Shown here: one piece after another, positions 1-64,000 of the stretch | How positions within the stretch are numbered: position 1 is the first letter of the stretch | Layout of the letters: each line of letters begins with the position of its first letter | From: Terriglobia bacterium | GTDB lineage: Bacteria; Acidobacteriota; Terriglobia; Acidiferrales; UBA7541 | Assembly (NCBI GenBank): GCA_020073485.1 | Contig: JAIQFB010000007.1 | Location: 62,001-126,000 of the forward strand | Length of the DNA: 64,000 nt | Reading direction: 5' to 3' | The notes under the pieces: model-generated | Databases searched by the model: none | Told to the model about the DNA's origin: nothing | The model's input: the letters and a program-made list of their open reading frames with translations, nothing else | Program-made: the position numbers and the translations under genes

Positions 1-368
1 GTGGCGGTGACCGCAAGCGTTGGGAGGCTCTGCAGATTGGCGGAATCGAAAGACGTGACCGTGTAGTAGTAGGTCTGCCCAGCCACGACAGTCGTGTCGG
101 CGTACTGGCTGACCCCGGGCAGCGTGATCGCCAAAGGGTAGAAGGGGCCTGCAGGATCTCCGGAGGAACGGTACACCGCGTACCCACTTACGTTTGACGC
201 GCTGGCGGCCCAACTCAAGGTGACTGAATGACTGGTTACCTGCACGGTGGGACTCTGGCTGGGCACGCTCCCGCAGCCACTGAGCGCAAACGCGGCCAAA
301 ATAAGAAGAGCCGCACCGCGCAAGAGCACGGGCAGCTTCGGGTGCCGAAATGGGGAAATGGCGCTCAT
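1..368 (-). CDS. Partial lipoprotein with fibronectin type III domain
   Basis: Reading the minus strand from an ATG at 368 gives an open frame that runs off the left edge, so the C-terminus is missing. Residues 12-31 form a hydrophobic signal ending in a lipobox (L-S-G-C, Cys32), so the protein is probably a secreted, lipid-anchored protein. After a short linker, residues about 40-120 look like a fibronectin type III repeat: VTLSWAAS, then a YAVYRS strand and a YYYTVTSFD strand. These domains usually bind partners or space other domains. No catalytic region is visible in the part present. No strong ribosome-binding site precedes the ATG. The domain call rests on the strand pattern, read by eye. 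Confidence 0.7.
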   Translation of the reverse strand, partial: MSAISPFRHPKLPVLLRGAALLILAAFALSGCGSVPSQSPTVQVTSHSVTLSWAASASNVSGYAVYRSSGDPAGPFYPLAITLPGVSQYADTTVVAGQTYYYTVTSFDSANLQSLPTLAVTA

Positions 369-519
369 CACCAGGGATATTTCGAGAGAAGATTGTCCCC
401 CACCATTCCAGCAGTAGGATGCGGAATGGCCAATGGTACGTTGGTCCGCTGCGATTGGTACTTATTGAATCGGGCCGAGCCGGATAATGTGCGTGGGAAT
501 CCCGGCTGCGCGGATGGAA

Positions 520-1821
520 TTATTTGTGGCGAATATCGTCGGGCGCGCGCTGGCGGTCGAGCGGCACGATCTGCAGATTCCAGGTGACCGGAACCGATGC
601 CGGCAGATAACAGATTTTGGAGTCGCAGGCCTGGTATTCGAGCGTTCCGTTGATCGTGACCGGCTTTCCATCGGTGGCAATCGCGCCGCTGAACGCCGTC
701 ATTGAATTCACTTTTAGCTCCTGGCGGATGCGGAACGTGCCCTCAAAGACGGGCACACGCTCCTTGATCGCGGGCAAGTAGAGAATTTTTGCGCGGGGGT
801 AATCCGCTTGGCGGAGCTCGAAATCGGGGAGCGGGTCGATCACCAGGCGGATGGGCTTATAGCCTTTTGTTCCGGGCGCGTACACGTGCACGTCGGCGGG
901 AAGTTTTATTTTGGCAGAGAGCGTGACGAGATTGCCGGGCACGCCGATGCGGTCGGATTGCCCGACGGCAAGCTGCAGGTGAGGAGCCTCGACCGTGTCG
1001 CTGACCTCTTCTCCCAGCTCAGGAAATAATTTGGCAAGGACGCCGTTGCCGGTCAGGCGCTCGCGGTATTTCGCTTCAAAAAACTTTTCCCGGATCACGC
1101 CTTCTGGGTCGATAAAAAAATATCCGGGGCGCGCCATGCCCTGATTGGGGCCGATCGCCTCGGAGTTCAACACCTGGTACATGCGGATGATTTTGGAATC
1201 GGGATCGGACAGGAGAGGGAATTCGATTTTGCGGCGGCCGGCGAAAAATTTCAGAATTTCCACGCTGTCGTAGCTGATTCCGGCCAGTTTGATTCCTTGC
1301 TTCTCAAATCGCGCCTTCGCCGCCTGCAACTGGATGAGCTGTCCCTTGCAGTAGGGGCACCAATCGGCGGAGCGGTAGAAGAGCAGGACCGTGCCCTTGG
1401 CGCCTTTCAAGGAATCGAGAGATTGTTCGGCGCCAAATTGATCGCGGGCGGAGAAGGCCGGGGCTTTCTGGCCGACATTTAATCCGACTTGTGCGAATGG
1501 CTGGATCGATGTGACGTGTATGGTGTTGTTATCGAGCGTTCCGCTGACCGTGACGCTGTCGCCCAGGCGTCCCTTGGCCTGGTCCTGCGGGTCGAGTGCA
1601 TACACCTGGCGGATGGTGTCGTCGTAGAGCGCCAACAATTCGCCGGGCGCGGCCGCGGTGCATTTCGGCGCTTCGGCGAAGGCTTCATCGGCGGTGCAGG
1701 CGGCATTGACGATGACGCCGGACCAAGATTCTGCTTTCGCCGCGCTGCCTTGGCCGGCGTGGGCGAAGGTTGCGACAAGCGCCAAGGCAATGGCGCCAAT
1801 CAGAGGGTACCTGCTCATCAT
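520..1821 (-). CDS. Secreted redoxin (AhpC/TSA-like) fused to a DsbD N-terminal-like domain
   Basis: A protein of 433 aa, predicted to be exported (signal SRYPLIGAIALALVATFAHA). I start it at the ATG at 1821, the first of a Met-Met pair with AAAGAGGA just upstream; a longer open frame has no such site. Residues about 115-270 are a peroxiredoxin/thioredoxin-fold domain with active site SADWCPYCKGQL, which should reduce peroxides or disulfides outside the cytoplasm. The C-terminal 140 residues resemble the immunoglobulin-like N-terminal domain of DsbD, including a Cys pair (ACDSKICYLP). The fusion suggests that electrons pass between the two Cys pairs within one chain. The gene stands alone; the next gene is divergent. 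The family call is good, the exact substrate is unknown. Confidence 0.82.
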   Translation of the reverse strand: MMSRYPLIGAIALALVATFAHAGQGSAAKAESWSGVIVNAACTADEAFAEAPKCTAAAPGELLALYDDTIRQVYALDPQDQAKGRLGDSVTVSGTLDNNTIHVTSIQPFAQVGLNVGQKAPAFSARDQFGAEQSLDSLKGAKGTVLLFYRSADWCPYCKGQLIQLQAAKARFEKQGIKLAGISYDSVEILKFFAGRRKIEFPLLSDPDSKIIRMYQVLNSEAIGPNQGMARPGYFFIDPEGVIREKFFEAKYRERLTGNGVLAKLFPELGEEVSDTVEAPHLQLAVGQSDRIGVPGNLVTLSAKIKLPADVHVYAPGTKGYKPIRLVIDPLPDFELRQADYPRAKILYLPAIKERVPVFEGTFRIRQELKVNSMTAFSGAIATDGKPVTINGTLEYQACDSKICYLPASVPVTWNLQIVPLDRQRAPDDIRHK

Positions 1822-1939
1822 CGAATCCTCTTTGCGATACACAGTGCGCGACGCATGGAGTCCATAGCGCGAATTTGTTCGTGGCACAAGCATACGCGCG
1901 GTTCGCGCGAGTGGGCAAGCAAGAGGATCAATTTCACGA

Positions 1940-1945
1940 TATAAT
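1940..1945 (+). promoter_or_regulatory. -10 element (TATAAT) just upstream of the ABC-F gene
   Basis: A perfect TATAAT ends eight bases before the ATG at 1954. Transcription would begin at or within a base or two of the start codon, giving a leaderless or nearly leaderless mRNA. No clear -35 box sits 16-18 bases upstream. Confidence 0.45.
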
Positions 1946-1953
1946 TAAGGGCT

Positions 1954-3579
1954 ATGCTTTCGGTCAACGACATCACCATGCGTTTTGGCGGCAGGATCCT
2001 GTTCGAGGACGTCACCTGCTCGTTTATGGAAGGCCGCCGCTATGCCATCACCGGCCCGAACGGTGCCGGTAAAACCACGTTAATGAAGATCCTGGAAGGG
2101 GAGATCGAACCCACGAAGGGTTCGGTATCGCGCCCCAAGAAAATGGGCATCCTGCGCCAGGACCAGTTCGCTTTCGACCAATTCCGCGTGATCGATACGG
2201 TGATCATGGGCAACGGGCCGCTGTGGAAGGCCCTGCAGGAGCGCGACGCGCTGTACGAGAAGCCTCACGACCAACTGACAGATAAGGACGGCATGCGGCT
2301 GGGCGAGCTTGAGGGGACCGTAGGTGACGAAGGCGGCTATACAGCCGAAGCCGACGCGGCCATTCTGCTCGATGGTCTCGACATCGAGGCTTCGCTGCAC
2401 GAGCGCAAGATGGGCGAGTTGCAAGGCGGCCAGAAGGTCCGCGTGCTGCTGGCGCAGGCGCTGTTCGGCAATCCCGCGGCGCTGCTGCTCGACGAGCCCA
2501 CCAACCACCTGGACCTCGATTCCGTGCACTGGCTGCAGGCCTACCTGAACGAATACCAGGGCGTGCTGATCGTGATCTCGCACGACCGCCATTTCCTGAA
2601 CAGCGTGTGCACGCACACCGCGGACATCGACTACCAGACCGTGATCATGTACAACGGCGGATACGACGACATGGTGCTTGCGAAGACGGCGATCCGGTCG
2701 CGCATCGAATCGGAAAACGCGGTGCGCGAAAAGAAAATCGCGCAACTGAACGAGTTCATCGCGCGCTTCTCGGCCGGAACGCGTTCCTCGCAGGTGATGT
2801 CGCGCAAGAAGGAAGTCGAACGCATCCAGACGTCCGAGCTGGCGCGGTCCAACATCGCCCGGCCGTACATCCGTTTTGACATGAAAACCCCGTCGGGCCG
2901 CCACCCGCTCGAGTTCCGGAGCGTGACGAAAGCCTACGACGGCCATAAAGTGATCGAGAAATTCTCCGCCGCCATCGAACGCGGCGAAAAGATCGCGCTG
3001 ATCGGGCGCAACGGGGCGGGAAAGACCACTCTGCTGAAGTCGCTCGTTCGCAGCGCGCCCGGCTACATTGATGACGCCGACCGGGTTTTTCTCGCCGATG
3101 CCGGCAACGTCAAATGGGGCCACGAAGTAGCCGTCGGCTATTTTGCCCAGGATACAACCGACACGATCCGGAAGGGCACAACGCTCATCGAGTGGCTGCA
3201 CGAGTTTGATCCGAAGGCGTCCCAGCAGGAGTTGCGCGCCGTGCTGGGGCAGATGCTGTTCAGCGGCGATGATGCCACCAAGAGGACGGACGCGCTATCG
3301 GGAGGCGAACGCGCGCGCCTGATCTTCTGCAAGCTGATGCTGCAGAAGCCGAACGTCTTGGTGTTCGACGAACCCACCAACCACCTGGACCTAGAGTCGA
3401 TCAACGCGCTGAATATCGCGCTGCAGAAATATCCCGGCACGGTTCTCTTCGTGACGCACGACCACGATGTGATCGACGAAGTGGCGACGCGCATCTGGCA
3501 CTGCAAGGGCGGGCACGTAGAGGATTTCAAGGGGCCGTACGAGGATTTTCTGGTTTACGCGAAAGAGAAAGCTTCGTAG
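1954..3579 (+). CDS. ybiT: ABC-F family ATPase (YbiT-type)
   Basis: A protein of 541 aa with two ABC ATPase domains in one chain and no membrane segments, the hallmark of ABC-F proteins that bind the ribosomal E site and tune translation. Domain 1: Walker A GPNGAGKTT near residue 37, a degenerate signature LQGGQ, Walker B LLLDEPTNHLDL. A charged linker (about 240-310, with RKKEVERIQ) joins domain 2: Walker A GRNGAGKTT, signature LSGGERAR, Walker B LVFDEPTNHLDL. Length and linker fit the YbiT subgroup. No Shine-Dalgarno is obvious, and a TATAAT lies only eight bases upstream, so translation may be leaderless. The gene is followed by a palindromic repeat. Confidence 0.88.
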   Translation: MLSVNDITMRFGGRILFEDVTCSFMEGRRYAITGPNGAGKTTLMKILEGEIEPTKGSVSRPKKMGILRQDQFAFDQFRVIDTVIMGNGPLWKALQERDALYEKPHDQLTDKDGMRLGELEGTVGDEGGYTAEADAAILLDGLDIEASLHERKMGELQGGQKVRVLLAQALFGNPAALLLDEPTNHLDLDSVHWLQAYLNEYQGVLIVISHDRHFLNSVCTHTADIDYQTVIMYNGGYDDMVLAKTAIRSRIESENAVREKKIAQLNEFIARFSAGTRSSQVMSRKKEVERIQTSELARSNIARPYIRFDMKTPSGRHPLEFRSVTKAYDGHKVIEKFSAAIERGEKIALIGRNGAGKTTLLKSLVRSAPGYIDDADRVFLADAGNVKWGHEVAVGYFAQDTTDTIRKGTTLIEWLHEFDPKASQQELRAVLGQMLFSGDDATKRTDALSGGERARLIFCKLMLQKPNVLVFDEPTNHLDLESINALNIALQKYPGTVLFVTHDHDVIDEVATRIWHCKGGHVEDFKGPYEDFLVYAKEKAS

Positions 3580-3618
3580 TCCGCATTTCATCCCGCGACG
3601 ATTCATAGTTGTGAATCA

Positions 3619-3694
3619 GGTGGCACAGGCTTCAGCCTGTGCGGTTTATGTTTTCTTGCCTCCAAAGAGCGCACAGGCTGAGGCCTGTGCCACC
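3619..3694. repeat. Palindromic repeat, family A, complete copy
   Basis: Two 24-base arms (3619-3642 and 3671-3694) are inverted copies of each other with one mismatch, around the core CACAGGCTGAAGCCTGTG, and each arm is itself palindromic. Related copies lie at 14289, 17313, 23506, 28769, 30205 and 62629. It sits between the convergent ABC-F and TSUP genes and may act as a bidirectional transcription end. Confidence 0.85.
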
Positions 3695-3699
3695 AACCG

Positions 3700-4446
3700 C
3701 TAATGCTTTCGCAGGAAAAACGCGATGGTGATTGCAGTGCTGACGACGGTCACTAGGGCGCGGACGTAAACCGGATTCACTTTTTTGACCATTCTTGCAC
3801 CGTAGTAGCCGCCGATGCTGGTGCCCAGGAGCATCACGATGGTCTGCGGCCAATAGATTTTGTGCGCGAAGACGAACAGTGCGATGGCCAGGATGTTTGC
3901 CGCCGCGCCCATTACGGTACGGTTCGCATTCATCACGTGGATGTCGTTGAGGCCGTACATGGCCCATGTCGCGAGCATCAGAATGCCGATGGCGCCGCCG
4001 AAATAGCCGCCGTAGATGGCGATGGGAATTTGAATGACGACCACGGTGACCGGGCCGATGTGAAACCAGCGCTTCAGCATGGGGGCGAGGCGCGGACCGA
4101 AGGCGAACAAGAGCGTGGCGCCGAGCATCAGCCAGGGCATGACCGAGTCAAACGTGTGTTGCGGCGTGAACAGCAGGAGCAACGCACCAGCCATGCCGCC
4201 CAGCAGGCTGGTGATCAGCAACGCCAAAAAAGGAAAATCCTTCGATTTGCGGAAATCCTCGCGGTAGGCCCAGGCGCTGGTCAGGACTCCGGGGAAAACG
4301 GCCACCGTGCTCGAAGCGTTGGCGATGATCGAGGGGACTCCGGTGAAGACCAGGGCGGGGAAAGCGATGAACATGCCTCCGCCCGCGACCGAATTAATCA
4401 GTCCGGCAGCCAGAGCGGCGACGATGAGCAGTATGTAGGAAGCCAT
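3700..4446 (-). CDS. TSUP (TauE/SafE) family permease
   Basis: A membrane protein of 248 aa with about eight hydrophobic segments. It opens with the family pattern: a first helix followed by a small-residue loop (AAGLINSVAGGGMFIAFPAL) and a second half that repeats the fold (GGYFGGAIGILM). TSUP proteins export or import sulfur oxyanions or small organosulfonates such as sulfite. The substrate cannot be told from sequence, and no sulfur genes are nearby. The stop lies six bases from the end of a family A repeat, so the two convergent genes share a short 3' region. Confidence 0.85.
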   Translation of the reverse strand: MASYILLIVAALAAGLINSVAGGGMFIAFPALVFTGVPSIIANASSTVAVFPGVLTSAWAYREDFRKSKDFPFLALLITSLLGGMAGALLLLFTPQHTFDSVMPWLMLGATLLFAFGPRLAPMLKRWFHIGPVTVVVIQIPIAIYGGYFGGAIGILMLATWAMYGLNDIHVMNANRTVMGAAANILAIALFVFAHKIYWPQTIVMLLGTSIGGYYGARMVKKVNPVYVRALVTVVSTAITIAFFLRKH

Positions 4447-4541
4447 GTGCGAATCGAGTCTTTGAAATTAACATTCTTCGGACACGGAGTCCGCTAGAAA
4501 GTGAGGTGGTCGGTTTTAATTTTGAGGGACTGCTCGAAATC

Positions 4542-5480
4542 TCAGCTGGCCTTTTTGCCGACGTTGTCGCCGACCAATTCGCCGACGGAGATGGCGTGGG
4601 TGATCTGATCGCGCAGGTCCTGGATGGCGCCGGGGGCGTGGGAGAGCATTAAGGTGTTGGTGTTGGCCGACGCGCCGATTTCTTTCAGCGTGTCGAGATA
4701 TTGCGTGAGCAGGACCAGGGTCATCACGTCTTTTGCGGTGGCGCCTTCGACGACCTTCTGAAAATCTTCGACCGATTCCTTCAGGCCGGCAATGATGGCT
4801 TTGCGCTGCGCGGCGATGCCTTCGCCCTGCAGGCGCTTGCTTTCGGCTTCGGCTTCGGCCTTTTTCACGGCGATGGTTTTGTCGGCCTCACCCTTGGCCA
4901 GGGCCGCTTCCTGCTCGCGCCGCGCTGCGTTGATCTCGTTCATGGCCGTCTTCACGCGGGCGTCGGGCACGATGTCGGTGACCAGGGCGCGCACAATGGC
5001 GAAACCGAAATTCTCCATGGTGGCGTCGAGCTCGTCCTTCACGGCTTTGGCGATCTGGTCTTTTTCGAGATACGCCTCGTCCAGGGCCAGCTTCGGGACG
5101 TGACCGAGGATCACGTTGTAGACGTAGGATTCAATCTGCTTCTGGGGATCGGTGAGCTTGTAATAGGCGTCGCTGACTTTGTCGGCGAGCACCTGATACT
5201 GGACCGAAACGGGGATCACCACAAAGACGTTGTCCTTGGTCTTGGTCTCGATCTTGAAGGGGAGTTCCTGCACGCGCATGTCGACTTTGTTGACGGTCTC
5301 GACGAACGGGATCTTGAGCGAAAGCCCGGGCCCGGCCACGCGGGAGAATTTATTGAAGCGCTCGACCACGCCGCGCTCGGCCGTATTGATGGTGAAGAAT
5401 GAGCCCAGCAGCGCGCCCAGGCAAATGAACACGATAAAGAGAACCAATCCGAGGACGAGGAACGAAGTGGTGCTTTCCAT
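4542..5480 (-). CDS. SPFH/Band 7 (stomatin/prohibitin-like) membrane protein
   Basis: A protein of 312 aa. I place the start at 5480 (ATG GAA AGC ACC) because GGAGGGAG lies eight bases upstream; an in-frame ATG at 5537 has no such site. Residues 5-30 are one membrane anchor. The Band 7 domain follows (NTAERGVVERFNKF, then GPGLSLKIPFVETV) to about residue 190, then an alanine- and glutamate-rich coiled coil (AALAKGEADKTIAVKKAEAE). Such proteins form large ring oligomers on the inner membrane and organise membrane proteins or proteases. No NfeD-type protease partner lies next to it. Confidence 0.88.
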   Translation of the reverse strand: MESTTSFLVLGLVLFIVFICLGALLGSFFTINTAERGVVERFNKFSRVAGPGLSLKIPFVETVNKVDMRVQELPFKIETKTKDNVFVVIPVSVQYQVLADKVSDAYYKLTDPQKQIESYVYNVILGHVPKLALDEAYLEKDQIAKAVKDELDATMENFGFAIVRALVTDIVPDARVKTAMNEINAARREQEAALAKGEADKTIAVKKAEAEAESKRLQGEGIAAQRKAIIAGLKESVEDFQKVVEGATAKDVMTLVLLTQYLDTLKEIGASANTNTLMLSHAPGAIQDLRDQITHAISVGELVGDNVGKKAS

Positions 5481-5791
5481 GGTGCTTACTCCCTCCGCAG
5501 TTCGGTGCATGCGGTTGGGCATGCTCCGGGGCGGCATCGCCCCGGCAAAGCCGCTGCTTGTCCGCGGATTCTATCATCGACTCCGGTAACAGCTGGATGA
5601 ATAAAATGTACCCCGTAGATATCAACCTTTATGGTCTTTGACCATGGCGAAAAACGGGAGGCTTGCAATATTCGGCGGCCATTTCGCCGGAAAAATTGCC
5701 CAGAAAGCCGTTCCCGGCACGCATCAGCATTGACTTATCCCGCGGCGCTGTGCTACCCATACAGGTCCCAAGACTAGGTTCCAACGGCGGA

Positions 5792-6235
5792 ATGCCCTCA
5801 AAACCTCAGCGGATCGAAGTTGTCCTGGAAACGCTCATCGAGAGCATCACTCTCGCCGAAGAGATCGGTGTGCGCGTGGCCGTTGCGGCCGGCTTCGATG
5901 AGGACGGGCAGTACAAAATCGGCCTGGCCGTGCACGAGGCCGTGATGAACGCCTTCCAATACGGCAACGAACAGCAACGCGAGAAGAAGATTCACATCCT
6001 GTTTGAATTATTCCCCGAAAAATTGGTAATCCACGTGACCGACCAGGGCACGGGATTTCATCTCGCCGACGTTCCCGATCCCCGCCATGATGATAATGTG
6101 TTGGGCCATTCCGGCCGCGGAGTCCTGCTGATGAAGGCGTTCATGGACGAATTTGATGTGCAGGTGAGCGCCGCCGGGGGTGCCGAAGTTGTGATGGCCA
6201 AGCATTGCAGCAAGCAGATTTCACAGGCTAGCTAG
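5792..6235 (+). CDS. RsbW-like anti-sigma factor / Ser-Thr kinase (HATPase)
   Basis: A protein of 147 aa with a GHKL ATPase fold: N-box HEAVMNAFQYGN, G1 box DQGTGF, and a lid region GHSGRGVLLMKAFMDE. These kinases phosphorylate a STAS partner and hold a sigma factor inactive. The frame is open back to 5663, but the ATG at 5792 gives the usual family length; the longer N-terminus has no recognisable domain. The next gene, 59 bases on and on the same strand, is a STAS antagonist, so the two form a partner-switching pair. No sigma factor or PP2C phosphatase gene is adjacent. Confidence 0.83.
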   Translation: MPSKPQRIEVVLETLIESITLAEEIGVRVAVAAGFDEDGQYKIGLAVHEAVMNAFQYGNEQQREKKIHILFELFPEKLVIHVTDQGTGFHLADVPDPRHDDNVLGHSGRGVLLMKAFMDEFDVQVSAAGGAEVVMAKHCSKQISQAS

Positions 6236-6294
6236 GGAGCCCGGAGTAATTTCCGTCCGCCCAAATTCCCGACCATGAGCAGGAAAGGTTTGCC

Positions 6295-6642
6295 ATGAGT
6301 TTCAAAGCGGTGAGCCGCGAGGTCGGCGGCGTGACGGTGATCGACATGGACGGGCGCATCACTCTGGGAGAGGGCAGCGACTTGCTGCGCGAACTGATTG
6401 AGGAGAAGCTTCGTTCCGGCCGGAAAAAAATAATCATGAATTTGGCCGGAATCAACTACATCGACAGCACGGGCCTGGGAGAACTAGTATCCGTTTACCG
6501 CCAAATGAAAAACCAGGGCGGGGAATTAAAGCTCCTGAACCTGAACAAGAAAGTCAGCGACCTTTTGCAAATCACAAAGCTGTACGCTGTCTTCGATATC
6601 CACAGTGATGAAGCGCAGGCCGTGGCCAGCTTCCGCTCTTAA
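6295..6642 (+). CDS. STAS-domain anti-anti-sigma factor (RsbV/SpoIIAA-like)
   Basis: A protein of 115 aa, the full length of the family. It carries the signature loop YIDSTGLGELV around the conserved Ser that the partner kinase phosphorylates, and a C-terminal helix region (LLNLNKKVSDLLQITKL). Unphosphorylated, it should bind the upstream RsbW-like protein and free its target. AGGAAAGG lies just upstream of the ATG. It is probably co-transcribed with the kinase gene. Confidence 0.88.
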   Translation: MSFKAVSREVGGVTVIDMDGRITLGEGSDLLRELIEEKLRSGRKKIIMNLAGINYIDSTGLGELVSVYRQMKNQGGELKLLNLNKKVSDLLQITKLYAVFDIHSDEAQAVASFRS

Positions 6643-6658
6643 CCGGCCCCTGGCTTCC

Positions 6659-6806
6659 GGGACGGCCGTTATCCCCTACGGAGTCTCCCGCACGCCTTTT
6701 TTGGCCCCCTCCCAAATCGGGAAAATCTCTAGACACGCGTCCCATTTTGTTGTATTCATGGCCCGCTTTTGTTGGCCCAGTAATACCGTAGGGGTACGGC
6801 GGCCCG
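6659..6806. other. Long-range inverted repeat upstream of the cold-shock gene
   Basis: The sequence at about 6659-6681 is an imperfect inverted copy of that at 6786-6806. The best part is nine bases, CCCCTACGG (6673-6681) against CCGTAGGGG (6786-6794), extended outward by ACGGC-type matches with small gaps. The arms enclose about 104 bases. No protein is encoded here on either strand. It could be a structured 5' leader of the cold-shock gene, a small RNA, or chance. Confidence 0.3.
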
Positions 6807-6912
6807 AAACGAACCACCCGAAATGGTGACCGCGAAGGGCAGGCATTTTTCTACCACCGACTGGCGTTACGCCCGGCAAATAGCGACCGCTCATGATAGA
6901 GGAGTCACGAAG

Positions 6913-7119
6913 TTGAGCAGAGAACAAGGAACAGTGAAGTGGTTTAATGCATCGAAAGGCTATGGGTTCATCCAGCGCCAGTCGGGCGAAGACGTGTTCG
7001 TTCACTTCTCCGCCATTCAGATGGACGGATACAAGACGTTGAACGAGGGCCAGACGGTCGAATTCGAGGTCAAACAAGGCCCGAAAGGCTATCAGGCTGA
7101 AAGCGTCACCGCCGCATAA
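6913..7119 (+). CDS. Cold-shock protein (CspA family), TTG start
   Basis: A protein of 68 aa, typical of CspA-type single-strand nucleic-acid chaperones. It has both RNA-binding motifs, KGYGFIQ (RNP1) and DVFVHF (RNP2), and opens with [11 protein letters not shown]. The frame is open back to an ATG at 6823, but the extra 30 residues do not belong to the fold. The TTG at 6913 follows AGAGGAG at the right distance and gives the normal length. A long untranslated stretch upstream and a strong terminator downstream suggest a single-gene transcript. Confidence 0.9.
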
Positions 7120-7140
7120 TCGGGGGTCCACATGTTCTGG

Positions 7141-7181
7141 GGGCCTTGTCCGCGCCAGCGGACAGGGCCCTTTCGCTTTTT
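7141..7181 (+). terminator. Rho-independent terminator after the cold-shock gene
   Basis: A 13-bp GC-rich stem (7141-7153 pairing with 7158-7170, one G-U pair), a four-base loop and a T-rich tail (TTTCGCTTTTT). Confidence 0.85.
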
Positions 7182-7296
7182 GTGGGAATGGGTTTCTATC
7201 GCCTCGTCCACAAATGGATTTCGGGAGCGGCTTCCTGTACGGTGCGGGAAGATGTGGTAGGATTGGAAATTCAAGAACATTTGGAGGGATGACTCT

Positions 7297-8010
7297 GTGG
7301 CGCAGCATATCTTGCGCAAGGACCTGAAGAAGGACGAAATCCGTGAGTCGCTGGTTCACGGAGTCGAGTCGGTCGCTTCGCATCAACAGTTGTTGTATGT
7401 CGTGGTTACGGCGGCGCTGGTGGTGGCGCTGGGGGTATTCGGCTGGAGCAGTTACACCAAGCGGCAGACGGCGAAGGCCGCGGCGGCATTGGACGATGCC
7501 ATGAAGGTCTTTCAGGCGCGCGTGCGCGCTCCCGGGGAATCGGCCGAGCCAGGCGAGATCACGTACGTCGACGAGAAGAATAAGTACAGCGATGCGGAAA
7601 AGAAATTTCTGGATGCCGCCGGTCAATATGGGCGGACCAAGCCGGGGCAGATCGCGCGTTATTATGCGGCGCTATCGGAGATCCAGTTGAAGCAGTACGC
7701 TTCGGCGGAAGGTAATCTCAATCAGCTTACCGGCGCCGATGAAAGCCTGGCGGGGCTGGCGCGTTTTCAACTCGCCGGCGTATACCTGCAGGAAAATAAA
7801 GCAGCGCAGGCGGTGGAGATCTACAAGCAACTGGCCGACAAGCCCACCGAGTTCGTGCCCAAGCCGATGGCGCTGCTGGCTCTCGCCGACCAGTACCGCA
7901 AGACTGATCCCGCGCAGGCCGCGAAACTTTACAATCAGGTCAAGATCGAATTTCCGGATGCCGCCGCAGAAGCCGACCAGGGGCTCGAACTGCTGAACGC
8001 GAAGAGCTGA
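7297..8010 (+). CDS. Membrane-anchored TPR protein (YfgM-like)
   Basis: A protein of 237 aa, GTG start with GGAGGG upstream. It has a short cytoplasmic N-terminus, one membrane helix (about 32-50, LLYVVVTAALVVALGVFGW) and a C-terminal set of TPR-like helices (about 90-235). The layout matches YfgM/TPR_21 proteins, which assist the Sec translocon and periplasmic chaperones in Proteobacteria; that role is inferred here. It stands alone between the cold-shock terminator and a repeat region. Confidence 0.7.
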   Translation: MAQHILRKDLKKDEIRESLVHGVESVASHQQLLYVVVTAALVVALGVFGWSSYTKRQTAKAAAALDDAMKVFQARVRAPGESAEPGEITYVDEKNKYSDAEKKFLDAAGQYGRTKPGQIARYYAALSEIQLKQYASAEGNLNQLTGADESLAGLARFQLAGVYLQENKAAQAVEIYKQLADKPTEFVPKPMALLALADQYRKTDPAQAAKLYNQVKIEFPDAAAEADQGLELLNAKS

Positions 8011-8055
8011 ATTGCGGGCCGGCTAGGCAATCACCGCATATTCTGTATGTAGAAT

Positions 8056-8144
8056 TTCTCTGTGTCCTCTGCGCCCTCTGTGTTGAAGGGTTTTCCTTGG
8101 TTAATTCAAAGCTTTAACACGGAGAACACAGAGGGCACAGAGAA
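8056..8144. repeat. Inverted repeat, family C
   Basis: The left half (TTCTCTGTGTCCTCTGCGCC) and the right half (GAGAACACAGAGGGCACAGA) form imperfect inverted arms around a TTCCTTGGTTAA-type centre. A second copy lies at about 9631-9719 and a half copy at 38855-38889. Confidence 0.75.
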
Positions 8145-8209
8145 GATCGCTACTCAACGAGAGTAGTTCAGGTTTTTGATCCCTCATTGGTTGTTCTTCG
8201 ATCGATGTC

Positions 8210-9565
8210 CTATCTTTCACTCCCTGAAAATGGCCGGAAACGCAGGAATATAGCCACGCCTGCCGGGTGCGAGCTGTAGATGGGCTTCAGGTTATCTCCC
8301 ACGCCATAGACTGTGACTTGCGCGCCCAGGGCGGTGGCCACATGCGGGACCAGGTCGAAATAGTGGTCGTAGCCGAACGTGTAGGCCTGGACGCGTCCGA
8401 TGGGCTGTTCCTGGAAAATGGGAGGGAGAGGAGTTTCGCCCAGTAGTAGCTCGTTGGAACGGTCCACGTTTTCGATCCGCGTCCAGGCATCGTTTCGCGC
8501 CCGAAAGCGCACCGTCGATTCCAGCGTGTAGCTGTTGAAAATGGAATGGTCCTGGACCGAGCGCGTGCGTCCCCAAATCGCTGTGCTGGCCCAATTCCCG
8601 TTGCGGAGGGGCCGGTTGTACATGATGGATGCGGTCATGCGATCCTGATCTTCCGCCGGAAACAGCGCTTCGGGACTGGTGATGCGCGCGTAAGAGAACT
8701 GGCCGCTCCAATTCTTTCCGGGTTGCAGAGTGAGGCGAGCCGACCACGAATCGATTTTCCCCTGGCTGATGTTCCAGCGGTTTTCGCCGGGTTCGCGGCC
8801 GTGAAAACCGGAGGCTTCGATCCGCGCGATGCGATAGGTCAGGCCGGCCGTGACCACGTCTTCCGCGATGTGCGTCGAGTCTTGCTGGTGATGGCCCAGC
8901 GTGGCCAGAGGATCTTCCGCGGCCGACGCGCGGTGCGGGAATGCCACTGGCCCGAGCGACGGGTCGCCGATGGGCGCGGCGTAGAACGAGAGCAGGCCGT
9001 TCTTTCCCAGCTTCAGATCGTAGAGCGCGGCAACCTCCATGAAAGAATTGTGCGGATGCTGTCCGTCGGCAATCGCATTTCCGAACGCGGTCTCGCCTTG
9101 CTGAAACAATAACGGGTATTGGCGGCCGGTTATGGTTGCAGGCTCGAGACTGAACATGGCGCGGGCCGTGAACACCCCCAAGCCCAGAGGCCGCTGCGCC
9201 ATGCCCATGAACCAGTTGGGCGAAAATAATTTGTCTCCGCCGCGCGGGGTCGACTGCTGCTGGGCGACCAGGAACGCATTGGCGTGAAACATCAATGCCC
9301 ACCCGCCTTTCTGCACCATGAGCATGGGAGCGGGAGTCGAGTCCGGCTCGGCCCCGGTGCCCGAGGTATCGTGGCGGACGATTTCCTGCAAGAAATTTTC
9401 CGGATGCATGGTGATCAGCGGATTTCCGCTCATTTCCATCCCCGGCATCTGCATGTCCTGCATGCCGGGCATTCCTTGCATGTCGTCCGTCTTTTTGTCT
9501 TGTTGCGCTTCGGCCCACGACGGAAGAACCAGAATCGCCGCAAACAGCATGATCCAGTGCCGCAT
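8210..9565 (-). CDS. Secreted Met-rich protein, probable outer-membrane beta-barrel (metal related)
   Basis: A protein of 451 aa, starting at the ATG at 9565 with AGGAG upstream. A signal peptide (MLFAAILVLPSWAEA) is followed by a methionine-rich run at about residues 30-50 (repeats of GMPGMQDMQMPGM type). Such Met clusters bind Cu(I) in CopA, PcoA and related proteins. The rest is rich in alternating aromatic and polar residues, as in a beta-barrel, ending in FLRFRPF near the C-terminus. I do not recognise a named family with certainty. The upstream gene on the same strand also encodes a Met-rich exported protein, which supports a shared metal-handling role. Confidence 0.55.
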   Translation of the reverse strand: MRHWIMLFAAILVLPSWAEAQQDKKTDDMQGMPGMQDMQMPGMEMSGNPLITMHPENFLQEIVRHDTSGTGAEPDSTPAPMLMVQKGGWALMFHANAFLVAQQQSTPRGGDKLFSPNWFMGMAQRPLGLGVFTARAMFSLEPATITGRQYPLLFQQGETAFGNAIADGQHPHNSFMEVAALYDLKLGKNGLLSFYAAPIGDPSLGPVAFPHRASAAEDPLATLGHHQQDSTHIAEDVVTAGLTYRIARIEASGFHGREPGENRWNISQGKIDSWSARLTLQPGKNWSGQFSYARITSPEALFPAEDQDRMTASIMYNRPLRNGNWASTAIWGRTRSVQDHSIFNSYTLESTVRFRARNDAWTRIENVDRSNELLLGETPLPPIFQEQPIGRVQAYTFGYDHYFDLVPHVATALGAQVTVYGVGDNLKPIYSSHPAGVAIFLRFRPFSGSER

Positions 9566-9630
9566 AGCAATTTCTCCTGAGGATATATGCCCCTGTGGGA
9601 ATGCGATTGGTTTCCGAACTCTTTTGGTGA

Positions 9631-9719
9631 CCTCGGTGTTCGCAGTGTTCAATTTTTCCCTTGGTTACGCCAAGGCTTTCAACACAGAGGACACGGAGGA
9701 CACAGAGAGCTCAGAGAAA
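9631..9719. repeat. Inverted repeat, family C, second copy
   Basis: Its right half (AACACAGAGGACACGGAGGA) and its TTCCCTTGGTTACGCCAAGG centre match the copy at 8056-8144. It separates the two Met-rich genes. Confidence 0.7.
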
Positions 9720-9746
9720 TGCTCGGGAAAGAAAATCGGAGGGGTT

Positions 9747-10250
9747 CTAAATGCGCAGACTTTGATTGAGAGGGCTCGCGTCAATGAGAGGAAAGGAAGC
9801 AACATCGTCGCGCGCATCGTGAAAATGCGGGGGAGCGGCCGTGGCGCGGAGATTCCCCAGGAATGCCGGAGCGCAATGAGAATAGGTGGCCAAGGAGCGG
9901 TAGGTCCTGGTCGAAACGGCAGAACTGTTATCGCATGCCTGCCGCTCGCACGGGCCCATTTCGCCAATCGACGGGTGACCGCTTGTTTTTTCCGTTCTCG
10001 CCGAAACCGATTGCGTGTCTTCGCCATCGGCCGATTCCGGCATGGCCATCCCGGCCATATTCATTCCGGCCATGTCCATGCCATTCATATTCATTGCGCT
10101 GGAAGAAGGATCCTGGAGGGGAGTTTGCCGCGAATGGCAGTCCGAATTCATCCAGGCAAAAGTGCATGAGATATCGCATGCCGCGGCCAACGAGGAGACG
10201 GAAAGCAGCAGAAGCACGACCGAGCCCGCGAACATGCGCTTTGGCATCAT
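9747..10250 (-). CDS. Small exported Met-rich protein (possible copper binding)
   Basis: A protein of 167 aa with a signal peptide (VVLLLLSVSSLAAAC) and a central cluster NMNGMDMAGMNMAGMAM. Several Cys residues are spread along it (ACDISC, SDCHS, CERQAC). The start is one of a Met-Met pair at 10250/10247 with GGAAG upstream. The Met and Cys content suggests soft-metal binding outside the cytoplasm. No catalytic domain is visible. It probably works with the Met-rich barrel-like protein downstream; a family C repeat lies between them. Confidence 0.55.
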   Translation of the reverse strand: MMPKRMFAGSVVLLLLSVSSLAAACDISCTFAWMNSDCHSRQTPLQDPSSSAMNMNGMDMAGMNMAGMAMPESADGEDTQSVSARTEKTSGHPSIGEMGPCERQACDNSSAVSTRTYRSLATYSHCAPAFLGNLRATAAPPHFHDARDDVASFPLIDASPLNQSLRI

Positions 10251-10349
10251 GCCGCTTCCAATCCTATGCCAAACGATTATCAGGCTGCAATCTCATGTGT
10301 CTGGAAATAGAACGATGCAGAAGGGGGTCAGAGCACCCGCCGCGGAATG

Positions 10350-11069
10350 TTACTTGCTCCGGTTGTTTTCCGCGCAGACGTATTCCTGAATTTGCCAGTC
10401 CGGGTGGAGCTTGAAGGTCACCTGCGCGGTCCACGGCTTCGTGTACGTTTTTGGGTCGTCGATGGTGACTTCGTCCACCAGCGTGTCGTGGTCCGTGCGA
10501 CGCAGGCGCTCGATGACGTGCATCGCGTCGGAATGCGGAAGTCCCATCGGGTCGAGCCAGGTTTTATCGTTGAAGCCGACCGTGTCAATGACCAGCGTGT
10601 CGCCCTCGTACTTGCCGATGGAATGGCCCATGTAGGTTGGATCGAGATCGCTCGGGTGTCCGCGGCCATCCATGAAAATCTGGCGGGGGATGGCCTGATA
10701 TTCATAAATGATAACGACGCGGCCGGGCGCCTGCACGATCTCCCAGGGAAATGGCTGCAGCATGGTCCGCGGGACGCCGGGGGGAATACATTTCTCGGTG
10801 GGGTCCACGCTCTGGTCCGGATCGTGGTGCGAATTGTCATAAACCCGCTGCTGGAAAAATTTTTCGGCCGCGGGTTGCAACGGGGGATCTTCCTTCGGAA
10901 GGATGGTTCTGGAATATTCGCGGATGAACCAGACGCCGGAGAAATCGGGAACGGCGGGGGCAGCTTTGGATTTGGTGTCTACCGGGTGCGTCGCTGTCCG
11001 GGCGAAAATATCGACGGGCAAAGCAAGCGCCGCCAAAGCAAGAACCAAACCGATGGAAAGATTTCGCAC
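10350..11069 (-). CDS. Exported protein of unknown function
   Basis: A protein of 239 aa with a GTG start at 11069 preceded by GGGAGAGG. It has a signal peptide (IGLVLALAALALPVDIFA). The mature part contains PDFSGVWF, CIPPGVPR and FMDGRGHPSDLDPTYMGHSIGKYEGDTLVIDTVG-type segments (abridged to key features: GRGHP, GHSIG, GDTLV). I have seen this pattern in secreted proteins of soil bacteria that are paired with a DUF6152 gene, as here (39 bases upstream). No enzymatic activity can be assigned. Confidence 0.65.
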   Translation of the reverse strand: MRNLSIGLVLALAALALPVDIFARTATHPVDTKSKAAPAVPDFSGVWFIREYSRTILPKEDPPLQPAAEKFFQQRVYDNSHHDPDQSVDPTEKCIPPGVPRTMLQPFPWEIVQAPGRVVIIYEYQAIPRQIFMDGRGHPSDLDPTYMGHSIGKYEGDTLVIDTVGFNDKTWLDPMGLPHSDAMHVIERLRRTDHDTLVDEVTIDDPKTYTKPWTAQVTFKLHPDWQIQEYVCAENNRSK

Positions 11070-11108
11070 CGTGGACCTCTCCCGTCCCGCTTCCCATTCA
11101 GATTTTGA

Positions 11109-11495
11109 TTATTTAAATCCCTGGCCGTCGAACTTTTGGCCGTTGGCCATGGTGATACTCACCAGGCGCATGACCTTCGTTTTGTTTTTGGCAGGGGAGC
11201 CGCTCACCGTGACCTGGTCGCCGGCGTTGAGCATTTCTTTCTTCCAGCCCGACCGGGAAAGCATGTTAGGACTATTGCCCTCGATGCGCCAGGGCTCGAC
11301 GCTGCCGTCGTCGTTCTTCACGTCGAGATAAATGAAGACGTGGGGATTGGTCCATTCAAAGCTTGTGACGGTGCCCTTTAGCGTGATCTGGTGTTCGAGA
11401 TCGTACGATGCGCTGGAATGGTGGGCGAGGATCGGGCGTGAAAGCCAGAACCCGCATAGCAAAAATGTGAACACCACAACGAGTCCGCGTTTCAT
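11109..11495 (-). CDS. Exported DUF6152-like protein
   Basis: A protein of 128 aa. The ATG at 11495 starts a clear signal peptide (VVVFTFLLCGFWLSRPILA) ending before HHSSASYD; a longer frame to 11567 does not look like a leader. The mature part reads as a small beta-barrel: ITLKGTVTSFEWTNPHVFIY, then VEPWRIEG, then GDQVTVSG. This matches the DUF6152 pattern as I recall it. It is probably translated with the unknown exported protein that follows. Confidence 0.7.
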   Translation of the reverse strand: MKRGLVVVFTFLLCGFWLSRPILAHHSSASYDLEHQITLKGTVTSFEWTNPHVFIYLDVKNDDGSVEPWRIEGNSPNMLSRSGWKKEMLNAGDQVTVSGSPAKNKTKVMRLVSITMANGQKFDGQGFK

Positions 11496-11728
11496 GTCGA
11501 CACCCCGTAAATCAGCGACCGGAGTTCCTCCGCCAAAATCTTCCGCTTGCCCGATAATATACACCACCGGGAGATCAAAATTCGCGGCTCACGGCGGCAA
11601 TTTCGTTGTGCGCCAGCCTGGACCGTCGTACGATGCCGAGCCGTGCGGCGCAATCGAAAATGCCAGTAAAGGGTGAGGTCACGCTCGGATTAGTGAGGTT
11701 CCGGGAAGAGCCGGGGAGGAGGATCGTG

Positions 11729-13012
11729 ATGGACATGGAGCGGAATCGTGCGGGGGCACGTCTTGCCGGTTCTGACGACGGAAGGAGAACCCGCCATTAC
11801 TGGATCCCTCTTGGTGCGGCGCTAGCGCTGGCCGGGGTCATGTCGTTCGTGCCGGCCGGGTCGCGTGGCGCCTCGGCGGCTCAGCCGCTTCCGCCCGCCA
11901 AAATGGAAGCGCCGAAGTTCGTTGTGGACCCATCCTGGCCGCACATTCCGAACGGTTGGACGCTGGGGCAGGTCTCCAGCGCGGCGAGCGACGCTGACGG
12001 CAACATCTGGATCATTCATCGCTATCGCACCGTGAAGCACGGCGTGAAAACGGGGCCACCGGTAATGGAATTTGATCCGGCGGGCAACTACATTCAAGGC
12101 TGGGGCGGGCAACAGGGGGACGGCTACACCTGGCCCACGAGCGAGCACGGAATTACCGTGGATTACAAAGGGTACGTGTGGATCAGCGGCAACGGGAACG
12201 ACGACCAGACCCTGAAGTTCACAAAAGACGGAAAATTTTTGATGCAGATCGGCCATGCCGCTAAAAATAAAACCAACGCGGATACGACCAGTCTTTGGAA
12301 GCCCGCGGACGTGTACGTGTATCCCAAGACCAACGAACTTTTTGTTGCCGACGGGTACGGAAACAAGCGCGTCATCGTGTTTGATGCGGATACGGGCGCG
12401 TACAAGCGCATGTGGGGCGCGTTCGGAAACGTTCCGATGGACGATCCGCCGCGACCTCCGGCTCTAACGGGGGAAGCTGCCAAGGCTGCCGCGGCCGAGG
12501 AAGAGGCGAACCGGACGCTGTCCACCGGGTTTGATCCGAAAGATCCGGGCCCTTCGCAATTTGTGCCGCCCGTGCACGGCGTCAAGGTCTCGAATGACGG
12601 GCTCGTGTATGTCGCCGATCGCGGCGGCAAGCGCGTGCAAGTGTTCACCACCGAGGGCAAATATATTACTCAGGTATGGATCGATCGCTGGTGCCTGGTG
12701 GAGGGCGGAGGGTGCAACAACGGCAACACGGCCGCGAGCGTCGCCTTTTCGGCCGACCTGGCGCAGCGATTTTTGTACGTCGCCAGCCGCAGCCCCGCCC
12801 GCATCTGGGTGCTGGACCGCAAGACGCTGCGGGCTCTGGATTCGTTCGGCCGGCCGGGCATCGCCCCCGGCGAATTTGACGTGCTCCATCACATGACGAC
12901 CGATGGCAAGGGCAATCTCTATACCTCGGAAGTCGAGGATGGCCGGCGCGTGCAAAAATTTGTGTTTAAGGGACTTTTTCCGGTGACCGTGCCGGCGAAC
13001 GGAGCCAACTGA
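11729..13012 (+). CDS. Secreted NHL-type beta-propeller protein
   Basis: A protein of 427 aa. I start it at the ATG at 11729, six bases after GGAGGAGG; the frame is open further up without support. A membrane or signal segment covers about 24-42 (IPLGAALALAGVMSFVPAG). The mature part has repeated NHL-like blades: GNIWIIHRY, GYVWISGNG, NELFVADGYGNKRVIVFD, GLVYVADRGGKRVQVF, GNLYTSEVEDGRRVQKF. Family members include peptidylglycine lyase-like and regulatory propellers; no catalytic residues can be singled out. Transcribed away from the small exported pair. Confidence 0.75.
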   Translation: MDMERNRAGARLAGSDDGRRTRHYWIPLGAALALAGVMSFVPAGSRGASAAQPLPPAKMEAPKFVVDPSWPHIPNGWTLGQVSSAASDADGNIWIIHRYRTVKHGVKTGPPVMEFDPAGNYIQGWGGQQGDGYTWPTSEHGITVDYKGYVWISGNGNDDQTLKFTKDGKFLMQIGHAAKNKTNADTTSLWKPADVYVYPKTNELFVADGYGNKRVIVFDADTGAYKRMWGAFGNVPMDDPPRPPALTGEAAKAAAAEEEANRTLSTGFDPKDPGPSQFVPPVHGVKVSNDGLVYVADRGGKRVQVFTTEGKYITQVWIDRWCLVEGGGCNNGNTAASVAFSADLAQRFLYVASRSPARIWVLDRKTLRALDSFGRPGIAPGEFDVLHHMTTDGKGNLYTSEVEDGRRVQKFVFKGLFPVTVPANGAN

Positions 13013-13063
13013 TTTCAAGGTTGTTCGGATGATTGTGGGCTCGCTTCCTGCCCCTGCGATTAT

Positions 13064-13092
13064 TTGGCATCGTCGCTGCCATAGCATAGAAT
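13064..13092 (+). promoter_or_regulatory. Sigma70-type promoter of dgt, leaderless geometry
   Basis: TTGGCA (13064-13069), a 17-base spacer and TAGAAT (13087-13092). Only six bases separate the -10 box from the ATG at 13099, so transcription should begin at the start codon. Confidence 0.7.
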
Positions 13093-13098
13093 CGCACC

Positions 13099-14238
13099 AT
13101 GGCCCCCGCTACCTATGCGATGGATGTGGCCAATTCGCGCGGCCGGCGTTTCCCTGAGCCGTCGCATCCGTACCGCAACGCGTATGCGCGCGACCGCGAC
13201 CGCGTGATTCATTCGCGGGCGTTCCGGCGTCTGGAAGCGAAGACGCAAGTTTTCACCACGCGGTACTCGGATCATTTCCGCAACCGGCTCACACATACTT
13301 TGGAAGTCGCGCAGATCGCGCGGACGGCGGCCGGAGCGCTGGAGCTCAACACCGACCTGGCCGAAGCGCTTTCTCTGGCGCATGACATCGGGCATCCTCC
13401 GTTTGGACACGCGGGCGAGCGGAAACTGGACGAGTTGCTGCGGCCGTATGGCGAACGGTTCAATCACAATCTGCAGGCGCTGCGCATTGTCGAGGAGTTC
13501 GAGCAGCGCTATCTGGATTTCCCGGGACTCAATCTGACTTTTGAAGTGCGCGAAGGAATCGTCAAGCATTCGCGCGACTATGACACGGCGCAATTTCCAG
13601 AGCTGGCCGAGTATCTGCTCGACGAGCGCCCGCCGCTGGAGTCGCAGCTGATCGATTTCGTGGATGAAATTGCCTATAACAGCGCCGATCTGGACGACGG
13701 CTTTGAGTCGAAGCTCCTCGATATTGAAATGATTTGCGCGAGCGTGCCGCTGTTCGCCGAATTCTACGAGGACGTGGAGCGGACGCACCTTGGGGCGCGC
13801 GACAAATTGAAATTCAACGAGACCGTCAAGCGCATGCTGGACCGCGTGGCGACCGACCTGATCGAGAACACGCGGGCGCAGGTTGCCGCTGCAGGCGCGC
13901 ACACGTTGGAGGATATCCGGCGCGCGCCCAGGCGTCTTGCGGGATTCAGCCCGAAGGTCGCGGCGGAAAATGCGGCGCTGAAAAGATTCCTTCACACGCG
14001 CCTCTACAATCATCCCTCCATTGTGATCGACCGCGAGCGGTCGGTGGACGCTCTGACGCAGTTATTCGCTTACTACCTCGACCACCCCGAAGCGATGCCG
14101 AAGTCCTACACCGAGTTCGCGCAACGCAATCCCCCCTACCGCATCGTCTGCGACTACATCGCGGGGATGACCGATCACTTCCTGCTCCGGCAACATGCGG
14201 AGTTATTGGGGGCAGGTTCGGCGCGATCGGCGGATTGA
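13099..14238 (+). CDS. dgt: Deoxyguanosinetriphosphate triphosphohydrolase-like protein
   Basis: A protein of 379 aa with an HD domain. The metal-binding set is visible: RLTHTLEVAQIA (His), LAHDIGHPPFGHAGE (His-Asp plus a second His) and a later Asp in DFVDEIAYNSADLDDG. It hydrolyses dNTPs to nucleoside and triphosphate and so limits the dNTP pool. The N-terminal part (RDRDRVIHSRAFRRLEAKTQVF) and length fit the shorter dGTPase-like subgroup. No Shine-Dalgarno precedes the ATG, and the promoter geometry predicts a leaderless mRNA. Confidence 0.92.
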   Translation: MAPATYAMDVANSRGRRFPEPSHPYRNAYARDRDRVIHSRAFRRLEAKTQVFTTRYSDHFRNRLTHTLEVAQIARTAAGALELNTDLAEALSLAHDIGHPPFGHAGERKLDELLRPYGERFNHNLQALRIVEEFEQRYLDFPGLNLTFEVREGIVKHSRDYDTAQFPELAEYLLDERPPLESQLIDFVDEIAYNSADLDDGFESKLLDIEMICASVPLFAEFYEDVERTHLGARDKLKFNETVKRMLDRVATDLIENTRAQVAAAGAHTLEDIRRAPRRLAGFSPKVAAENAALKRFLHTRLYNHPSIVIDRERSVDALTQLFAYYLDHPEAMPKSYTEFAQRNPPYRIVCDYIAGMTDHFLLRQHAELLGAGSARSAD

Positions 14239-14288
14239 GTAGCATTTCTTGCCACATAATGAATATCAGGGCGGCGGGGGTTGCACCA

Positions 14289-14315
14289 GTTAGGACAGGC
14301 TTCACCCTGTCCTAC
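14289..14315. repeat. Palindromic repeat, family A, single arm
   Basis: GTTAGGACAGGCTTCACCCTGTCCTAC is one self-complementary arm with a mismatched centre (written here in outline: GTTAGGACAGG, then CCTGTCCTAC). Confidence 0.7.
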
Positions 14316-14385
14316 CATGACCAGGACCAGGATTCCGGACGTGCCTGATTCGCTGCAGCCCCAAAGGAACCCGTCCGTAGCTTCC

Positions 14386-14414
14386 TTGACAACCCTAATA
14401 CAACCCCTAATAAT
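14386..14414 (+). promoter_or_regulatory. Sigma70-type promoter for yceD-rpmF-plsX-fabD
   Basis: A perfect TTGACA (14386-14391), a 17-base spacer and AATAAT (14409-14414), one base from TATAAT. Expected transcription start is near 14421, about 42 bases before yceD. Confidence 0.8.
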
Positions 14415-14462
14415 GGAAGCCAGCGAAAGGTTCAGGGTCTTTCGCGTGAACGGCCTAAACCG

Positions 14463-14996
14463 ATGTTTCTAGACGTCAAAGAGCTGGCAGTCCGCAAGAT
14501 CCGTATCCGGAAGAGCTATGCCCCGGGGACGGTCGACTACCATACCGGCGATTTCCGGCAGGTGGAGCCTCTCGAGGTGCGGGCGACCTCCGAGCTGATC
14601 GAAGGGCAGATCCGCGTCACTGGGGAGCTGCATACGCGCCTGGAGATGGTGTGCGCCCGGTGCCTGGAGCCTGTGCACGAAGACGTATCCCGCGAATTCG
14701 ACCTGTTTTACCGGCCTCTGGCTTCCATGACCAAGGAAGAAGAGGAACGCCTGAAGCTCGACGACACGGAAATCGCGTTTTTCGAAGGCGAAGGCATGTT
14801 TCTGGCCGACATCCTGGCCGAGCAGGTCCTGCTGGCGCTGCCGATGAAGGCGATCTGCCGGAGCGATTGCCGGGGACTTTGCCCGCAATGTGGAGTGAAT
14901 TTGAACAACGAGGAATGCCGCTGCGAAAGCCATATCGGTGATTCACGAATGGCACCCCTGGCTCGCCTGAAGCAGGACTGGTTCAAAAAGCAATAG
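14463..14996 (+). CDS. yceD: YceD/DUF177 family protein
   Basis: A protein of 177 aa. DUF177 proteins are almost always encoded directly before rpmF, as here, and help 23S rRNA accumulation in bacteria and chloroplasts. Visible features are the family core LEMVCARCLEP, an acidic middle (EEEERLKLDDTEIAFFEGEG) and a C-terminal Cys-rich part (CRSDCRGLCPQCG, then CRCE) that may bind zinc. First gene of the ribosomal/fatty-acid operon. Confidence 0.88.
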   Translation: MFLDVKELAVRKIRIRKSYAPGTVDYHTGDFRQVEPLEVRATSELIEGQIRVTGELHTRLEMVCARCLEPVHEDVSREFDLFYRPLASMTKEEEERLKLDDTEIAFFEGEGMFLADILAEQVLLALPMKAICRSDCRGLCPQCGVNLNNEECRCESHIGDSRMAPLARLKQDWFKKQ

Positions 14997-15057
14997 AATT
15001 CACAGCGGAAACGCCATAGAATGCCCTTTCCCTACGGGGCAGATAGAAGGAGTTTGT

Positions 15058-15237
15058 ATGCCTAATCCGAAACGACGACATTCACATGCCCGGAAGAATA
15101 AGCGGCGGGCGCACGACTTTTTGGTTCCGCCGGCGCTTGCCAAGTGCCCCAACTGCCACGAAATGAAACAGCCGCACCAGGCTTGCCCGCAATGTGGTTA
15201 CTATAAGGGCCGGGAAGTAGTGGACACAGGGGCTTAG
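15058..15237 (+). CDS. rpmF: 50S ribosomal protein L32
   Basis: A protein of 59 aa, starting at the ATG at 15058 with AGAAGGAG upstream. It begins MPNPKRRHSHARKNKRRAHD, the usual basic N-terminus of L32, and has a four-Cys zinc ribbon (KCPNC and ACPQCGYYKGRE). L32 sits near the peptidyl transferase exit region of the large subunit. The Cys set marks it as the zinc-binding form. The order yceD-rpmF-plsX-fab is conserved in many bacteria. Confidence 0.96.
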   Translation: MPNPKRRHSHARKNKRRAHDFLVPPALAKCPNCHEMKQPHQACPQCGYYKGREVVDTGA

Positions 15238-15276
15238 AGCCCGGGTAGCCGCGAAATTCCGCTGGGATTTTCGGGT

Positions 15277-15303
15277 GCGGGTCCGCCTCGGCGGACAGCC
15301 CGC
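15277..15303 (+). promoter_or_regulatory. Hairpin in the rpmF-plsX gap
   Basis: GTCCGCC-TC-GGCGGAC forms a perfect seven-bp stem (15281-15296), extended by GCGG/CCGC pairs. It ends about ten bases before the plsX ATG and has no T tract, so it could limit ribosome access or mark RNA processing rather than end transcription. Confidence 0.45.
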
Positions 15304-15313
15304 TGGAATCTAA

Positions 15314-16327
15314 ATGATCACCATAGCAGTGGATGCAATGGGGGGAGACAACGCGCCGCGTCCTGAGGTCGAGGGCGCAATCGCGGCTGCACGCGAACTG
15401 GGCGTGCGCATCCTGCTGGTTGGACTTGCGCCGGAATTGAAAAAAGAGCTGGCCAAGCATACCCACCGCGGATTGCCCATCGAGATCGTGCCGGCGAGCG
15501 AAGTCATCACCATGGACGATTCGCCGTCGCAGGCCTTCCGTAAGAAGAAGGACAGCTCGGCGCATGTGGCCGCGAAACTGGTGCGCATCGGACAGGCCGA
15601 CGCTTTCATCAGCGCGGGCAATACGGGCGCGGTGATGGCCGTGGCGCGATTTGGGCTGGGCCTGCTGCCTTCGGTGGAGCGTCCGGCGCTGGCGGCGCCT
15701 TTTCCGACTTCGACTGGCGGGACGGCGGTCCTGCTGGATGTCGGCGCAAACGTGGATTCCAAGCCCGCGCATCTGGTGCAGTTTGCGGTGATGGGGGAAA
15801 TTTATTACCGCGCGATCTTCGGCACGCGGCGCCCGAAAGTGGCGCTGCTGTCGATCGGGGAAGAAGAATCCAAGGGCAATGAATTGACGCGCGAGGCGTT
15901 TGCCCGGCTGAAATTATCTCCGCTCAATTTCACCGGCAACGTCGAAGGGCGCGACATTTTCAATGGATCGGTGGACGTCATCGTTTGCGACGGCTTCATC
16001 GGTAATATCGCCCTGAAGATCAGCGAGGGCGTCGCGGCGCATATCGCAGGAATGTTGAAGGAAGCCTTGCAGAGCACGCTGAGCTCCCAGGTTGGATACG
16101 TGCTTTCGCGCAAGGCCTTTAAGAGTTTTCGCAAGAAGATCGACTACTCGGAATATGGCGGCGCGCCGCTGCTGGGCGTAAAAGGCGTGGCCATCATCGG
16201 GCATGGAAGTTCCAACGCTCTTGCGATCCGGAACGCGGTGCGCGTGGCCACCGAACTGGTCCGGGGCGGGGTCAACGAAAAGATCGAGCAAGAGATTTCC
16301 GCGCTTCCAGTCCCAGTGGAAGCCTGA
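15314..16327 (+). CDS. plsX: Phosphate acyltransferase PlsX
   Basis: A protein of 337 aa, full length. It makes acyl-phosphate from acyl-ACP, the first step of the PlsX/PlsY route to phosphatidic acid. Family marks: the opening IAVDAMGGDNAPRPEVEGA, then DAFISAGNTGAVMA, TAVLLDVGAN and GFIGNIALKISEG. No strong Shine-Dalgarno is visible; a hairpin sits just before the start. fabD follows 23 bases later, linking phospholipid and fatty-acid synthesis. Confidence 0.95.
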   Translation: MITIAVDAMGGDNAPRPEVEGAIAAARELGVRILLVGLAPELKKELAKHTHRGLPIEIVPASEVITMDDSPSQAFRKKKDSSAHVAAKLVRIGQADAFISAGNTGAVMAVARFGLGLLPSVERPALAAPFPTSTGGTAVLLDVGANVDSKPAHLVQFAVMGEIYYRAIFGTRRPKVALLSIGEEESKGNELTREAFARLKLSPLNFTGNVEGRDIFNGSVDVIVCDGFIGNIALKISEGVAAHIAGMLKEALQSTLSSQVGYVLSRKAFKSFRKKIDYSEYGGAPLLGVKGVAIIGHGSSNALAIRNAVRVATELVRGGVNEKIEQEISALPVPVEA

Positions 16328-16350
16328 ACGGCGAAACGGCGGCACATTCA

Positions 16351-17310
16351 ATGGGAAAATTAGCGTTTTTGTTTCCGGGACAGGCTTCCCAGTACCCGGG
16401 CATGGGCAAGGAACTGGCCGAAACGTATCCGGCAGCGAGAAGTGTATTTAACGAGGCCGATAAGGTCCTTGGTTTTTCGCTCTCCGAGTTGTGCTTCACC
16501 GGCAGTGAAGAAGCGCTGAAGCTGACGGCGAACACGCAGCCGGCGATTTTGACGGTGTCTGTTGCCGCCTACCGCGTGCTTGCGGAAAAGGGCGTAAAGC
16601 CGGATTTTGTCGCCGGGCACAGCCTGGGCGAATATTCCGCACTGGTGGCGGCGGGTGCGCTGGAATTCGCGGACGCGGTGCGCCTGGTGCGCCGCCGCGG
16701 CGAATACATGCAGACGGCGGTCCCCGAAGGCGTGGGTGCGATGGCGGCCATCCTGGGATTGGCCCCCGCGCAGGTCACCGAAATCTGCCGCAAAGCGGCG
16801 AACGGGCAAGTGGTGTCGCCCGCGAATCTGAATTCTCCCGAGCAGACCGTGATTTCCGGAAACGCCGAGGCCGTGAAGCGAGCCGTGGAAATGGCTTCGG
16901 CCGGAGGCGCCAAGCGCGCCGTGATGCTGGCGGTTTCCGCTCCGTTTCATAGCGCGCTGATGGCTCCGGCGGCCGAGCGGCTGCAGGGAGATTTGCGAGC
17001 CGTGGCATTTCATGCGCTGCGCGTGCCACTGGTGACCAATGCGGACGCCGAGATCATTTCCAACGGCGACGAGGCGCGGGAATCTCTGATTCGCCAGGTG
17101 ACTTTGCCGGTGCGCTGGGAAGAGTCTGTGCGCGTGCTCGTCGATGAAGGGGTCAATACGTTTGTGGAAGTCGGGCCCGGCCGCGTGCTCACCGGACTAC
17201 TGCGGCAGATTGACCGGTCCGTGCACGTGTTCAACGTCGAGGATGAGAAATCGCTGCATTCGACGCTGGAAAAGCTGGCTCAGGCGCAGTCGGAGTCCGC
17301 GGAAGCGTAG
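16351..17310 (+). CDS. fabD: Malonyl-CoA:ACP transacylase FabD
   Basis: A protein of 319 aa. It moves malonyl from CoA to the acyl carrier protein. The nucleophile loop GHSLGEYS (Ser91), the QASQ oxyanion segment (residues 11-14) and the catalytic His in APFHSALM are all present, and the C-terminal VEVGPGRVLTGL is typical. The stop codon is followed after two bases by a family A repeat, which separates fabD from fabG. Confidence 0.96.
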   Translation: MGKLAFLFPGQASQYPGMGKELAETYPAARSVFNEADKVLGFSLSELCFTGSEEALKLTANTQPAILTVSVAAYRVLAEKGVKPDFVAGHSLGEYSALVAAGALEFADAVRLVRRRGEYMQTAVPEGVGAMAAILGLAPAQVTEICRKAANGQVVSPANLNSPEQTVISGNAEAVKRAVEMASAGGAKRAVMLAVSAPFHSALMAPAAERLQGDLRAVAFHALRVPLVTNADAEIISNGDEARESLIRQVTLPVRWEESVRVLVDEGVNTFVEVGPGRVLTGLLRQIDRSVHVFNVEDEKSLHSTLEKLAQAQSESAEA

Positions 17311-17312
17311 CG

Positions 17313-17420
17313 GTAGGACAGGTCCCGACAGGGCCGGGATCTTCGACTTCAGCCTGTCTGGGGTTGAACTTTTCTAAGGTCACATCGAATTCAAAAGCGA
17401 CAGGCTGAAGCCTGTCCTAC
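17313..17420. repeat. Palindromic repeat, family A, in the fab operon
   Basis: The right arm GACAGGCTGAAGCCTGTC plus CTAC is intact; the left half (GTAGGACAGG, then TTCAGCCTGTC) is broken up by extra sequence. It ends eight bases before the fabG ATG. Confidence 0.75.
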
Positions 17421-17428
17421 ACAAATCC

Positions 17429-18175
17429 ATGTTCAGCTTGAAAGACAAAGTAGCGCTGGTTACCGGCGCATCGCAGGGAATCGGGCGCGCCACGGCGCTG
17501 GCCCTAGCGCAGGCCGGAGCGCGCGTAACGATTGCCGCGCGAAATACGGACAAGTTGGCGGGCGTTGTGGCGGAAATTGCCGCCGCCGGAGGCGAAGCGC
17601 TGGCGGTGCCGATGGATGTGGCCGACGGCGAGCAGGTCAAGTCCGGGTTCCGGCAGAGCATCGACAAATTCGGGAAGCTCGACATTCTGGTGAACAACGC
17701 GGCGATCGCGCGCGACGGCCTGGCCGTACGCATGAAACCGGAAGATTGGGAAAGCGTGCTGCGCACGAATTTGACGGGCGCGCATTTGTGCGCGCAGCAG
17801 GCGCTTTCGGTGATGATGCGCGCGCGGTACGGCCGGATCATCAACGTGACATCGGTGGTCGCGGAGACGGGAAACGCGGGGCAGGCGAATTATGTGGCAG
17901 CGAAGGCGGGGTTGATCGGACTGACGCGCGCGCTGGCCGTGGAAGTGGCGTCGCGCAACATTACGGTGAATGCGGTGGCGCCGGGTTTCGTCGTTTCGCC
18001 GATGACGGATCCGTTGCCGCAGAGCGTGAAGGATGCACTGCTCGCGCGGGTTCCTCTCGGGCGCATGGGCACCGACGCGGAAATCGCGGCGGCCATCGTT
18101 TTTCTGGCCAGCGATGAGGCCGCGTACATTACCGGCGCGGTGCTGGACGTGAACGGCGGATTGCGGATGGGGTAG
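17429..18175 (+). CDS. fabG: 3-oxoacyl-ACP reductase FabG
   Basis: A protein of 248 aa, a short-chain dehydrogenase. It reduces 3-oxoacyl-ACP with NADPH. Visible: cofactor loop TGASQGIGRA, NNAAIARDG, catalytic Ser in INVTSVVAE, and YVAAK (Tyr and Lys), with the C-terminal GAVLDVNGGLRMG. The family A repeat lies directly upstream, so its ribosome-binding site must be inside or at the edge of the repeat. No clear Shine-Dalgarno is seen. Confidence 0.93.
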   Translation: MFSLKDKVALVTGASQGIGRATALALAQAGARVTIAARNTDKLAGVVAEIAAAGGEALAVPMDVADGEQVKSGFRQSIDKFGKLDILVNNAAIARDGLAVRMKPEDWESVLRTNLTGAHLCAQQALSVMMRARYGRIINVTSVVAETGNAGQANYVAAKAGLIGLTRALAVEVASRNITVNAVAPGFVVSPMTDPLPQSVKDALLARVPLGRMGTDAEIAAAIVFLASDEAAYITGAVLDVNGGLRMG

Positions 18176-18271
18176 CGGCGAACGCGAGTGGTTGTCCCGG
18201 TCCGGGACATGCGTATCACTCAAGGCGCGGGTTTTGCCGCAGACTGATCCGAGACCAGATTCAGAGTTAAG

Positions 18272-18300
18272 TTGACCTGAGGCAAGCCCGTACATAGAAT
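18272..18300 (+). promoter_or_regulatory. Sigma70-type promoter of acpP
   Basis: TTGACC (18272-18277), a 17-base spacer and TAGAAT (18295-18300), about 85 bases before the acpP ATG. acpP and fabF can thus be made apart from the upstream fab genes. Confidence 0.75.
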
Positions 18301-18385
18301 ATCCGGGGCTTAAATACAGGACGCGATTGAGTCCGAGAAAAAATAAAGGGAAGCGGCGCACAGCGCCTAGCGGAGGCATAACAAG

Positions 18386-18631
18386 ATGGCCAGTGTCGAA
18401 GAACGCGTAAAGCAGATTATTGTTGAGCAACTCGGCGTGGATGAAGGCGAAGTGACGTCCACGGCTTCGTTCGTGGACGATCTGGGTGCGGACTCCCTGG
18501 ATACGGTAGAGCTGGTGATGGCCTTCGAAGAAGCCTTCGGGATCGAAATCCCCGACGAGGACGCCGAAAAGATCGCCACGGTGAAGGACGCCGTCGAATA
18601 CATCCAAAAGCACGCCTCGGCCAAGAAGTAG
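18386..18631 (+). CDS. acpP: Acyl carrier protein
   Basis: A small acidic protein of 81 aa. Ser37 in [10 protein letters not shown] is the site for the phosphopantetheine arm. The protein carries growing acyl chains between FabD, FabG, FabF and PlsX, all encoded nearby. A few C-terminal residues (HASAKK) extend beyond the standard length. It has its own promoter. Confidence 0.97.
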
Positions 18632-18672
18632 TTCGCGAGCCGCCGCAAGTTCAACGGGAGAGAGTCGAAAAC

Positions 18673-19917
18673 GTGAGCCGCCGGGTTGTCGTAACGGGTG
18701 TCGGGCTGGTCTGCGGATTGGGAATCGGCACGGATGAGGTATGGAAAGGCATCCAGGCCGGCAAGAGCGGCATCCGCACGATCACGCATTTCGACACGAC
18801 CGCGTTTGACTGCACGATTGCGGGCGAGGTCCGCGATTTCGATCCTCTCCACTGGGCCGAAAAAAAAGAACTCAAGAAAATCGCGCGCTTCATCCAGCTG
18901 GCCCTGGCGGCCACCGATTTCGCCGTGCGCATGGCGGACCTGACAGTCACGCCGGAGATAGCCGAATCGACCGGCGTGTACGTGGCCAGCGGAATCGGCG
19001 GATTCGACGTCATCGAACGCGAACACTCGAAGCTGATCCAGGGCGGCCCCGGACGCATCTCCCCGTTTTTCATTCCCGCGGCGATCATCAATCTGGCCTC
19101 CGGGCACATTTCCATCCGCTACGGCGCGAAGGGACCGAATTCGGCGACGGCCACGGCTTGTTCGGCGTCGGCGCACGCGGTGGGCGATTCCTTCCGCCTG
19201 ATCCAGCACGGGGACGCGGAAGTGATGATCTGCGGGGGATCGGAAGCTGCCATCACGCCGATGGGCGTGGGCGGATTCGCGGCGATGAAGGCGCTATCGA
19301 CGCGCAACAACGAACCCGAACGCGCCAGCCGCCCGTTTGACGCCGACCGCGACGGATTCGTGATGGGCGAAGGCGCCGGCATCCTGGTGCTCGAATCACT
19401 GGAATATGCCGAGCGGCGCGGTGCGCCGATTCTGGCCGAAGTGGCCGGCTACGGGATGTCGGGAGACGCGCACCACATTACGGCGCCGGAAGCGAACGGC
19501 GACGGGGCCTACCGCGTGATGCGCGCGGCGATCCGCGATGCGAAAATCGAGCCGCACCAGATCGGTTATGTCAACGCGCACGGCACTTCAACGCCGCTGG
19601 GCGACGCGATCGAAACCAAAGCCATGAAACGCGTGTTTGGCGACAATGCCGGCAAGGTTGCCGTTAGCTCCACCAAATCCATGACCGGGCATTTATTGGG
19701 CGGCGCGGGCGGCCTGGAAGCCGGCATCAGCGTGCTGGCGCTGCGCGATCAGGTGCTGCCGCCCACGATCAATCAGGAAACGCCGGACCCGGAGTGCGAT
19801 CTCGACTACGTGCCCAACCGCGCGCGGCCTGCGGCGGTCGAATACGCCCTCTCGAATTCGTTTGGATTCGGCGGCACCAATGCCGCGCTGCTCTTCAAAC
19901 GCTGGGTGCCGCGGTAA
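18673..19917 (+). CDS. fabF: 3-oxoacyl-ACP synthase II FabF
   Basis: A protein of 414 aa with a GTG start, preceded by GGGAGAGAG. It condenses malonyl-ACP with acyl-ACP. The catalytic triad is present: Cys in ATACSASAHA, His in NAHGTSTPLGD and His in SMTGHLLGGAGG, with the closing SFGFGGTNAALLF. It sits 41 bases after acpP, the standard pairing, and is likely co-transcribed with it. Confidence 0.96.
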   Translation: MSRRVVVTGVGLVCGLGIGTDEVWKGIQAGKSGIRTITHFDTTAFDCTIAGEVRDFDPLHWAEKKELKKIARFIQLALAATDFAVRMADLTVTPEIAESTGVYVASGIGGFDVIEREHSKLIQGGPGRISPFFIPAAIINLASGHISIRYGAKGPNSATATACSASAHAVGDSFRLIQHGDAEVMICGGSEAAITPMGVGGFAAMKALSTRNNEPERASRPFDADRDGFVMGEGAGILVLESLEYAERRGAPILAEVAGYGMSGDAHHITAPEANGDGAYRVMRAAIRDAKIEPHQIGYVNAHGTSTPLGDAIETKAMKRVFGDNAGKVAVSSTKSMTGHLLGGAGGLEAGISVLALRDQVLPPTINQETPDPECDLDYVPNRARPAAVEYALSNSFGFGGTNAALLFKRWVPR

Positions 19918-19944
19918 TTCGCTCGCTACGCATGTGAGGCACCG

Positions 19945-20712
19945 ATGAAGATTGTCGTTTGCATTAAGCAAGTGCCCGCCAAAGACGCTCCCCTTTCGAT
20001 TACCGACGCCGCCTGGATCCGCGAAACCGATATTGGATTCGAGATGAACGAGCCGGACAGCTACGCGCTCGAGGAAGCCCTGCGGCTGAAGGAAAAACAC
20101 ACCGGAGAAGTCATCGCCGTCTCCATGGGGCCGGAGCGCGTGAAGCAGACCATCAAGGAAGCGCTGGCCAAGGGCGCCGATCGCGGGATTCATATCGTGG
20201 ACGACAAAGCGCACTTGCTCGATCCCCTGGGAGCGGCGAAATCGCTGGCGGCGGCCATCGAGCGCGAAAAACCGGACCTGGTACTGACCGGATTGCAGAG
20301 CGATGATCAGGGATTCGGGCAGACCGGCGTGCTGGTGTCCGAATTGCTTCGCCTGCCGCATGCCACGCTGATCATGCAAATTGAAGTGCAGGGCCAGGGC
20401 TTGCGCGTGAAGCGCGAGCTCGAAGCCGGATGGTTCCAGTGGGTCGAGCTTCCGCTTCCGGCCGTGCTGACGATTCAGTCCGGCATCAACAAGGTTCGCT
20501 ACGCTACGCTGAAGGGCATCATGGCGGCAAAGAAAAAAGAAATCGCGAGCGTCGCGCGCGAATCGCTGGGCGTTGTGCACGAAGCGACGCAGCACATCGA
20601 GCGCGTCTACGTGCCGGTAAAAACCAAGAAGACCGAGTTTCTGACGGGGACGCCGAAAGAAGCCGCCGCGAAGCTGCTCGAAAAATTGCGGCATGAAGCG
20701 CGAGTCCTGTGA
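19945..20712 (+). CDS. etfB: Electron transfer flavoprotein, beta subunit
   Basis: A protein of 255 aa. EtfAB carries electrons from acyl-CoA dehydrogenases to the quinone pool. The start MKIVVCIKQVPAKD, AVSMGPERVKQTIKEALAKGADRG and LVLTGLQSDDQGFGQTG are family marks. GAGG lies seven bases before the ATG. The next gene starts 19 bases after its stop, so the two subunits are made together. Its place after fabF suggests a link with fatty-acid turnover. Confidence 0.93.
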   Translation: MKIVVCIKQVPAKDAPLSITDAAWIRETDIGFEMNEPDSYALEEALRLKEKHTGEVIAVSMGPERVKQTIKEALAKGADRGIHIVDDKAHLLDPLGAAKSLAAAIEREKPDLVLTGLQSDDQGFGQTGVLVSELLRLPHATLIMQIEVQGQGLRVKRELEAGWFQWVELPLPAVLTIQSGINKVRYATLKGIMAAKKKEIASVARESLGVVHEATQHIERVYVPVKTKKTEFLTGTPKEAAAKLLEKLRHEARVL

Positions 20713-20731
20713 CTGGAGTTTCACAACAACC

Positions 20732-21709
20732 ATGAACATTCTCCTGATCACCGAGCAGCGCGAAGGGCAGTGGAACAAAACCGGTTTCGAGACTCTGGTT
20801 GCGGCGCAGCAGATTGCCGAACAAACCAAGGGCCGCCTCGCGGCCGCGGTCATCGGCAAGGGCGTCGCGGCGCTGGCCGGCGAACTTGCCGCCTTTAAGC
20901 TCGATGACGTTTTTCTGGTCGAGCACGATCTGCTCGCCGCGTATACGCCGGATGGCTACACCATCGCATTGCAGCAGGCCATCGCGCAGGCGAAGCCGGA
21001 GCTGATTCTGTTGCCGCATACCTACCAGGTGCGCGACTTTGCGCCCCAGCTAGCCGCTTCGCTCGGCAAGGGCATGATCGGCGACTGCATCGGCTATCGC
21101 AACGAAAATGGGAAGCTGATTTTCGTGCGCCAGATGTTTCAGGGCAAAACCGTCGCGGACGTGGTGTTCGACGGCGCCGCGCCGTGGTTCGCGACGTTTC
21201 AGGCCGGCGCGTTTCGCGCGGACTTGGCCGTGCAAGGCGCAGCAAAGGCCACCGTCACGCCCGTGGCGGTCGCACTCAAGCCGGAACAGATTCGCACCAA
21301 GCCGCTGGAGATTTTTCGCGAGGCGAAACAGGCCGTCGATCTCACGCAGGCGCCCATCCTGGTTTCGGTGGGCAGGGGAATCAAGGCGCCGGAAAATATT
21401 CCGCTGGCGGAGAAATTGGCGCGCCTGCTGGGAGGGGAAGTCTCGGCATCGCGCCCGATTTGCGACGAAGGCTGGCTGCCCATGGACCGTCAGATCGGGA
21501 GCTCCGGGCAAACGGTTGCGCCGAAACTATATCTTGCGCTGGGGATCAGCGGCGCGATCCAGCACGTCGTGGGCATGAAGGGCTCGCGCACGATCGCGGC
21601 CATCAACAAGGATCAGAACGCGCCGATTTTTGAAGTCGCCGATTACGGCATTGTTGGGGATTTGTTCGAGATAGTTCCCGCGCTGATTGAGGAACTGGAA
21701 AAGAAATAG
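20732..21709 (+). CDS. etfA: Electron transfer flavoprotein, alpha subunit
   Basis: A protein of 325 aa. I start it at 20732 (MNILLITEQREGQWNKT); the open frame reaches back to 20693 inside etfB but adds no domain. The C-terminal FAD-binding region is complete: SVGRGIK, SRPICDEGWLPMDRQIG, QTVAPKLYLALGISGAIQH and INKDQNAPIFEVADYGIVGD. Partner of EtfB. No ETF:quinone oxidoreductase gene is in the window. Confidence 0.94.
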   Translation: MNILLITEQREGQWNKTGFETLVAAQQIAEQTKGRLAAAVIGKGVAALAGELAAFKLDDVFLVEHDLLAAYTPDGYTIALQQAIAQAKPELILLPHTYQVRDFAPQLAASLGKGMIGDCIGYRNENGKLIFVRQMFQGKTVADVVFDGAAPWFATFQAGAFRADLAVQGAAKATVTPVAVALKPEQIRTKPLEIFREAKQAVDLTQAPILVSVGRGIKAPENIPLAEKLARLLGGEVSASRPICDEGWLPMDRQIGSSGQTVAPKLYLALGISGAIQHVVGMKGSRTIAAINKDQNAPIFEVADYGIVGDLFEIVPALIEELEKK

Positions 21710-21748
21710 CTTCCCGCAGATTTGGACTAAAAATCGGAGGGACGGAAA

Positions 21749-23509
21749 ATGACTTGGACGCATTTGACCGCCGCATGGCGCGGAAGGCTTCGTTTTGGAG
21801 TTGTTCTGATCGGTTGCCTAACGAGCGTACCGGTTGCCTTCGCGCAATACCCCACGAAATCCCAGGTCAGCAAGGACGGCATGTCCGTCCTGTTGGAAAA
21901 TTACGCGAGTGCGCCGCTCTCGAATCCGACGCATGCGGGAAAAGCCTCGAATGAGATCGATTTCAAGGCGGAACTGGGCCGCGTGACTTCGATGCGCATC
22001 GAGCCCGGGGACGCTCCCCTGGCAAATGCGCGATTCTTCGTGAACGATCAAAGCGGCACGCTTTACATCATGGATAAGTTCACAAAAAAATTCACTCCGT
22101 ACATCAATTTTGCCGAAGTGTTTCCGAAGTTCGAGTCCGACACGGGCAATACGGCCGGCATCGTTTCCATCGCCTTCGACCCGGGCTACGCGAAAAACGG
22201 GAAATTTTATACCGTGCACGTGGAAAAGCCGGACATGGAGGGATCGGCGACGCCGACAAATGCGCACCTGTCGGCATTGGACTTGAAGGGATACGAAACG
22301 ACGCCCACGGTGGTTCCGCCCGCCGGGCCTCTGCACCTGGAATCGGTGCTGGTGGAATGGACCGACACGAATATCAAGAACGACACGTTCGAGGGAACCG
22401 CGCGGGAACTTCTGCGGGTGGGATTTGACCGCAATCATCCCATGGCCGATCTGACCTTCAATCCCCTGGCGCGGCCCGGGCGCGACGACTACGGCAACCT
22501 CTACATTTCGGTGGGCGACGGCGCGCAGGGTGAAACCCCGGGCCCCAGCCACACGCTGCCGCAGCAGCTCAATACGTTGCTGGGCAAAATATTGCGGATC
22601 ACTCCGGACATCAATTTGCACCCGAATGACGCGCTCAGCGCCAACGGTCGTTACCGCATTCCTTCCACCGGCACCGATCCGAATCCGTTTGTGAAGGTGA
22701 GCGGCGCGCGCGGCGAAATTTTTGCGTATGGACTGCGCAATCCGGCGCGCATGACGTGGGACATTCCGACAAAAACCTTTTTGGTGAACGACATCGGGCT
22801 GCACTACTGGGAAGAAGTGAATATCGTCACCAAGGGCGCCAATTACGGCTATCCGGAGCGGGAAGGCAACGAACAGCTGTTCGTGGACAGCGCCGGCAAG
22901 ACGGGCAGCCTGATGACCCCGCCGGTGGATTTTCCCGACCGGGACTTGCTGAAGGTGGACGGCATCGATGAGCCGGTTGCTCCGGTTTACCCCGCCGCCG
23001 TCTACAGCCATCAGGAGGGCGATTCGATCGGCAGCGGATACGTGTACCGCGGCAAACTGATGCCGCAACTCAACGGAAAATATATTTTTAACGACATGAC
23101 CACGGGGCGAATCTTTTACGTCGATTTGGCGGAGATGATCGCCACACGCGGACAGCGCAACCATCAGGCGCAGATTCACGAATTGCAGATGGTGTTCAAA
23201 AGCCCCTTTGACACTTCCGCTCAGGTTGCCAAGAAGAGCCGGATGTACGACATCGTAGCGGAGGGCTACGCGCACAAGGGAGGAACCCCGGCGGCCGATC
23301 ACGTGCTGCCCGGCGGGTCCGCCGCAACCACTGGCTGGAAAGATCCCGAGCACAAGCAGCCCAAAACGGATCCGGAAGGCATTGCCTACGGAGGCGGCCG
23401 CGCGGATGTACGCCTGGCCGTGAGCAGCGACGGGGAACTCTACGTGTTGAGCAAGCCCGACGGAATGATCCGGAAAATGGCTGCGGTGGCGGGTACGCCG
23501 TCCAAGTAG
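21749..23509 (+). CDS. Secreted PQQ-dependent sugar dehydrogenase-like protein (GSDH fold)
   Basis: A protein of 586 aa with GGAGGG upstream of the ATG and a signal peptide ending near VPVAFA. The core is a glucose/sorbosone dehydrogenase-type six-bladed propeller: GIVSIAFDPGYAKNGKFYTVHV, then GNLYISVGDG, LLGKILRI, IFAYGLRNPARMTWD, and NYGYPEREGN. The usual enzymes oxidise sugars outside the cell with PQQ; whether PQQ is bound here cannot be told. The stop codon TAG lies inside the GTAGGACAG end of a repeat. Confidence 0.78.
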   Translation: MTWTHLTAAWRGRLRFGVVLIGCLTSVPVAFAQYPTKSQVSKDGMSVLLENYASAPLSNPTHAGKASNEIDFKAELGRVTSMRIEPGDAPLANARFFVNDQSGTLYIMDKFTKKFTPYINFAEVFPKFESDTGNTAGIVSIAFDPGYAKNGKFYTVHVEKPDMEGSATPTNAHLSALDLKGYETTPTVVPPAGPLHLESVLVEWTDTNIKNDTFEGTARELLRVGFDRNHPMADLTFNPLARPGRDDYGNLYISVGDGAQGETPGPSHTLPQQLNTLLGKILRITPDINLHPNDALSANGRYRIPSTGTDPNPFVKVSGARGEIFAYGLRNPARMTWDIPTKTFLVNDIGLHYWEEVNIVTKGANYGYPEREGNEQLFVDSAGKTGSLMTPPVDFPDRDLLKVDGIDEPVAPVYPAAVYSHQEGDSIGSGYVYRGKLMPQLNGKYIFNDMTTGRIFYVDLAEMIATRGQRNHQAQIHELQMVFKSPFDTSAQVAKKSRMYDIVAEGYAHKGGTPAADHVLPGGSAATTGWKDPEHKQPKTDPEGIAYGGGRADVRLAVSSDGELYVLSKPDGMIRKMAAVAGTPSK

Positions 23510-23607
23510 GACAGCCACTGCTGGCTGTGCGGGCTTTGCAATCGCAAATGTGCAGGGAACGCAGCGGCGGCGTACGAAACCGCACAGCCAAGAGCGGCTG
23601 TGCGGTT
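23506..23607. repeat. Palindromic repeat, variant of family A
   Basis: Begins GTAGGACAGCC and ends with arms around ACAGCC/GGCTGT (ACAGCCACTGCTGGCTGTGC at the left; CGCACAGCCAAGAGCGGCTG at the right). It shares the GTAGGACAG terminus and two-armed layout of family A with a different core. Its first bases contain the stop codon of the upstream gene. Confidence 0.6.
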
Positions 23608-23648
23608 AAAACCTGCTCCCAATAAACTTTTTGCAATGCCCGGTCAAA

Positions 23649-24914
23649 TTAATTCTTGATCGAGGAAAACTTCTCGACGCGGCGCAACTCCGGAAAATTC
23701 CAGGCCCACAACCCGGTCACAAGCAGCGTGCCGATTCCACCCAGGATCACGGCCGGGACTGCACCGAACCACTGCGCGGTCAGCCCAGACTCAAATTGTC
23801 CAATTTCGTTGGATGCGCCGATGAACATCATTTCCACGGCGCTGACGCGCCCGCGCATCTCATCGGGCGTTGCCAACTGGACCAGAGTGGAGCGGACCAC
23901 AACGCTGACCATGTCCATGGACCCGACCAGCGTGAGCGCCACCATGGAGAGGACCAGGCTGCGCGAAATGCCGAACAGAATCGTGAAGGCCCCGAAGCCT
24001 GCGACGCACCAGAGCATGGTTACGCCGGCGCGGCGGCGGAAGGGGCGGTGGGCCAGCAGCAGAGCCATGCTGCCCGCGCCGATTGCGGGAGAGGCGCGTA
24101 GCAGGCCGAGTCCCCAGGGGCCGGTGCGCAGAACTTCGCTGGCGAACACGGGCAGCAGCGCCACCGCGCCTCCGAGCAGTACCGCGAAAAGGTCCAGCGA
24201 TATCGAACCCAGGATGATCTTCTTTTCCACGATGTAGTGGAGCCCCGCCAGCACGGACTTCAGGGTGAGCGGTTCCCGGGGCCGGGGTTTGGACCGCAGC
24301 TTGACCTGCGTCATCAGGAACACGGCCCCTGCCGCGGCCAGAATCGCGGTCGCATAGACCGCGGCAGGGCCCTTGGCCACTGCGTAGATCAAGCCGCCCA
24401 CCGATGGCCCCAGAATGGTTGCTCCCTGATTCACCGAACTATTCCAGGCGATGGCATTCTGCAAATGCTCTTCCGGGACGATTTGCGGGACCATAGCCCT
24501 GCTTACAGGGTTGTTAAATGCGCGGACCACACCGAGCAGGACGACCACCACATAAATGGGAAGAACTGCTCGCGATTGACGCAGCGCCGTGAACAGCAGC
24601 AAGCCGGAGCATACGCCAAACCCGACGTAGCAAACGACCAGGAGCTTGTTCCGGGGGAACCGGTCCGCCGCATGCCCCGAAACCAGAAACAACAAGATAC
24701 CAGGGGAAAATTGCGCCAGTCCCACAAGCCCTAAATCCAGAGGACGCTTTGTGATCTCATAAATTTGCCAGCCGACCGCGACCGATTGCATTTCGAGTCC
24801 GGCGATGATGAAAAAGCGCGCCAGCTGGTAGAAAATAAAATCAGGATAGGTAAATGCCACGCGCCCGGCGCGTGAGGAGTTCCCGGAGTCATCCATCGCA
24901 TTATACTGTGCCAT
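23649..24914 (-). CDS. MFS transporter (EntS-like, MFS_3)
   Basis: A membrane protein of 421 aa with about 12 helices. The opening DFIFYQLARFFIIAGLEMQSVAVGWQIYEIT, the loop GHAADRFPRNKLLV after helix 2 and RALVPQIVPEEHLQNAIAWN-type sequence (here NPVSRAMVPQIVPEEHL) place it in the EntS/MFS_3 exporter group, which pumps out siderophores or drugs. The substrate is not evident. An alternative start lies six codons in (24896). It is convergent with the GSDH-like gene. Confidence 0.82.
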   Translation of the reverse strand: MAQYNAMDDSGNSSRAGRVAFTYPDFIFYQLARFFIIAGLEMQSVAVGWQIYEITKRPLDLGLVGLAQFSPGILLFLVSGHAADRFPRNKLLVVCYVGFGVCSGLLLFTALRQSRAVLPIYVVVVLLGVVRAFNNPVSRAMVPQIVPEEHLQNAIAWNSSVNQGATILGPSVGGLIYAVAKGPAAVYATAILAAAGAVFLMTQVKLRSKPRPREPLTLKSVLAGLHYIVEKKIILGSISLDLFAVLLGGAVALLPVFASEVLRTGPWGLGLLRASPAIGAGSMALLLAHRPFRRRAGVTMLWCVAGFGAFTILFGISRSLVLSMVALTLVGSMDMVSVVVRSTLVQLATPDEMRGRVSAVEMMFIGASNEIGQFESGLTAQWFGAVPAVILGGIGTLLVTGLWAWNFPELRRVEKFSSIKN

Positions 24915-25285
24915 AAATTATCGATTTCGACGAGCGCCGCCGAAGCACGCGCCTTTGCGAGGCTCGATCCCGACGCCTGCCCGGATTGATACAGATCAGC
25001 CGGGGAATCTTCATTTTCATCGAGTGAAATCGGTTCATTCGCGGGATAAACAACGGGTCGGGGAAAATTAAACTATTTGGGAACGAATGTGGGAGTGGGT
25101 GACCGCGCCGTGATAAAATCCCACACTGAAAATGGCTCCATCTCTTGCACCTCATCTTATTTTCCTCCGAGGACGCGATGCTAGGGGGTTGAGGAACGGG
25201 GGAGCCCGCCAAGCGGCGACTCCTACAGCGGCATTTCAATCGCGCCCGCAATCTCGGCAGCAAACTTGGTAAAAGGAGAGTACCT
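24915..25285. other. Intergenic region between divergent MFS and YncE-like genes
   Basis: No coding frame with protein-like composition on either strand. The part 25191-25227 (GGGGGAGCCCGCCAAGCGGC, then GACTCCTAC) looks like one half of a palindromic repeat of the sort found elsewhere, but no second copy is in the window. It must hold both divergent promoters; I could not fix them. Confidence 0.4.
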
Positions 25286-26377
25286 ATGAAGGTTTCCGCA
25301 CTTTGTCGGCTTGCGTTTGGTTTGTCGGTTGTATTGTTAAGCGCGGGTATGGCCCGGGGCGCGGACGCACCCGCGAATCCGCCCGCGGGAGGGTACCACC
25401 TCCTCAAGACGATTTCGTTGCCGCCCGCACCGGGTGGCGCAGAGTATTACGATTACATTACGGTGGACGCCTCGGCACGGCGCGTTTATGTGTCGCATGG
25501 GGCGGAAGTCGTGGTCCTGAACGCCGACGATTATTCGGTGGTGGGAAAAATCGGAGGGTTGAGTCGCTGCCATGGCGTTGCCCTCGCTCCCAAACTGGGC
25601 AAGGGGTTCATCACCGACGGCGACTCGCGGGAAGGGGCCACGGTCCAGGAGGTGGTGATCTTTGATTTGAAGAGTTTGAAGGTGACGGGTCGCGTGAGCA
25701 CCGGCCAGGTGGACACTGATGCCATCATCTACGATCCGGCGAGCGGGCACGTGTTCACGTTTAACGGCGACAGCCACAACAGCACAGTCATCGATCCCGT
25801 AAAACAGTCCGTGATTACGAATATCGATCTGATCGGGAAGGTGGAGTTCCCGGCCGTGGACGGCAAAGGGATGCTCTATGACAACAATCCCGAGAAGAAC
25901 GACATCGTGGCCATCGACACGCGCACGAACACGATCAAATCGCGCTGGCCCACCGCGCCAGCCGGAGCGCCCACTTCCATGGCCATGGATGTGAAGAACC
26001 GGCGGCTGTTTTCGGCCGGACGCGGCCCGCAGTTCGTGATCATGATGGATGCGAACACGGGAAAAGTGATCCAGTCGTATCCCATTTCCGAAGGCGTGGA
26101 CGCGAACGCGTTTGATCCTTCCACGGGTATGCTGTTTGTCGCGACGCGCGTGGGGATGATGCACATTTATCACGAGGATTCCCCCGACAAGCTGAGCGAA
26201 GTCGAAACGGTAAAGACCGAATACGGGGCCAAGACCCTTCAGGTGGATCCCAAGACGCACAACGTTTTTCTGAGCACGTCGGATTTTAATCCACCGGCCG
26301 CTCCCACCGAGAAACAGCCCCATCCGCTGGCCACAGCCAAGCCCGGAAATTTCCGCGTGCTTGTGTTTGGAAAGTAG
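25286..26377 (+). CDS. Secreted YncE-like (YVTN) beta-propeller protein
   Basis: A protein of 363 aa, ATG preceded by AAGGAG. Signal peptide about 1-26 (FGLSVVLLSAGMARGA). The mature part repeats blades of about 45 residues with VYVSHGAEVVVLN, KVTGRVSTGQ, HVFTFNGDSHNSTVID, IVAIDTRTNTIKSRWP and MLFVATRVGMMHIY. These proteins bind partners or DNA outside the cell; enzymatic activity is unusual. The following gene, on the same strand after 114 bases, is an orphan substrate-binding protein. Confidence 0.8.
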   Translation: MKVSALCRLAFGLSVVLLSAGMARGADAPANPPAGGYHLLKTISLPPAPGGAEYYDYITVDASARRVYVSHGAEVVVLNADDYSVVGKIGGLSRCHGVALAPKLGKGFITDGDSREGATVQEVVIFDLKSLKVTGRVSTGQVDTDAIIYDPASGHVFTFNGDSHNSTVIDPVKQSVITNIDLIGKVEFPAVDGKGMLYDNNPEKNDIVAIDTRTNTIKSRWPTAPAGAPTSMAMDVKNRRLFSAGRGPQFVIMMDANTGKVIQSYPISEGVDANAFDPSTGMLFVATRVGMMHIYHEDSPDKLSEVETVKTEYGAKTLQVDPKTHNVFLSTSDFNPPAAPTEKQPHPLATAKPGNFRVLVFGK

Positions 26378-26491
26378 ATTTTCCGTGCAGACGAAGAATC
26401 AGATTGCGGGAGAAACGGCACAGGGAAGACCATCCCGGGTCAACGCGTCGGGGCGGTCTTCTCATCGTTTGGCCGCCCCGGAGGAGAAGCC

Positions 26492-27259
26492 ATGAAAAGA
26501 TTTCTGCAGTCACTCGCTGTTGCCACAGCCTTGTTGCTGAGCCAATCCGGTGGCGCCCAGGCGCAGACCGAGATCACACTGATTGCCCCCGGCGGAGCCA
26601 GAGCGCCGCTGGATAAACTCATCCCGGCGTTTGAGAAGAAGACGGGATTTAAAGTGAAGGCGACGCTCGGTTCGGGCCTGGGAACCAAGAAGCAGGTCAT
26701 GCAGGGCGAAGCCTTCGATGTGCCCATCGTGCAGCCACCGCTGGCGGAAGTCGTGGCCTCGGGCAACGTCGTTGCCAGCAGCGAGACGCCACTGGCGACG
26801 GTGGCCGTGGGCGTTGCCGTGCGCAAGGGAGCGCCCAAGCCGGATATCTCGACTCCCGATGCCGTCAAGAAAATGCTGCTCGCGGCGAAGTCGATCTCGT
26901 ATCCGGATGCGGCGGGCGGCGCGGCGGCCGGGGTCAGCTTTAATGAGACACTCAAGAAAATGGGACTTGCCGAGCAGCTGCAGCCGAAGATCAAGCTGGC
27001 CCAGGGCGGAGCCGCGGCCATGGCCATGGTTGCCAAGGGCGAAGTCGAAATCGGCTTGACGTTCGTCAGCGAAATGCGCGATGACGGAATCGACATCGTA
27101 GGGCCGCTGCCGCGCGCCATTTCGACGCCCACCGGTCTGGTGGGGTATGTTTCGTCCCATGCGAAGGATCCGGCCGCAGCGAAGGCGCTGCTGGAATTTC
27201 TGTCTTCGCCCGATGCGGCCGCCGTTTACCAGGCCGAGGGGATGCAGCCGGGGCGGTAA
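26492..27259 (+). CDS. ModA-like periplasmic substrate-binding protein
   Basis: A protein of 255 aa with GGAGGAG before the ATG and a signal peptide (SLAVATALLLSQSGGAQA). The mature part has the type II binding fold of molybdate-binding proteins: ITLIAPGGARAPLDKLIPAFEKKTG, SGLGTKKQVMQGEAFDVPIV, and a late FLSSPDAAAVYQAEGM. No permease or ATPase gene is adjacent, so it is an orphan. Many orphan members bind ligands other than molybdate, so the substrate is uncertain. Confidence 0.75.
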   Translation: MKRFLQSLAVATALLLSQSGGAQAQTEITLIAPGGARAPLDKLIPAFEKKTGFKVKATLGSGLGTKKQVMQGEAFDVPIVQPPLAEVVASGNVVASSETPLATVAVGVAVRKGAPKPDISTPDAVKKMLLAAKSISYPDAAGGAAAGVSFNETLKKMGLAEQLQPKIKLAQGGAAAMAMVAKGEVEIGLTFVSEMRDDGIDIVGPLPRAISTPTGLVGYVSSHAKDPAAAKALLEFLSSPDAAAVYQAEGMQPGR

Positions 27260-27300
27260 GAGGATTACGCCCACTCCAGTTGCTCCTCTCACTTTTGTAG

Positions 27301-27546
27301 GAGAATGGTAATGGGAAAGAGAAGATATCTATCACACTATCGTCCGATCTTCTCGCCCAGGTCGATCGGTTGGCCGGCTCAAAAGTCTCCCGCTCCGCTT
27401 TCATTGAACGAGTGCTCCGTATCTACCTCCGGGAGCGAACCCGCAAGCGGATCCATGCGCGCGACCTGGAGCGCATTAATGCCGCTGCCGACCGGCTCAA
27501 TGCGGAGGCCGAAGATGTCCTCGGGTACCAGTGGTTGGATGAGTAG
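27301..27546 (+). pseudogene. MazE-like (ribbon-helix-helix) antitoxin, frame lacks a start codon
   Basis: The frame from 27301 to the stop at 27544-27546 encodes a typical ribbon-helix-helix antitoxin: a strand KISITLSSDLLAQVDRLAG, helix SRSAFIERVLRIYLRERTR, then a toxin-binding tail ending EDVLGYQWLDE. It opens straight after an in-frame TAG (27298) and has no ATG, GTG or TTG before the DNA-binding strand. A good start, ATG at 27311 with AGGAG upstream, lies in the neighbouring frame. A one-base deletion near GGGAAAG (27313-27319), or a -1 slip there, would join the two. It is followed by the toxin 21 bases later. Confidence 0.7.
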
Positions 27547-27567
27547 GCGTTTGCACGGTACGGGCTG

Positions 27568-28032
27568 GTGGGGCGCGGAGAGTTGTATCGCGTCTTCAAA
27601 TCCGGAGGGGATCCAAAGCGGTACCGGATTTTTGTCATCGTGAGCCGCCAGACGTTGATTGATTCACGCTTTTCCAGCCTGGCCTGCGCTACAGTTTTCG
27701 GCAGTGGCGAAGGGCTATCGACTCAGGTCGCAGTTGGCCCCAGCGAAGGACTCAAGCATCCGAGCTGGATCATGTGCGACAATCTGGCCAGCATACGTAA
27801 AGCTGATCTCACGGACTACGTAGGTTCGCTCTCGGCCGGGAAGCTGGCCGAACTTCACACGGCCCTCAATATTGCTCTCGATCTGACCTGGATTGCAGTC
27901 GTTGCCGCGGTCTCCTGTCACTCCTTATCCCTCTCGCACAACCCCGCTAATTCTCTTTCCAAGTGCGCGCGCAATCGGGTACCGTTTACGAGGAACATGA
28001 GCGCCAAGGCAACGCTCGTCGTTCCCTTTTAG
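27568..28032 (+). CDS. MazF/PemK-type toxin with C-terminal read-through tail
   Basis: A protein of 154 aa with a GTG start. Residues 1-107 match MazF-type RNA endoribonucleases: [69 protein letters not shown] and [19 protein letters not shown]. These cut mRNA when free of antitoxin. Normal members end about here; in this gene codon 108 is TGG, one change from a TGA or TAG stop, and about 47 unrelated residues follow, running up to the next gene. Both partners thus look damaged. Confidence 0.82.
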
Positions 28033-28040
28033 GAGGACGG

Positions 28041-28760
28041 ATGAAGCGGATAGCGATCGTGGTATTGGGGTTTGGAGTGTGGGCCTGCGGTGCGAGCGCG
28101 CAGGATGCCCCGGCGGCTCTGAAGACGCAGAAGGAAAAGTTGAGCTACGCCATTGGAATGGAAATGGGCAAGGGCGTGAAGGCCCAGGAACTCGACGTCG
28201 ATCCCGAGTTGATTTCGCGTGGATTAAAGGACGCCCTTTCGGGCGGAAAGCCGCTGATGGGCGACGACGAGCTGCAAACGGTGATTGGCGCCCTACGCGA
28301 GGAAATGAAACAGAAGCAGATGCAGGCCGAGGAAGCGGCGGCGGAGGAAAACAGGAAGCAGGGAGAAGCGTTCTTGGCGGAAAATGGGAAGAAAACCGGC
28401 GTAGTGACCACGGCGAGCGGGTTGCAATATAAAATTATCACCGCCGGAACAGGCAAGAAGCCGGTGGAGACCGACACGGTGCTGTGCAATTACAAGGGCA
28501 CGTTCCTTGACGGTACCGAGTTCGATAGTTCCGCCGAGGCCGGAAAGCCCGTGCCGTTCGATATCAAGACCGTGATTCCCGGGTTTAAGGAAGCCCTGCA
28601 ACTCATGCCGGTCGGGTCCAAGTGGCAGATTGTGGTTCCCGCGAGCCTGGCGTATGGCGAACGCGGAGCGGGCAATGTCATCGGGCCGAACGCGACGCTT
28701 ATTTTTGAAGTGGAGTTGGTGTCGATTCAGGACGCGGCCGCTCCCGCCGGAGCGAAATAG
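28041..28760 (+). CDS. FKBP-type peptidyl-prolyl isomerase, exported
   Basis: A protein of 239 aa, starting at 28041 with AGGAGG upstream; the frame continues further up into the toxin region but without support. Signal peptide about 1-20 (IVVLGFGVWACGASA). An N-terminal helical dimerisation domain (KLSYAIGMEMGKGVKAQELD, to about residue 120) precedes the FKBP domain (VLCNYKGTFLDGTEFDSS, VIPGFKEALQLMPVGSKW, PASLAYGERGAG, TLIFEVELV). This is the FkpA/Mip layout; it folds exported proteins. Its ribosome-binding site overlaps the toxin stop. Confidence 0.9.
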   Translation: MKRIAIVVLGFGVWACGASAQDAPAALKTQKEKLSYAIGMEMGKGVKAQELDVDPELISRGLKDALSGGKPLMGDDELQTVIGALREEMKQKQMQAEEAAAEENRKQGEAFLAENGKKTGVVTTASGLQYKIITAGTGKKPVETDTVLCNYKGTFLDGTEFDSSAEAGKPVPFDIKTVIPGFKEALQLMPVGSKWQIVVPASLAYGERGAGNVIGPNATLIFEVELVSIQDAAAPAGAK

Positions 28761-28768
28761 TTTTCCTT

Positions 28769-28845
28769 GTAGCACAGGCTTCAGCCTGTACGTTTTTTTG
28801 AGCCCAAAGGGAATCTAAACCGCACGGGCTGAAGCCTGTGCCACC
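28769..28845. repeat. Palindromic repeat, family A, complete copy
   Basis: Left arm AGCACAGGCTTCAGCCTGTA and right arm GCACGGGCTGAAGCCTGTGC with a centre that includes TTTTTTT. The arm plus T run could end transcription of the isomerase gene. Confidence 0.8.
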
Positions 28846-28928
28846 GGGCTGGCTGCGGCCAAGACGGCCACGCGAAAATTGCACCGAGTTTTCTCTGTAC
28901 ATTCTGACTAAGGAACCATTCAGGAAAA

Positions 28929-30134
28929 ATGTCTTCCGCCTTTATCTGCGAAGGAACACGCACGGCGATCGGGCGCTATGGGGGCGCGCTGGCGCAGGTG
29001 CGCGCGGACGATCTGGCGGCGGCGCCGCTGCGGGCGCTGCGGAACAAGTTCGGGAAGGGCGATTGGTCGACGGTGGACGAAGTGATTTTCGGCTGCGCCA
29101 ACCAGGCGGGGGAAGACAATCGTAATGTGGCGCGGATGGCGCTCTTGCTTGCCGGGATGCCCTCGAGTGTTCCGGCGATGACCGTCAACCGGCTGTGCGG
29201 GTCCGGCATGGAAGCGGTGGCCGTGACCGCGAGGGCCATCGCCGCCGGCGAAATTTCGCTGGCCATCGCGGGCGGCGTCGAGAGCATGAGCCGCGCACCG
29301 TTCGTGATGCCCAAGGCAGCGACCCCTTTTTCCCGTGCAGCGGAAATATACGACACCACCATCGGCTGGCGCTTTCCCAATCCCCTGATGGAGAAACTGT
29401 ACGGGACGTCGTCCATGCCGGAGACGGCGGAAAGCGTCGCGGAAAGATACAAAGTCGACCGCGCCTCGCAGGATTGTTTTGCGCTGCGCTCGCAGCACAA
29501 GGCCGCACGGGCGCAGAAATCGGGAATCCTCGCGGAGGAAATCACGCCCGTCGCGATTTCCGGGCCGAAGGGAACCGTGAAAACCGTCTCCGAGGATGAA
29601 CATCTTCGTCCGGATACGACGCTCGAAGCCCTGGCCAAATTGCCGGCGCCGTTCCGCGAGGGCGGCACGGTGACGGCTGGAAACGCATCCGGAATTAACG
29701 ACGGCGCGTGCGCCATGTTCGTGGCTTCCGAGGGAGCGGCGGCGCGGTTCGGTTTGCAGCCGATCGCGCGTGTGCTCGGCTCGGCGACCGCCGGGGTGGA
29801 GCCCGACTACATGGGCATCGGGCCGATTTACGCGGTACAAAAGCTGCTGTCGCGGTTGAAGATCACGATGGCGGACGTGGACGTCTTTGAATTGAACGAA
29901 GCGTTCGCGGCGCAGGCGCTGGCGGTCACACGCGAATTGGGTTTGCCCGACGACAGCGAGAAAGTGAATCCCAACGGTGGAGCCATCGCCCTGGGGCATC
30001 CGCTGGGCATGAGCGGCGCGCGGCTGGTGCTGACGGCGTCGCGGCAGATTCAGCGGATGAAGGGGCGCTACGCGCTGGCGTCAATGTGCATAGGAGTGGG
30101 GCAGGGAATCGCGATCCTTCTTGAGCGTGTGTAG
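28929..30134 (+). CDS. Thiolase (acetyl-CoA C-acyltransferase, PcaF/FadA-like)
   Basis: A protein of 401 aa. Thiolases join or split 3-oxoacyl-CoA. The three active-site regions are intact: Cys in [11 protein letters not shown], His in [19 protein letters not shown], and Cys in [11 protein letters not shown]. The start [24 protein letters not shown] resembles the 3-oxoadipyl-CoA thiolase group, but no aromatic degradation genes are near, so beta-oxidation or acetoacetyl-CoA formation are equally likely. The gene stands alone between two family A repeats. Confidence 0.88.
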
Positions 30135-30204
30135 GGTGGTTTCTTCCAGACAATTCAAGACGGTTTCACGTTCGTCCGGTGAAGTGCGTCAGGACGGTGA
30201 CTGA

Positions 30205-30282
30205 GTTAGGATAGGCTCTAGCTTGTCGAGGTTGGTGAGCGCCAATGAAAATTTAAACCAGACAGGCTGAAGCCTGTCCTAC
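30205..30282. repeat. Palindromic repeat, family A, overlapping a stop codon
   Basis: The right arm GACAGGCTGAAGCCTGTC plus CTAC is intact; the left arm is eroded (GTTAGGATAGGCTCTAGCTT). The stop codon of the minus-strand gene (30279-30281) lies inside the terminal CTAC. Confidence 0.8.
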
Positions 30283-31157
30283 TGGAGCTGCTTCATGCGG
30301 GCAACGCAGCGCTCCAGGTGTTCGTGCATTTCCTCGGGCGTGCCGAGATGGATGCGGCCGTGCCCGGGGAGCACCGATGCGAAACGATAGGCCAGCAATT
30401 TTTCCATCGAATGCGTTTGTTCCTTCCAGGAATACCAGCACACATCGCGAAAAGCCGTGAGCGTTTCGCGCTCGGGTGACCATGCCAGGTGATCACCGGT
30501 GAATAGCACTTTTCCCCGGTAGAGCAGGACCTGATGTCCGCGCGTGTGGCCGGGAGTGGGGATCAGCAAGAGCTCGTCGTCGATGCGCAGCGGGTCGGTC
30601 CCGGTAATGACGCGCTCGATGCCCCGGGACGCGGCAGAGTCGCCTTCGTGCATGATGCGCGGGCAATGAAAGTGTGCGGCAAATTTGGCATGGTCCGCGA
30701 TATCGTCGCGGTGGGAGAGGAACATCAGATTCACGCCGCCCATCCGCTCGATGCGTTTGGCCAGCGGCGCGTTGAAGCGCGGGGAATCGACCAGCACATT
30801 TCCGCCTCGTTCCGGAGGCCGCACGATCAGGTAAGCCCAGGCGCCGAAGCTCGCTTCTGAATTGAATCCGCAATAATAGACGTCGTCCACCACATGCACG
30901 GGGAAGGCTTCGACTCCGGTGCGGGCGCTGCGCTGCGACACTGTGCCGATCGACGCCGTCGGACACGCGACCAGCGCCATGAATGCGCGATGCTGCTCGC
31001 CCGGATTCCTAGGCTGCCGGTAGACGCTGGATTGGCCGCCGTGATCCCTGAAACTGGCCGGCGCGATCTGCCGGCAGGCGTCGCAATCGATACACGTGGA
31101 GTCGACGAAAAAGTCGCCTTCGACGTTTTCGGCGAGCCGCTGGCTGATTTGGGCCAT
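30279..31157 (-). CDS. Ferredoxin domain fused to a metallo-beta-lactamase fold hydrolase
   Basis: A protein of 292 aa, start at 31157 (MAQISQRLAENV). Residues about 15-80 are a ferredoxin-like domain with CIDCDACRQIAP and a later CP (ACPTASI), enough for one iron-sulfur cluster. The C-terminal metallo-beta-lactamase domain has LSHRDDIADH (the second His of the usual HxHxDH is Asp), PTPGHTRGH, FTGDHLAW and LPGHGRIH. Such fusions may act on small molecules by electron transfer; the reaction is unknown. The last codon and stop lie in a family A repeat. Confidence 0.8.
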   Translation of the reverse strand: MAQISQRLAENVEGDFFVDSTCIDCDACRQIAPASFRDHGGQSSVYRQPRNPGEQHRAFMALVACPTASIGTVSQRSARTGVEAFPVHVVDDVYYCGFNSEASFGAWAYLIVRPPERGGNVLVDSPRFNAPLAKRIERMGGVNLMFLSHRDDIADHAKFAAHFHCPRIMHEGDSAASRGIERVITGTDPLRIDDELLLIPTPGHTRGHQVLLYRGKVLFTGDHLAWSPERETLTAFRDVCWYSWKEQTHSMEKLLAYRFASVLPGHGRIHLGTPEEMHEHLERCVARMKQLQ

Positions 31158-31240
31158 AATTCTTAGATTCCCGTTTCTCGCGGGAAGTGGCACGGCAAGA
31201 CCGTTTCATCCGTGCTGGATGCTCGGAAACCAAAATACCT

Positions 31241-31246
31241 TATAAT
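31241..31246 (+). promoter_or_regulatory. -10 element (TATAAT) for homoserine dehydrogenase
   Basis: A perfect TATAAT about 57 bases before the TTG start of the next gene. No convincing -35 box is present, so it is a candidate only. Confidence 0.4.
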
Positions 31247-31302
31247 CCTTGCCGGTCGAAGGGAAGGCGATATATGTTCCCAACCTACACTGAGGTGAAG
31301 AA

Positions 31303-32643
31303 TTGGCGGCCAAAGCGAAATCCGTGAAATCGAAGTCCCGCGTTAAATCCGCGCCGTCAATAAAGGCGCCGGCCCGCAAGAAGAAATTGAAGATCGCGAT
31401 TGCCGGCTTCGGCACGGTCGGCCGCTCGGTCGTCAAGCTTCTGCTGCAGGAGGCGAACGACTGCTTCGAGCTCACGCACATTTTTAATCGCGGCGTGGCC
31501 CGGAAAAAAGTCGATTGGGTGCCTTCGAGCGTGCGCTGGACCGATAGCGTCAACGAAGTAATCTCCTCCGATATCGATGTGTTTGTGGAGCTGGCCGGGG
31601 GAGTGAAGCCCGCGGGGGACTGGATTCGCAAGGCGCTCTGCGCGGGGAAATCGGTGGTCACGGCGAACAAGCAGCTGATCGCCGAGAGCGGGCCCGAGCT
31701 GGTGGACCTGGCGCGCGAATCGGGCAGGCGCCTGGAATACGGCGCGTCGGTCGCGGGGGGAATTCCCGCGATTATCGGCATTCAGGAAGGCCTGGCCGGA
31801 GACCGGCTGTACAAAATTGCGGGCGTGCTCAACGGCACGTGCAACTACATCCTCACAAAAATGGAGTCGACCGGAGCGAGCTTTGAATCGGCGCTGAAAG
31901 AAGCGCAGGACCTGGGTTTCGCCGAGGCCGATCCCACGGCGGACGTGGAAGGATACGACGCGCGCGCCAAGCTCGTTATCCTGACGCAAGCCGGATTGCG
32001 CGTCCGGGTGAAAAGCGAGCAGATTCCGTGCTGGCCGATCTCCGCCGTCGAGGCTGTGGACTTTGCCTACGCGCGCGAATTGGGCTGCGCCATCCGGCAG
32101 ATCTCCCTGGCGCGGAAGGAAACCGACGACGGATTGAGCGTGCGCGCCTTCGTGCGTCCCGCGCTGGTTCCGGCATCTTCGCTGGTGGCGCACGTGGAGG
32201 GCAGCAAGAATCTGGTGATGGCCACCGGACAATACGCCGGTCAAATGGTGTTTTCGGGATTCGGAGCGGGAGGAGATCCCACGGCCGTGGCCGTGATTTC
32301 CGATTTATATTCGATCGCTCGAAACGGCAGCGCGCCGCCGAGCAACGTGCCGGAGGTGGAAACGCCCAAGGACGTGAGCGGCGAATTCACCGCGCCCTAC
32401 TACTTGCGATTTGTGGTGAAGGACCGGCCCGGGATCATCGCCGCCGTGGCCACCGTGCTTTCCCGGTACGGCATTGGCATCGACGCGGTCCTGCAGCGGC
32501 CGGGGTATCCTCATTCCGCCCTTCCGTTCATCATCACGCTGGAGACTTGCCGCAGCGCGCAACTGGGCTGCGCGTTGCAAGAGATCAACCGGCTGGATTT
32601 TCACGTGGAGCCGGTGCTGTGCATGCCGATTCTGCTGGACTAG
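31303..32643 (+). CDS. hom: Homoserine dehydrogenase
   Basis: A protein of 446 aa, TTG start with GAGGTG five bases upstream. It reduces aspartate semialdehyde to homoserine, the branch to threonine and methionine. A Lys-rich leader of about 25 residues is unusual and precedes the NAD(P) fold (KIAIAGFGTVGRSVVKLL). Catalytic region: VAGGIPAIIG, LNGTCNYILTKM and GFAEADPTADVEGYDARAKL. The C-terminal 85 residues form an ACT regulatory domain (YYLRFVVKDRPGIIAAVA), the likely site for threonine feedback. Confidence 0.93.
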   Translation: MAAKAKSVKSKSRVKSAPSIKAPARKKKLKIAIAGFGTVGRSVVKLLLQEANDCFELTHIFNRGVARKKVDWVPSSVRWTDSVNEVISSDIDVFVELAGGVKPAGDWIRKALCAGKSVVTANKQLIAESGPELVDLARESGRRLEYGASVAGGIPAIIGIQEGLAGDRLYKIAGVLNGTCNYILTKMESTGASFESALKEAQDLGFAEADPTADVEGYDARAKLVILTQAGLRVRVKSEQIPCWPISAVEAVDFAYARELGCAIRQISLARKETDDGLSVRAFVRPALVPASSLVAHVEGSKNLVMATGQYAGQMVFSGFGAGGDPTAVAVISDLYSIARNGSAPPSNVPEVETPKDVSGEFTAPYYLRFVVKDRPGIIAAVATVLSRYGIGIDAVLQRPGYPHSALPFIITLETCRSAQLGCALQEINRLDFHVEPVLCMPILLD

Positions 32644-32764
32644 GGGCGGGGGCGAACAACGCAAGGCAGGCTACTCATATCTTGCTGGAGCAGCACTGTG
32701 CGCGACCGGCAGATGCAGGAATTCTTCGAGCGTCCTTCAGAGGTCTTAAAGAAAATTTAGAAGA

Positions 32765-32842
32765 CCGCCATTCCGAGCGCAGCGAGGAATTTCTCTTGGG
32801 CTTCGATCGAAGAGGGATTCCTCGCTTCGCTCGGAACGACGG
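32765..32842. repeat. Palindromic repeat, family B
   Basis: Arms 32765-32790 and 32817-32842 are near-perfect inverted copies built on CATTCCGAGCGAAGCGAGGA. Other copies: 46157-46238 and 58432-58511. Confidence 0.85.
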
Positions 32843-32909
32843 TGTTTCCTTTTTATTCCGCAGCCCGATAATGAAAACACCAGACTCGATATATTTCTGA
32901 CAGGCGTAA

Positions 32910-34433
32910 CTAACGGACATTCGCGAGATCGCCGCGCCACCAGCGCGCGGAAAATACGACAAAGGCGGCAGCCAGCCATCCCGCCGCATACATCGGCTGC
33001 GCGCCCCAGCGCATCACCGGGGAATGCATCAGTCCGAACCAGGAAAAGAATGCGGCGATCAGGCACCATAGGGCGGCGCGCCCAAAATTCCGGTCGATCA
33101 ATTCCGTGATCATGGCCGTGACCACGAGGACCAGGAAAAGAAATCCATTGCCGAGTCCCTGCAGCGAGGACCAGTAGATCGAGCGATTCAGCGCGGCCGC
33201 CACTTCGGGATTCTGGACGGAAAGTTTTAGCGCGGGCAGGGCGGAACTCACGGCCGACGCCACCACGGCTCCAGTCGGCAGAACCAATCCCAGCAGCATG
33301 GCGTTCCAATATTTTTGGTCCACGCGATGCAGCGTGGCGCGGCCCACGCCGACCGCCACGTAGCCGATCATCGCCGCGAGAATGGCCCAGGGGAAAAGTT
33401 GCGCGATGAACAGCGTCAGCCCGCTCATCACCGCCGCCAGGTAGATAATTGCGGTCCAGAAACAAAAACCGATGCGCGCGCCCATCGCCTTGTACGGCGG
33501 ATGGAGGGCAGCGATCACCGGAGTGATGATGCTTCCCGCGGCGCCGCACACGAACGTTCCCACTCCGTCGGCGGCCACGATCAGCCGGACATCGTAATTA
33601 TCCCCGGCGGCGTTCGCCCCCTCCACCGACGCGATGTCCTGCAATACCTGGTAAATCGACATGGGCGCAATCACCGACAGATAAGGAATCGCGAGCGCCA
33701 TGGCCTGGAGCAGGCCCGGCGTGCGGACAAAGGGAAGCTGCAGGGAAATTCCCTGCCAGGCCGGGTGAACGTAGCCGATGAATAATCCGATGGCGAGAGG
33801 CACAATCCAGGCGAGCAGGAACGGAGGAATTCTCCATTTTGTGACCGGCACGTTGGCAAGTCCGGCCACCGCGATAATCGCCAGGGCGACAATTCCCACC
33901 AGCGGCTGATCGAAGATGCGCTGCAGCAGCACCATCGCCAGATACGTGTACATGGCCGCGCCGAACACGGTCATCGTCGCAGGTTTGGGAATGAATTTGC
34001 GGATGGCGCCGGCGAACGGCGCGGCCGCGAGCTTGATCACTCCCGTCCAAACGACCGCGGCTGCTCCGATCCTCCAGGCCAGTTCCTGATCGCGCGTCTG
34101 CAGATACACGGGCAGCATGATCGCCAGCGTGTACGCGATCATCCCCGGGACATTGTTGATGTAAACGTGAGCGGTGACGTCGGCGCGGCCTTCGCGCCTG
34201 GCAAGCCCAACACCGAGGACCGTTAACGCGAGCGAGCCGGCCACGAATCCCAGGGCGTAGCCCGGGAGCAAATGTCCCACGCTGAACCCCATGGAAATGC
34301 CTACCGGAATCAGAAGAATGGCGGGGATGATTGTCTGCGCCACGTTGAAGCCGACCTGCGCGACCGTGGCGTCAATGTCTCCCCGGGTCAGAGCCCACCA
34401 GCGCGGCAAATTTTGCGGTCCGCTTTCGGCCAT
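32910..34433 (-). CDS. NCS2-like (xanthine/uracil permease-type) transporter
   Basis: A membrane protein of 507 aa with about 12-14 hydrophobic helices. The second helix pair (IPAILLIPVGISMGFSVGHL), PKPATMTVFGAAMYTYLA and the mid-protein GTFVCGAAGSIITPVIAA resemble the nucleobase-ascorbate transporter fold. The substrate is not clear and no purine or pyrimidine genes adjoin it. An AT-rich repeat region lies upstream. Confidence 0.65.
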   Translation of the reverse strand: MAESGPQNLPRWWALTRGDIDATVAQVGFNVAQTIIPAILLIPVGISMGFSVGHLLPGYALGFVAGSLALTVLGVGLARREGRADVTAHVYINNVPGMIAYTLAIMLPVYLQTRDQELAWRIGAAAVVWTGVIKLAAAPFAGAIRKFIPKPATMTVFGAAMYTYLAMVLLQRIFDQPLVGIVALAIIAVAGLANVPVTKWRIPPFLLAWIVPLAIGLFIGYVHPAWQGISLQLPFVRTPGLLQAMALAIPYLSVIAPMSIYQVLQDIASVEGANAAGDNYDVRLIVAADGVGTFVCGAAGSIITPVIAALHPPYKAMGARIGFCFWTAIIYLAAVMSGLTLFIAQLFPWAILAAMIGYVAVGVGRATLHRVDQKYWNAMLLGLVLPTGAVVASAVSSALPALKLSVQNPEVAAALNRSIYWSSLQGLGNGFLFLVLVVTAMITELIDRNFGRAALWCLIAAFFSWFGLMHSPVMRWGAQPMYAAGWLAAAFVVFSARWWRGDLANVR

Positions 34434-34483
34434 TCAGGCTCACTTTCTTTTTCCCAGGGGAGGTTGGTGCGACATCTAAAAAT

Positions 34484-34632
34484 AAATTTGAAATTTCAGA
34501 TTTGAAATTTGAAATAAAAAGCCGCACGCTTCGGATGATTGCTTTCGCAAATTTGACAATTCAAATCGAAATCCCTAAATCTTGAATCTGATATCTCAAA
34601 TCTCAAATCTCAAATCTCAAATCTCAAATCTT
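34484..34632. repeat. AT-rich repeat region with five tandem TCTCAAA units
   Basis: Inverted GAAATTTCA/TTTGAAATTT blocks (about 34488-34516) are followed by five exact copies of TCTCAAA at 34594-34628. The stop codon of the next gene (34624-34626) lies within the last unit. Base composition is far below that of the neighbours. Confidence 0.85.
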
Positions 34633-35616
34633 GAACGACTCCAGGGCTTCAGGGACAAAAAGTTCCTGCGGCGACAGCAATCGCTTGGAAAGGCCCTGCT
34701 CGAAGGAATAACGCAGGAACGTGCTCAGGCCATTTGCGTTCGGCTCGAATCCGTAGGGCCAGAAATCCTTGCCCATCAGGTCGCGCGTCTGCTCGGCATG
34801 GCGGATCTGCCAAGGGAGCATGGTCTTGAGCGCGGCCGGCTCGAATAGGTCTTCGTACACTTCGCGCTGCGCCTGGACGAACGCTTTGTAGAGCGATTGC
34901 GCGATCCACCGATGCTGTTCGTAGAGTTCGCGGCGAATCACGATGGTGTGCATGATGGGGAAAATGCGGGTGCGCTGGAAGTGCTCGCGCTCCACGGTTT
35001 CGTAGTCCTCGAACAGGCGGCGGACGGCGGGGTTTCCCTTCATGAAGGCGGACGGCGCGCGCGGGGAATAGATGGCGTCTATTTCTCCGTCCACAAGCAT
35101 CTGGTTGAGGGTTTTATTTTCAGCGATGTTTTCGAGGCTGATTTCGGGTGGCAGGGAGACCGTCTGCTTTTCGGTGCGGCCGGGCTGCTCTTCGCCGCCG
35201 CGAAAATAGGCGACGCTGGAAACCGGAACTTGGTAGTCGTCGCTCAAAATGCCGCGAATCCACACGCCTGCGGTGAGCTGGTATTCCGGATTGCCCACTC
35301 GCTTGCCGATCAGGTCCCTGGGCTCGCGGATGCCGCTGTTGCGGTTCACGTAGATGCAGGAGTGGCGGAAGGAGCGCGAAGGAAAAACGGGAATGGCCAC
35401 GAACGGCCGGGGCTCGCGGAACATCGACAGCGTGTAGGAGGAGAGCGACATTTCGGCCACGTCGAATTCGCGGTGGCGGATCATGCGGAAAAAAGTTTCC
35501 TCGACCGGGATGTTGATGTACGTCAGGTCGATTCCGTCGACGGGGATGCGGTCTTCCAGGAGCGCGCGCGTGCGGTCGTAATTCCAGCAAGCCAACGACA
35601 ATCGAAGTTTGGACAT
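34624..35616 (-). CDS. 4,5-dihydroxyphthalate decarboxylase-like / substrate-binding-fold protein
   Basis: A protein of 330 aa, start at 35616 (MSKLRLSLACWNYDRT); the longer frame upstream has no family match. The fold is that of periplasmic binding proteins but without a signal peptide: VEETFFRMIRHREFDVAEMSLSSY (in part), FPSRSFRHSCIYVNRNSGI, DLIGKRVGNPEYQLTAGVW. Annotated relatives are called 4,5-dihydroxyphthalate decarboxylase, but most have no proven activity. Its stop codon lies within the TCTCAAA repeat. It is divergent from an ABC exporter. Confidence 0.65.
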   Translation of the reverse strand: MSKLRLSLACWNYDRTRALLEDRIPVDGIDLTYINIPVEETFFRMIRHREFDVAEMSLSSYTLSMFREPRPFVAIPVFPSRSFRHSCIYVNRNSGIREPRDLIGKRVGNPEYQLTAGVWIRGILSDDYQVPVSSVAYFRGGEEQPGRTEKQTVSLPPEISLENIAENKTLNQMLVDGEIDAIYSPRAPSAFMKGNPAVRRLFEDYETVEREHFQRTRIFPIMHTIVIRRELYEQHRWIAQSLYKAFVQAQREVYEDLFEPAALKTMLPWQIRHAEQTRDLMGKDFWPYGFEPNANGLSTFLRYSFEQGLSKRLLSPQELFVPEALESFKI

Positions 35617-35750
35617 GGTGTAGTGTTTTCGGCGCCCGATCTTGCGTCCGCGCGGTAGCGATAAGAGCAAACGCCGATTCCTTTTGTCAAGCGCCAAGGA
35701 CCGTTCCAGAGTGGCGGCCAATGTATCAAATACCCTAAGATGGACATCTC

Positions 35751-37730
35751 ATGAGAATGGCCGGTGGATTCGGCGGAATCGGAACGCAGCGCGGCATGGG
35801 TGGGCACGCGGAGAGAAGTCCGCGTTCGCGCGAAGGCCGCGAAGTATCTCCCCCGAAAGACGGCAAGGCCAAGCTCAGCCGGGCGTGGGACCAACTGCCT
35901 CAAATCTGGGCGCTGCTGAAGCCGCGGCGAGGGTTGCTGGCCCTTGGGCTTGTGCTCATGGCCGTCAACCGTGTTTCCGGTTTGATCCTTCCCGCGTCAC
36001 AAAAATATTTATTCGATAATGTGTTCTCCAAGCACCAAACGAAACTCCTGATGCCGCTGGTGGCGGCCGTATTGCTTGCCACGCTGATTCAGGGCGTGAC
36101 GTCCTACGCGCTGACGCAACTGCTCTCGAAGGCCGCGCAACGCATGATCACCGAGCTGCGGCGTAAGGTGCAGGAGCATGTGGGGCGGCTGCCTGTGGCG
36201 TACTACGACGCGAACAAGACCGGCGCGTTGGTCTCGCGCATCATGAGCGACGTCGAGGGCGTGCGGAATCTGATCGGCACCGGCCTGGTCGAATTTCTAG
36301 GTGGACTGCTCACGGCCACGATTGCGCTGGTGCTGCTGCTGCGAATCAGTCCGCTGATGACGGGCGTTGCGTTCACGCTGCTGCTGGTCGCCATGTTGTC
36401 GTTGCGCAAGGCATTCGGCACCATCCGGCCGATTTTCCGCGAGAGGTCGAAGATCAACGCCGAAGTGAGCGGACGGCTCACCGAATCGCTTTCAGGCGTG
36501 CGCGTGGTAAAGGGCTACCACGCGGAGGCTCGCGAACACGATGTGTTCACGACGGGCGTGAACCGGCTGCTCGATAACGTACTGCGCTCGCTGACCACGA
36601 TGTCCATGATGAGTTTTTCGACCACGGCGCTGCTCGGCGTGTCCGGCGCGCTGGTGATGCTGATCGGCGCGCACGAAATTCAGGCCGGCACGCTTACCGT
36701 CGGCGGCTACGTCAGCTACATGGCGTTTCTTGCGTTTCTGGTGGCGCCCGTATTTCAGGTCGTGGGCATCGGCACGCAGCTCACCGAGGCGATCGCGGGC
36801 CTGGAGCGCACCCGCGAAGTCCTGGACGAGCGGCCCGAGGATGAAGACCCGCGCCGCACGGTCACGCTGCCCGATATTGCCGGCGAACTGGCGTTCGATC
36901 ACGTCAGCTTTTCGTACGAGCCGGGAAAACCGGTGCTTCAGGACGTGAGTTTTCTCGCGAAACCCGGCACGGTGACGGCGCTGGTGGGGTCGTCCGGGTC
37001 GGGAAAATCCACGATGATCGGGCTGATCGCCGCGTTTCATGTTCCGGTCGAGGGACGCGTGCTGGTCGATGGCGTAGACCTGGCCAAGGTGCGCCTCGAT
37101 TCCTACCGCACGCGCCTGGGCGTGGTGTTGCAGGAGTCGTTTCTGTTTGACGGGTCGATCCGCGAAAACGTGGCGTTTTCGCGGCCTTTTGCGACCGAGG
37201 AAGAAATTCTGGCCGCGTGCCGCATCGCGCGCGTCGATGAATTCGCCGAGCGCTTTCCGGAACAATACGACACGATTATCGGCGAGCGCGGCGTAAAGCT
37301 AAGTGGCGGCCAGCGCCAGCGCGTCTCGATTGCCCGCGCGATTCTGGCCGACCCGCGCATCCTGATTCTTGACGAAGCGACGTCCAGCCTCGATTCCGAA
37401 TCCGAGATGCTGATCCAGGAGGGTCTGGCGCAACTGATGCGCGGGCGCACCACGTTTGTCATCGCCCACCGCCTCTCGACCATTCGGCGCGCCGACCAGA
37501 TTCTTGTGGTCGAAGCGGGAAAAATCGTCGAGCGCGGAACCCATGCTTTCCTTTATGCCGCGAACGGGCGCTACCGCGAACTCTACGACAAGCAGCACGG
37601 CCTTGAGGCCAATCTGTTTTTGGCCACGGGCGAAGGCGACTTGCCAGACCCTTCCGAAGCCGATTCCGAGTCCGTGCGCAACTCCGCCGATCCCGATGTG
37701 CTGCGCCTGATCCGCAATCCTCCCGCGTAA
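35751..37730 (+). CDS. ABC exporter, fused permease and ATPase (MsbA-like)
   Basis: A protein of 659 aa. An N-terminal basic leader of about 50 residues precedes a six-helix permease (about 60-350, with ITELRRKVQEHVGRLPVAYY and TGALVSRIMSDVEGV) and an ATPase (about 380-620): Walker A GSSGSGKST, Q-loop GVVLQESFLFDGSI, signature LSGGQRQRVS, Walker B ILILDEATSSLD, then IAHRLST. It should work as a homodimer exporting lipid or peptide. An acidic tail follows. The start could be either of two nearby ATGs. Confidence 0.9.
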   Translation: MRMAGGFGGIGTQRGMGGHAERSPRSREGREVSPPKDGKAKLSRAWDQLPQIWALLKPRRGLLALGLVLMAVNRVSGLILPASQKYLFDNVFSKHQTKLLMPLVAAVLLATLIQGVTSYALTQLLSKAAQRMITELRRKVQEHVGRLPVAYYDANKTGALVSRIMSDVEGVRNLIGTGLVEFLGGLLTATIALVLLLRISPLMTGVAFTLLLVAMLSLRKAFGTIRPIFRERSKINAEVSGRLTESLSGVRVVKGYHAEAREHDVFTTGVNRLLDNVLRSLTTMSMMSFSTTALLGVSGALVMLIGAHEIQAGTLTVGGYVSYMAFLAFLVAPVFQVVGIGTQLTEAIAGLERTREVLDERPEDEDPRRTVTLPDIAGELAFDHVSFSYEPGKPVLQDVSFLAKPGTVTALVGSSGSGKSTMIGLIAAFHVPVEGRVLVDGVDLAKVRLDSYRTRLGVVLQESFLFDGSIRENVAFSRPFATEEEILAACRIARVDEFAERFPEQYDTIIGERGVKLSGGQRQRVSIARAILADPRILILDEATSSLDSESEMLIQEGLAQLMRGRTTFVIAHRLSTIRRADQILVVEAGKIVERGTHAFLYAANGRYRELYDKQHGLEANLFLATGEGDLPDPSEADSESVRNSADPDVLRLIRNPPA

Positions 37731-37811
37731 GCGGTATTTAGTTGCCGCGCCCTCCGATTCCATCTATAAACCTGAACGAAATGCAGAACGATATTCCGGG
37801 AGGGAAATAAG

Positions 37812-38804
37812 ATGCGAACTTGTGTGTTTAGCCGGACGATTTGCGCCGTGTTGCTCATTGGATTCGCCTACAGCGCCGCTTCCGCGCAATCGTGGGAAAT
37901 GCCGAGCGAGGCGCAGCGGTGCCCCTCGAAGTGGGGCGCGAAGGATGAGATCGGCTCCGGCAACCTGATGAAGCCGGAGATGGCGCTGAAGGCGGCGAAA
38001 CTGATTCACACCGGCGAGGTGTTTTCGCTCGGATTCCCTCTTTCGAGCGAACTGCCGCTGATCTCCGGGCGGCGCTTCGATCTGCACATGAAGCGCAGCA
38101 CGGCCACCGATCCCGGGACGCGCGGCGAAAACGAGGAGATCGTCATCACGGAACTGGGACAAGTGGGTACGCAACTCGACGCCTTCGCGCACCAAATTTA
38201 TGGCGGAAAATATTACAACTGTTTCACGGACCACGACATGAGCTTCTCGTCGGGCGGGGATCTGGCGGGCGGCGGGCGACAGGGATTTCCGCATCTTAGT
38301 GTCGACAAAATTCCGGACATCATGACGCGCGGCGTACTGATCGACGTGGCGGCGCTGAAGAATGTGGACATGCTGCCAGCCGGCACCATCATCACGGCGG
38401 AAGATCTGCAGCAGGCGCTGGCGAAGGAGAATGTGAAGCTTGAGCCCGGCGACGCCGTCATGATCCATACCGGATGGGGAAAGCTGTACACGGTGAAGGA
38501 CAAGGACCGCTACCTGGCTTCCTCGCCCGGCATCGGCATCGAGGCGGGGGAATGGCTGATCCGGCAGAATCCGATGCTGGTGGGAACCGATACTTGCTGC
38601 GTCGAGGTCCGGCCATACCCGGGGCAGAAGGTAAATCTGCCGATTCACGCGATGTTTTTAATTGTCAATGGAGTCTATTTGGTCGAGAACTTGAGGCTGG
38701 AACCGCTCGCGGCCGCGAGTGCCTATGAGACGGCCTACATCATGGAACCGTTGAAAATGGAAGGAGGGACAGGATCGACGATTGCACCCATCGCGGTTCG
38801 TTGA
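37812..38804 (+). CDS. Secreted cyclase-family protein (kynurenine formamidase fold)
   Basis: A protein of 330 aa with GGGAGGG before the ATG and a signal peptide ending ASA. It matches the cyclase family (VFSLGFPLS, VLIDVAAL, GDAVMIHTGWGKLY). The classical motif HxGTHxDxPxH is here QVGTQLDAFAH: two metal-binding His are Gln, while Asp and the last His remain. The metal site, and so the reaction, must differ from kynurenine formamidase. Stands alone. Confidence 0.8.
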   Translation: MRTCVFSRTICAVLLIGFAYSAASAQSWEMPSEAQRCPSKWGAKDEIGSGNLMKPEMALKAAKLIHTGEVFSLGFPLSSELPLISGRRFDLHMKRSTATDPGTRGENEEIVITELGQVGTQLDAFAHQIYGGKYYNCFTDHDMSFSSGGDLAGGGRQGFPHLSVDKIPDIMTRGVLIDVAALKNVDMLPAGTIITAEDLQQALAKENVKLEPGDAVMIHTGWGKLYTVKDKDRYLASSPGIGIEAGEWLIRQNPMLVGTDTCCVEVRPYPGQKVNLPIHAMFLIVNGVYLVENLRLEPLAAASAYETAYIMEPLKMEGGTGSTIAPIAVR

Positions 38805-38854
38805 GGGGAGAGAGGTGTGCAGGTTGGGAAGATGTGCGCGGAAAAAGCAAAGAA

Positions 38855-38889
38855 TTAACGAAGAGGACACAGAGGTCGCAGAGAAAACC
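38855..38889. repeat. Partial family C repeat
   Basis: ACGAAGAGGACACAGAGGTC plus GCAGAGAAAACC matches the right half of the copies near 8.1 and 9.7 kb. Confidence 0.6.
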
Positions 38890-38952
38890 TAAAAAGCCTC
38901 AGATGTGGAAAAATTGCACCGGCAAACGTAAACCCGCAGCGGTAGGTGACCC

Positions 38953-39867
38953 CTACTTGATGTTCGGGATCTCGAGTTCCGGATTTTCCGCCGCGCGTTG
39001 CCGCACCAGCGTGATGAAGGCGGTCGAGGAGCGGGGCAATGTGCGGTCGCGGCGGTAGACCAGGCCCAGTTCGCGCCACAGTTCCAGATCGGCGATGGGA
39101 ATCAGTTTCACTTCGCCGGCGCGGACTTCGTTGCGCGCGAAACTCTGGCTGATCAGCGAAACGCCCAAGCCCGCGGCCACGAAACACTTGATCATGCCCA
39201 CGCTGGTCAATTCCATGGTGATTTGCAGTTGCGAGCGGTAGGGCCGGAAATGCTTGTCCAGCAACTGGCGCGTGTAGCCGGTGCGGGGGAAAATCAAGGG
39301 CTGCTCGGCGATATCCTTCATGCGGACGCTCTTGAGCTTGGCCAGGGGATTGCGCGGGCTCACCATCAGCATCACGCGATCCCGGAAGATCGAATGGATC
39401 TTGAGGCTGGGCGACTTGGCGGGCAGCGTCACGATGCCGACGTCGACCGAGCCGTCCTCTACCTTTTGCAGCACCTTGTGGCTGAAGTTGCGATAGATGC
39501 TGATCTGCACCGACGGGTAAAGTTTGTGATATTCCGCAAAAATTTCGGGCAGCACGTACAGGCAGGTCGCTTCGTTCGCCCCGAGGGCGAGCACGCCGCG
39601 GGGCGTGGTGGCCTTATCGGCCACGGCGCGCAAGGATTCGCCGCGCAAGTTGACCATCCGCACCGCGTATTCAAACAGGGTTTCCCCGGCGGAGGTCAGC
39701 CGCACGGATTTGCGGCCGCGATCGAACAGCTTTTCGCCGTATTCCTGTTCGAGTTGACGTACTTGGGCGCTGACAGCAGGCTGCGAGCGGAATAATTTTT
39801 GCCCGGCGCGCGAGAAACTGCCGAGCTTCGCGATTTCAATGAAAGTAGTGAGCTGGTCGAAATCCAT
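38953..39867 (-). CDS. LysR family transcriptional regulator
   Basis: A protein of 304 aa; start at 39867 (MDFDQLTTFIEIAKLGSFSRAG). The N-terminal winged helix-turn-helix covers about 1-60 (GSFSRAGQKLFRSQPAVSAQVRQLE) and the effector domain the rest. It is divergent from gltBD, separated by 240 bases that contain a perfect LysR-type palindrome, so it is probably a regulator of glutamate synthase, in the manner of GltC in Bacillus. That role is inferred from position. Confidence 0.9.
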   Translation of the reverse strand: MDFDQLTTFIEIAKLGSFSRAGQKLFRSQPAVSAQVRQLEQEYGEKLFDRGRKSVRLTSAGETLFEYAVRMVNLRGESLRAVADKATTPRGVLALGANEATCLYVLPEIFAEYHKLYPSVQISIYRNFSHKVLQKVEDGSVDVGIVTLPAKSPSLKIHSIFRDRVMLMVSPRNPLAKLKSVRMKDIAEQPLIFPRTGYTRQLLDKHFRPYRSQLQITMELTSVGMIKCFVAAGLGVSLISQSFARNEVRAGEVKLIPIADLELWRELGLVYRRDRTLPRSSTAFITLVRQRAAENPELEIPNIK

Positions 39868-39955
39868 AATTTCGTCGTGGAAGTATAACAGAAGGGCGGC
39901 CGATTCAGGCCACCAATTCAAAATTTTGATCCTACCGATAGCAAATCCAGGGGTC

Positions 39956-39972
39956 ATTGTCCGTGGGACAAT
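39956..39972. promoter_or_regulatory. LysR-type operator candidate between lysR and gltB
   Basis: ATTGTCC-GTG-GGACAAT is a perfect seven-base inverted repeat. It contains T-N11-A (T at 39958, A at 39970), the core of LysR boxes. A TAAGAT at 39989-39994 could be the gltB -10 box, putting the operator over the -35 region, as expected for an activator. Confidence 0.65.
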
Positions 39973-40107
39973 CGGCCCGCGGCAATGGTAAGATGAACGC
40001 TTTCCGGAAATCGGTCAGGAACCGGGGTCGACGTGTCTGTGCGACCGGTTTCGCGGGTAGGGCTTACTTTCGCGCGCCTGACCAGGGATTAAGACAAGGC
40101 CAATATC

Positions 40108-43100
40108 ATGACGGAAATTTATCCATTTCGGGGCTTGCCGAAGGCTCAGGGACTGTACCGGCCCGAGCACGAGCACGACGCTTGCGGCATCGGCTTCGTG
40201 GCCAGCATCGAGGGCCGCAAATCGCACGATATCGTGCTTAAGGGTGTGCAGATTCTGATCAACCTGGCGCATCGCGGCGCCTGCGGATGCGATCCCCAAA
40301 CCGGTGACGGCGCCGGCATATTGATTCAGATTCCCCACGCTTTCTTAGCGAAGGAAACAGCGAGCTTGGGCTTTTCCCTGCCCGCGCCGGGCGAGTACGG
40401 CGTGGGCATGGTATTTCTTCCCGTGGACCCGCATGACCGGTTGCTGTGCGAAGGGATCATCGAGAAAATCGCACGCGAAGAAGGGTTAAGCGTTTTGGGC
40501 TGGCGCGATACGCCGATCAACGGCAACATGATCGGCCGCGTGGCGCGCGCCTCGCAGCCGTACATCGAGCAAGTGTTCATCCGCAGGGCTGCGGGCATGG
40601 ATCAGGACGCGCTCGAGCGCAAGCTGTACGTGGTACGCAAGCGCGCCGAAGCCGAGGTGCTCGCCACCGACTTGAAAGAGAAGGAATTTTTTTATGTTCC
40701 CTCTCTTTCCTCGCGCACCATCGTGTACAAGGGGCTGCTGCTCGCGCCCCAAATCACCGATTTTTACAAAGAACTCCTCGATCCTGAATTGACCAGCGGG
40801 CTTTGCCTGGTTCACCAGCGCTTTTCGACCAACACGTTTCCGAGCTGGAAGCTGGCGCACCCGTACCGCTACATCTGCCACAATGGCGAAATCAACACGC
40901 TGCGCGGAAATGTGAACTGGATGCACGCGCGCCAGTCCGTGCTGGCCTCGCCCTTGTTCGGCGACGACATCAAGAAACTCCTGCCGATCATCACCGCAGG
41001 CGGCAGCGATTCCGCCATGCTCGATAACGCCGTGGAGCTGCTGACGCTTTCCGGCCGATCGCTTCCGCACGTGATGTCCATGCTGATCCCGGAAGCCTGG
41101 GACCATGACGCCACCATGCCCGAGGACATCAAAGCGTTTTACGAATACCACGCGTCATTGATGGAGCCGTGGGACGGCCCGGCAGCGGTCGCGTTCACCG
41201 ACGGAAGAATTATCGGCGCCAAGTTGGACCGCAACGGTCTGCGCCCCGGACGCTTCCTGGTCACCAACGACGGCCTGGTGGTGCTGGCGTCGGAAGCGGG
41301 CGTGCTGCCCATCAAGCCCGAGGATGTGCGCATGAAGGGCAGGCTTGCGCCCGGCCGCATTTTCCTGGTCGATACCGAACAGAAGAGGCTGATCACCGAC
41401 GAGGAAGCCAAGAAACAACTGGCGGCGCGCCAGCCGTACGCGCAGTGGCTCAAGGAAAATCAGATTACGCTCGACCATCTGCCGAGCCCGACGCATGTGC
41501 TGCCGACCAACCACGACACGATCCTGATGCGGCAGCGCGCGTTCGGCTACACGGATGAGGATTTGAAGACAATTCTTTCCCCGTCGGCGCTCGCCGGAGA
41601 GGAACCTGTCGGCTCGATGGGCATCGACACGCCGCTGGCGTGCCTGTCCGACAAGCCGCAGCTCCTGTTCAATTATTTCAAGCAGACGTTTGCGCAGGTC
41701 ACCAATCCGGCCATCGACTCGATCCGCGAAGGCCTGGTGATGTCGCTGAATTCCTATATCGGAAGCGAAGGCAACATCCTCGACGAGACGCCGAAGAACT
41801 GCCACACGCTGAAATTGCGGCATCCCGTCATCTCCAACTGGCGTCTTGAAAAATTGCGCCGCGTGAGCTGGGGAAGTTTCCTGGCGGCCAGCCTGCCCAT
41901 GTTGTTTCGCGTGAAGGGCGGCGAAGAGCAGCTGGACCTGGCGATCGAAACGCTGTGCCGGCGCGCTTCGCTGGCGATCAAATCGGGTTACACGCTGCTG
42001 ATCTTGTCCGACCGCGGAGTGGACAACGAATATGCGCCGATTCCGAGCCTGCTAGCGCTTTCCGCGGTGCACAACCATCTGATCCGCGAAAAAACGCGCA
42101 ACCAGGTGGCCTTGATCGTGGAATCGGGCGAGCCGCGCGAAGTGATGCACTTTGCCTTGCTGTTGGGCTACGGCGCAAGCGCCGTGAACCCGTATCTCGC
42201 GATTGAAACTCTCGAAGACCGCCACAGGGCCGGAGCGTTCCCTCCGGAATATACCTGGGACAAGGTTTTCAAGAGCTACATGAAGGCCATCGACAAGGGG
42301 CTTCTCAAGACTTTCTCGAAGATGGGAATTTCCACGCTGCAGAGTTACCAGGGCGCCCAGATTTTCGAGACCGTTGGGTTGAATCAGGCGCTCGTCGAGA
42401 AATATTTCACCGGCACGTCCTCGCGCATCGAAGGCGTGGGCATCGAAGTGCTGGCCCGCGAAGCGCTGATGAAGCACGAATTCGCGATGCAGCCGCCGCA
42501 CGAGTCCGATACCGAACTGCGTGTTGGCGGTGAATACCAATTCCGAGTGCGCGGCGAGCGGCACCTGCTGAATCCGTCAACGGTCAGCAAGCTGCAGCAC
42601 GCCGTGCGCAACTCAAAGTTCGAAACGTTCCGCGAGTTCGCGGACATCGTGAACCAGCAGAACCGCGACTTGCAGATGCTGCGCGGCATGTTCGACTTCA
42701 AGCCCGCCGGCCCCGCCGTGCCGCTCGAGGAAGTCGAGCCCGCCGCCGAAATCGTGAAGCGCTTCGCGACCGGAGCGATGTCCTTCGGCTCGATCAGCAA
42801 GGAAGCGCACGAAACGCTGGCTATCGCCATGAACCGCATCGGCGGAAAATCGAACACCGGCGAGGGCGGCGAGGACGAGGCGCGGTTCACGCCCGACGCC
42901 AACGGCGACCTGCGCCGCAGCGCCATCAAGCAGGTGGCCTCGGCGCGTTTCGGCGTGACGACCAATTATCTGATCAACGCCGACGACTTGCAGATCAAGA
43001 TCGCGCAAGGCGCAAAGCCCGGCGAAGGCGGCCAGTTGCCCGGCCATAAGGTCGACGACGTGATCGCCCGCGTGCGCCACTCAATCGCGGGCGTGGGACT

Positions 43101-44694
43101 GATTTCTCCCCCGCCGCATCACGATATTTATTCGATCGAGGACCTGGCGCAGCTGATTTTCGATTTGAAAAACGTCAATCCGCAGGCGCGCATTTCCGTG
43201 AAACTCGTCGCCGAGGTGGGCGTGGGCACGGTGGCGGCCGGCGTGGCCAAGGCTCACGCGGACGTCATCCTCATCAGTGGCTATGACGGCGGAACCGGCG
43301 CGTCGCCCATCAGCTCGATCCGCCATGCGGGCATTCCCTGGGAACTTGGACTGGCCGAAACGCAGCAGGTCCTGGTGATGAACGATCTGCGCAGCCGCGT
43401 GCGCTTGCAGGTGGACGGCAAGTTGCAGACCGGACGCGACGTTGCGGTTGGAGCACTGCTAGGCGCCGAGGAGTTCGGCTTTGCCACCACGCCGCTCATC
43501 GCCATGGGCTGCATCATGATGCGCAAATGCCATTTGAATACCTGCCCGGTCGGCGTCGCGACGCAAGACCCGGAACTTCGGAAGAAATTCCGGGGCACGC
43601 CCGAGAACGTAATCAATTTCCTGTTCTATGTGGCCGAGGACCTGCGCCTGATCATGGCCGAACTCGGCTTCCGGAAAATGGACGAAATGATCGGCCGCGT
43701 CGATTGCCTGGTGCAGCGCAAGGACGTGGACCACTGGAAAGCGAAAAGTATCGATCTGTCGTCGGTGCTTTACAATCCGCCGATGCCCAGCCACGTGGGC
43801 CGGCGCTGCACGCAGGCGCAGGATCACGGACTCTACGACGCGCTGGACATCAAGCTGATCGAGCAGGCCGGCGAGGCGATCGAGCATCTCACTCCGGTTT
43901 CGCTCAGCCTGCCGATTCGCAACGTGCACCGCACCGTCGGCGCGATGCTCAGCGGGCGAATCGCGCGCCGGCGCGGCTCCGAGGGTCTGCCGGACGATAC
44001 CATCCGCGTGCAGTTCCACGGCTGCGCGGGGCAAAGTTTCGGTGCGTTCCTTGCGAACGGCGTCACGTTGACTCTGGAAGGCGAAGCTAACGACTACGTG
44101 GGCAAGGGGCTTTCCGGAGGGCGGGTAATCATTTATCCGCCGCGCAATTCGACGTTCGTGCCGGAAGAAAATATTCTGGTGGGCAACGTGTGCCTGTACG
44201 GCGCGACCAGCGGCGAGGTTTTCCTGAATGGCATGGCCGGAGAGAGGTTCGCGGTGCGCAATTCCGGCGCCACGGCCGTCGTGGAAGGCGTCGGCGACCA
44301 TGGCTGCGAGTACATGACGCGCGGACTGGTCGTGGTGCTTGGCAAGACGGGGCGCAACTTCGCGGCGGGCATGACCGGCGGCATCGCCTACGTCCTCGAT
44401 CAGACGGGCGAGTTCGCTTCGGTGTGCTGCAACCGCACCGATGTGGATCTGGAGCCCGCGAGCGATGCGAAGGACATCGAGATCGTGCATCGCCTGGTCA
44501 CGCGCCATGCCGAATTCACCGACAGCCCGCAGGCGAAATGGATTTTGAAGCACTGGGACACCGTGGTGCAGAAATTCGTCAAGGTCTTCCCGCACGAGTA
44601 CAAACGCGTGCTGGGCGTTCCGCGAATCCCCGCGGGCGTGCTGGCCGCGCAGGCCGGCAAGTCTCAGGCGCAGGGGCAGGTGATTCGTGGGTAA
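40108..44694 (+). CDS. gltB: Glutamate synthase (NADPH), large subunit
   Basis: A protein of 1528 aa, full length. It transfers the amide of glutamine to 2-oxoglutarate. A 25-residue propeptide precedes Cys26 in HDACGIGF, the nucleophile of the glutaminase domain (to about 430). The central and FMN domains follow, with [12 protein letters not shown], the GTGASPISS segment and the 3Fe-4S motif [15 protein letters not shown]. The C-terminal GxGxG beta-helix (GFGGR-type repeats, here [14 protein letters not shown]) closes it. A leader of about 110 bases contains a hairpin at 40021-40050. gltD overlaps by eight bases. Confidence 0.97.
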
Positions 44695-46102
44695 GGTCAC
44701 CGGCTTCAAGGAATTTAAACGCGAAATGCCGGTCCGGCGGCCGGTCGCGGAGCGCGTTCACGACTACTTCGAGGTCTACCAGCCGTTTCCGGAAGAAAAA
44801 GTGCGCACGCAGGCGGCGCGCTGCATGGATTGCGGCATTCCGTTTTGCCACACCGGCTGCCCGGTCACCAATATCATTCCGGACTGGAACGATCTGGTCT
44901 ACCGCGATCGCTGGAAGGAAGCGATTCGCGTGCTGCATTCCACCAACAATTTTCCGGAGTTTACCGGACGAATCTGCCCGGCTCCGTGCGAAGCGGCCTG
45001 CGTGCTTGGCATCAACGAGCCGCCGGTCACCATCAAGCTGATCGAAAAAACCATCGTGGATCGGGCCTGGGAAGAGGGCTGGATCAAGCCCGAGCTCCCG
45101 GAAACGCGCACGGATAAGCGCATCGCCGTGGTTGGCTCGGGGCCGTCCGGCCTGGCCGCCGCGCAGCAATTGAATCGCGCCGGGCATGTGGTCACCGTGT
45201 TTGAAAAGGCGGACCGCGTTGGCGGCCTGCTGCGCTACGGCATTCCGGACTTCAAGCTGGAAAAGCGCGTGCTTAACCGGCGCCTCGATCAGATGATTGA
45301 GGAGGGAGTGATTTTCAAGACCGGCGCGCATGTGGGAGGGAACATTCCCGCGCAGGACCTGCGCAAGGAATTTGACGCCGTGTTGCTGTCGGGCGGCGCG
45401 GAAAATCCACGCGACCTCAACGTGCCCGGGCGCGAACTCAAGGGCATTTACTTCGCCATGCAGTTTCTGCCGCAGCAGAATAAAGTCGTCGCAGGAGACA
45501 CCGTCGAGGGGCAAATTCTGGCCACCGGCAAACGCGTGGTGATCATCGGCGGCGGCGACACCGGTGCCGATTGCCTGGGCACTTCGCACCGCCAGCAGGC
45601 GAAGTCCGTGCACCAGTTTGAGATCATGCCCATGCCGCCGGGAGAGCGCCACCCGAGCACGCCGTGGCCGTTGTGGCCGTTGCAATTGCGCACCGAGAGC
45701 GCGCATGAAGAAGGCGGCAAGCGCGACTGGGCGCTCAATACCGTGAAATTCACGGGCGACAAAGACGGGAACGTAAAACAACTGCACGCGATTCGCGTCG
45801 GCCCGCCGCCGAAATTTGAGGCGCAGCCGGGGACGGAATTTGTAATGGATGTCGATCTGGTCCTGCTCGCTCTGGGTTTTACCGGCCCTGTGAAGAACGG
45901 AATGATCGAGCAGCTTGGCGTGAGTCTCGACCCGCGCGGCAACGTGGCCACCGGAGCGGATTACATGAGCTCGGTTCCAGGAGTGTTTGCTGCCGGAGAC
46001 ATGCGCCGCGGACAGTCGCTGGTGGTGTGGGCCATTTCGGAGGGCCGCAAGGCCGCGATCGCGATCGATAAGTACCTGATGGGAAGTTCCAGCCTGGCGT
46101 AA
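44687..46102 (+). CDS. gltD: Glutamate synthase (NADPH), small subunit
   Basis: A protein of 471 aa, GTG start inside the end of gltB, which suggests coupled translation. The N-terminal iron-sulfur part ([14 protein letters not shown] and CPAPCEAAC) is followed by FAD ([15 protein letters not shown]) and NADPH ([13 protein letters not shown]) sites and a final [15 protein letters not shown]. It feeds electrons from NADPH to GltB. Followed by a family B repeat that probably ends the operon. Confidence 0.97.
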
Positions 46103-46156
46103 GTCTCTGGTCGTAGCATTTCCGAAGTTGAAATGCCGCGGATCAACCCAAACTAA

Positions 46157-46238
46157 CGTCATTCCGAACGAAGTGAGGAATCCCTCCTTCTGTAGACTTT
46201 AAACCGAGGAGGGATTCCTCACTTCGTTCGGAATGACG
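46157..46238. repeat. Palindromic repeat, family B, perfect arms
   Basis: Arms 46157-46187 and 46208-46238 are perfect 31-base inverted copies (core CATTCCGAACGAAGTGAGGA) with a 20-base loop. It lies between convergent gltD and a DinB-like gene. Confidence 0.9.
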
Positions 46239-46343
46239 AACAAAAACAATCCTTCTAAAGTCCGCAAAAGCTGAAAATTAAGGCAACGCAACAGGTCCGC
46301 GAATGCGCCTCATGCGCGCTGCCACGCTTGCCGATCCTATCCG

Positions 46344-46982
46344 CTACTGCAGCCGCGGCTCCTGCCCGGCCGGCTGCGGACGGCGTTCGGAGGACGGCGG
46401 CACGATGCTCTTCATCCGCAGGGTCGTCACCAGGCTTCCGTAGACTTCCTCGTTGTGAACGATATTCAGCATCAGCAGGCCCATGCGCGTCTGCTGCACC
46501 TGCCGGCCGTTTTCCTGCGTGATGGTGATGATGTCGCCGCCGTTGGCATCGGTCAAAGTGTTATAGGCTGCATCGCAGTAGTCATAGGAAGCGCGCAGAG
46601 CCTTCTGGATCTGCTCCTTGGTGGTCAGGGTTTTCTCCAGGTCGCCGCCGTCGTTGGGATTTTTTTCACCCTTGGCCTCGGCGCACCACAGATAATTGAA
46701 TTTAGCGACGTGCGCGAGCTGCTGCCCGAAGGTGCGCACTTCCTCCTGCGGTCCGGGACGCAAGCCGAAGAACTCCTCGGGCATTTTCTCTCCCGAACGG
46801 GTGATGTTGTTCTTGATGCCGTTGTAGAAGTTGCGAACCGCGCCGGCCACGGTGGGGGGCGGCGGCGTGGTCTTTGTTTCCGGCTGCTGCGCCATGGCAG
46901 GAGCAACGAGGCAACCTCCGAGCACCGCGAGAATTCCCAATCGGCTGGCGCGTCGAGGCGCGTATTTCCGAAATGGCTTCAT
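46344..46982 (-). CDS. Exported DinB-like protein
   Basis: A protein of 212 aa; start at 46982 with AGGAGG upstream. Signal peptide (LGILAVLGGCLVAPAMA) and then a DinB-type four-helix bundle: VRNFYNGIKNNITRSGEKMP, FGLRPGPQEEVRTFGQQLAHV, and a late MLNIVHNEEVYGSLVTTLRM. DinB folds often bind a metal through three His; here the His in AHVA and VHNEE are candidates. Many soil bacteria have such exported members; no function is known. Confidence 0.75.
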   Translation of the reverse strand: MKPFRKYAPRRASRLGILAVLGGCLVAPAMAQQPETKTTPPPPTVAGAVRNFYNGIKNNITRSGEKMPEEFFGLRPGPQEEVRTFGQQLAHVAKFNYLWCAEAKGEKNPNDGGDLEKTLTTKEQIQKALRASYDYCDAAYNTLTDANGGDIITITQENGRQVQQTRMGLLMLNIVHNEEVYGSLVTTLRMKSIVPPSSERRPQPAGQEPRLQ

Positions 46983-47262
46983 TAAAAGTTTCCTCCTGAA
47001 AATGGGGACGGATATCAACGGCCCTGCCGGTCCAGCACGATTCGGCTTCCCCCTAAGATGAACCAAGACGTGCCGGAGCGCAAGAAGTTCACGTTCGCGA
47101 AATTGCAGTGCGCGCGTCCCCCAAGAGATTTCCGCCCGGGCAGCCTTAGCGGGCGCGGGTTGAGCCATGCGGCGCCGTTGACTTGTCCCGGGGCACAACC
47201 TACCATGCCCCTGCCCTTTTTATTTAACCCTCGGGATGGGGAAGCAATTTGGGGAGGACATC

Positions 47263-47559
47263 GTGAGCGACTGGCAATATGCCCAAATCAATAAAGAAGA
47301 GGAGCTGGCGCAGCTGTATTTCTTCTCGATGAAGAAGTCGCAGCCGGGCGGCGGGGTCTATTTTCGGATAACAATCAAGGAGTTTGCAGCGCCTCCCCCG
47401 GGCATGTCTGCACGCTTCTTTGCCGAAGCCGACAAGCCGGTCAATCAGAAAATTGCTCCGGTGGTTCCCTTTGGTTTCGGCGAATCCCTGCGTGGAGCCC
47501 TTTCCGAGTGCATGAAGATGATCCGTCAATTCCCCTACGAAGGAGAGGAACAGTGCTGA
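47263..47559 (+). CDS. Small protein of unknown function upstream of a STAS gene
   Basis: A protein of 98 aa. I choose the GTG at 47263 because GGGGAGG lies five bases before it; an ATG at 47236 is less well placed. The sequence (SDWQYAQINKEEELAQLYFF, then YFRITIKEF and LSECMKMIRQFPYEGEE) shows no family I know. It is followed after 85 bases by a STAS-domain gene on the same strand and may be co-transcribed. Confidence 0.55.
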   Translation: MSDWQYAQINKEEELAQLYFFSMKKSQPGGGVYFRITIKEFAAPPPGMSARFFAEADKPVNQKIAPVVPFGFGESLRGALSECMKMIRQFPYEGEEQC

Positions 47560-47644
47560 CCAGGAGATACATCCGGTTGACTCCCGGCGCAACGCGAGTT
47601 GGTTTCCTACGTGCAGTTTCGGCCACGCCCCTGGAGTTCCAGCA

Positions 47645-48025
47645 ATGGTGATCAGCCTCCCGTTGCAGATTACGACGAAGGAGATCCAGCCCGGCATTGT
47701 GGTTCTGGAAATAGCGGGCCCGATTCACATGGGTCCAGCCTGCCACCAAATTACGCAAGAGGTGGAACAACTACTGGGTCGCAGCGAAAATCGGCTCATC
47801 TTCGACCTCACTAAAGCAACGTTCCTCGATAGCGGCGGCCTGGGGGAAATTGTGCGGTGCTTCTCCAAGGCAAAGAAATCGGGCGGATCCTTGCGCCTCG
47901 CCGGGGCTCAGGGAATGATCGCGACCGTCATCAGGTTAACCAAAGTGGATCGAGTCATCGAGATGTATCCCACCGCAGTCGGGGCAGCGGTGAATTTTCT
48001 GCCCGGGGCCGAAGGCGGGAGCTAG
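47645..48025 (+). CDS. STAS-domain protein (anti-anti-sigma type)
   Basis: A protein of 126 aa with GGAG nine bases before the ATG. It carries the STAS core: IVVLEIAGPIHMG, RLIFDLTKATFLDSGGLGEIV with the phosphorylatable Ser, and LAGAQGMIATVIRLTKVDRV. It has a slightly longer N-terminus than the RsbV-like protein at 6295. No kinase or phosphatase partner adjoins it; the small unknown gene upstream may be its neighbour in function. Confidence 0.83.
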   Translation: MVISLPLQITTKEIQPGIVVLEIAGPIHMGPACHQITQEVEQLLGRSENRLIFDLTKATFLDSGGLGEIVRCFSKAKKSGGSLRLAGAQGMIATVIRLTKVDRVIEMYPTAVGAAVNFLPGAEGGS

Positions 48026-48129
48026 GGCAGGAGAGCATCGAAAAGCATTCTGCAGGATCGATCTGAATCCACTCGCTGGCGAAGCGAATTCCATGGAGTG
48101 ATCCGCTTTGCGAATGTCCGACGAGGACT

Positions 48130-49716
48130 TCAGTGGACCGAGATTCCTCCACCTCTGCGCGGCTTCTTGATCAGGAAGACCATAGGGATCAGGCACAAGG
48201 CGATAATCGCGAGAATATGAAAATTGTCGATGTAGGAAAGCATCGATGCCTGGCGCTGCACGTTGGACTGCAGCAGGGCGTAGGCTTGCGGCAGCGCCTG
48301 GGAACCGCTCTGCGACTTCAACGCGGAAGTGGCGCCCTGCAGCATCCGTTGCACCAGCGGATCCGCGGGATCCAGGTGCGATGCCAGCCGGGACTGGTGG
48401 AACTGCGCCCTGCGGTCGAGCATCGTGGTGACATAGGAAATCCCCATGCTCGCGCCCACGTTCCGCGCCAGGTTGATCAGCCCGGACGCGGCATTGTTCT
48501 TCTCGCGCGGCAGATAGGAATACGCCACGGTGTTGATCGGTACCCACAGGAACGCCATGCCGCCACCCTGGATCAGCCGGGCAAGCACAACGTTGCCGAA
48601 AGCGAGTTGCAGATCGAAGCGCGACATGTAAAACATCGACGTGGACAAGATGCATAAGCCGCACACCATCATCGGCCGCGGGTCAAATTTTGCCAGCATC
48701 CGGCCCACCAGCGGCAGCAGCGCAATGATCAGCAGCCCGCCCGGCATCAGCACCAGGCCAGCCTGCTCGGCGGGATAGCCCATCAGCGTCTGCACGAACA
48801 GCGGAATCAGCAGCGTCGTGCCCCACAGTACGAAGCCCAGCGCGAACATCAGCGCGTTGGCCGTGGCAAACGAGCGGTCGCGGAACAGCCTCAGGTCGAT
48901 GATGGGATGGTCGTGGCGCCACTCCCAGAACAGGACGGTCACCAGCGCCGCGGCCGAGATCGCCGTCAGAATCACGATGAAATGCGAATCGAACCAGTCT
49001 TCCCTCTGCCCCTTGTCCAAAACCACCTGCAGCGCGCCAAGCCCGAGGGCGAGCAAACCGAGACCGATGTAATCGATGCTGAAGCTTCGTTTTCGCTCCT
49101 GGTTCAAGTACGGCGGGTCGCTGATCAGGCGCGAAGTCAGCAGCAGGGAGATAATCCCGATGGGCACGTTGATATAAAAAATCCAGCGCCAGCTGTAATT
49201 GTCGGTGATGAATCCGCCCAGCGTCGGCCCCACGGCCGGCGCTACCACCACGGCCATGCCGTAAATGGCGAAGGCCATGCCGCGCTTGGCCGGGGTGAAA
49301 GTATCCGCGAGAATGGCCTGCTCGCTGGGCTGCAGGCCGCCTCCTCCCAATCCCTGCAGCACGCGAAAGAAAATCAGCGAACCCAGATTCGGCGCCAGCC
49401 CGCACAGAAACGAGCTGATCGTGAACATCGCCACGCACATCATGTAAAAGCGCTTTCGCCCCAGCAGGTTGGAGAACCATCCGCTCATCGGCAGGATGAT
49501 GGCGTTCGAGACCAGATAAGACGTCAGGACCCAGGTGCTCTCGTCGACTCCGGCGGAAAGTCCGCCGGCAATGTGCGGCAGGGAGACGTTGGCGATGCTG
49601 GTGTCGAGCACCTCCATGAACGTCGCCATGGTCACCACGAGCGCGATGACCCATGGATTGACGGCGGGGCGGCTGTAAGCCTGTATGCCGGGAGCCGTGA
49701 TGGCGGCGTCGCTCAT
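48130..49716 (-). CDS. DHA2 family MFS exporter (EmrB-like)
   Basis: A membrane protein of 528 aa with about 14 helices. Motifs: LDTSIANVSLPHIAGGL after helix 1, WVLTSYLVSNAIILPMSGW, and GLGGGGLQPSEQAILAD (motif C region). EmrB-like proteins pump drugs across the inner membrane with a periplasmic adaptor and an outer-membrane channel; neither partner gene is next to it, so it may act alone or with partners elsewhere. GAGGG precedes the start. Confidence 0.87.
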   Translation of the reverse strand: MSDAAITAPGIQAYSRPAVNPWVIALVVTMATFMEVLDTSIANVSLPHIAGGLSAGVDESTWVLTSYLVSNAIILPMSGWFSNLLGRKRFYMMCVAMFTISSFLCGLAPNLGSLIFFRVLQGLGGGGLQPSEQAILADTFTPAKRGMAFAIYGMAVVVAPAVGPTLGGFITDNYSWRWIFYINVPIGIISLLLTSRLISDPPYLNQERKRSFSIDYIGLGLLALGLGALQVVLDKGQREDWFDSHFIVILTAISAAALVTVLFWEWRHDHPIIDLRLFRDRSFATANALMFALGFVLWGTTLLIPLFVQTLMGYPAEQAGLVLMPGGLLIIALLPLVGRMLAKFDPRPMMVCGLCILSTSMFYMSRFDLQLAFGNVVLARLIQGGGMAFLWVPINTVAYSYLPREKNNAASGLINLARNVGASMGISYVTTMLDRRAQFHQSRLASHLDPADPLVQRMLQGATSALKSQSGSQALPQAYALLQSNVQRQASMLSYIDNFHILAIIALCLIPMVFLIKKPRRGGGISVH

Positions 49717-49892
49717 CGAGCCCTCGCCCCGGCCGGCGACGGCAGACTCGCAATGACCTGATGGCCGCGGTTCCCGCGCGGAGCGATCGCCATCTTCACC
49801 GGGACACCCTGCGCGCCGCTGGTCGGTAGATCATTCGAGCAATTATAGGGGATTGCACCCATTTAGACGAAATTCGGTCTGGTATCGGAGGG

Positions 49893-52301
49893 CTACGGGA
49901 GCAGATTCATGCGGCGAAGAAGATCGGTGTAGCGCGGGTCCGAGCGCAGCGAGTCGAAGTTCGGGTCGACGTTAATGGTTCCAAATCCGGTTTCGATCGA
50001 ACGATCCTCGTAACTTTTTTCCAGGTACTCGAAGGCTTTGTCCTTGTCTCCGAGCCCCACATAAATCCTGGCCAGCAACCGGGGTTGAATGTACTTTTTC
50101 TTTGAGAGTTCGGTCAACTGATCGAGCACCTTCTGCGCTTCTGCCTTCTTACCTTGCACTGCGTAGGCATACGCAAGGGACGCAAGCGCTGGTGTCCCGC
50201 GGCCGGAAGCCGTCACCGCCTTTTCAAATTCCGCCATCGCTTCCGGGTACATGGATTTTTCGAGGTAGTCATAACCGAGGTCGTTATGAGCCAGGTAGAA
50301 GTTGGAATCCAACTCCAGTGTCTTCTTCAATTGTTCGATCGACTGGTCGTACTGTCTCGCGTAGTACAAAGTGGCCCCCAGCCCCCGGGTAATATGCGGG
50401 ACGATGGGTTCCAGTTCCGTGGCTCGTTTTTGTTCACTGATTGCTTCGCTTAGCCGCCCCGCATGCACCAAACTGAGCCCGTACCACATATGGATACTTG
50501 CGTTGTTCGGGTTGAGCTCAATTGCCCGCTGGTATTCCCGATCCGCCCCAGCACGATCCCAATCGTACATGAAATCCACGATGGCCAGCGAGGCATGGGC
50601 TTCCGCCAGCGTGTCATCCAATTCCAATGCCTTAAGCGCCGCCTCTTTCGCTTTTGGGAACATCTCCTTCGGGGGAACAACTGCCAGTCCGGCAAGCAGT
50701 GCATAGCTGTCGGAAAGGCCCGAGTACGCTAGAGCATAATTGGGGTCTTTCGCGATCGCCTGTTGAAAGTAATCAATCCCCTTCCTTACTCCATCCTCAC
50801 TGGCCTTGCTCCACCAGTAGCGGCCCTTCATGTAGTCCTGATAGGCGTCGGCATTCGCGGTGTAGCTTTTCTCCATGCGCTTCTCTTCGTCGCCCGTCAA
50901 GCGCATTTGCAGCATGGAGGTCATTTCCTTCGCCAGGTCGCCCTGCAAGCCAAAAATATCGGATGCCTTGCGGCTGTACTGCTGGCCCCAGATGTGGCTG
51001 TCGTCGCGCGCATCCACCAATTCGGCGCTGATCTCCAGGTCATCGCCGCGCTGCATCACCCGGCCCTTGAGCACGGCTCGAACTTTGAGCGCCTTGCCCA
51101 CCGTTCGCGCATCCTCATCCTTGCCCTTGTACATGAATGCAGAGTCGCGCGACATCACTTTCAGGTGCGGCAGCTGTGACAAGCTGTTGATGAGGCTCTC
51201 GGTGATTCCGTCGCTCAAATATTCCGAGTCGGGATTGCCGCTGGCGTTCGCGAAGGGCAGGACCGCTATGGAATCGATCGCCTCGCGGCCGGTCGCGCGC
51301 GACCTGTAGAACCATCCCGCAGCCGCAAGCAAAACCACCAGAATGGCTGCGCCGGCGCCCAATGCCGCTTTGCCTCGCCACCAATTTTGAGCAGCAACTC
51401 CAGCTTCCGCCGCGGCGGTTACGGACCGCCCCGAATCCGAGTCGCGTTTCAGCCGCGCCAGGTCGGATCGCAAATCCGCGGCGGTCTGATACCGCAGCCT
51501 GCGATCCTTCTCCAGCGCCTTTTGGATGATCTCCTCGATCTTTGGCGGCAATCCGGGGTTCAGTTTGGTCGGCGGAATCGGAGCCTGGCCGAGAATCGCG
51601 TGAAAAATCGTTGCCGACGTGCCGCCCTCAAACGGCAGCCTCCCGGTGGCCATTTCGTAGAGCACCACGCCGAAAGAGAACAGATCGGTTCGCGCGTCGA
51701 GTTCCTCGCCGCGTGCCTGCTCCGGGGACATATAGGCCACCGTGCCCAGCGTCGTACCCGGGCTGGTCAGTTCAAGTTGGGATATAGTCGGCAGTTCCGA
51801 CGCCCCGATCCCGGCGGCATCCGATTCCTTCCCTGTGAGTTTGGCCAGACCAAAATCCAGAACTTTGGCGTGGCCGCGATCGGTTACGAAAATGTTCGCC
51901 GGCTTGATGTCCCGGTGCACGATGCCTTTGGCATGCGCGGCATCGAGTGCATCCACAATTTCCGCTCCCAGCTCCAGCACTTGATCGATCGCGACAGGTC
52001 TTCCGTTGATGCGGTGCTTGAGCGTCTGCCCTTCGAGCAACTCCATGGCGATGAAGTGCTGGCCTCCGGCTTCATCGATTTCATAAATCGTGCAGATGTT
52101 CGGATGATTGAGGGCCGATGCAGCAAAGGCTTCGCGTTGGAACCGCTCGCGCGCGGAAGAATCGTCCTCCAGTTCCGGAGGCAGGAATTTCAGCGCGACG
52201 TGTCGCCGCAGCTTGAGGTCTTCGGCTTCGTACACCACACCCATCCTGCCGCCGCCCAGTTGCGAGACGATGCGATAGTGCGAGATGGTTTTTCCGATCA
52301 T
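49893..52301 (-). CDS. Ser/Thr protein kinase with TolB-like and TPR modules
   Basis: A protein of 802 aa. Kinase domain about 1-280: Lys38 in [17 protein letters not shown] (129-138), DFG (149-151) and YMSPEQ. The glycine loop reads [14 protein letters not shown], with Arg where the third Gly is usual. One membrane helix follows (about 305-330, [18 protein letters not shown]), then an extracytoplasmic TolB-like/CadC-type domain ([21 protein letters not shown]) and TPR repeats to the end. This layout is abundant in Acidobacteriota. It may sense envelope cues and phosphorylate cytoplasmic targets; targets unknown. Confidence 0.9.
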
Positions 52302-52408
52302 GGTTGCAGAATTTCCAAAATTGCGCGCTCGTTCACTCTACAATATCTTTTCCTTTGGTTGTGGGCATTGTTATCCGAGTTCGGCGGGAGATTCCCACCG
52401 GACCGGTA

Positions 52409-53238
52409 TCATGGCTTCTTCTGAGGCGCCGCGCTGCTTGTGGATAGTCGGATTACCGCTGCGGCGGCCGTGCAGCGCACCGAGGTGTTGTCGTCCATCG
52501 TGGCGGGCACGATGGCGTCGCGCAGCTCCGGGTCGCCGCGCCGAGCAATCGCCTCTAGCGCCGCGGTTCTTACCAACCAGTTCTTGTCGGAAACCGCTTT
52601 GACCAGCGCTTGCCCGCTTTCCGGGTCCGGATCGTTGGCCAGCATTCTCGCCGCCGCGGCGCGGATGGGCGAAACGTCGTCCGCGCGCATCATCTCGAAG
52701 ACCGAGTATCCAATTCCGGCGTAGGGAATCAGTCCGATTCCTTGCGTGAAGCCCATTTCCGCCATCTTTTTCGGATCCTTCAAGTTCTTCATTTGGTCGG
52801 CGATCATGCCCCGGCCGGTCTTTCGCTCGCCGGTGAGGAATTGGTAGTACGCCTCATAGGCATCGGGGTCCTTCGAGGCAATCAACGCGCCGGCGGCCGC
52901 CAGCACGACTGAGGGCTCGGTGTCGGAGAGCATTTTGTGCAGCATTTCGGTCGATGCCTTTCCGTGCAACTGGCCAGGGCCGTCGCGGCAGCCGCGCGGA
53001 CCTCCGGCTTTTCGTCCGCGGCCGCTTTTTCCGCAAGCTGCAGGGCTCGAGTGTTGCCCGGCAACAAACTGAGGGCGTGGACTGCTTGCACCCTCTTTTC
53101 GGCGCTTTTTTCGTTCAGATTGACTCGAAGTATTTCCCAAGCCTGGTCGCGATTGGCGTCCGCGCCCATGGGCCCGCCGCCAGCCTGGAACAAGATCAGC
53201 AATGCAAGCGCGCACGCCTTTGGAATTAGCGGCTTCAT
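52409..53238 (-). pseudogene. Exported HEAT-repeat protein, interrupted by a frameshift
   Basis: The gene begins at 53238 (MKPLIPKACALALLILFQAGG) with GGAGGAA upstream and a signal peptide. HEAT-type helices (AVHALSLLPGNTRALQLAEKA, PEVRAAAATALAS) run in one frame until about 52975, then carry on in another (STEMLHKMLSDTEPSVVLAAAG, SPIRAAAARMLAND) to a stop at 52409. One missing G near CTGGCCAG (52970-52980) would restore a single 276-residue chain. It may be a true mutation or an assembly error. HEAT proteins are binding scaffolds; partner unknown. The kinase gene follows on the same strand. Confidence 0.65.
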
Positions 53239-53351
53239 CTCGATTCCTCCCGGAACACCTGGCCACTGAACTCTACATTTGATCGGCAGCAAAGGCGAGA
53301 GGTGTGGTTTTCGATCCGGGGGCTGGAGGAATGGGGCGCGGCGCCAACTCG

Positions 53352-53404
53352 AAAGAAAAGCAGGCCGCGCGGCATCGAAAGTTGCCGCACAAACGGCCTG
53401 CCTT
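53352..53404 (-). terminator. Rho-independent terminator of the Hsp20 gene
   Basis: On the minus strand, GCAGGCCG (53401-53394) pairs with CGGCCTGC (53367-53360), with an inner GCGGCA/TGCCGC stem, followed by TTTTCTTT. Confidence 0.75.
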
Positions 53405-53433
53405 TCCGGCTGTACCGGGACGTATCGCAACTT

Positions 53434-53961
53434 TTACGCGGCCTTGGTCTCCGAAATCGCGGGGGCCTTGGCTTCGGCTTTCGGCAACATGATGCTCAGC
53501 ACGCCTTCCTTGAGCGTCGCGGAGACTTTTCCAGCATCGACTTCGCAGGGCAGATCGAGGGTCCGCATGATTTCCTCGGAATGCTCTTCGGTCGACTGCG
53601 ATTCGCCTTCCTTGGTTTCCTTCTTGGATTCCCGCTTGCCGGTGATGATCACGCGGCGCGGCTCGACGTTCACTTCGAGTTCGTTGGCGTTGAAACCGGG
53701 GACTTCGGCGCGCACCACCAGTTCGCCGGCAGTTTCTTCCAGGTTGAAGGACAGGGGTTGCAGGAATTCCTTCTCGGCCTGTAGCCAATGGCGCACGTCG
53801 TTTCCGTCGGCGCGGCCTTCTTGTTCAAATAATTCATAGGCGCGGCGCGCGATGGCGTCGTAGATGCGGTGGATTCGTTCGGTAACGCTTTCCATTTTTC
53901 CTGTTTTCACGGGCGGGCGGGAGGGGGCGGATTGCGCTGCGGCTGCGGATTTCTCCACCAT
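53434..53961 (-). CDS. Hsp20 small heat-shock protein with DUF2934-like N-terminus
   Basis: A protein of 175 aa. Residues about 24-65 (IHRIYDAIARRAYELFEQEG, then HWLQAEKEF) resemble DUF2934, a short helical segment common in Acidobacteriota and plant-associated bacteria. The rest is an alpha-crystallin domain: GELVVRAEVPGFNANELEV, VIITGKRE, LPCEVDAGKVSATLKEGVLSI (in part) and a final LPKAE. It keeps unfolding proteins soluble. A terminator lies 30 bases downstream. Confidence 0.88.
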   Translation of the reverse strand: MVEKSAAAAQSAPSRPPVKTGKMESVTERIHRIYDAIARRAYELFEQEGRADGNDVRHWLQAEKEFLQPLSFNLEETAGELVVRAEVPGFNANELEVNVEPRRVIITGKRESKKETKEGESQSTEEHSEEIMRTLDLPCEVDAGKVSATLKEGVLSIMLPKAEAKAPAISETKAA

Positions 53962-54358
53962 GGGACGGCTCCTTTCGATTGTCTTGGGTTTTTTCGTAAG
54001 GGAAACCTCGGTTCCGCGCGGGCCGCTTGGCGTTCACCTTTGCCCCGCGGAAATCCCTTTATAACACGGCAAGATTACAATTGCATGTGCCGATTGTCAC
54101 ATTTTCACGCAAATGTAATCGAAAGCTCTTCCCGGCAGTTCCGGACGGCACGGCCTGCGCCTGCCAGCGCGGCCGTGGAGCCGCCGCGATCCGCGCTTCC
54201 CGGAGAGCCTTCTGCCCGCGAAATAATTAGCTGACGCAAAATAAAAATATACCTTATCGTGAGTCAACCAACATCCAACGGAGTGACGGAAACCAGGAAA
54301 TTGCCATCGAAACTACGGAGGACTACCTAATCGAAGACAGGACGAAGGAGGGCAATCC
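53962..54358. other. Divergent intergenic region, Hsp20 and hydrolase genes
   Basis: No coding frame. On the minus strand GTGACA, 17 bases, TAATCT (about 54100-54072) is a weak promoter candidate for Hsp20. The plus-strand part near 54232-54275 is AT-rich. It holds the inverted repeat listed at 54073. Confidence 0.4.
54073..54120. promoter_or_regulatory. Inverted repeat upstream of the Hsp20 gene
   Basis: GATTACAATTGC (54073-54084) and GCAAATGTAATC (54109-54120) match as inverted copies in 11 of 12 positions, 24 bases apart. They flank the weak Hsp20 promoter candidate and could be a two-site operator. Confidence 0.4.
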
Positions 54359-55198
54359 ATGAGCACACTCACAGTAAGGGACGGAACGCAGATTTACTTC
54401 AAGGACTGGGGAAAAGGGCAGCCCGTGGTTTTCAGCCACGGCTGGCCCCTGAGCGCGGACGCCTGGGAGGACCAGATGATCTACCTGGCCGACCGCGGAT
54501 TCCGGTGCATTGCCCATGACCGCCGCGGCCATGGCCGCTCCAGCCAACCCTGGGACGGCAACGAAATGAACACCTACGCGGACGATCTTGCGGCGCTCAC
54601 CGAAGCGCTCGATCTCAAGGATGCGATCCACGTTGGCCATTCCACCGGCGGCGGCGAAGTTGCCCGCTACATCGGCCGACACGGCACCAGGCGCGTGTCC
54701 AAGGCCGTCCTCGTCAGCGCCGTGCCCCCCTTGATGCTGAAGACACCCGCCAATCCCGGCGGCTTGCCCATGGAGGCGTTTGACCAGATCCGCGCCGCCG
54801 TCCTGGCAGACCGCTCCCAATTCTGGAAGGATCTCAGCGCGCCGTTTTATGGGGCGAACCGGCCCGGCGCCGCCGTGTCGCAAGGATTGCGGGATTCGTT
54901 CTGGCTCCAGGGGATGATGGCCGGACACAAGGCTGTGTACGACTGCATCAAAGCATTTTCCGAGACCGATTTTACCGAAGACCTGAAGAAGTTTGACGTT
55001 CCGACCCTCGTTCTTCATGGCGACGACGACCAGATCGTGCCCATTGGCGCTGCCGCCATGCTTTCGTCCAAGATGATCAAAGGCGCCATTCTGAAAGTCA
55101 TTCCGGGAGCGCCGCACGGCATGCTCTCGACCCTGAAAGATCAACTTAACCTCATCCTGCTCGAGTTCCTGCAAGGGCAGCGATCAGCAACTGCGTAA
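54359..55198 (+). CDS. Alpha/beta hydrolase (non-haem chloroperoxidase/arylesterase group)
   Basis: A protein of 279 aa with GGAGGG before the ATG. Catalytic triad: Ser95 in GHSTGGGE, Asp in [10 protein letters not shown], His in PGAPHGML. The start [33 protein letters not shown] and [13 protein letters not shown] are typical of the bacterial chloroperoxidase/esterase group; most members are esterases or perhydrolases. No signal peptide, so cytoplasmic. The next gene starts 124 bases on. Confidence 0.88.
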
Positions 55199-55322
55199 CC
55201 GGGAAGGCGCGCAAGAGGTTCGTGCCCCGGCCCTGCGACCAAAACGGGCGCGTTCGCATCCAATTAAGCTATTCAGGCGCGAGCACGCCTGGGGTATGCT
55301 TTTTCCCCGACCAGGGCGACCT

Positions 55323-56993
55323 ATGGCTAAGCCGATATTGCTGAGTGTGGACGACGACGCGGACGTCCTGCGCGCCATCGAGCGCGATCTGCGTTCGCAT
55401 TACGGCGCGGAATACCGCGTCATCGGCAGCGACTCTCCCGAGGGCGCCCTCGACCTGCTCAAGCAGCTCAAGGTCCGCAGCGACACGGTGGCCTTGCTCC
55501 TGGCCGACCAGCGCATGCCCCGCATGGACGGCGTAAAATTCCTGCAGGAAGCGAAAGAAATTTATCCCGACGCCAAGCGCGCGTTGCTAACCGCCTACGC
55601 CGACACTAACGCCGCAATCAGCGCCATCAATCACGCCAACATTAATTATTTTTTCATGAAGCCGTGGGATCCGCCCGCCGATCACCTCTATCCTCAGCTG
55701 GACGATTTGCTCGACGATTGGCAGGCTTCCTACCATCCCGCGTTTCAAGGAATCCGCGTGCTCGGAACGCGCTGGTCGCCGCGCTCGTACGAGCTGCGCG
55801 ATTTTCTGGCGCGCAGCCACGTCCCTTACCAGTGGATTGACGTGGAGCTTTCGGCCGGCGATCCGGAAACCAAGCGGCTGCTCGATGCGCTCGGGCCGGA
55901 GGCGTCCAAGCTTCCGGTCGTGCTGTTTCCGGACGGGGCCAAACTGCTGGAGGGCGCGCCAACGGAAGTCGCGAAAAAAGTGGGACTCCGGACCGTGGCG
56001 CAAACCAGTTTTTACGATCTGGCCATCGTGGGCGGCGGGCCTGCGGGGCTGGCCGCAGCAGTGTACGGCGCCTCGGAAGGCTTGCACACCGTGATGATCG
56101 AGCGCGAAGCGCCCGGCGGCCAGGCGGGCATGAGTTCGCGCATCGAAAATTATTTGGGATTTCCAACCGGGCTCAGCGGCGGCGACCTGGCGCGGCGAGC
56201 GGTGGTGCAGGCGCAGCGCTTCGGCGTGGAAATTCTGGCGCCCCAGGAAGCCGTGGGGATTCGCACCGAGGGGTCCTACCGCATCGTCAAGATGGCGGAT
56301 GGCAATGAGATTTCCTGCCACGCCCTGATGATCGCCACAGGCGTGCAATGGCGGCGCCTGGAAGCTCCGGGAATCGACCGCCTGCAGGGCGCCGGCGTTT
56401 ATTACGGCGGCGGGGCGACCGAAGCGATCGCTTGCAAGGGCGAAACGATCTACGTGATTGGCGGAGCGAATTCGGCGGGGCAGGCGGCCATGAATTTCGC
56501 GAAATACGCGGATCGCGTGGTCATTCTTGTGCGCGGGACATCTTTGTCCAGCACCATGTCCCAATACCTGATCGACCAGATCAAGGAGATGCCTAACATT
56601 TCTCTATGGGCGCACGCCAGCGTTTCCGAAGTGCATGGTGATACGCACCTTGAGGAAATTTCCGTGCTCTGCTCGGACACAAACAAAATCGAACGTGTCC
56701 CGGCGAGCGCCATGTTTATTTTCATCGGCGCGCTGCCTCGCACCGATTGGCTAGGCGATGTTGTCGAGCGGGATGGGCGCGGCTTCGTCTTGACCGGACC
56801 GGACCTGATCCGGGACGGCAACCGCCCCAAGGGTTGGACTCTCGAACGCGATCCGTTCCTGCTCGAAACCAACGTTCCCGGCCTGTTTGCCGTGGGCGAT
56901 GTGCGGCACGGCTCGGTGAAACGCGTGGCTTCCAGCGTGGGCGAAGGATCGGTGGCCGTGCAATTCATTCATCAATATCTGAGCAAGGTTTAA
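55323..56993 (+). CDS. Response regulator receiver fused to Grx-like and TrxR-like FAD domains
   Basis: A protein of 556 aa, starting at 55323 (MAKPILLSVDDDADVL). Residues 1-125 are a receiver domain with all key residues: Asp10-12, Asp62 in LADQRMPRMDG, Thr90, Lys113. Residues about 142-222 resemble a glutaredoxin fold (GIRVLGTRWSPRSYELRDFL, LPVVLFPDGA) but have no Cys. Residues 230-556 are a thioredoxin-reductase-type flavoprotein: VGGGPAGLAAAVYG, GGQAGMSSRIENYLG, VIGGANSAGQAAM, GLFAVGDVRHGSVKR. At the place of the redox CxxC stands GVYYGGGATEA, with no Cys. It may be an FAD oxidase or reductase gated by phosphorylation. The partner kinase starts four bases later. Confidence 0.85.
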   Translation: MAKPILLSVDDDADVLRAIERDLRSHYGAEYRVIGSDSPEGALDLLKQLKVRSDTVALLLADQRMPRMDGVKFLQEAKEIYPDAKRALLTAYADTNAAISAINHANINYFFMKPWDPPADHLYPQLDDLLDDWQASYHPAFQGIRVLGTRWSPRSYELRDFLARSHVPYQWIDVELSAGDPETKRLLDALGPEASKLPVVLFPDGAKLLEGAPTEVAKKVGLRTVAQTSFYDLAIVGGGPAGLAAAVYGASEGLHTVMIEREAPGGQAGMSSRIENYLGFPTGLSGGDLARRAVVQAQRFGVEILAPQEAVGIRTEGSYRIVKMADGNEISCHALMIATGVQWRRLEAPGIDRLQGAGVYYGGGATEAIACKGETIYVIGGANSAGQAAMNFAKYADRVVILVRGTSLSSTMSQYLIDQIKEMPNISLWAHASVSEVHGDTHLEEISVLCSDTNKIERVPASAMFIFIGALPRTDWLGDVVERDGRGFVLTGPDLIRDGNRPKGWTLERDPFLLETNVPGLFAVGDVRHGSVKRVASSVGEGSVAVQFIHQYLSKV

Positions 56994-56997
56994 TTGA

Positions 56998-58383
56998 ATG
57001 GTGGAACCTTCCGAACTGCTTGGCGTCCCGGTCTTCGCCGATCTGCCCAAGGACCAGATCGCCTGGTTCATCGGCCAGTCTGAAGAATCGCATCTGAAAG
57101 CCGGCGATATTTTGACCCACCAGGGCGATCCGGCGGAGTGGATGCTGGTGATTCTCGAAGGCGAGCTTCAGGGCCGAGGCGAATTGGGCGGAGAAACGAT
57201 CGTCATTTCGTTGCCGGCAGGCCAGGTCTCCGGTCGGCTGCCCTTTTCCAGGATGAAGCAGATTGCCGTCGGAATGCGCGCGATCTCCGACAGTCACATT
57301 TTGAGATTTCCTTCCTCGAAGTTTCAGCAACTTGTGCAAACCATGCCCGAACTGACCACTCGCCTGGTGGCGTTGATGACCGACCGCGTCCGCGAGTTCA
57401 CGCGCCTCGAACAGCAGCGCGACCGGCTGGCCGCGCTCGGAAAACTTTCCGCGGGCCTGGCGCACGAACTCAACAATCCCGCGTCGGCCGCCACGCGCGC
57501 CACCAGCCAGTTGCGCGACATCCTGAAACGCATCCGCGACGCCAGCCACGATCTGGGAAGACGTGACCTTAGCACCGCGCAAAAACTCGAAATCGAAAAG
57601 CTGGAAACTTCGCTCACGAATCTGAACGACCCTCCGCCCGACCCGCTCGCCAGGAGCGCCCTGGAAGATCAACTCGATTCCTTGCTGCGCAGCCACGGGC
57701 AAAACGATTTGTGGCAACTCGCGGCGGGCCTGGCGCGCAGGAACGTCCAGCCGGAAGTCTTGGAAACGCTGTTCTCGAATCTCGATGCGGATACGGCGCG
57801 CGCGGCGCTGGTTCGCATCGCCGCTTCGGTGGAAGTGGCCAGCCTGCTGAACGAGATCGAGAGCAGCACTTCGCGCATTTCCGACCTGGTCCGTGCCATC
57901 AAGGAATATACGTCCATGGACCAGTCGCCGGTACAAAACGTGGACATCGTGAAGGGACTGGAATCTACGCTGACGATCCTGAACCACAAGCTGAAGCACG
58001 GAGTGGCCGTGGTGCGCGATTATCCCAGCGTGCCGCTTCTGGTGAATTCCTTTGGCAGCGAACTCAACCAGATCTGGACCAACCTCATCGACAACGCCAT
58101 CGATGCCATGCACGGAAAAGGCGAGATTCGCGTTCGCGCGCACTGCGAGGACACTTGTGCCGTGGTGGAAATCGGCGATAACGGCCCGGGAATCCCGCCC
58201 GAGATCAAGCCGCACATCTTCGAGCCTTTTTTTACCACCAAGGGCGTTGGCGAGGGAACCGGACTGGGCCTCGACACCGTGCAGCGCCTAGTGAAAAAAC
58301 ATTCCGGCTCGATTCAAGTCACCTCAAAGCCCGGAGACACGCGTTTCCAGGTGTGGCTGCCGCTTGGCGGAACTCCCGCGTAG
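56998..58383 (+). CDS. Histidine kinase with N-terminal cyclic-nucleotide-binding domain
   Basis: A protein of 461 aa. Residues about 5-125 are a cNMP-type beta-roll (FADLPKDQIAWFIG, AGDILTHQGDPAEWMLVILEG). The dimerisation helix holds His156 in GLAHELNNP. The ATPase domain has NLIDNAIDAMHG, GDNGPGIPP, FEPFFTTKG and GEGTGLGLDTV. No membrane segment, so cytoplasmic. It starts four bases after the flavoprotein gene and probably phosphorylates its receiver. The real ligand may be a nucleotide or another small signal. Confidence 0.9.
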   Translation: MVEPSELLGVPVFADLPKDQIAWFIGQSEESHLKAGDILTHQGDPAEWMLVILEGELQGRGELGGETIVISLPAGQVSGRLPFSRMKQIAVGMRAISDSHILRFPSSKFQQLVQTMPELTTRLVALMTDRVREFTRLEQQRDRLAALGKLSAGLAHELNNPASAATRATSQLRDILKRIRDASHDLGRRDLSTAQKLEIEKLETSLTNLNDPPPDPLARSALEDQLDSLLRSHGQNDLWQLAAGLARRNVQPEVLETLFSNLDADTARAALVRIAASVEVASLLNEIESSTSRISDLVRAIKEYTSMDQSPVQNVDIVKGLESTLTILNHKLKHGVAVVRDYPSVPLLVNSFGSELNQIWTNLIDNAIDAMHGKGEIRVRAHCEDTCAVVEIGDNGPGIPPEIKPHIFEPFFTTKGVGEGTGLGLDTVQRLVKKHSGSIQVTSKPGDTRFQVWLPLGGTPA

Positions 58384-58431
58384 GGACTTTTGCGTAATTT
58401 CGCGAAAACCCCCGCCCAACATCAAAAAACT

Positions 58432-58511
58432 ACCGTCATTCCGAGCGAAGCGAGGAATCCCTCTTTCCCATCGATCCAAGAGGGATTCCTCGCTTCGCTC
58501 GGAATGACGGT
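58432..58511. repeat. Palindromic repeat, family B, perfect 34-base arms
   Basis: Arms 58432-58465 and 58478-58511 are perfect inverted copies with a 12-base loop containing ATCGAT. It follows the histidine kinase stop by about 50 bases. Confidence 0.92.
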
Positions 58512-58678
58512 GCAAATGGGTTTCTCTCGTAGTCTATGATGGCTCCCCAACTTAAGGGCCAACCGGGGATTGAGTTTGGCGCCAATTCCCGATAGTCTCC
58601 GGGTGGCGGCGCAAACTGTGTGACTGGGCGATCCGTCTGGCGGGTCGTTGCCATCGAGCAGCCGCCTGAAAAGAATCC

Positions 58679-59959
58679 GTGACCGACAAACTGCTCCAAA
58701 TTTTTCCCCCCGAGGGCGTGAAGATTGTCACCACGCTCTTCCTGTGTTTTCTAATCGGCCTCGAGCGCGAGGAGCACCGCGCGTCCTTTCAGGACGATCG
58801 AAGATACAGCTTCGGCGGCGTCCGCGCGTTTCCCCTCATCGGCCTGATCGGTTACGCCATGGCGCTGATTTCCGGCTCACAACTGCTGCCGTTGACGGTC
58901 GGATTCGGAGTAATTGGCGCGTTCCTGTGGCTGTCGTACCAGCACAAGCTGGTGACGTCAAAGGATCCAGGCGTGACGACGGAATTATCTGGCCTGGCCA
59001 CGTATGTCGTCGGCGCGCTGGTTTCGCGCGATCAATTCTGGATCGCCACAACGCTCGCCATTCTCTCCATGCTGCTGCTCGAGCTGAAGGATTTTCTGGA
59101 AAATCTGGCCACCAAAATTCCCGGCGAAGAGATTTTCACATTCACGAAATTTCTTCTGCTGACCTGCGTGATTCTGCCCATCGTGCCCAACCAGGGTTAC
59201 ACCTCCTTCGACCTGAATCCGTTCAAGACCTGGCTGATTGTCGTGGCCATCAGCGGCGTGTCTTACGGCAGCTACCTGCTCGAGAAAGTATCGAAAGGCA
59301 AGGGCGGGGTAAGGCTCGCGGCGGTGCTTGGAGGAGCGTACTCGTCCACGTTTACGACCGTTGTGATGGCCAAGCGCGCCCGTACGCTCAAGGCGCCGCA
59401 CGGATACTCCGGCGGAATCCTGATGGCGTCGGGAGTCATGTATTTTCGTTTTCTGGTGTTGGTGGGGCTCTTCGACCTGGCGCTATTCCAACAGATTTTG
59501 ATTCCCTTTCTCGTTCTGGGAGCGATCGGAATCGCGGGCGGTTGGGCCTGGTCGGAATTGCCGGATGCGGCTGTGGAAGGATCGCCGGCAACGTATCTGA
59601 CAAAAAATCCGCTCGAACTTGCCTCGGCATTTTCCCTGGCGGTTGTTTTCGCATTCATGATCGTTGCAACAAACTACGCAGTGATGCACCTTGGCCGGCA
59701 GGGAATTTACGGCCTTGCGGCGATCACGGGCCTCGCCCCAGTGGACCCTTTCATCCTGGGACTGACGCAGACGGCAGGGAAGATGACGCCGCTGGCGCTT
59801 GCCGCGGGCGGCGTCGTTGTCGCCGCGGCCAGCAACAATTTTGCGAAGGCCTTTATCGCGGTTACGCTTGCCGATCGAAAAACAGGGCAGCAAAGTTTCC
59901 TTCTGCTGCTCGCTCTGACGGCATTGGGCTTACTGCCTCTGCTGTGGATCGCGCGGTAG
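58679..59959 (+). CDS. MgtC/DUF4010 family membrane protein
   Basis: A protein of 426 aa, GTG start. The first helices match MgtC/SapB (TLFLCFLIGLEREEHRAS, then FGGVRAFPLIGLIGYAMALI), and the longer C-terminal part has the DUF4010 pattern (VLGGAYSSTFTTVVMAKRAR, ITGLAPVDPFILGLTQTAG). About 11-12 helices. MgtC proteins affect magnesium and acid stress; DUF4010 members are of unknown role. A weak ribosome-binding site precedes it. The next gene starts nine bases after its stop. Confidence 0.82.
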   Translation: MTDKLLQIFPPEGVKIVTTLFLCFLIGLEREEHRASFQDDRRYSFGGVRAFPLIGLIGYAMALISGSQLLPLTVGFGVIGAFLWLSYQHKLVTSKDPGVTTELSGLATYVVGALVSRDQFWIATTLAILSMLLLELKDFLENLATKIPGEEIFTFTKFLLLTCVILPIVPNQGYTSFDLNPFKTWLIVVAISGVSYGSYLLEKVSKGKGGVRLAAVLGGAYSSTFTTVVMAKRARTLKAPHGYSGGILMASGVMYFRFLVLVGLFDLALFQQILIPFLVLGAIGIAGGWAWSELPDAAVEGSPATYLTKNPLELASAFSLAVVFAFMIVATNYAVMHLGRQGIYGLAAITGLAPVDPFILGLTQTAGKMTPLALAAGGVVVAAASNNFAKAFIAVTLADRKTGQQSFLLLLALTALGLLPLLWIAR

Positions 59960-59968
59960 GTGGGCGTG

Positions 59969-61453
59969 ATGGACACACCGGTAATCTCGCAGGCGCGATC
60001 GTCCTCAGCGAATATTCGTTTGTGCGCGGCCGGCGGATTGATTTTGGCCGTGATCCTCGTCGCACCCATCTGGAGCGTCCGGTTTCCTCCGCTGCTCGAT
60101 TATCCCAATCATCTGGCCCGCTCGTTTATCCTCGCGCATTTGCACGATCTCGCGTTCACCTTCGGCAATTTCTTTCGCGCCGATTGGGGCGCGTACCCGT
60201 ATCTCGGAATGGACGCGTCGCTAGCAGTCCTGGGGCGCGTGTTCCCGATCGAGACCGCGGGACGCGTGTTTCTCAGTCTGTGCGCGCTCGCGCTGCCCGC
60301 GGCGGCCTGGTTTTTTCTCCGCCGGGTGAACCCGGGAGACGATGCGGCCGCCGCCTGGGCGCTGCTGATTGCATTTAACGTATTTTTTCTCGAAGGCTTC
60401 CTGAATTTCGATTTAAGTCTTGCCGTCGGATTTTTTGCGCTGGGTCTATGGCTTCGATGGCTGGAGAAACCGGGAATCGGGAGATGGGCGATCGTGCTCC
60501 TTGCGTTCACTGCTCTGTATTTCACACACCTGATTGGATTCGGCCTCTCCGGACTGATCGTCATCGCGTATCTGGCGCTTTCCCGGCGGCCTCTGCGGGA
60601 CTGGGTGTGGAGCGGCGCCCTGGCGCTTCCGGGTTTCGCGTTTTACCTGCACTCTTCGCGCACGGGAATGTCCGCAAATAAAATTATTTTTCACGGTCTC
60701 GACGACAAACTCGATTCCCTGCAAATGTTCCTGCACGGATACTCGCCCGCGCTCGATTGGATTTCGCTGGCGGCGCTGGCCGCGTGGTTCCTGGCGGCCT
60801 GGTGGAGCAATCCGGAGTTTCGCTGGAATGGGCGCTGGCTCCTGATCGCTGCCTTTTTTTTTGCATTGTTCTGGGTAATTCCGTGGATGTGGGCGGAAGG
60901 ATCGGACCTCGATATTCGCGTGTTTCCGTTTTTGTTCGTCGCCATTCTGGCATCGGCCCGCGTGGGAAAGCGCGCGAAGTGGCTCGTGGCGATTCCGCTC
61001 TTGCTGTTCGTGGCGCGCACCGTGGACACGACACGGCACTTTGCCGCCGCGCAGCCCGAACTCGTCGGCCTGGCGCAATCGTTTGACGCTGTGCCGCGCG
61101 GCGCCCTGGTGCTACCGATCGTCGAAGGCGATCAGGACCCGATCGAGCGCCCCTTCACGCATTTCTGGGGTTATGGCGTGATCCGCCGGGGCTGGTTCTC
61201 GCCATACCTGATGGACGTGGCCGGCGACACGCCGATGCGCATTGTCCATGACTCCTACACGCCGGACGGATTCTGGGATCATGTGTACGACGAACCTCCC
61301 GACTGGAAACTGGTGCAAGGCGATTACGATTACGTCTGGGCCTACGGCGTCCCCAGATTTTCCGCCCCGCTTGCGGACATTGGCGAGAAAATCTACTCCT
61401 TCGGGCCGCTCGAGGTGTACCACCTGCGGAAATCACCGCAAGGGCCACACTAG
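59969..61453 (+). CDS. Polytopic membrane protein, possibly a GT-C glycosyltransferase
   Basis: A protein of 494 aa. I use the ATG at 59969, five bases after AGGTGG, rather than the GTG at 59960 that abuts the previous stop. About 10-12 hydrophobic helices follow a short leader. The first loop contains PPLLDYPNHLARS, in the place where GT-C enzymes have their catalytic acidic residue, and the C-terminal part (after about residue 380) is soluble. This hints at a lipid-linked sugar transferase, but the match is weak. Confidence 0.5.
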   Translation: MDTPVISQARSSSANIRLCAAGGLILAVILVAPIWSVRFPPLLDYPNHLARSFILAHLHDLAFTFGNFFRADWGAYPYLGMDASLAVLGRVFPIETAGRVFLSLCALALPAAAWFFLRRVNPGDDAAAAWALLIAFNVFFLEGFLNFDLSLAVGFFALGLWLRWLEKPGIGRWAIVLLAFTALYFTHLIGFGLSGLIVIAYLALSRRPLRDWVWSGALALPGFAFYLHSSRTGMSANKIIFHGLDDKLDSLQMFLHGYSPALDWISLAALAAWFLAAWWSNPEFRWNGRWLLIAAFFFALFWVIPWMWAEGSDLDIRVFPFLFVAILASARVGKRAKWLVAIPLLLFVARTVDTTRHFAAAQPELVGLAQSFDAVPRGALVLPIVEGDQDPIERPFTHFWGYGVIRRGWFSPYLMDVAGDTPMRIVHDSYTPDGFWDHVYDEPPDWKLVQGDYDYVWAYGVPRFSAPLADIGEKIYSFGPLEVYHLRKSPQGPH

Positions 61454-61534
61454 GCGCCCCTTTCCTATTTAACAAACATTCATGTTCCGCCCGGAAGGGT
61501 TCTGGTAGCATTTTAGCTGCACGCAGGAGGGGTC

Positions 61535-62623
61535 ATGGTTCGCAGATCGGCGTTGGCACTGGCCGTGGTATTGCTATTCGGGCTCGCGGCGAAGCGGGCG
61601 AATGCTCAGCAATCCGCGGGCGGGACCTGGAATTTTTCGGTGTCGGGCGATTCGCGAAATTGCGGCGACGTCGTAATGCCGGGCATCGCGGAAACCGCGA
61701 AGAAGAATCACGTGGCCTTCTTCTGGCATCTGGGCGATGTCCGCGCGACTTCCAAAATCGATGAGGACATTCTGCACCAGCCCGAGCACCTGGCCCGCCC
61801 GTTGACCATGGAGGAGTACGAGAGCACCTCCTGGCAGGACTACATTGAAAACCAGATCAAACCGTTCGGCGACATTCCGTATTTCGTCGGCATCGGAAAC
61901 CATGAAGTCATTGCTCCCGCAAAATCACGCGAGGGTTTTCTTCTGCAGTTTGCCGACTGGCTCGGTTCGCCCGTGCTTCGCGCCCAGCGATTGAAGGACG
62001 CTCCGGACGATCACATGCTCAGGACCTACTATCATTGGATCGATCGCGGCGTGGCGTTTTATTTTCTGGATAGCGCCAGCGGCGAGCAATTTGACGGCAA
62101 TCAACTGGCTTGGTTTGAAAAAGTGCTGGAACAAGACCTGTCGAGTCCCGCTATCACCACGATCGTCGTGGGCATGCACAAGGCGCTTCCCGAAAGCATT
62201 TCCGCGGGGCACAGCATGAACGAATCCCCGACGGGCATTAGCAGCGGGCGGCAAGTGTATGCGGATCTGCTGCGCGCGCAGAATGACAAGCACAAATACG
62301 TCTACGTTCTTGCTAGCCATTCGCATTACTTCATGGATGGAATTTTCAATACGGACTACTGGCGCAAAAACGGCGGCGTGCTGCCCGGCTGGATCGTGGG
62401 CACCGCGGGCGCGGTGCGCTACGCGCTGCCGCCGGGAGCTTCCGACGCGCACGGAGCGCTGGTCAACGTCTACGGATCGCTGCTGGCCACCGTGCATCCA
62501 GGCGGCGAAATTAATTTTGAATTTGAACAGCTGGCCGAGTCCGACACGCCAGCGTCGGTGACATCCCGCTACGGCAAGGAGTTCGTGCACTGGTGCTTCG
62601 CCGAGAACACGCAGGTGAAGTAG
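61535..62623 (+). CDS. Exported metallophosphoesterase-like protein
   Basis: A protein of 362 aa with GGAGGGG before the ATG and a signal peptide (LALAVVLLFGLAAKRANA). Calcineurin-type metal motifs: VSGDSR (in place of DxH), WHLGDVRAT, GIGNHEVIA, VGMHKALPES and LASHSHYFMDG. The first metal ligand block is atypical. It should act on phosphoesters in the periplasm; substrate unknown. A family A repeat lies directly after the stop. Confidence 0.8.
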   Translation: MVRRSALALAVVLLFGLAAKRANAQQSAGGTWNFSVSGDSRNCGDVVMPGIAETAKKNHVAFFWHLGDVRATSKIDEDILHQPEHLARPLTMEEYESTSWQDYIENQIKPFGDIPYFVGIGNHEVIAPAKSREGFLLQFADWLGSPVLRAQRLKDAPDDHMLRTYYHWIDRGVAFYFLDSASGEQFDGNQLAWFEKVLEQDLSSPAITTIVVGMHKALPESISAGHSMNESPTGISSGRQVYADLLRAQNDKHKYVYVLASHSHYFMDGIFNTDYWRKNGGVLPGWIVGTAGAVRYALPPGASDAHGALVNVYGSLLATVHPGGEINFEFEQLAESDTPASVTSRYGKEFVHWCFAENTQVK

Positions 62624-62628
62624 TACAA

Positions 62629-62761
62629 GTTAGGACAGGCTTTTCACCCTGAGCGGGCGAAGGGCAGCCTGTCTGCTTTTTGATTCTCTCAACACCGCGG
62701 CTGCGGTAGGATATTCAATTTACTCTGAACCGTAGAAGAGACAGGCTGAAGCCTGTCTTAC
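62629..62761. repeat. Palindromic repeat, family A, with broken left arm
   Basis: Right arm GACAGGCTGAAGCCTGTC is intact at 62739-62756. The left arm GTTAGGACAGGCTT is followed by extra sequence. It fills the gap between two convergent genes and ends at the stop codon of the minus-strand gene. Confidence 0.75.
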
Positions 62762-63195
62762 TACGCCCTCATCCAGTCCGCCTGCCAGTCCTTGACCATT
62801 TTTTTGATCGCTTTGCGGTCGGTGATCTTGTCGTCGAGGACTTTCCGCGCCAGGCCTGGCAATTCCGCGTCGCTCGCGAATCGCAATGAAACCAACTGAT
62901 CCACGGTGAATTCCGATATGCGCGACTGCAAATCCGCGGGCAGCAAGCCCGCCAGGCGCAGCCTCATTTCCAGGCGGATTACTCGGTCCTGCACCATCAC
63001 GGTGGATTGGCGTGCTGTCACAAAAAGAGGAACCAGCACCAGGGCCACCAGCACGCCCATGATGGAAGCGTACGTGATTCCATAGCGCAGGACATACAGC
63101 CTGCCTCCCAGATTTACGAACAGCACCAGCATTCCGGCTACAAAAATGGGCACCTGACGGGTGTGGCTTTCAAAGCTCTGCGGTTTCTGGGCCAT
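62761..63195 (-). CDS. Small membrane protein (DUF6526-like)
   Basis: A protein of 144 aa with GGAAGGTAGG before the ATG. Two membrane helices (about 16-31, VPIFVAGMLVLFVNLG; about 42-60, YASIMGVLVALVLVPLFV) and a cytoplasmic tail of about 80 residues with charged helices (RDRVIRLEMRLR-type; here VQDRVIRLEMRLRLAGL). I believe it belongs to DUF6526; function unknown. The stop codon abuts a family A repeat. Confidence 0.65.
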   Translation of the reverse strand: MAQKPQSFESHTRQVPIFVAGMLVLFVNLGGRLYVLRYGITYASIMGVLVALVLVPLFVTARQSTVMVQDRVIRLEMRLRLAGLLPADLQSRISEFTVDQLVSLRFASDAELPGLARKVLDDKITDRKAIKKMVKDWQADWMRA

Positions 63196-63230
63196 GTTGA
63201 CCTACCTTCCTCTCGCGATCGAATGAAAAT

Positions 63231-64000
63231 CTAGCGCATGGGTTCGGGAATGGACGAAATCGGGTCGATATCCACGGGCACGTCGGAGGCGGCGCCGAGC
63301 GCCTTGGCCAGTTCCGGAGGCACCGTGCCGTACTTGGCAAACCACGCCTCCACGCGCGCGCGGTCTCCCGTGGCTTCCTGCTCGAGCAGTTCCTTGCCCA
63401 GGGCCGCGACGGCCGCGGGCATGCCGTTCAGATCGATCACGTAACGGCCTGAAGCGGTGTCGCGCGTGACGACTCCGCGTTCGGAGAAAAAGTTAAATTC
63501 CATGATTTCCGCGCGGCCATGCGCTTCGGCCACTCCGAAGCGGACCGTGCGGAAAATTCCCGCGACTTCCGACGCATAGTATCCGTTCAGTTTTTCCTTG
63601 GGCAGGTCGCCGTGGTCCACCAGCCATTTCAGTCCGTAGAGGCCGACGATGTCCGCCTTCGCTTCTTCCAGGCCCGCGTAGGTCGGCCCGATCGCGGCGC
63701 GAACGTCGACGCGACCCGCGGGAGTGCGCGCAAACGCGGGGCCCAAGCCGTGCGAAATTTCATGCATCATCGTGGTCGCAAGATAGCCCTCGGCGGATGC
63801 CAGCGCGGCTTGGTCGGGGCGCAGCAGCCGCTGGGCGACGGGAAGAATCACGTAGTTAACGCGCGCATCCATGTAATTCTTGAAGAAAATCTTCTTCGAT
63901 CCTTTTTGTTCGTGGATGCGGGGATCGTTGGGCAAATTATCGGCCACGGCCTGGTAGCCGTGCCGCAAATCGCCCGCGCGGTACGGCGTGTCCATCACTT
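63231..64000 (-). CDS. Partial M49-like zinc peptidase (C-terminal part)
   Basis: The frame is open to the right edge, so the N-terminus lies outside; 255 residues are seen. Zinc motif HEISHG with a later EEAKAD corresponds to the HExxxH and EExxxD signatures of dipeptidyl-peptidase III-like (M49) enzymes, which cut dipeptides from small peptides. Also visible are FKNYMDARVNYVILP and LEEAKADIVGLYGL. The gene before it on the minus strand encodes the small membrane protein, 35 bases downstream. Confidence 0.75.
   Translation of the reverse strand, partial: VMDTPYRAGDLRHGYQAVADNLPNDPRIHEQKGSKKIFFKNYMDARVNYVILPVAQRLLRPDQAALASAEGYLATTMMHEISHGLGPAFARTPAGRVDVRAAIGPTYAGLEEAKADIVGLYGLKWLVDHGDLPKEKLNGYYASEVAGIFRTVRFGVAEAHGRAEIMEFNFFSERGVVTRDTASGRYVIDLNGMPAAVAALGKELLEQEATGDRARVEAWFAKYGTVPPELAKALGAASDVPVDIDPISSIPEPMR

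Follow-up and report, generated by a model that had tools for sequence, protein, structure and literature searches.

Several described systems resemble parts of the locus reported here. AhpF joins an N-terminal thioredoxin-fold domain to a thioredoxin reductase (TrxR) module and retains its CxxC relays. Response regulators in which a receiver (REC) domain is combined with a TrxR-like domain have also been catalogued. This architecture is called 'Mycobacterium-like' in a census of archaea (PMC5847659) and forms the output class 'TrxB' in a census of cyanobacteria (PMC9953108). The entries in these two censuses list the architecture, and those entries do not describe loss of cysteines, pairing with a kinase, or a neighborhood of zinc-finger and ergothioneine (egt) genes. 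In a literature search that omits most subscription journals, we found no functional study of a REC-TrxR pair.

Here, we analyzed a window of 64,000 nucleotides of DNA from a Terriglobia bacterium, a soil member of the Acidobacteriota (GCA_020073485.1, contig JAIQFB010000007.1, positions 62,001 to 126,000); coordinates below are positions in this window. The window contains a flavoprotein that belongs with the census REC-TrxR proteins, with which it shares its domain combination. By contrast with AhpF, it has lost both CxxC relays and has gained a receiver. Searches of PDB sequences, NCBIfam, Pfam, and the literature covered brought up no characterized family for this flavoprotein. The REC-TrxR architecture is already catalogued; what is new is the context of zinc-finger and ergothioneine genes.

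A receiver-linked flavoprotein that lacks both CxxC motifs

The flavoprotein gene (55323..56993, forward strand) encodes 556 amino acids. There is an alternative, longer in-frame ATG at 55296, but 55323 is the better start because the relatives begin at the methionine of MAKP. The protein starts with a receiver domain (55323..55727; Response_reg, E 1.3e-12) with the phospho-acceptor D62 encoded at 55506-55508. This is followed by a glutaredoxin-like domain (55749..55985) and by TrxR-like FAD and NAD(P)H domains (56007..56990; Pyr_redox_2, E 4e-34). The middle segment alone matched no Pfam domain; in the AlphaFold model it has alternating beta and alpha elements (pLDDT ~81-88), and it aligns with the glutaredoxin domains of two relatives, L051 and L050, that contain WCPDC and WCGDC. 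Pfam, the alignments, and the AlphaFold model thus bear out the sequence-only reading of this gene as a receiver, a Cys-less glutaredoxin-like domain, and a TrxR-like FAD domain without CxxC. RefSeq names these flavoproteins 'FAD-dependent oxidoreductase'. The genome has one copy of the gene and a separate TrxR with the motif CATC. The flavoprotein scored 205.4 bits against the thioredoxin reductase model TIGR01292, below the curated cut-off of 343.45, and 163 bits against the AhpF model, where the cut-off is 503.

At the TrxR active site, the sequence GVYYGGGATEA (56394..56426) occupies the position of CATC in the genome's own TrxR and in the relatives that retain CxxC, and the other relatives aligned have no CxxC there. 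At the glutaredoxin active-site position the protein has RWSPRS where the outgroup has WCPDC, and neither CxxC nor CxxS, one of which is expected of a glutaredoxin, is present at this site. The RQ motif of TrxR has also lost its Q. By contrast with these losses, the FAD motif GGGPAG and the NAD(P)H-binding motif GGANSAGQ (56460..56483) are conserved in the family, the latter followed by R404 instead of HRRxxxR. A family-specific insert (56808..56867) lies 5' of the LETxxPG motif. Residues that are invariant in 62 REC-class relatives include D10, D62, and K113 of the receiver, Y361 and E367 in the segment that replaces CxxC, N383-S384-A385-G386-Q387 and R404, and W505, R509, and E515 in the insert.

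The flavoprotein still holds three cysteines, C371, C332, and C450, which are found in 47, 33, and 8 of the 62 REC-class relatives, respectively. Because a hidden Cys pair at the flavin would speak for disulfide chemistry, all alignment columns of these relatives were scanned for one, and no conserved pair was found. Together with the absence of both CxxC motifs throughout one clade (see below), this supports the earlier proposal that the flavoprotein has probably lost disulfide chemistry.

The AlphaFold model of the flavoprotein (mean pLDDT 89.1) matched Lactococcus lactis TrxR in the flavin-reducing (FR) conformation (5mh4) in Foldseek with a TM score of 0.94 and rmsd of 2.1, compared to a TM score of 0.63 for TrxR in the flavin-oxidizing conformation (5mjk). 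The model contains neither FAD nor NAD(P)H, and its FR-like state is weakly suggestive of an enzyme that no longer swings a disulfide to the flavin.

A soluble partner kinase with a degenerate sensor cassette

The second gene (56998..58383, forward strand) starts four bases past the flavoprotein stop codon and encodes a histidine kinase of 461 amino acids. Pfam recognized cNMP_binding (PF00027, E 2.4e-11) and HATPase_c (58054..58365, E 7.8e-28) and matched HisKA by half; no membrane domain was recognized by domain search. RefSeq names such kinases 'ATP-binding protein'. The phospho-acceptor His156 (57463..57465) lies in the H-box HELNNP. Among 48 partner kinases H156, N366, D394, G396, G398, G420, G422, and G424 are present in all, N362 in 46, and the cyclic-nucleotide-binding (CNB) domain in 47. 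In the AlphaFold model (mean pLDDT 88.6), the first DHp helix (residues 117-187) and the second (264-309) are separated by a helical insert of ~75 amino acids (57559..57786) at residues ~188-263, which consists of four helices (193-207, 216-232, 239-247, and 252-261). This insert possibly has a role in partner specificity.

The sequence-only reading had called the kinase soluble with a cyclic-nucleotide-binding sensor. The kinase boxes and the CNB fold (57025..57357) agree with this, and the nucleotide ligand does not. In the phosphate-binding cassette (57232-57282), which is degenerate, Glu72 and Arg82 of CAP correspond to R80 and I89. Glu is found at the first of these columns in 21 of the 48 partner kinases, and Arg is absent from the residues listed for these 48 kinases at the second. 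Because these canonical residues are missing, it is unlikely that the domain binds a cyclic nucleotide in the conventional manner, and we reject cyclic-nucleotide sensing as it was stated. Flavoproteins of the CNB class, described below, retain a G-E/D-L/V stretch.

Just downstream of the kinase gene, at 58437-58506, there is a palindromic element in which CATTCCGAGCGAAGCGAGGAATC and its reverse complement are 24-30 bases apart. Two further copies are at 32769-32838 and 46160-46235; none of these three would be expected in the window by chance.

Kinase pairing follows the receiver

We scanned GTDB representative genomes with the REC-class alignment and obtained at least 80 loci, selected by the flavoprotein and never by the kinase. 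The REC class occurs in Acidobacteriota, Cyanobacteriota, Chloroflexota, Actinomycetota, Bacteroidota, Gemmatimonadota, Verrucomicrobiota, Thermodesulfobacteriota, Pseudomonadota, and others. For pairing, we used the scan matches listed and same-phylum loci with adequate flanks. Among the matches listed, 82 of 91 REC-bearing loci from at least nine phyla have a kinase of the same type within 3 kb, and in 79 it is within 400 bp. By contrast, none of 17 relatives without a receiver, two of them CxxC outgroup proteins, has such a kinase within 3 kb. The raw count for this group was 2 of 19; the two positives (L055 and L084) are REC-class genes with a truncation or frameshift and were removed. The kinase is also missing near L042 and L052, where the receiver is degenerate and has lost D62 and K113. 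Mirror-tree correlations between the REC-TrxR protein and the kinase were high (r 0.58-0.70) but do not tell partnership apart from shared descent of the species, and we leave them out of the argument. The gene pair recurs in other genomes, and the putative link from this kinase to this output, proposed earlier for the window alone, is stronger than the sequence-only reading could know.

A single Cys-less clade that carries REC or CNB domains

To place the flavoprotein, a tree was built from 53 Grx-TrxR regions with L050, L051, and the genome's own TrxR as outgroup. All of the Cys-less proteins group together in a single clade (support 100/99) on a long stem. The two fusions with CxxC in each domain, L050 and L051, branch outside this clade alongside the genome's TrxR. 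Within it there is a branch, the CNB class, where a CNB domain is fused straight to the flavoprotein without a kinase. These proteins are nested inside the REC-class background, and the direct fusion looks like a derived state, a placement that depends on the long outgroup branch. Because the CNB domain occurs either on a kinase that acts via REC or fused to the flavoprotein itself, the flavoprotein appears to be the output. This nested exchange of REC and CNB is the best sequence argument for that role, and it is in line with the earlier view of an output that is enzyme-like rather than DNA-binding.

Zinc-finger and ergothioneine genes near the flavoprotein

The alpha/beta hydrolase, Hsp20, and DUF4010 genes that flank the pair in the window are not conserved beside the relatives. 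The Hsp20 gene (53434-53961, opposite strand) lies ~1.4 kb upstream of the flavoprotein gene and its product has an N-terminal DUF2934 region.

In eukaryotes, the zf-UBP fold binds ubiquitin tails. Among the matches listed, a small UBP-type zinc-finger gene (PF02148) is within 6 kb of 21 REC-class loci from five phyla and of several CNB-class loci. In Dyadobacter it is the next gene 3' of the flavoprotein gene; in Streptomyces fungicidicus it comes immediately 3' of the kinase gene, whose end it overlaps. At L056 (726-2792) and L076 (3634-5772) the pair adjoins a Kef-like K+/H+ antiporter with a C-terminal zf-UBP fusion; a Kef-like neighbor occurs at three loci only. Rhodococcus has the gene run clpB-trxA-zfUBP-CNB flavoprotein. 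Plasmids of Rhodococcus and Streptomyces carry stress operons of the form cbpM-clpB-trxA-(zf-UBP)-CNB flavoprotein (L170:1-5242 and L171:1-5305). The only zf-UBP gene of the window's genome is on another contig (L154:7692-7955, G000:C17), where, as read from the sequence, it is just downstream of a putative 3-methyladenine DNA glycosylase gene.

Co-occurrence was examined in 396 Acidobacteriota and 218 Bacteroidota genomes at an E-value limit of 1e-60, which lets in a few proteins that do not belong to the Cys-less family (G015 and G368 at least). By Fisher tests that ignore phylogeny, zf-UBP was found in 56 of 70 Acidobacteriota genomes with the flavoprotein versus 29 of 326 without it, and in 22 of 33 versus 2 of 185 in Bacteroidota. 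The corresponding values for EgtD, again with phylogeny ignored, were 65 of 70 versus 93 of 326 and 30 of 33 versus 38 of 185. With the window's own class set aside, the Acidobacteriota gave odds ratios of 18 for zf-UBP and 14.5 for EgtD, likewise with phylogeny ignored.

Genes for EgtB and EgtD, with families checked, flank the module in L068, in a Bryobacterales locus (L084, 86% identical protein), in Dyadobacter (L124 and L129), and in Pararcticibacter (L125). They are also in the cluster of several CNB-class Acidobacteriota, and by coordinates egtD is beside zf-UBP and the flavoprotein in G019, G128, G169, and G201.

Proposed function and alternatives

The domains, the motif loss, the pairing, the single clade, and the neighbors are observed. 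From these, we favor, with some confidence, the idea that the pair is a two-component system with an enzyme as output, a phosphorylation-gated NAD(P)H flavoenzyme that transfers electrons directly to its acceptor. In this model, the soluble kinase would sense a cue, probably cytoplasmic, via its CNB-fold domain, autophosphorylate on His156, and then phosphorylate Asp62 of the flavoprotein receiver. Phosphorylation of Asp62 would alter the activity of the TrxR-derived FAD/NAD(P)H module, and the reduced FAD would give up its electrons, bypassing disulfides, to an external acceptor located at the flavin. Y361 and E367, with the W505/R509 insert, may lie near or replace the lost disulfide at the flavin. 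The pair may belong to a conserved module for stress, of which the small zinc-finger protein would often be part.

The competent residues of both receiver (62 of 62) and kinase (46-48 of 48), the presence of the kinase in either gene order near loci that have a receiver, and its absence where the receiver is degenerate or, as in the CNB class, where none is needed are consistent with two-component control. Retention of the FAD and NAD(P)H motifs though both CxxC are gone also fits the favored explanation, and the FR-like model fits it weakly. The adjoining or fused zf-UBP in many loci points to a stress module. A broader proposal is more tentative: a disulfide-free, TrxR-derived flavoenzyme, gated by phosphorylation or by a fused CNB domain, may form with zf-UBP a widespread bacterial redox-stress module that deals with protein damage or with chemistry related to ergothioneine. 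Against the favored explanation are seven well-flanked loci with an intact receiver, mostly cyanobacterial, where no such kinase is within 3 kb, and the location of the genome's zf-UBP gene on a separate contig. The flavoprotein could also be a catalytically dead sensor of NAD(P)H or FAD occupancy.

A specific form of the two-component enzyme explanation, and compatible with it, is that the module serves ergothioneine or another low-molecular-weight thiol of this kind, the flavoenzyme reducing an oxidized ergothioneine species with no disulfide of its own. The egtB-egtD clusters and the enrichment of EgtD in flavoprotein-containing genomes fit this idea, but the majority of loci have no egt neighbor, and both phylogeny and an aerobic lifestyle confound the co-occurrence; we consider the idea doubtful. 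Ergothioneine as an obligatory substrate is further weakened by Chloroflexota, where genomes with clear members (G627, G640, G645, and G659) mostly lack EgtD.

It also seems unlikely that the flavoprotein is a sensor, with the redox state of FAD or NAD(P)H occupancy feeding back on the kinase via the receiver and the fold kept for signaling. Loss of both CxxC motifs and of the Q of RQ would fit such a protein, and cofactor binding alone could explain the invariant cofactor motifs. However, flavoproteins of the CNB class lack a kinase that could receive such a signal, a receiver usually serves as the input to the protein that contains it, and the invariant polar residues Y361, E367, R509, and E515 look like an active site.

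We consider it very unlikely that the adjacent kinase is not cognate and that adjacency reflects shared stress regulation. This would explain the cyanobacterial loci without a nearby kinase and the loci that carry several such kinases, but not a pairing found in at least nine phyla among the matches listed, kinase first or flavoprotein first and in some loci with overlapping gene ends, nor the fact that loci of the CNB class and those with a degenerate receiver lack the kinase. Disulfide reduction via the single C371 and a partner such as thioredoxin, for which the frequency of C371 in the REC class and in most CNB-class proteins and the trxA gene adjoining a CNB-class member on the Rhodococcus and Streptomyces plasmids could be cited, is the least probable of all because C371 lies ~9 residues past the lost CxxC, is Tyr, Ala, or Phe in 15 of 62 relatives, and has no second conserved Cys.

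If the two-component enzyme explanation is correct, the system would switch a redox enzyme post-translationally, by direct phosphorylation, a mode of control quite different from the transcription factors through which such systems usually act. Members of the family occur in at least nine phyla and often bear the annotation thioredoxin reductase, although they would be incapable of its chemistry. The ties with ergothioneine synthesis, seen in two phyla, and with a zf-UBP protein of bacteria offer concrete partners for two poorly understood topics in bacteria. The REC and CNB versions are a natural contrast through which the control mechanism is accessible by domain exchange.

Comparison with known systems

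KefF is a flavoprotein ancillary subunit coupled to the redox-gated K+ efflux antiporter KefC. The Kef-like antiporters with C-terminal zf-UBP that adjoin L056 and L076 recall this system, but the folds of KefF and our flavoprotein are unrelated and this neighbor is confined to the three loci noted above. The RefSeq 'cyclic nucleotide-binding domain-containing thioredoxin-disulfide reductase' has the Cys-less Grx-TrxR core in common with the window protein and differs in that CNB is fused directly, with no kinase. The nearest outgroup, the Grx-TrxR fusions L050 and L051, shares the domain order, but both redox-active CxxC are kept and no REC or CNB was recognized in them. TrxB itself (TIGR01292) has the FAD and NAD(P)H fold in common with the window protein, as seen in the match to the FR state of L. 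lactis TrxR; unlike TrxB, the window protein is without CxxC, has one Arg in place of HRRxxxR, and carries in addition REC and Grx-like domains and a C-terminal insert.
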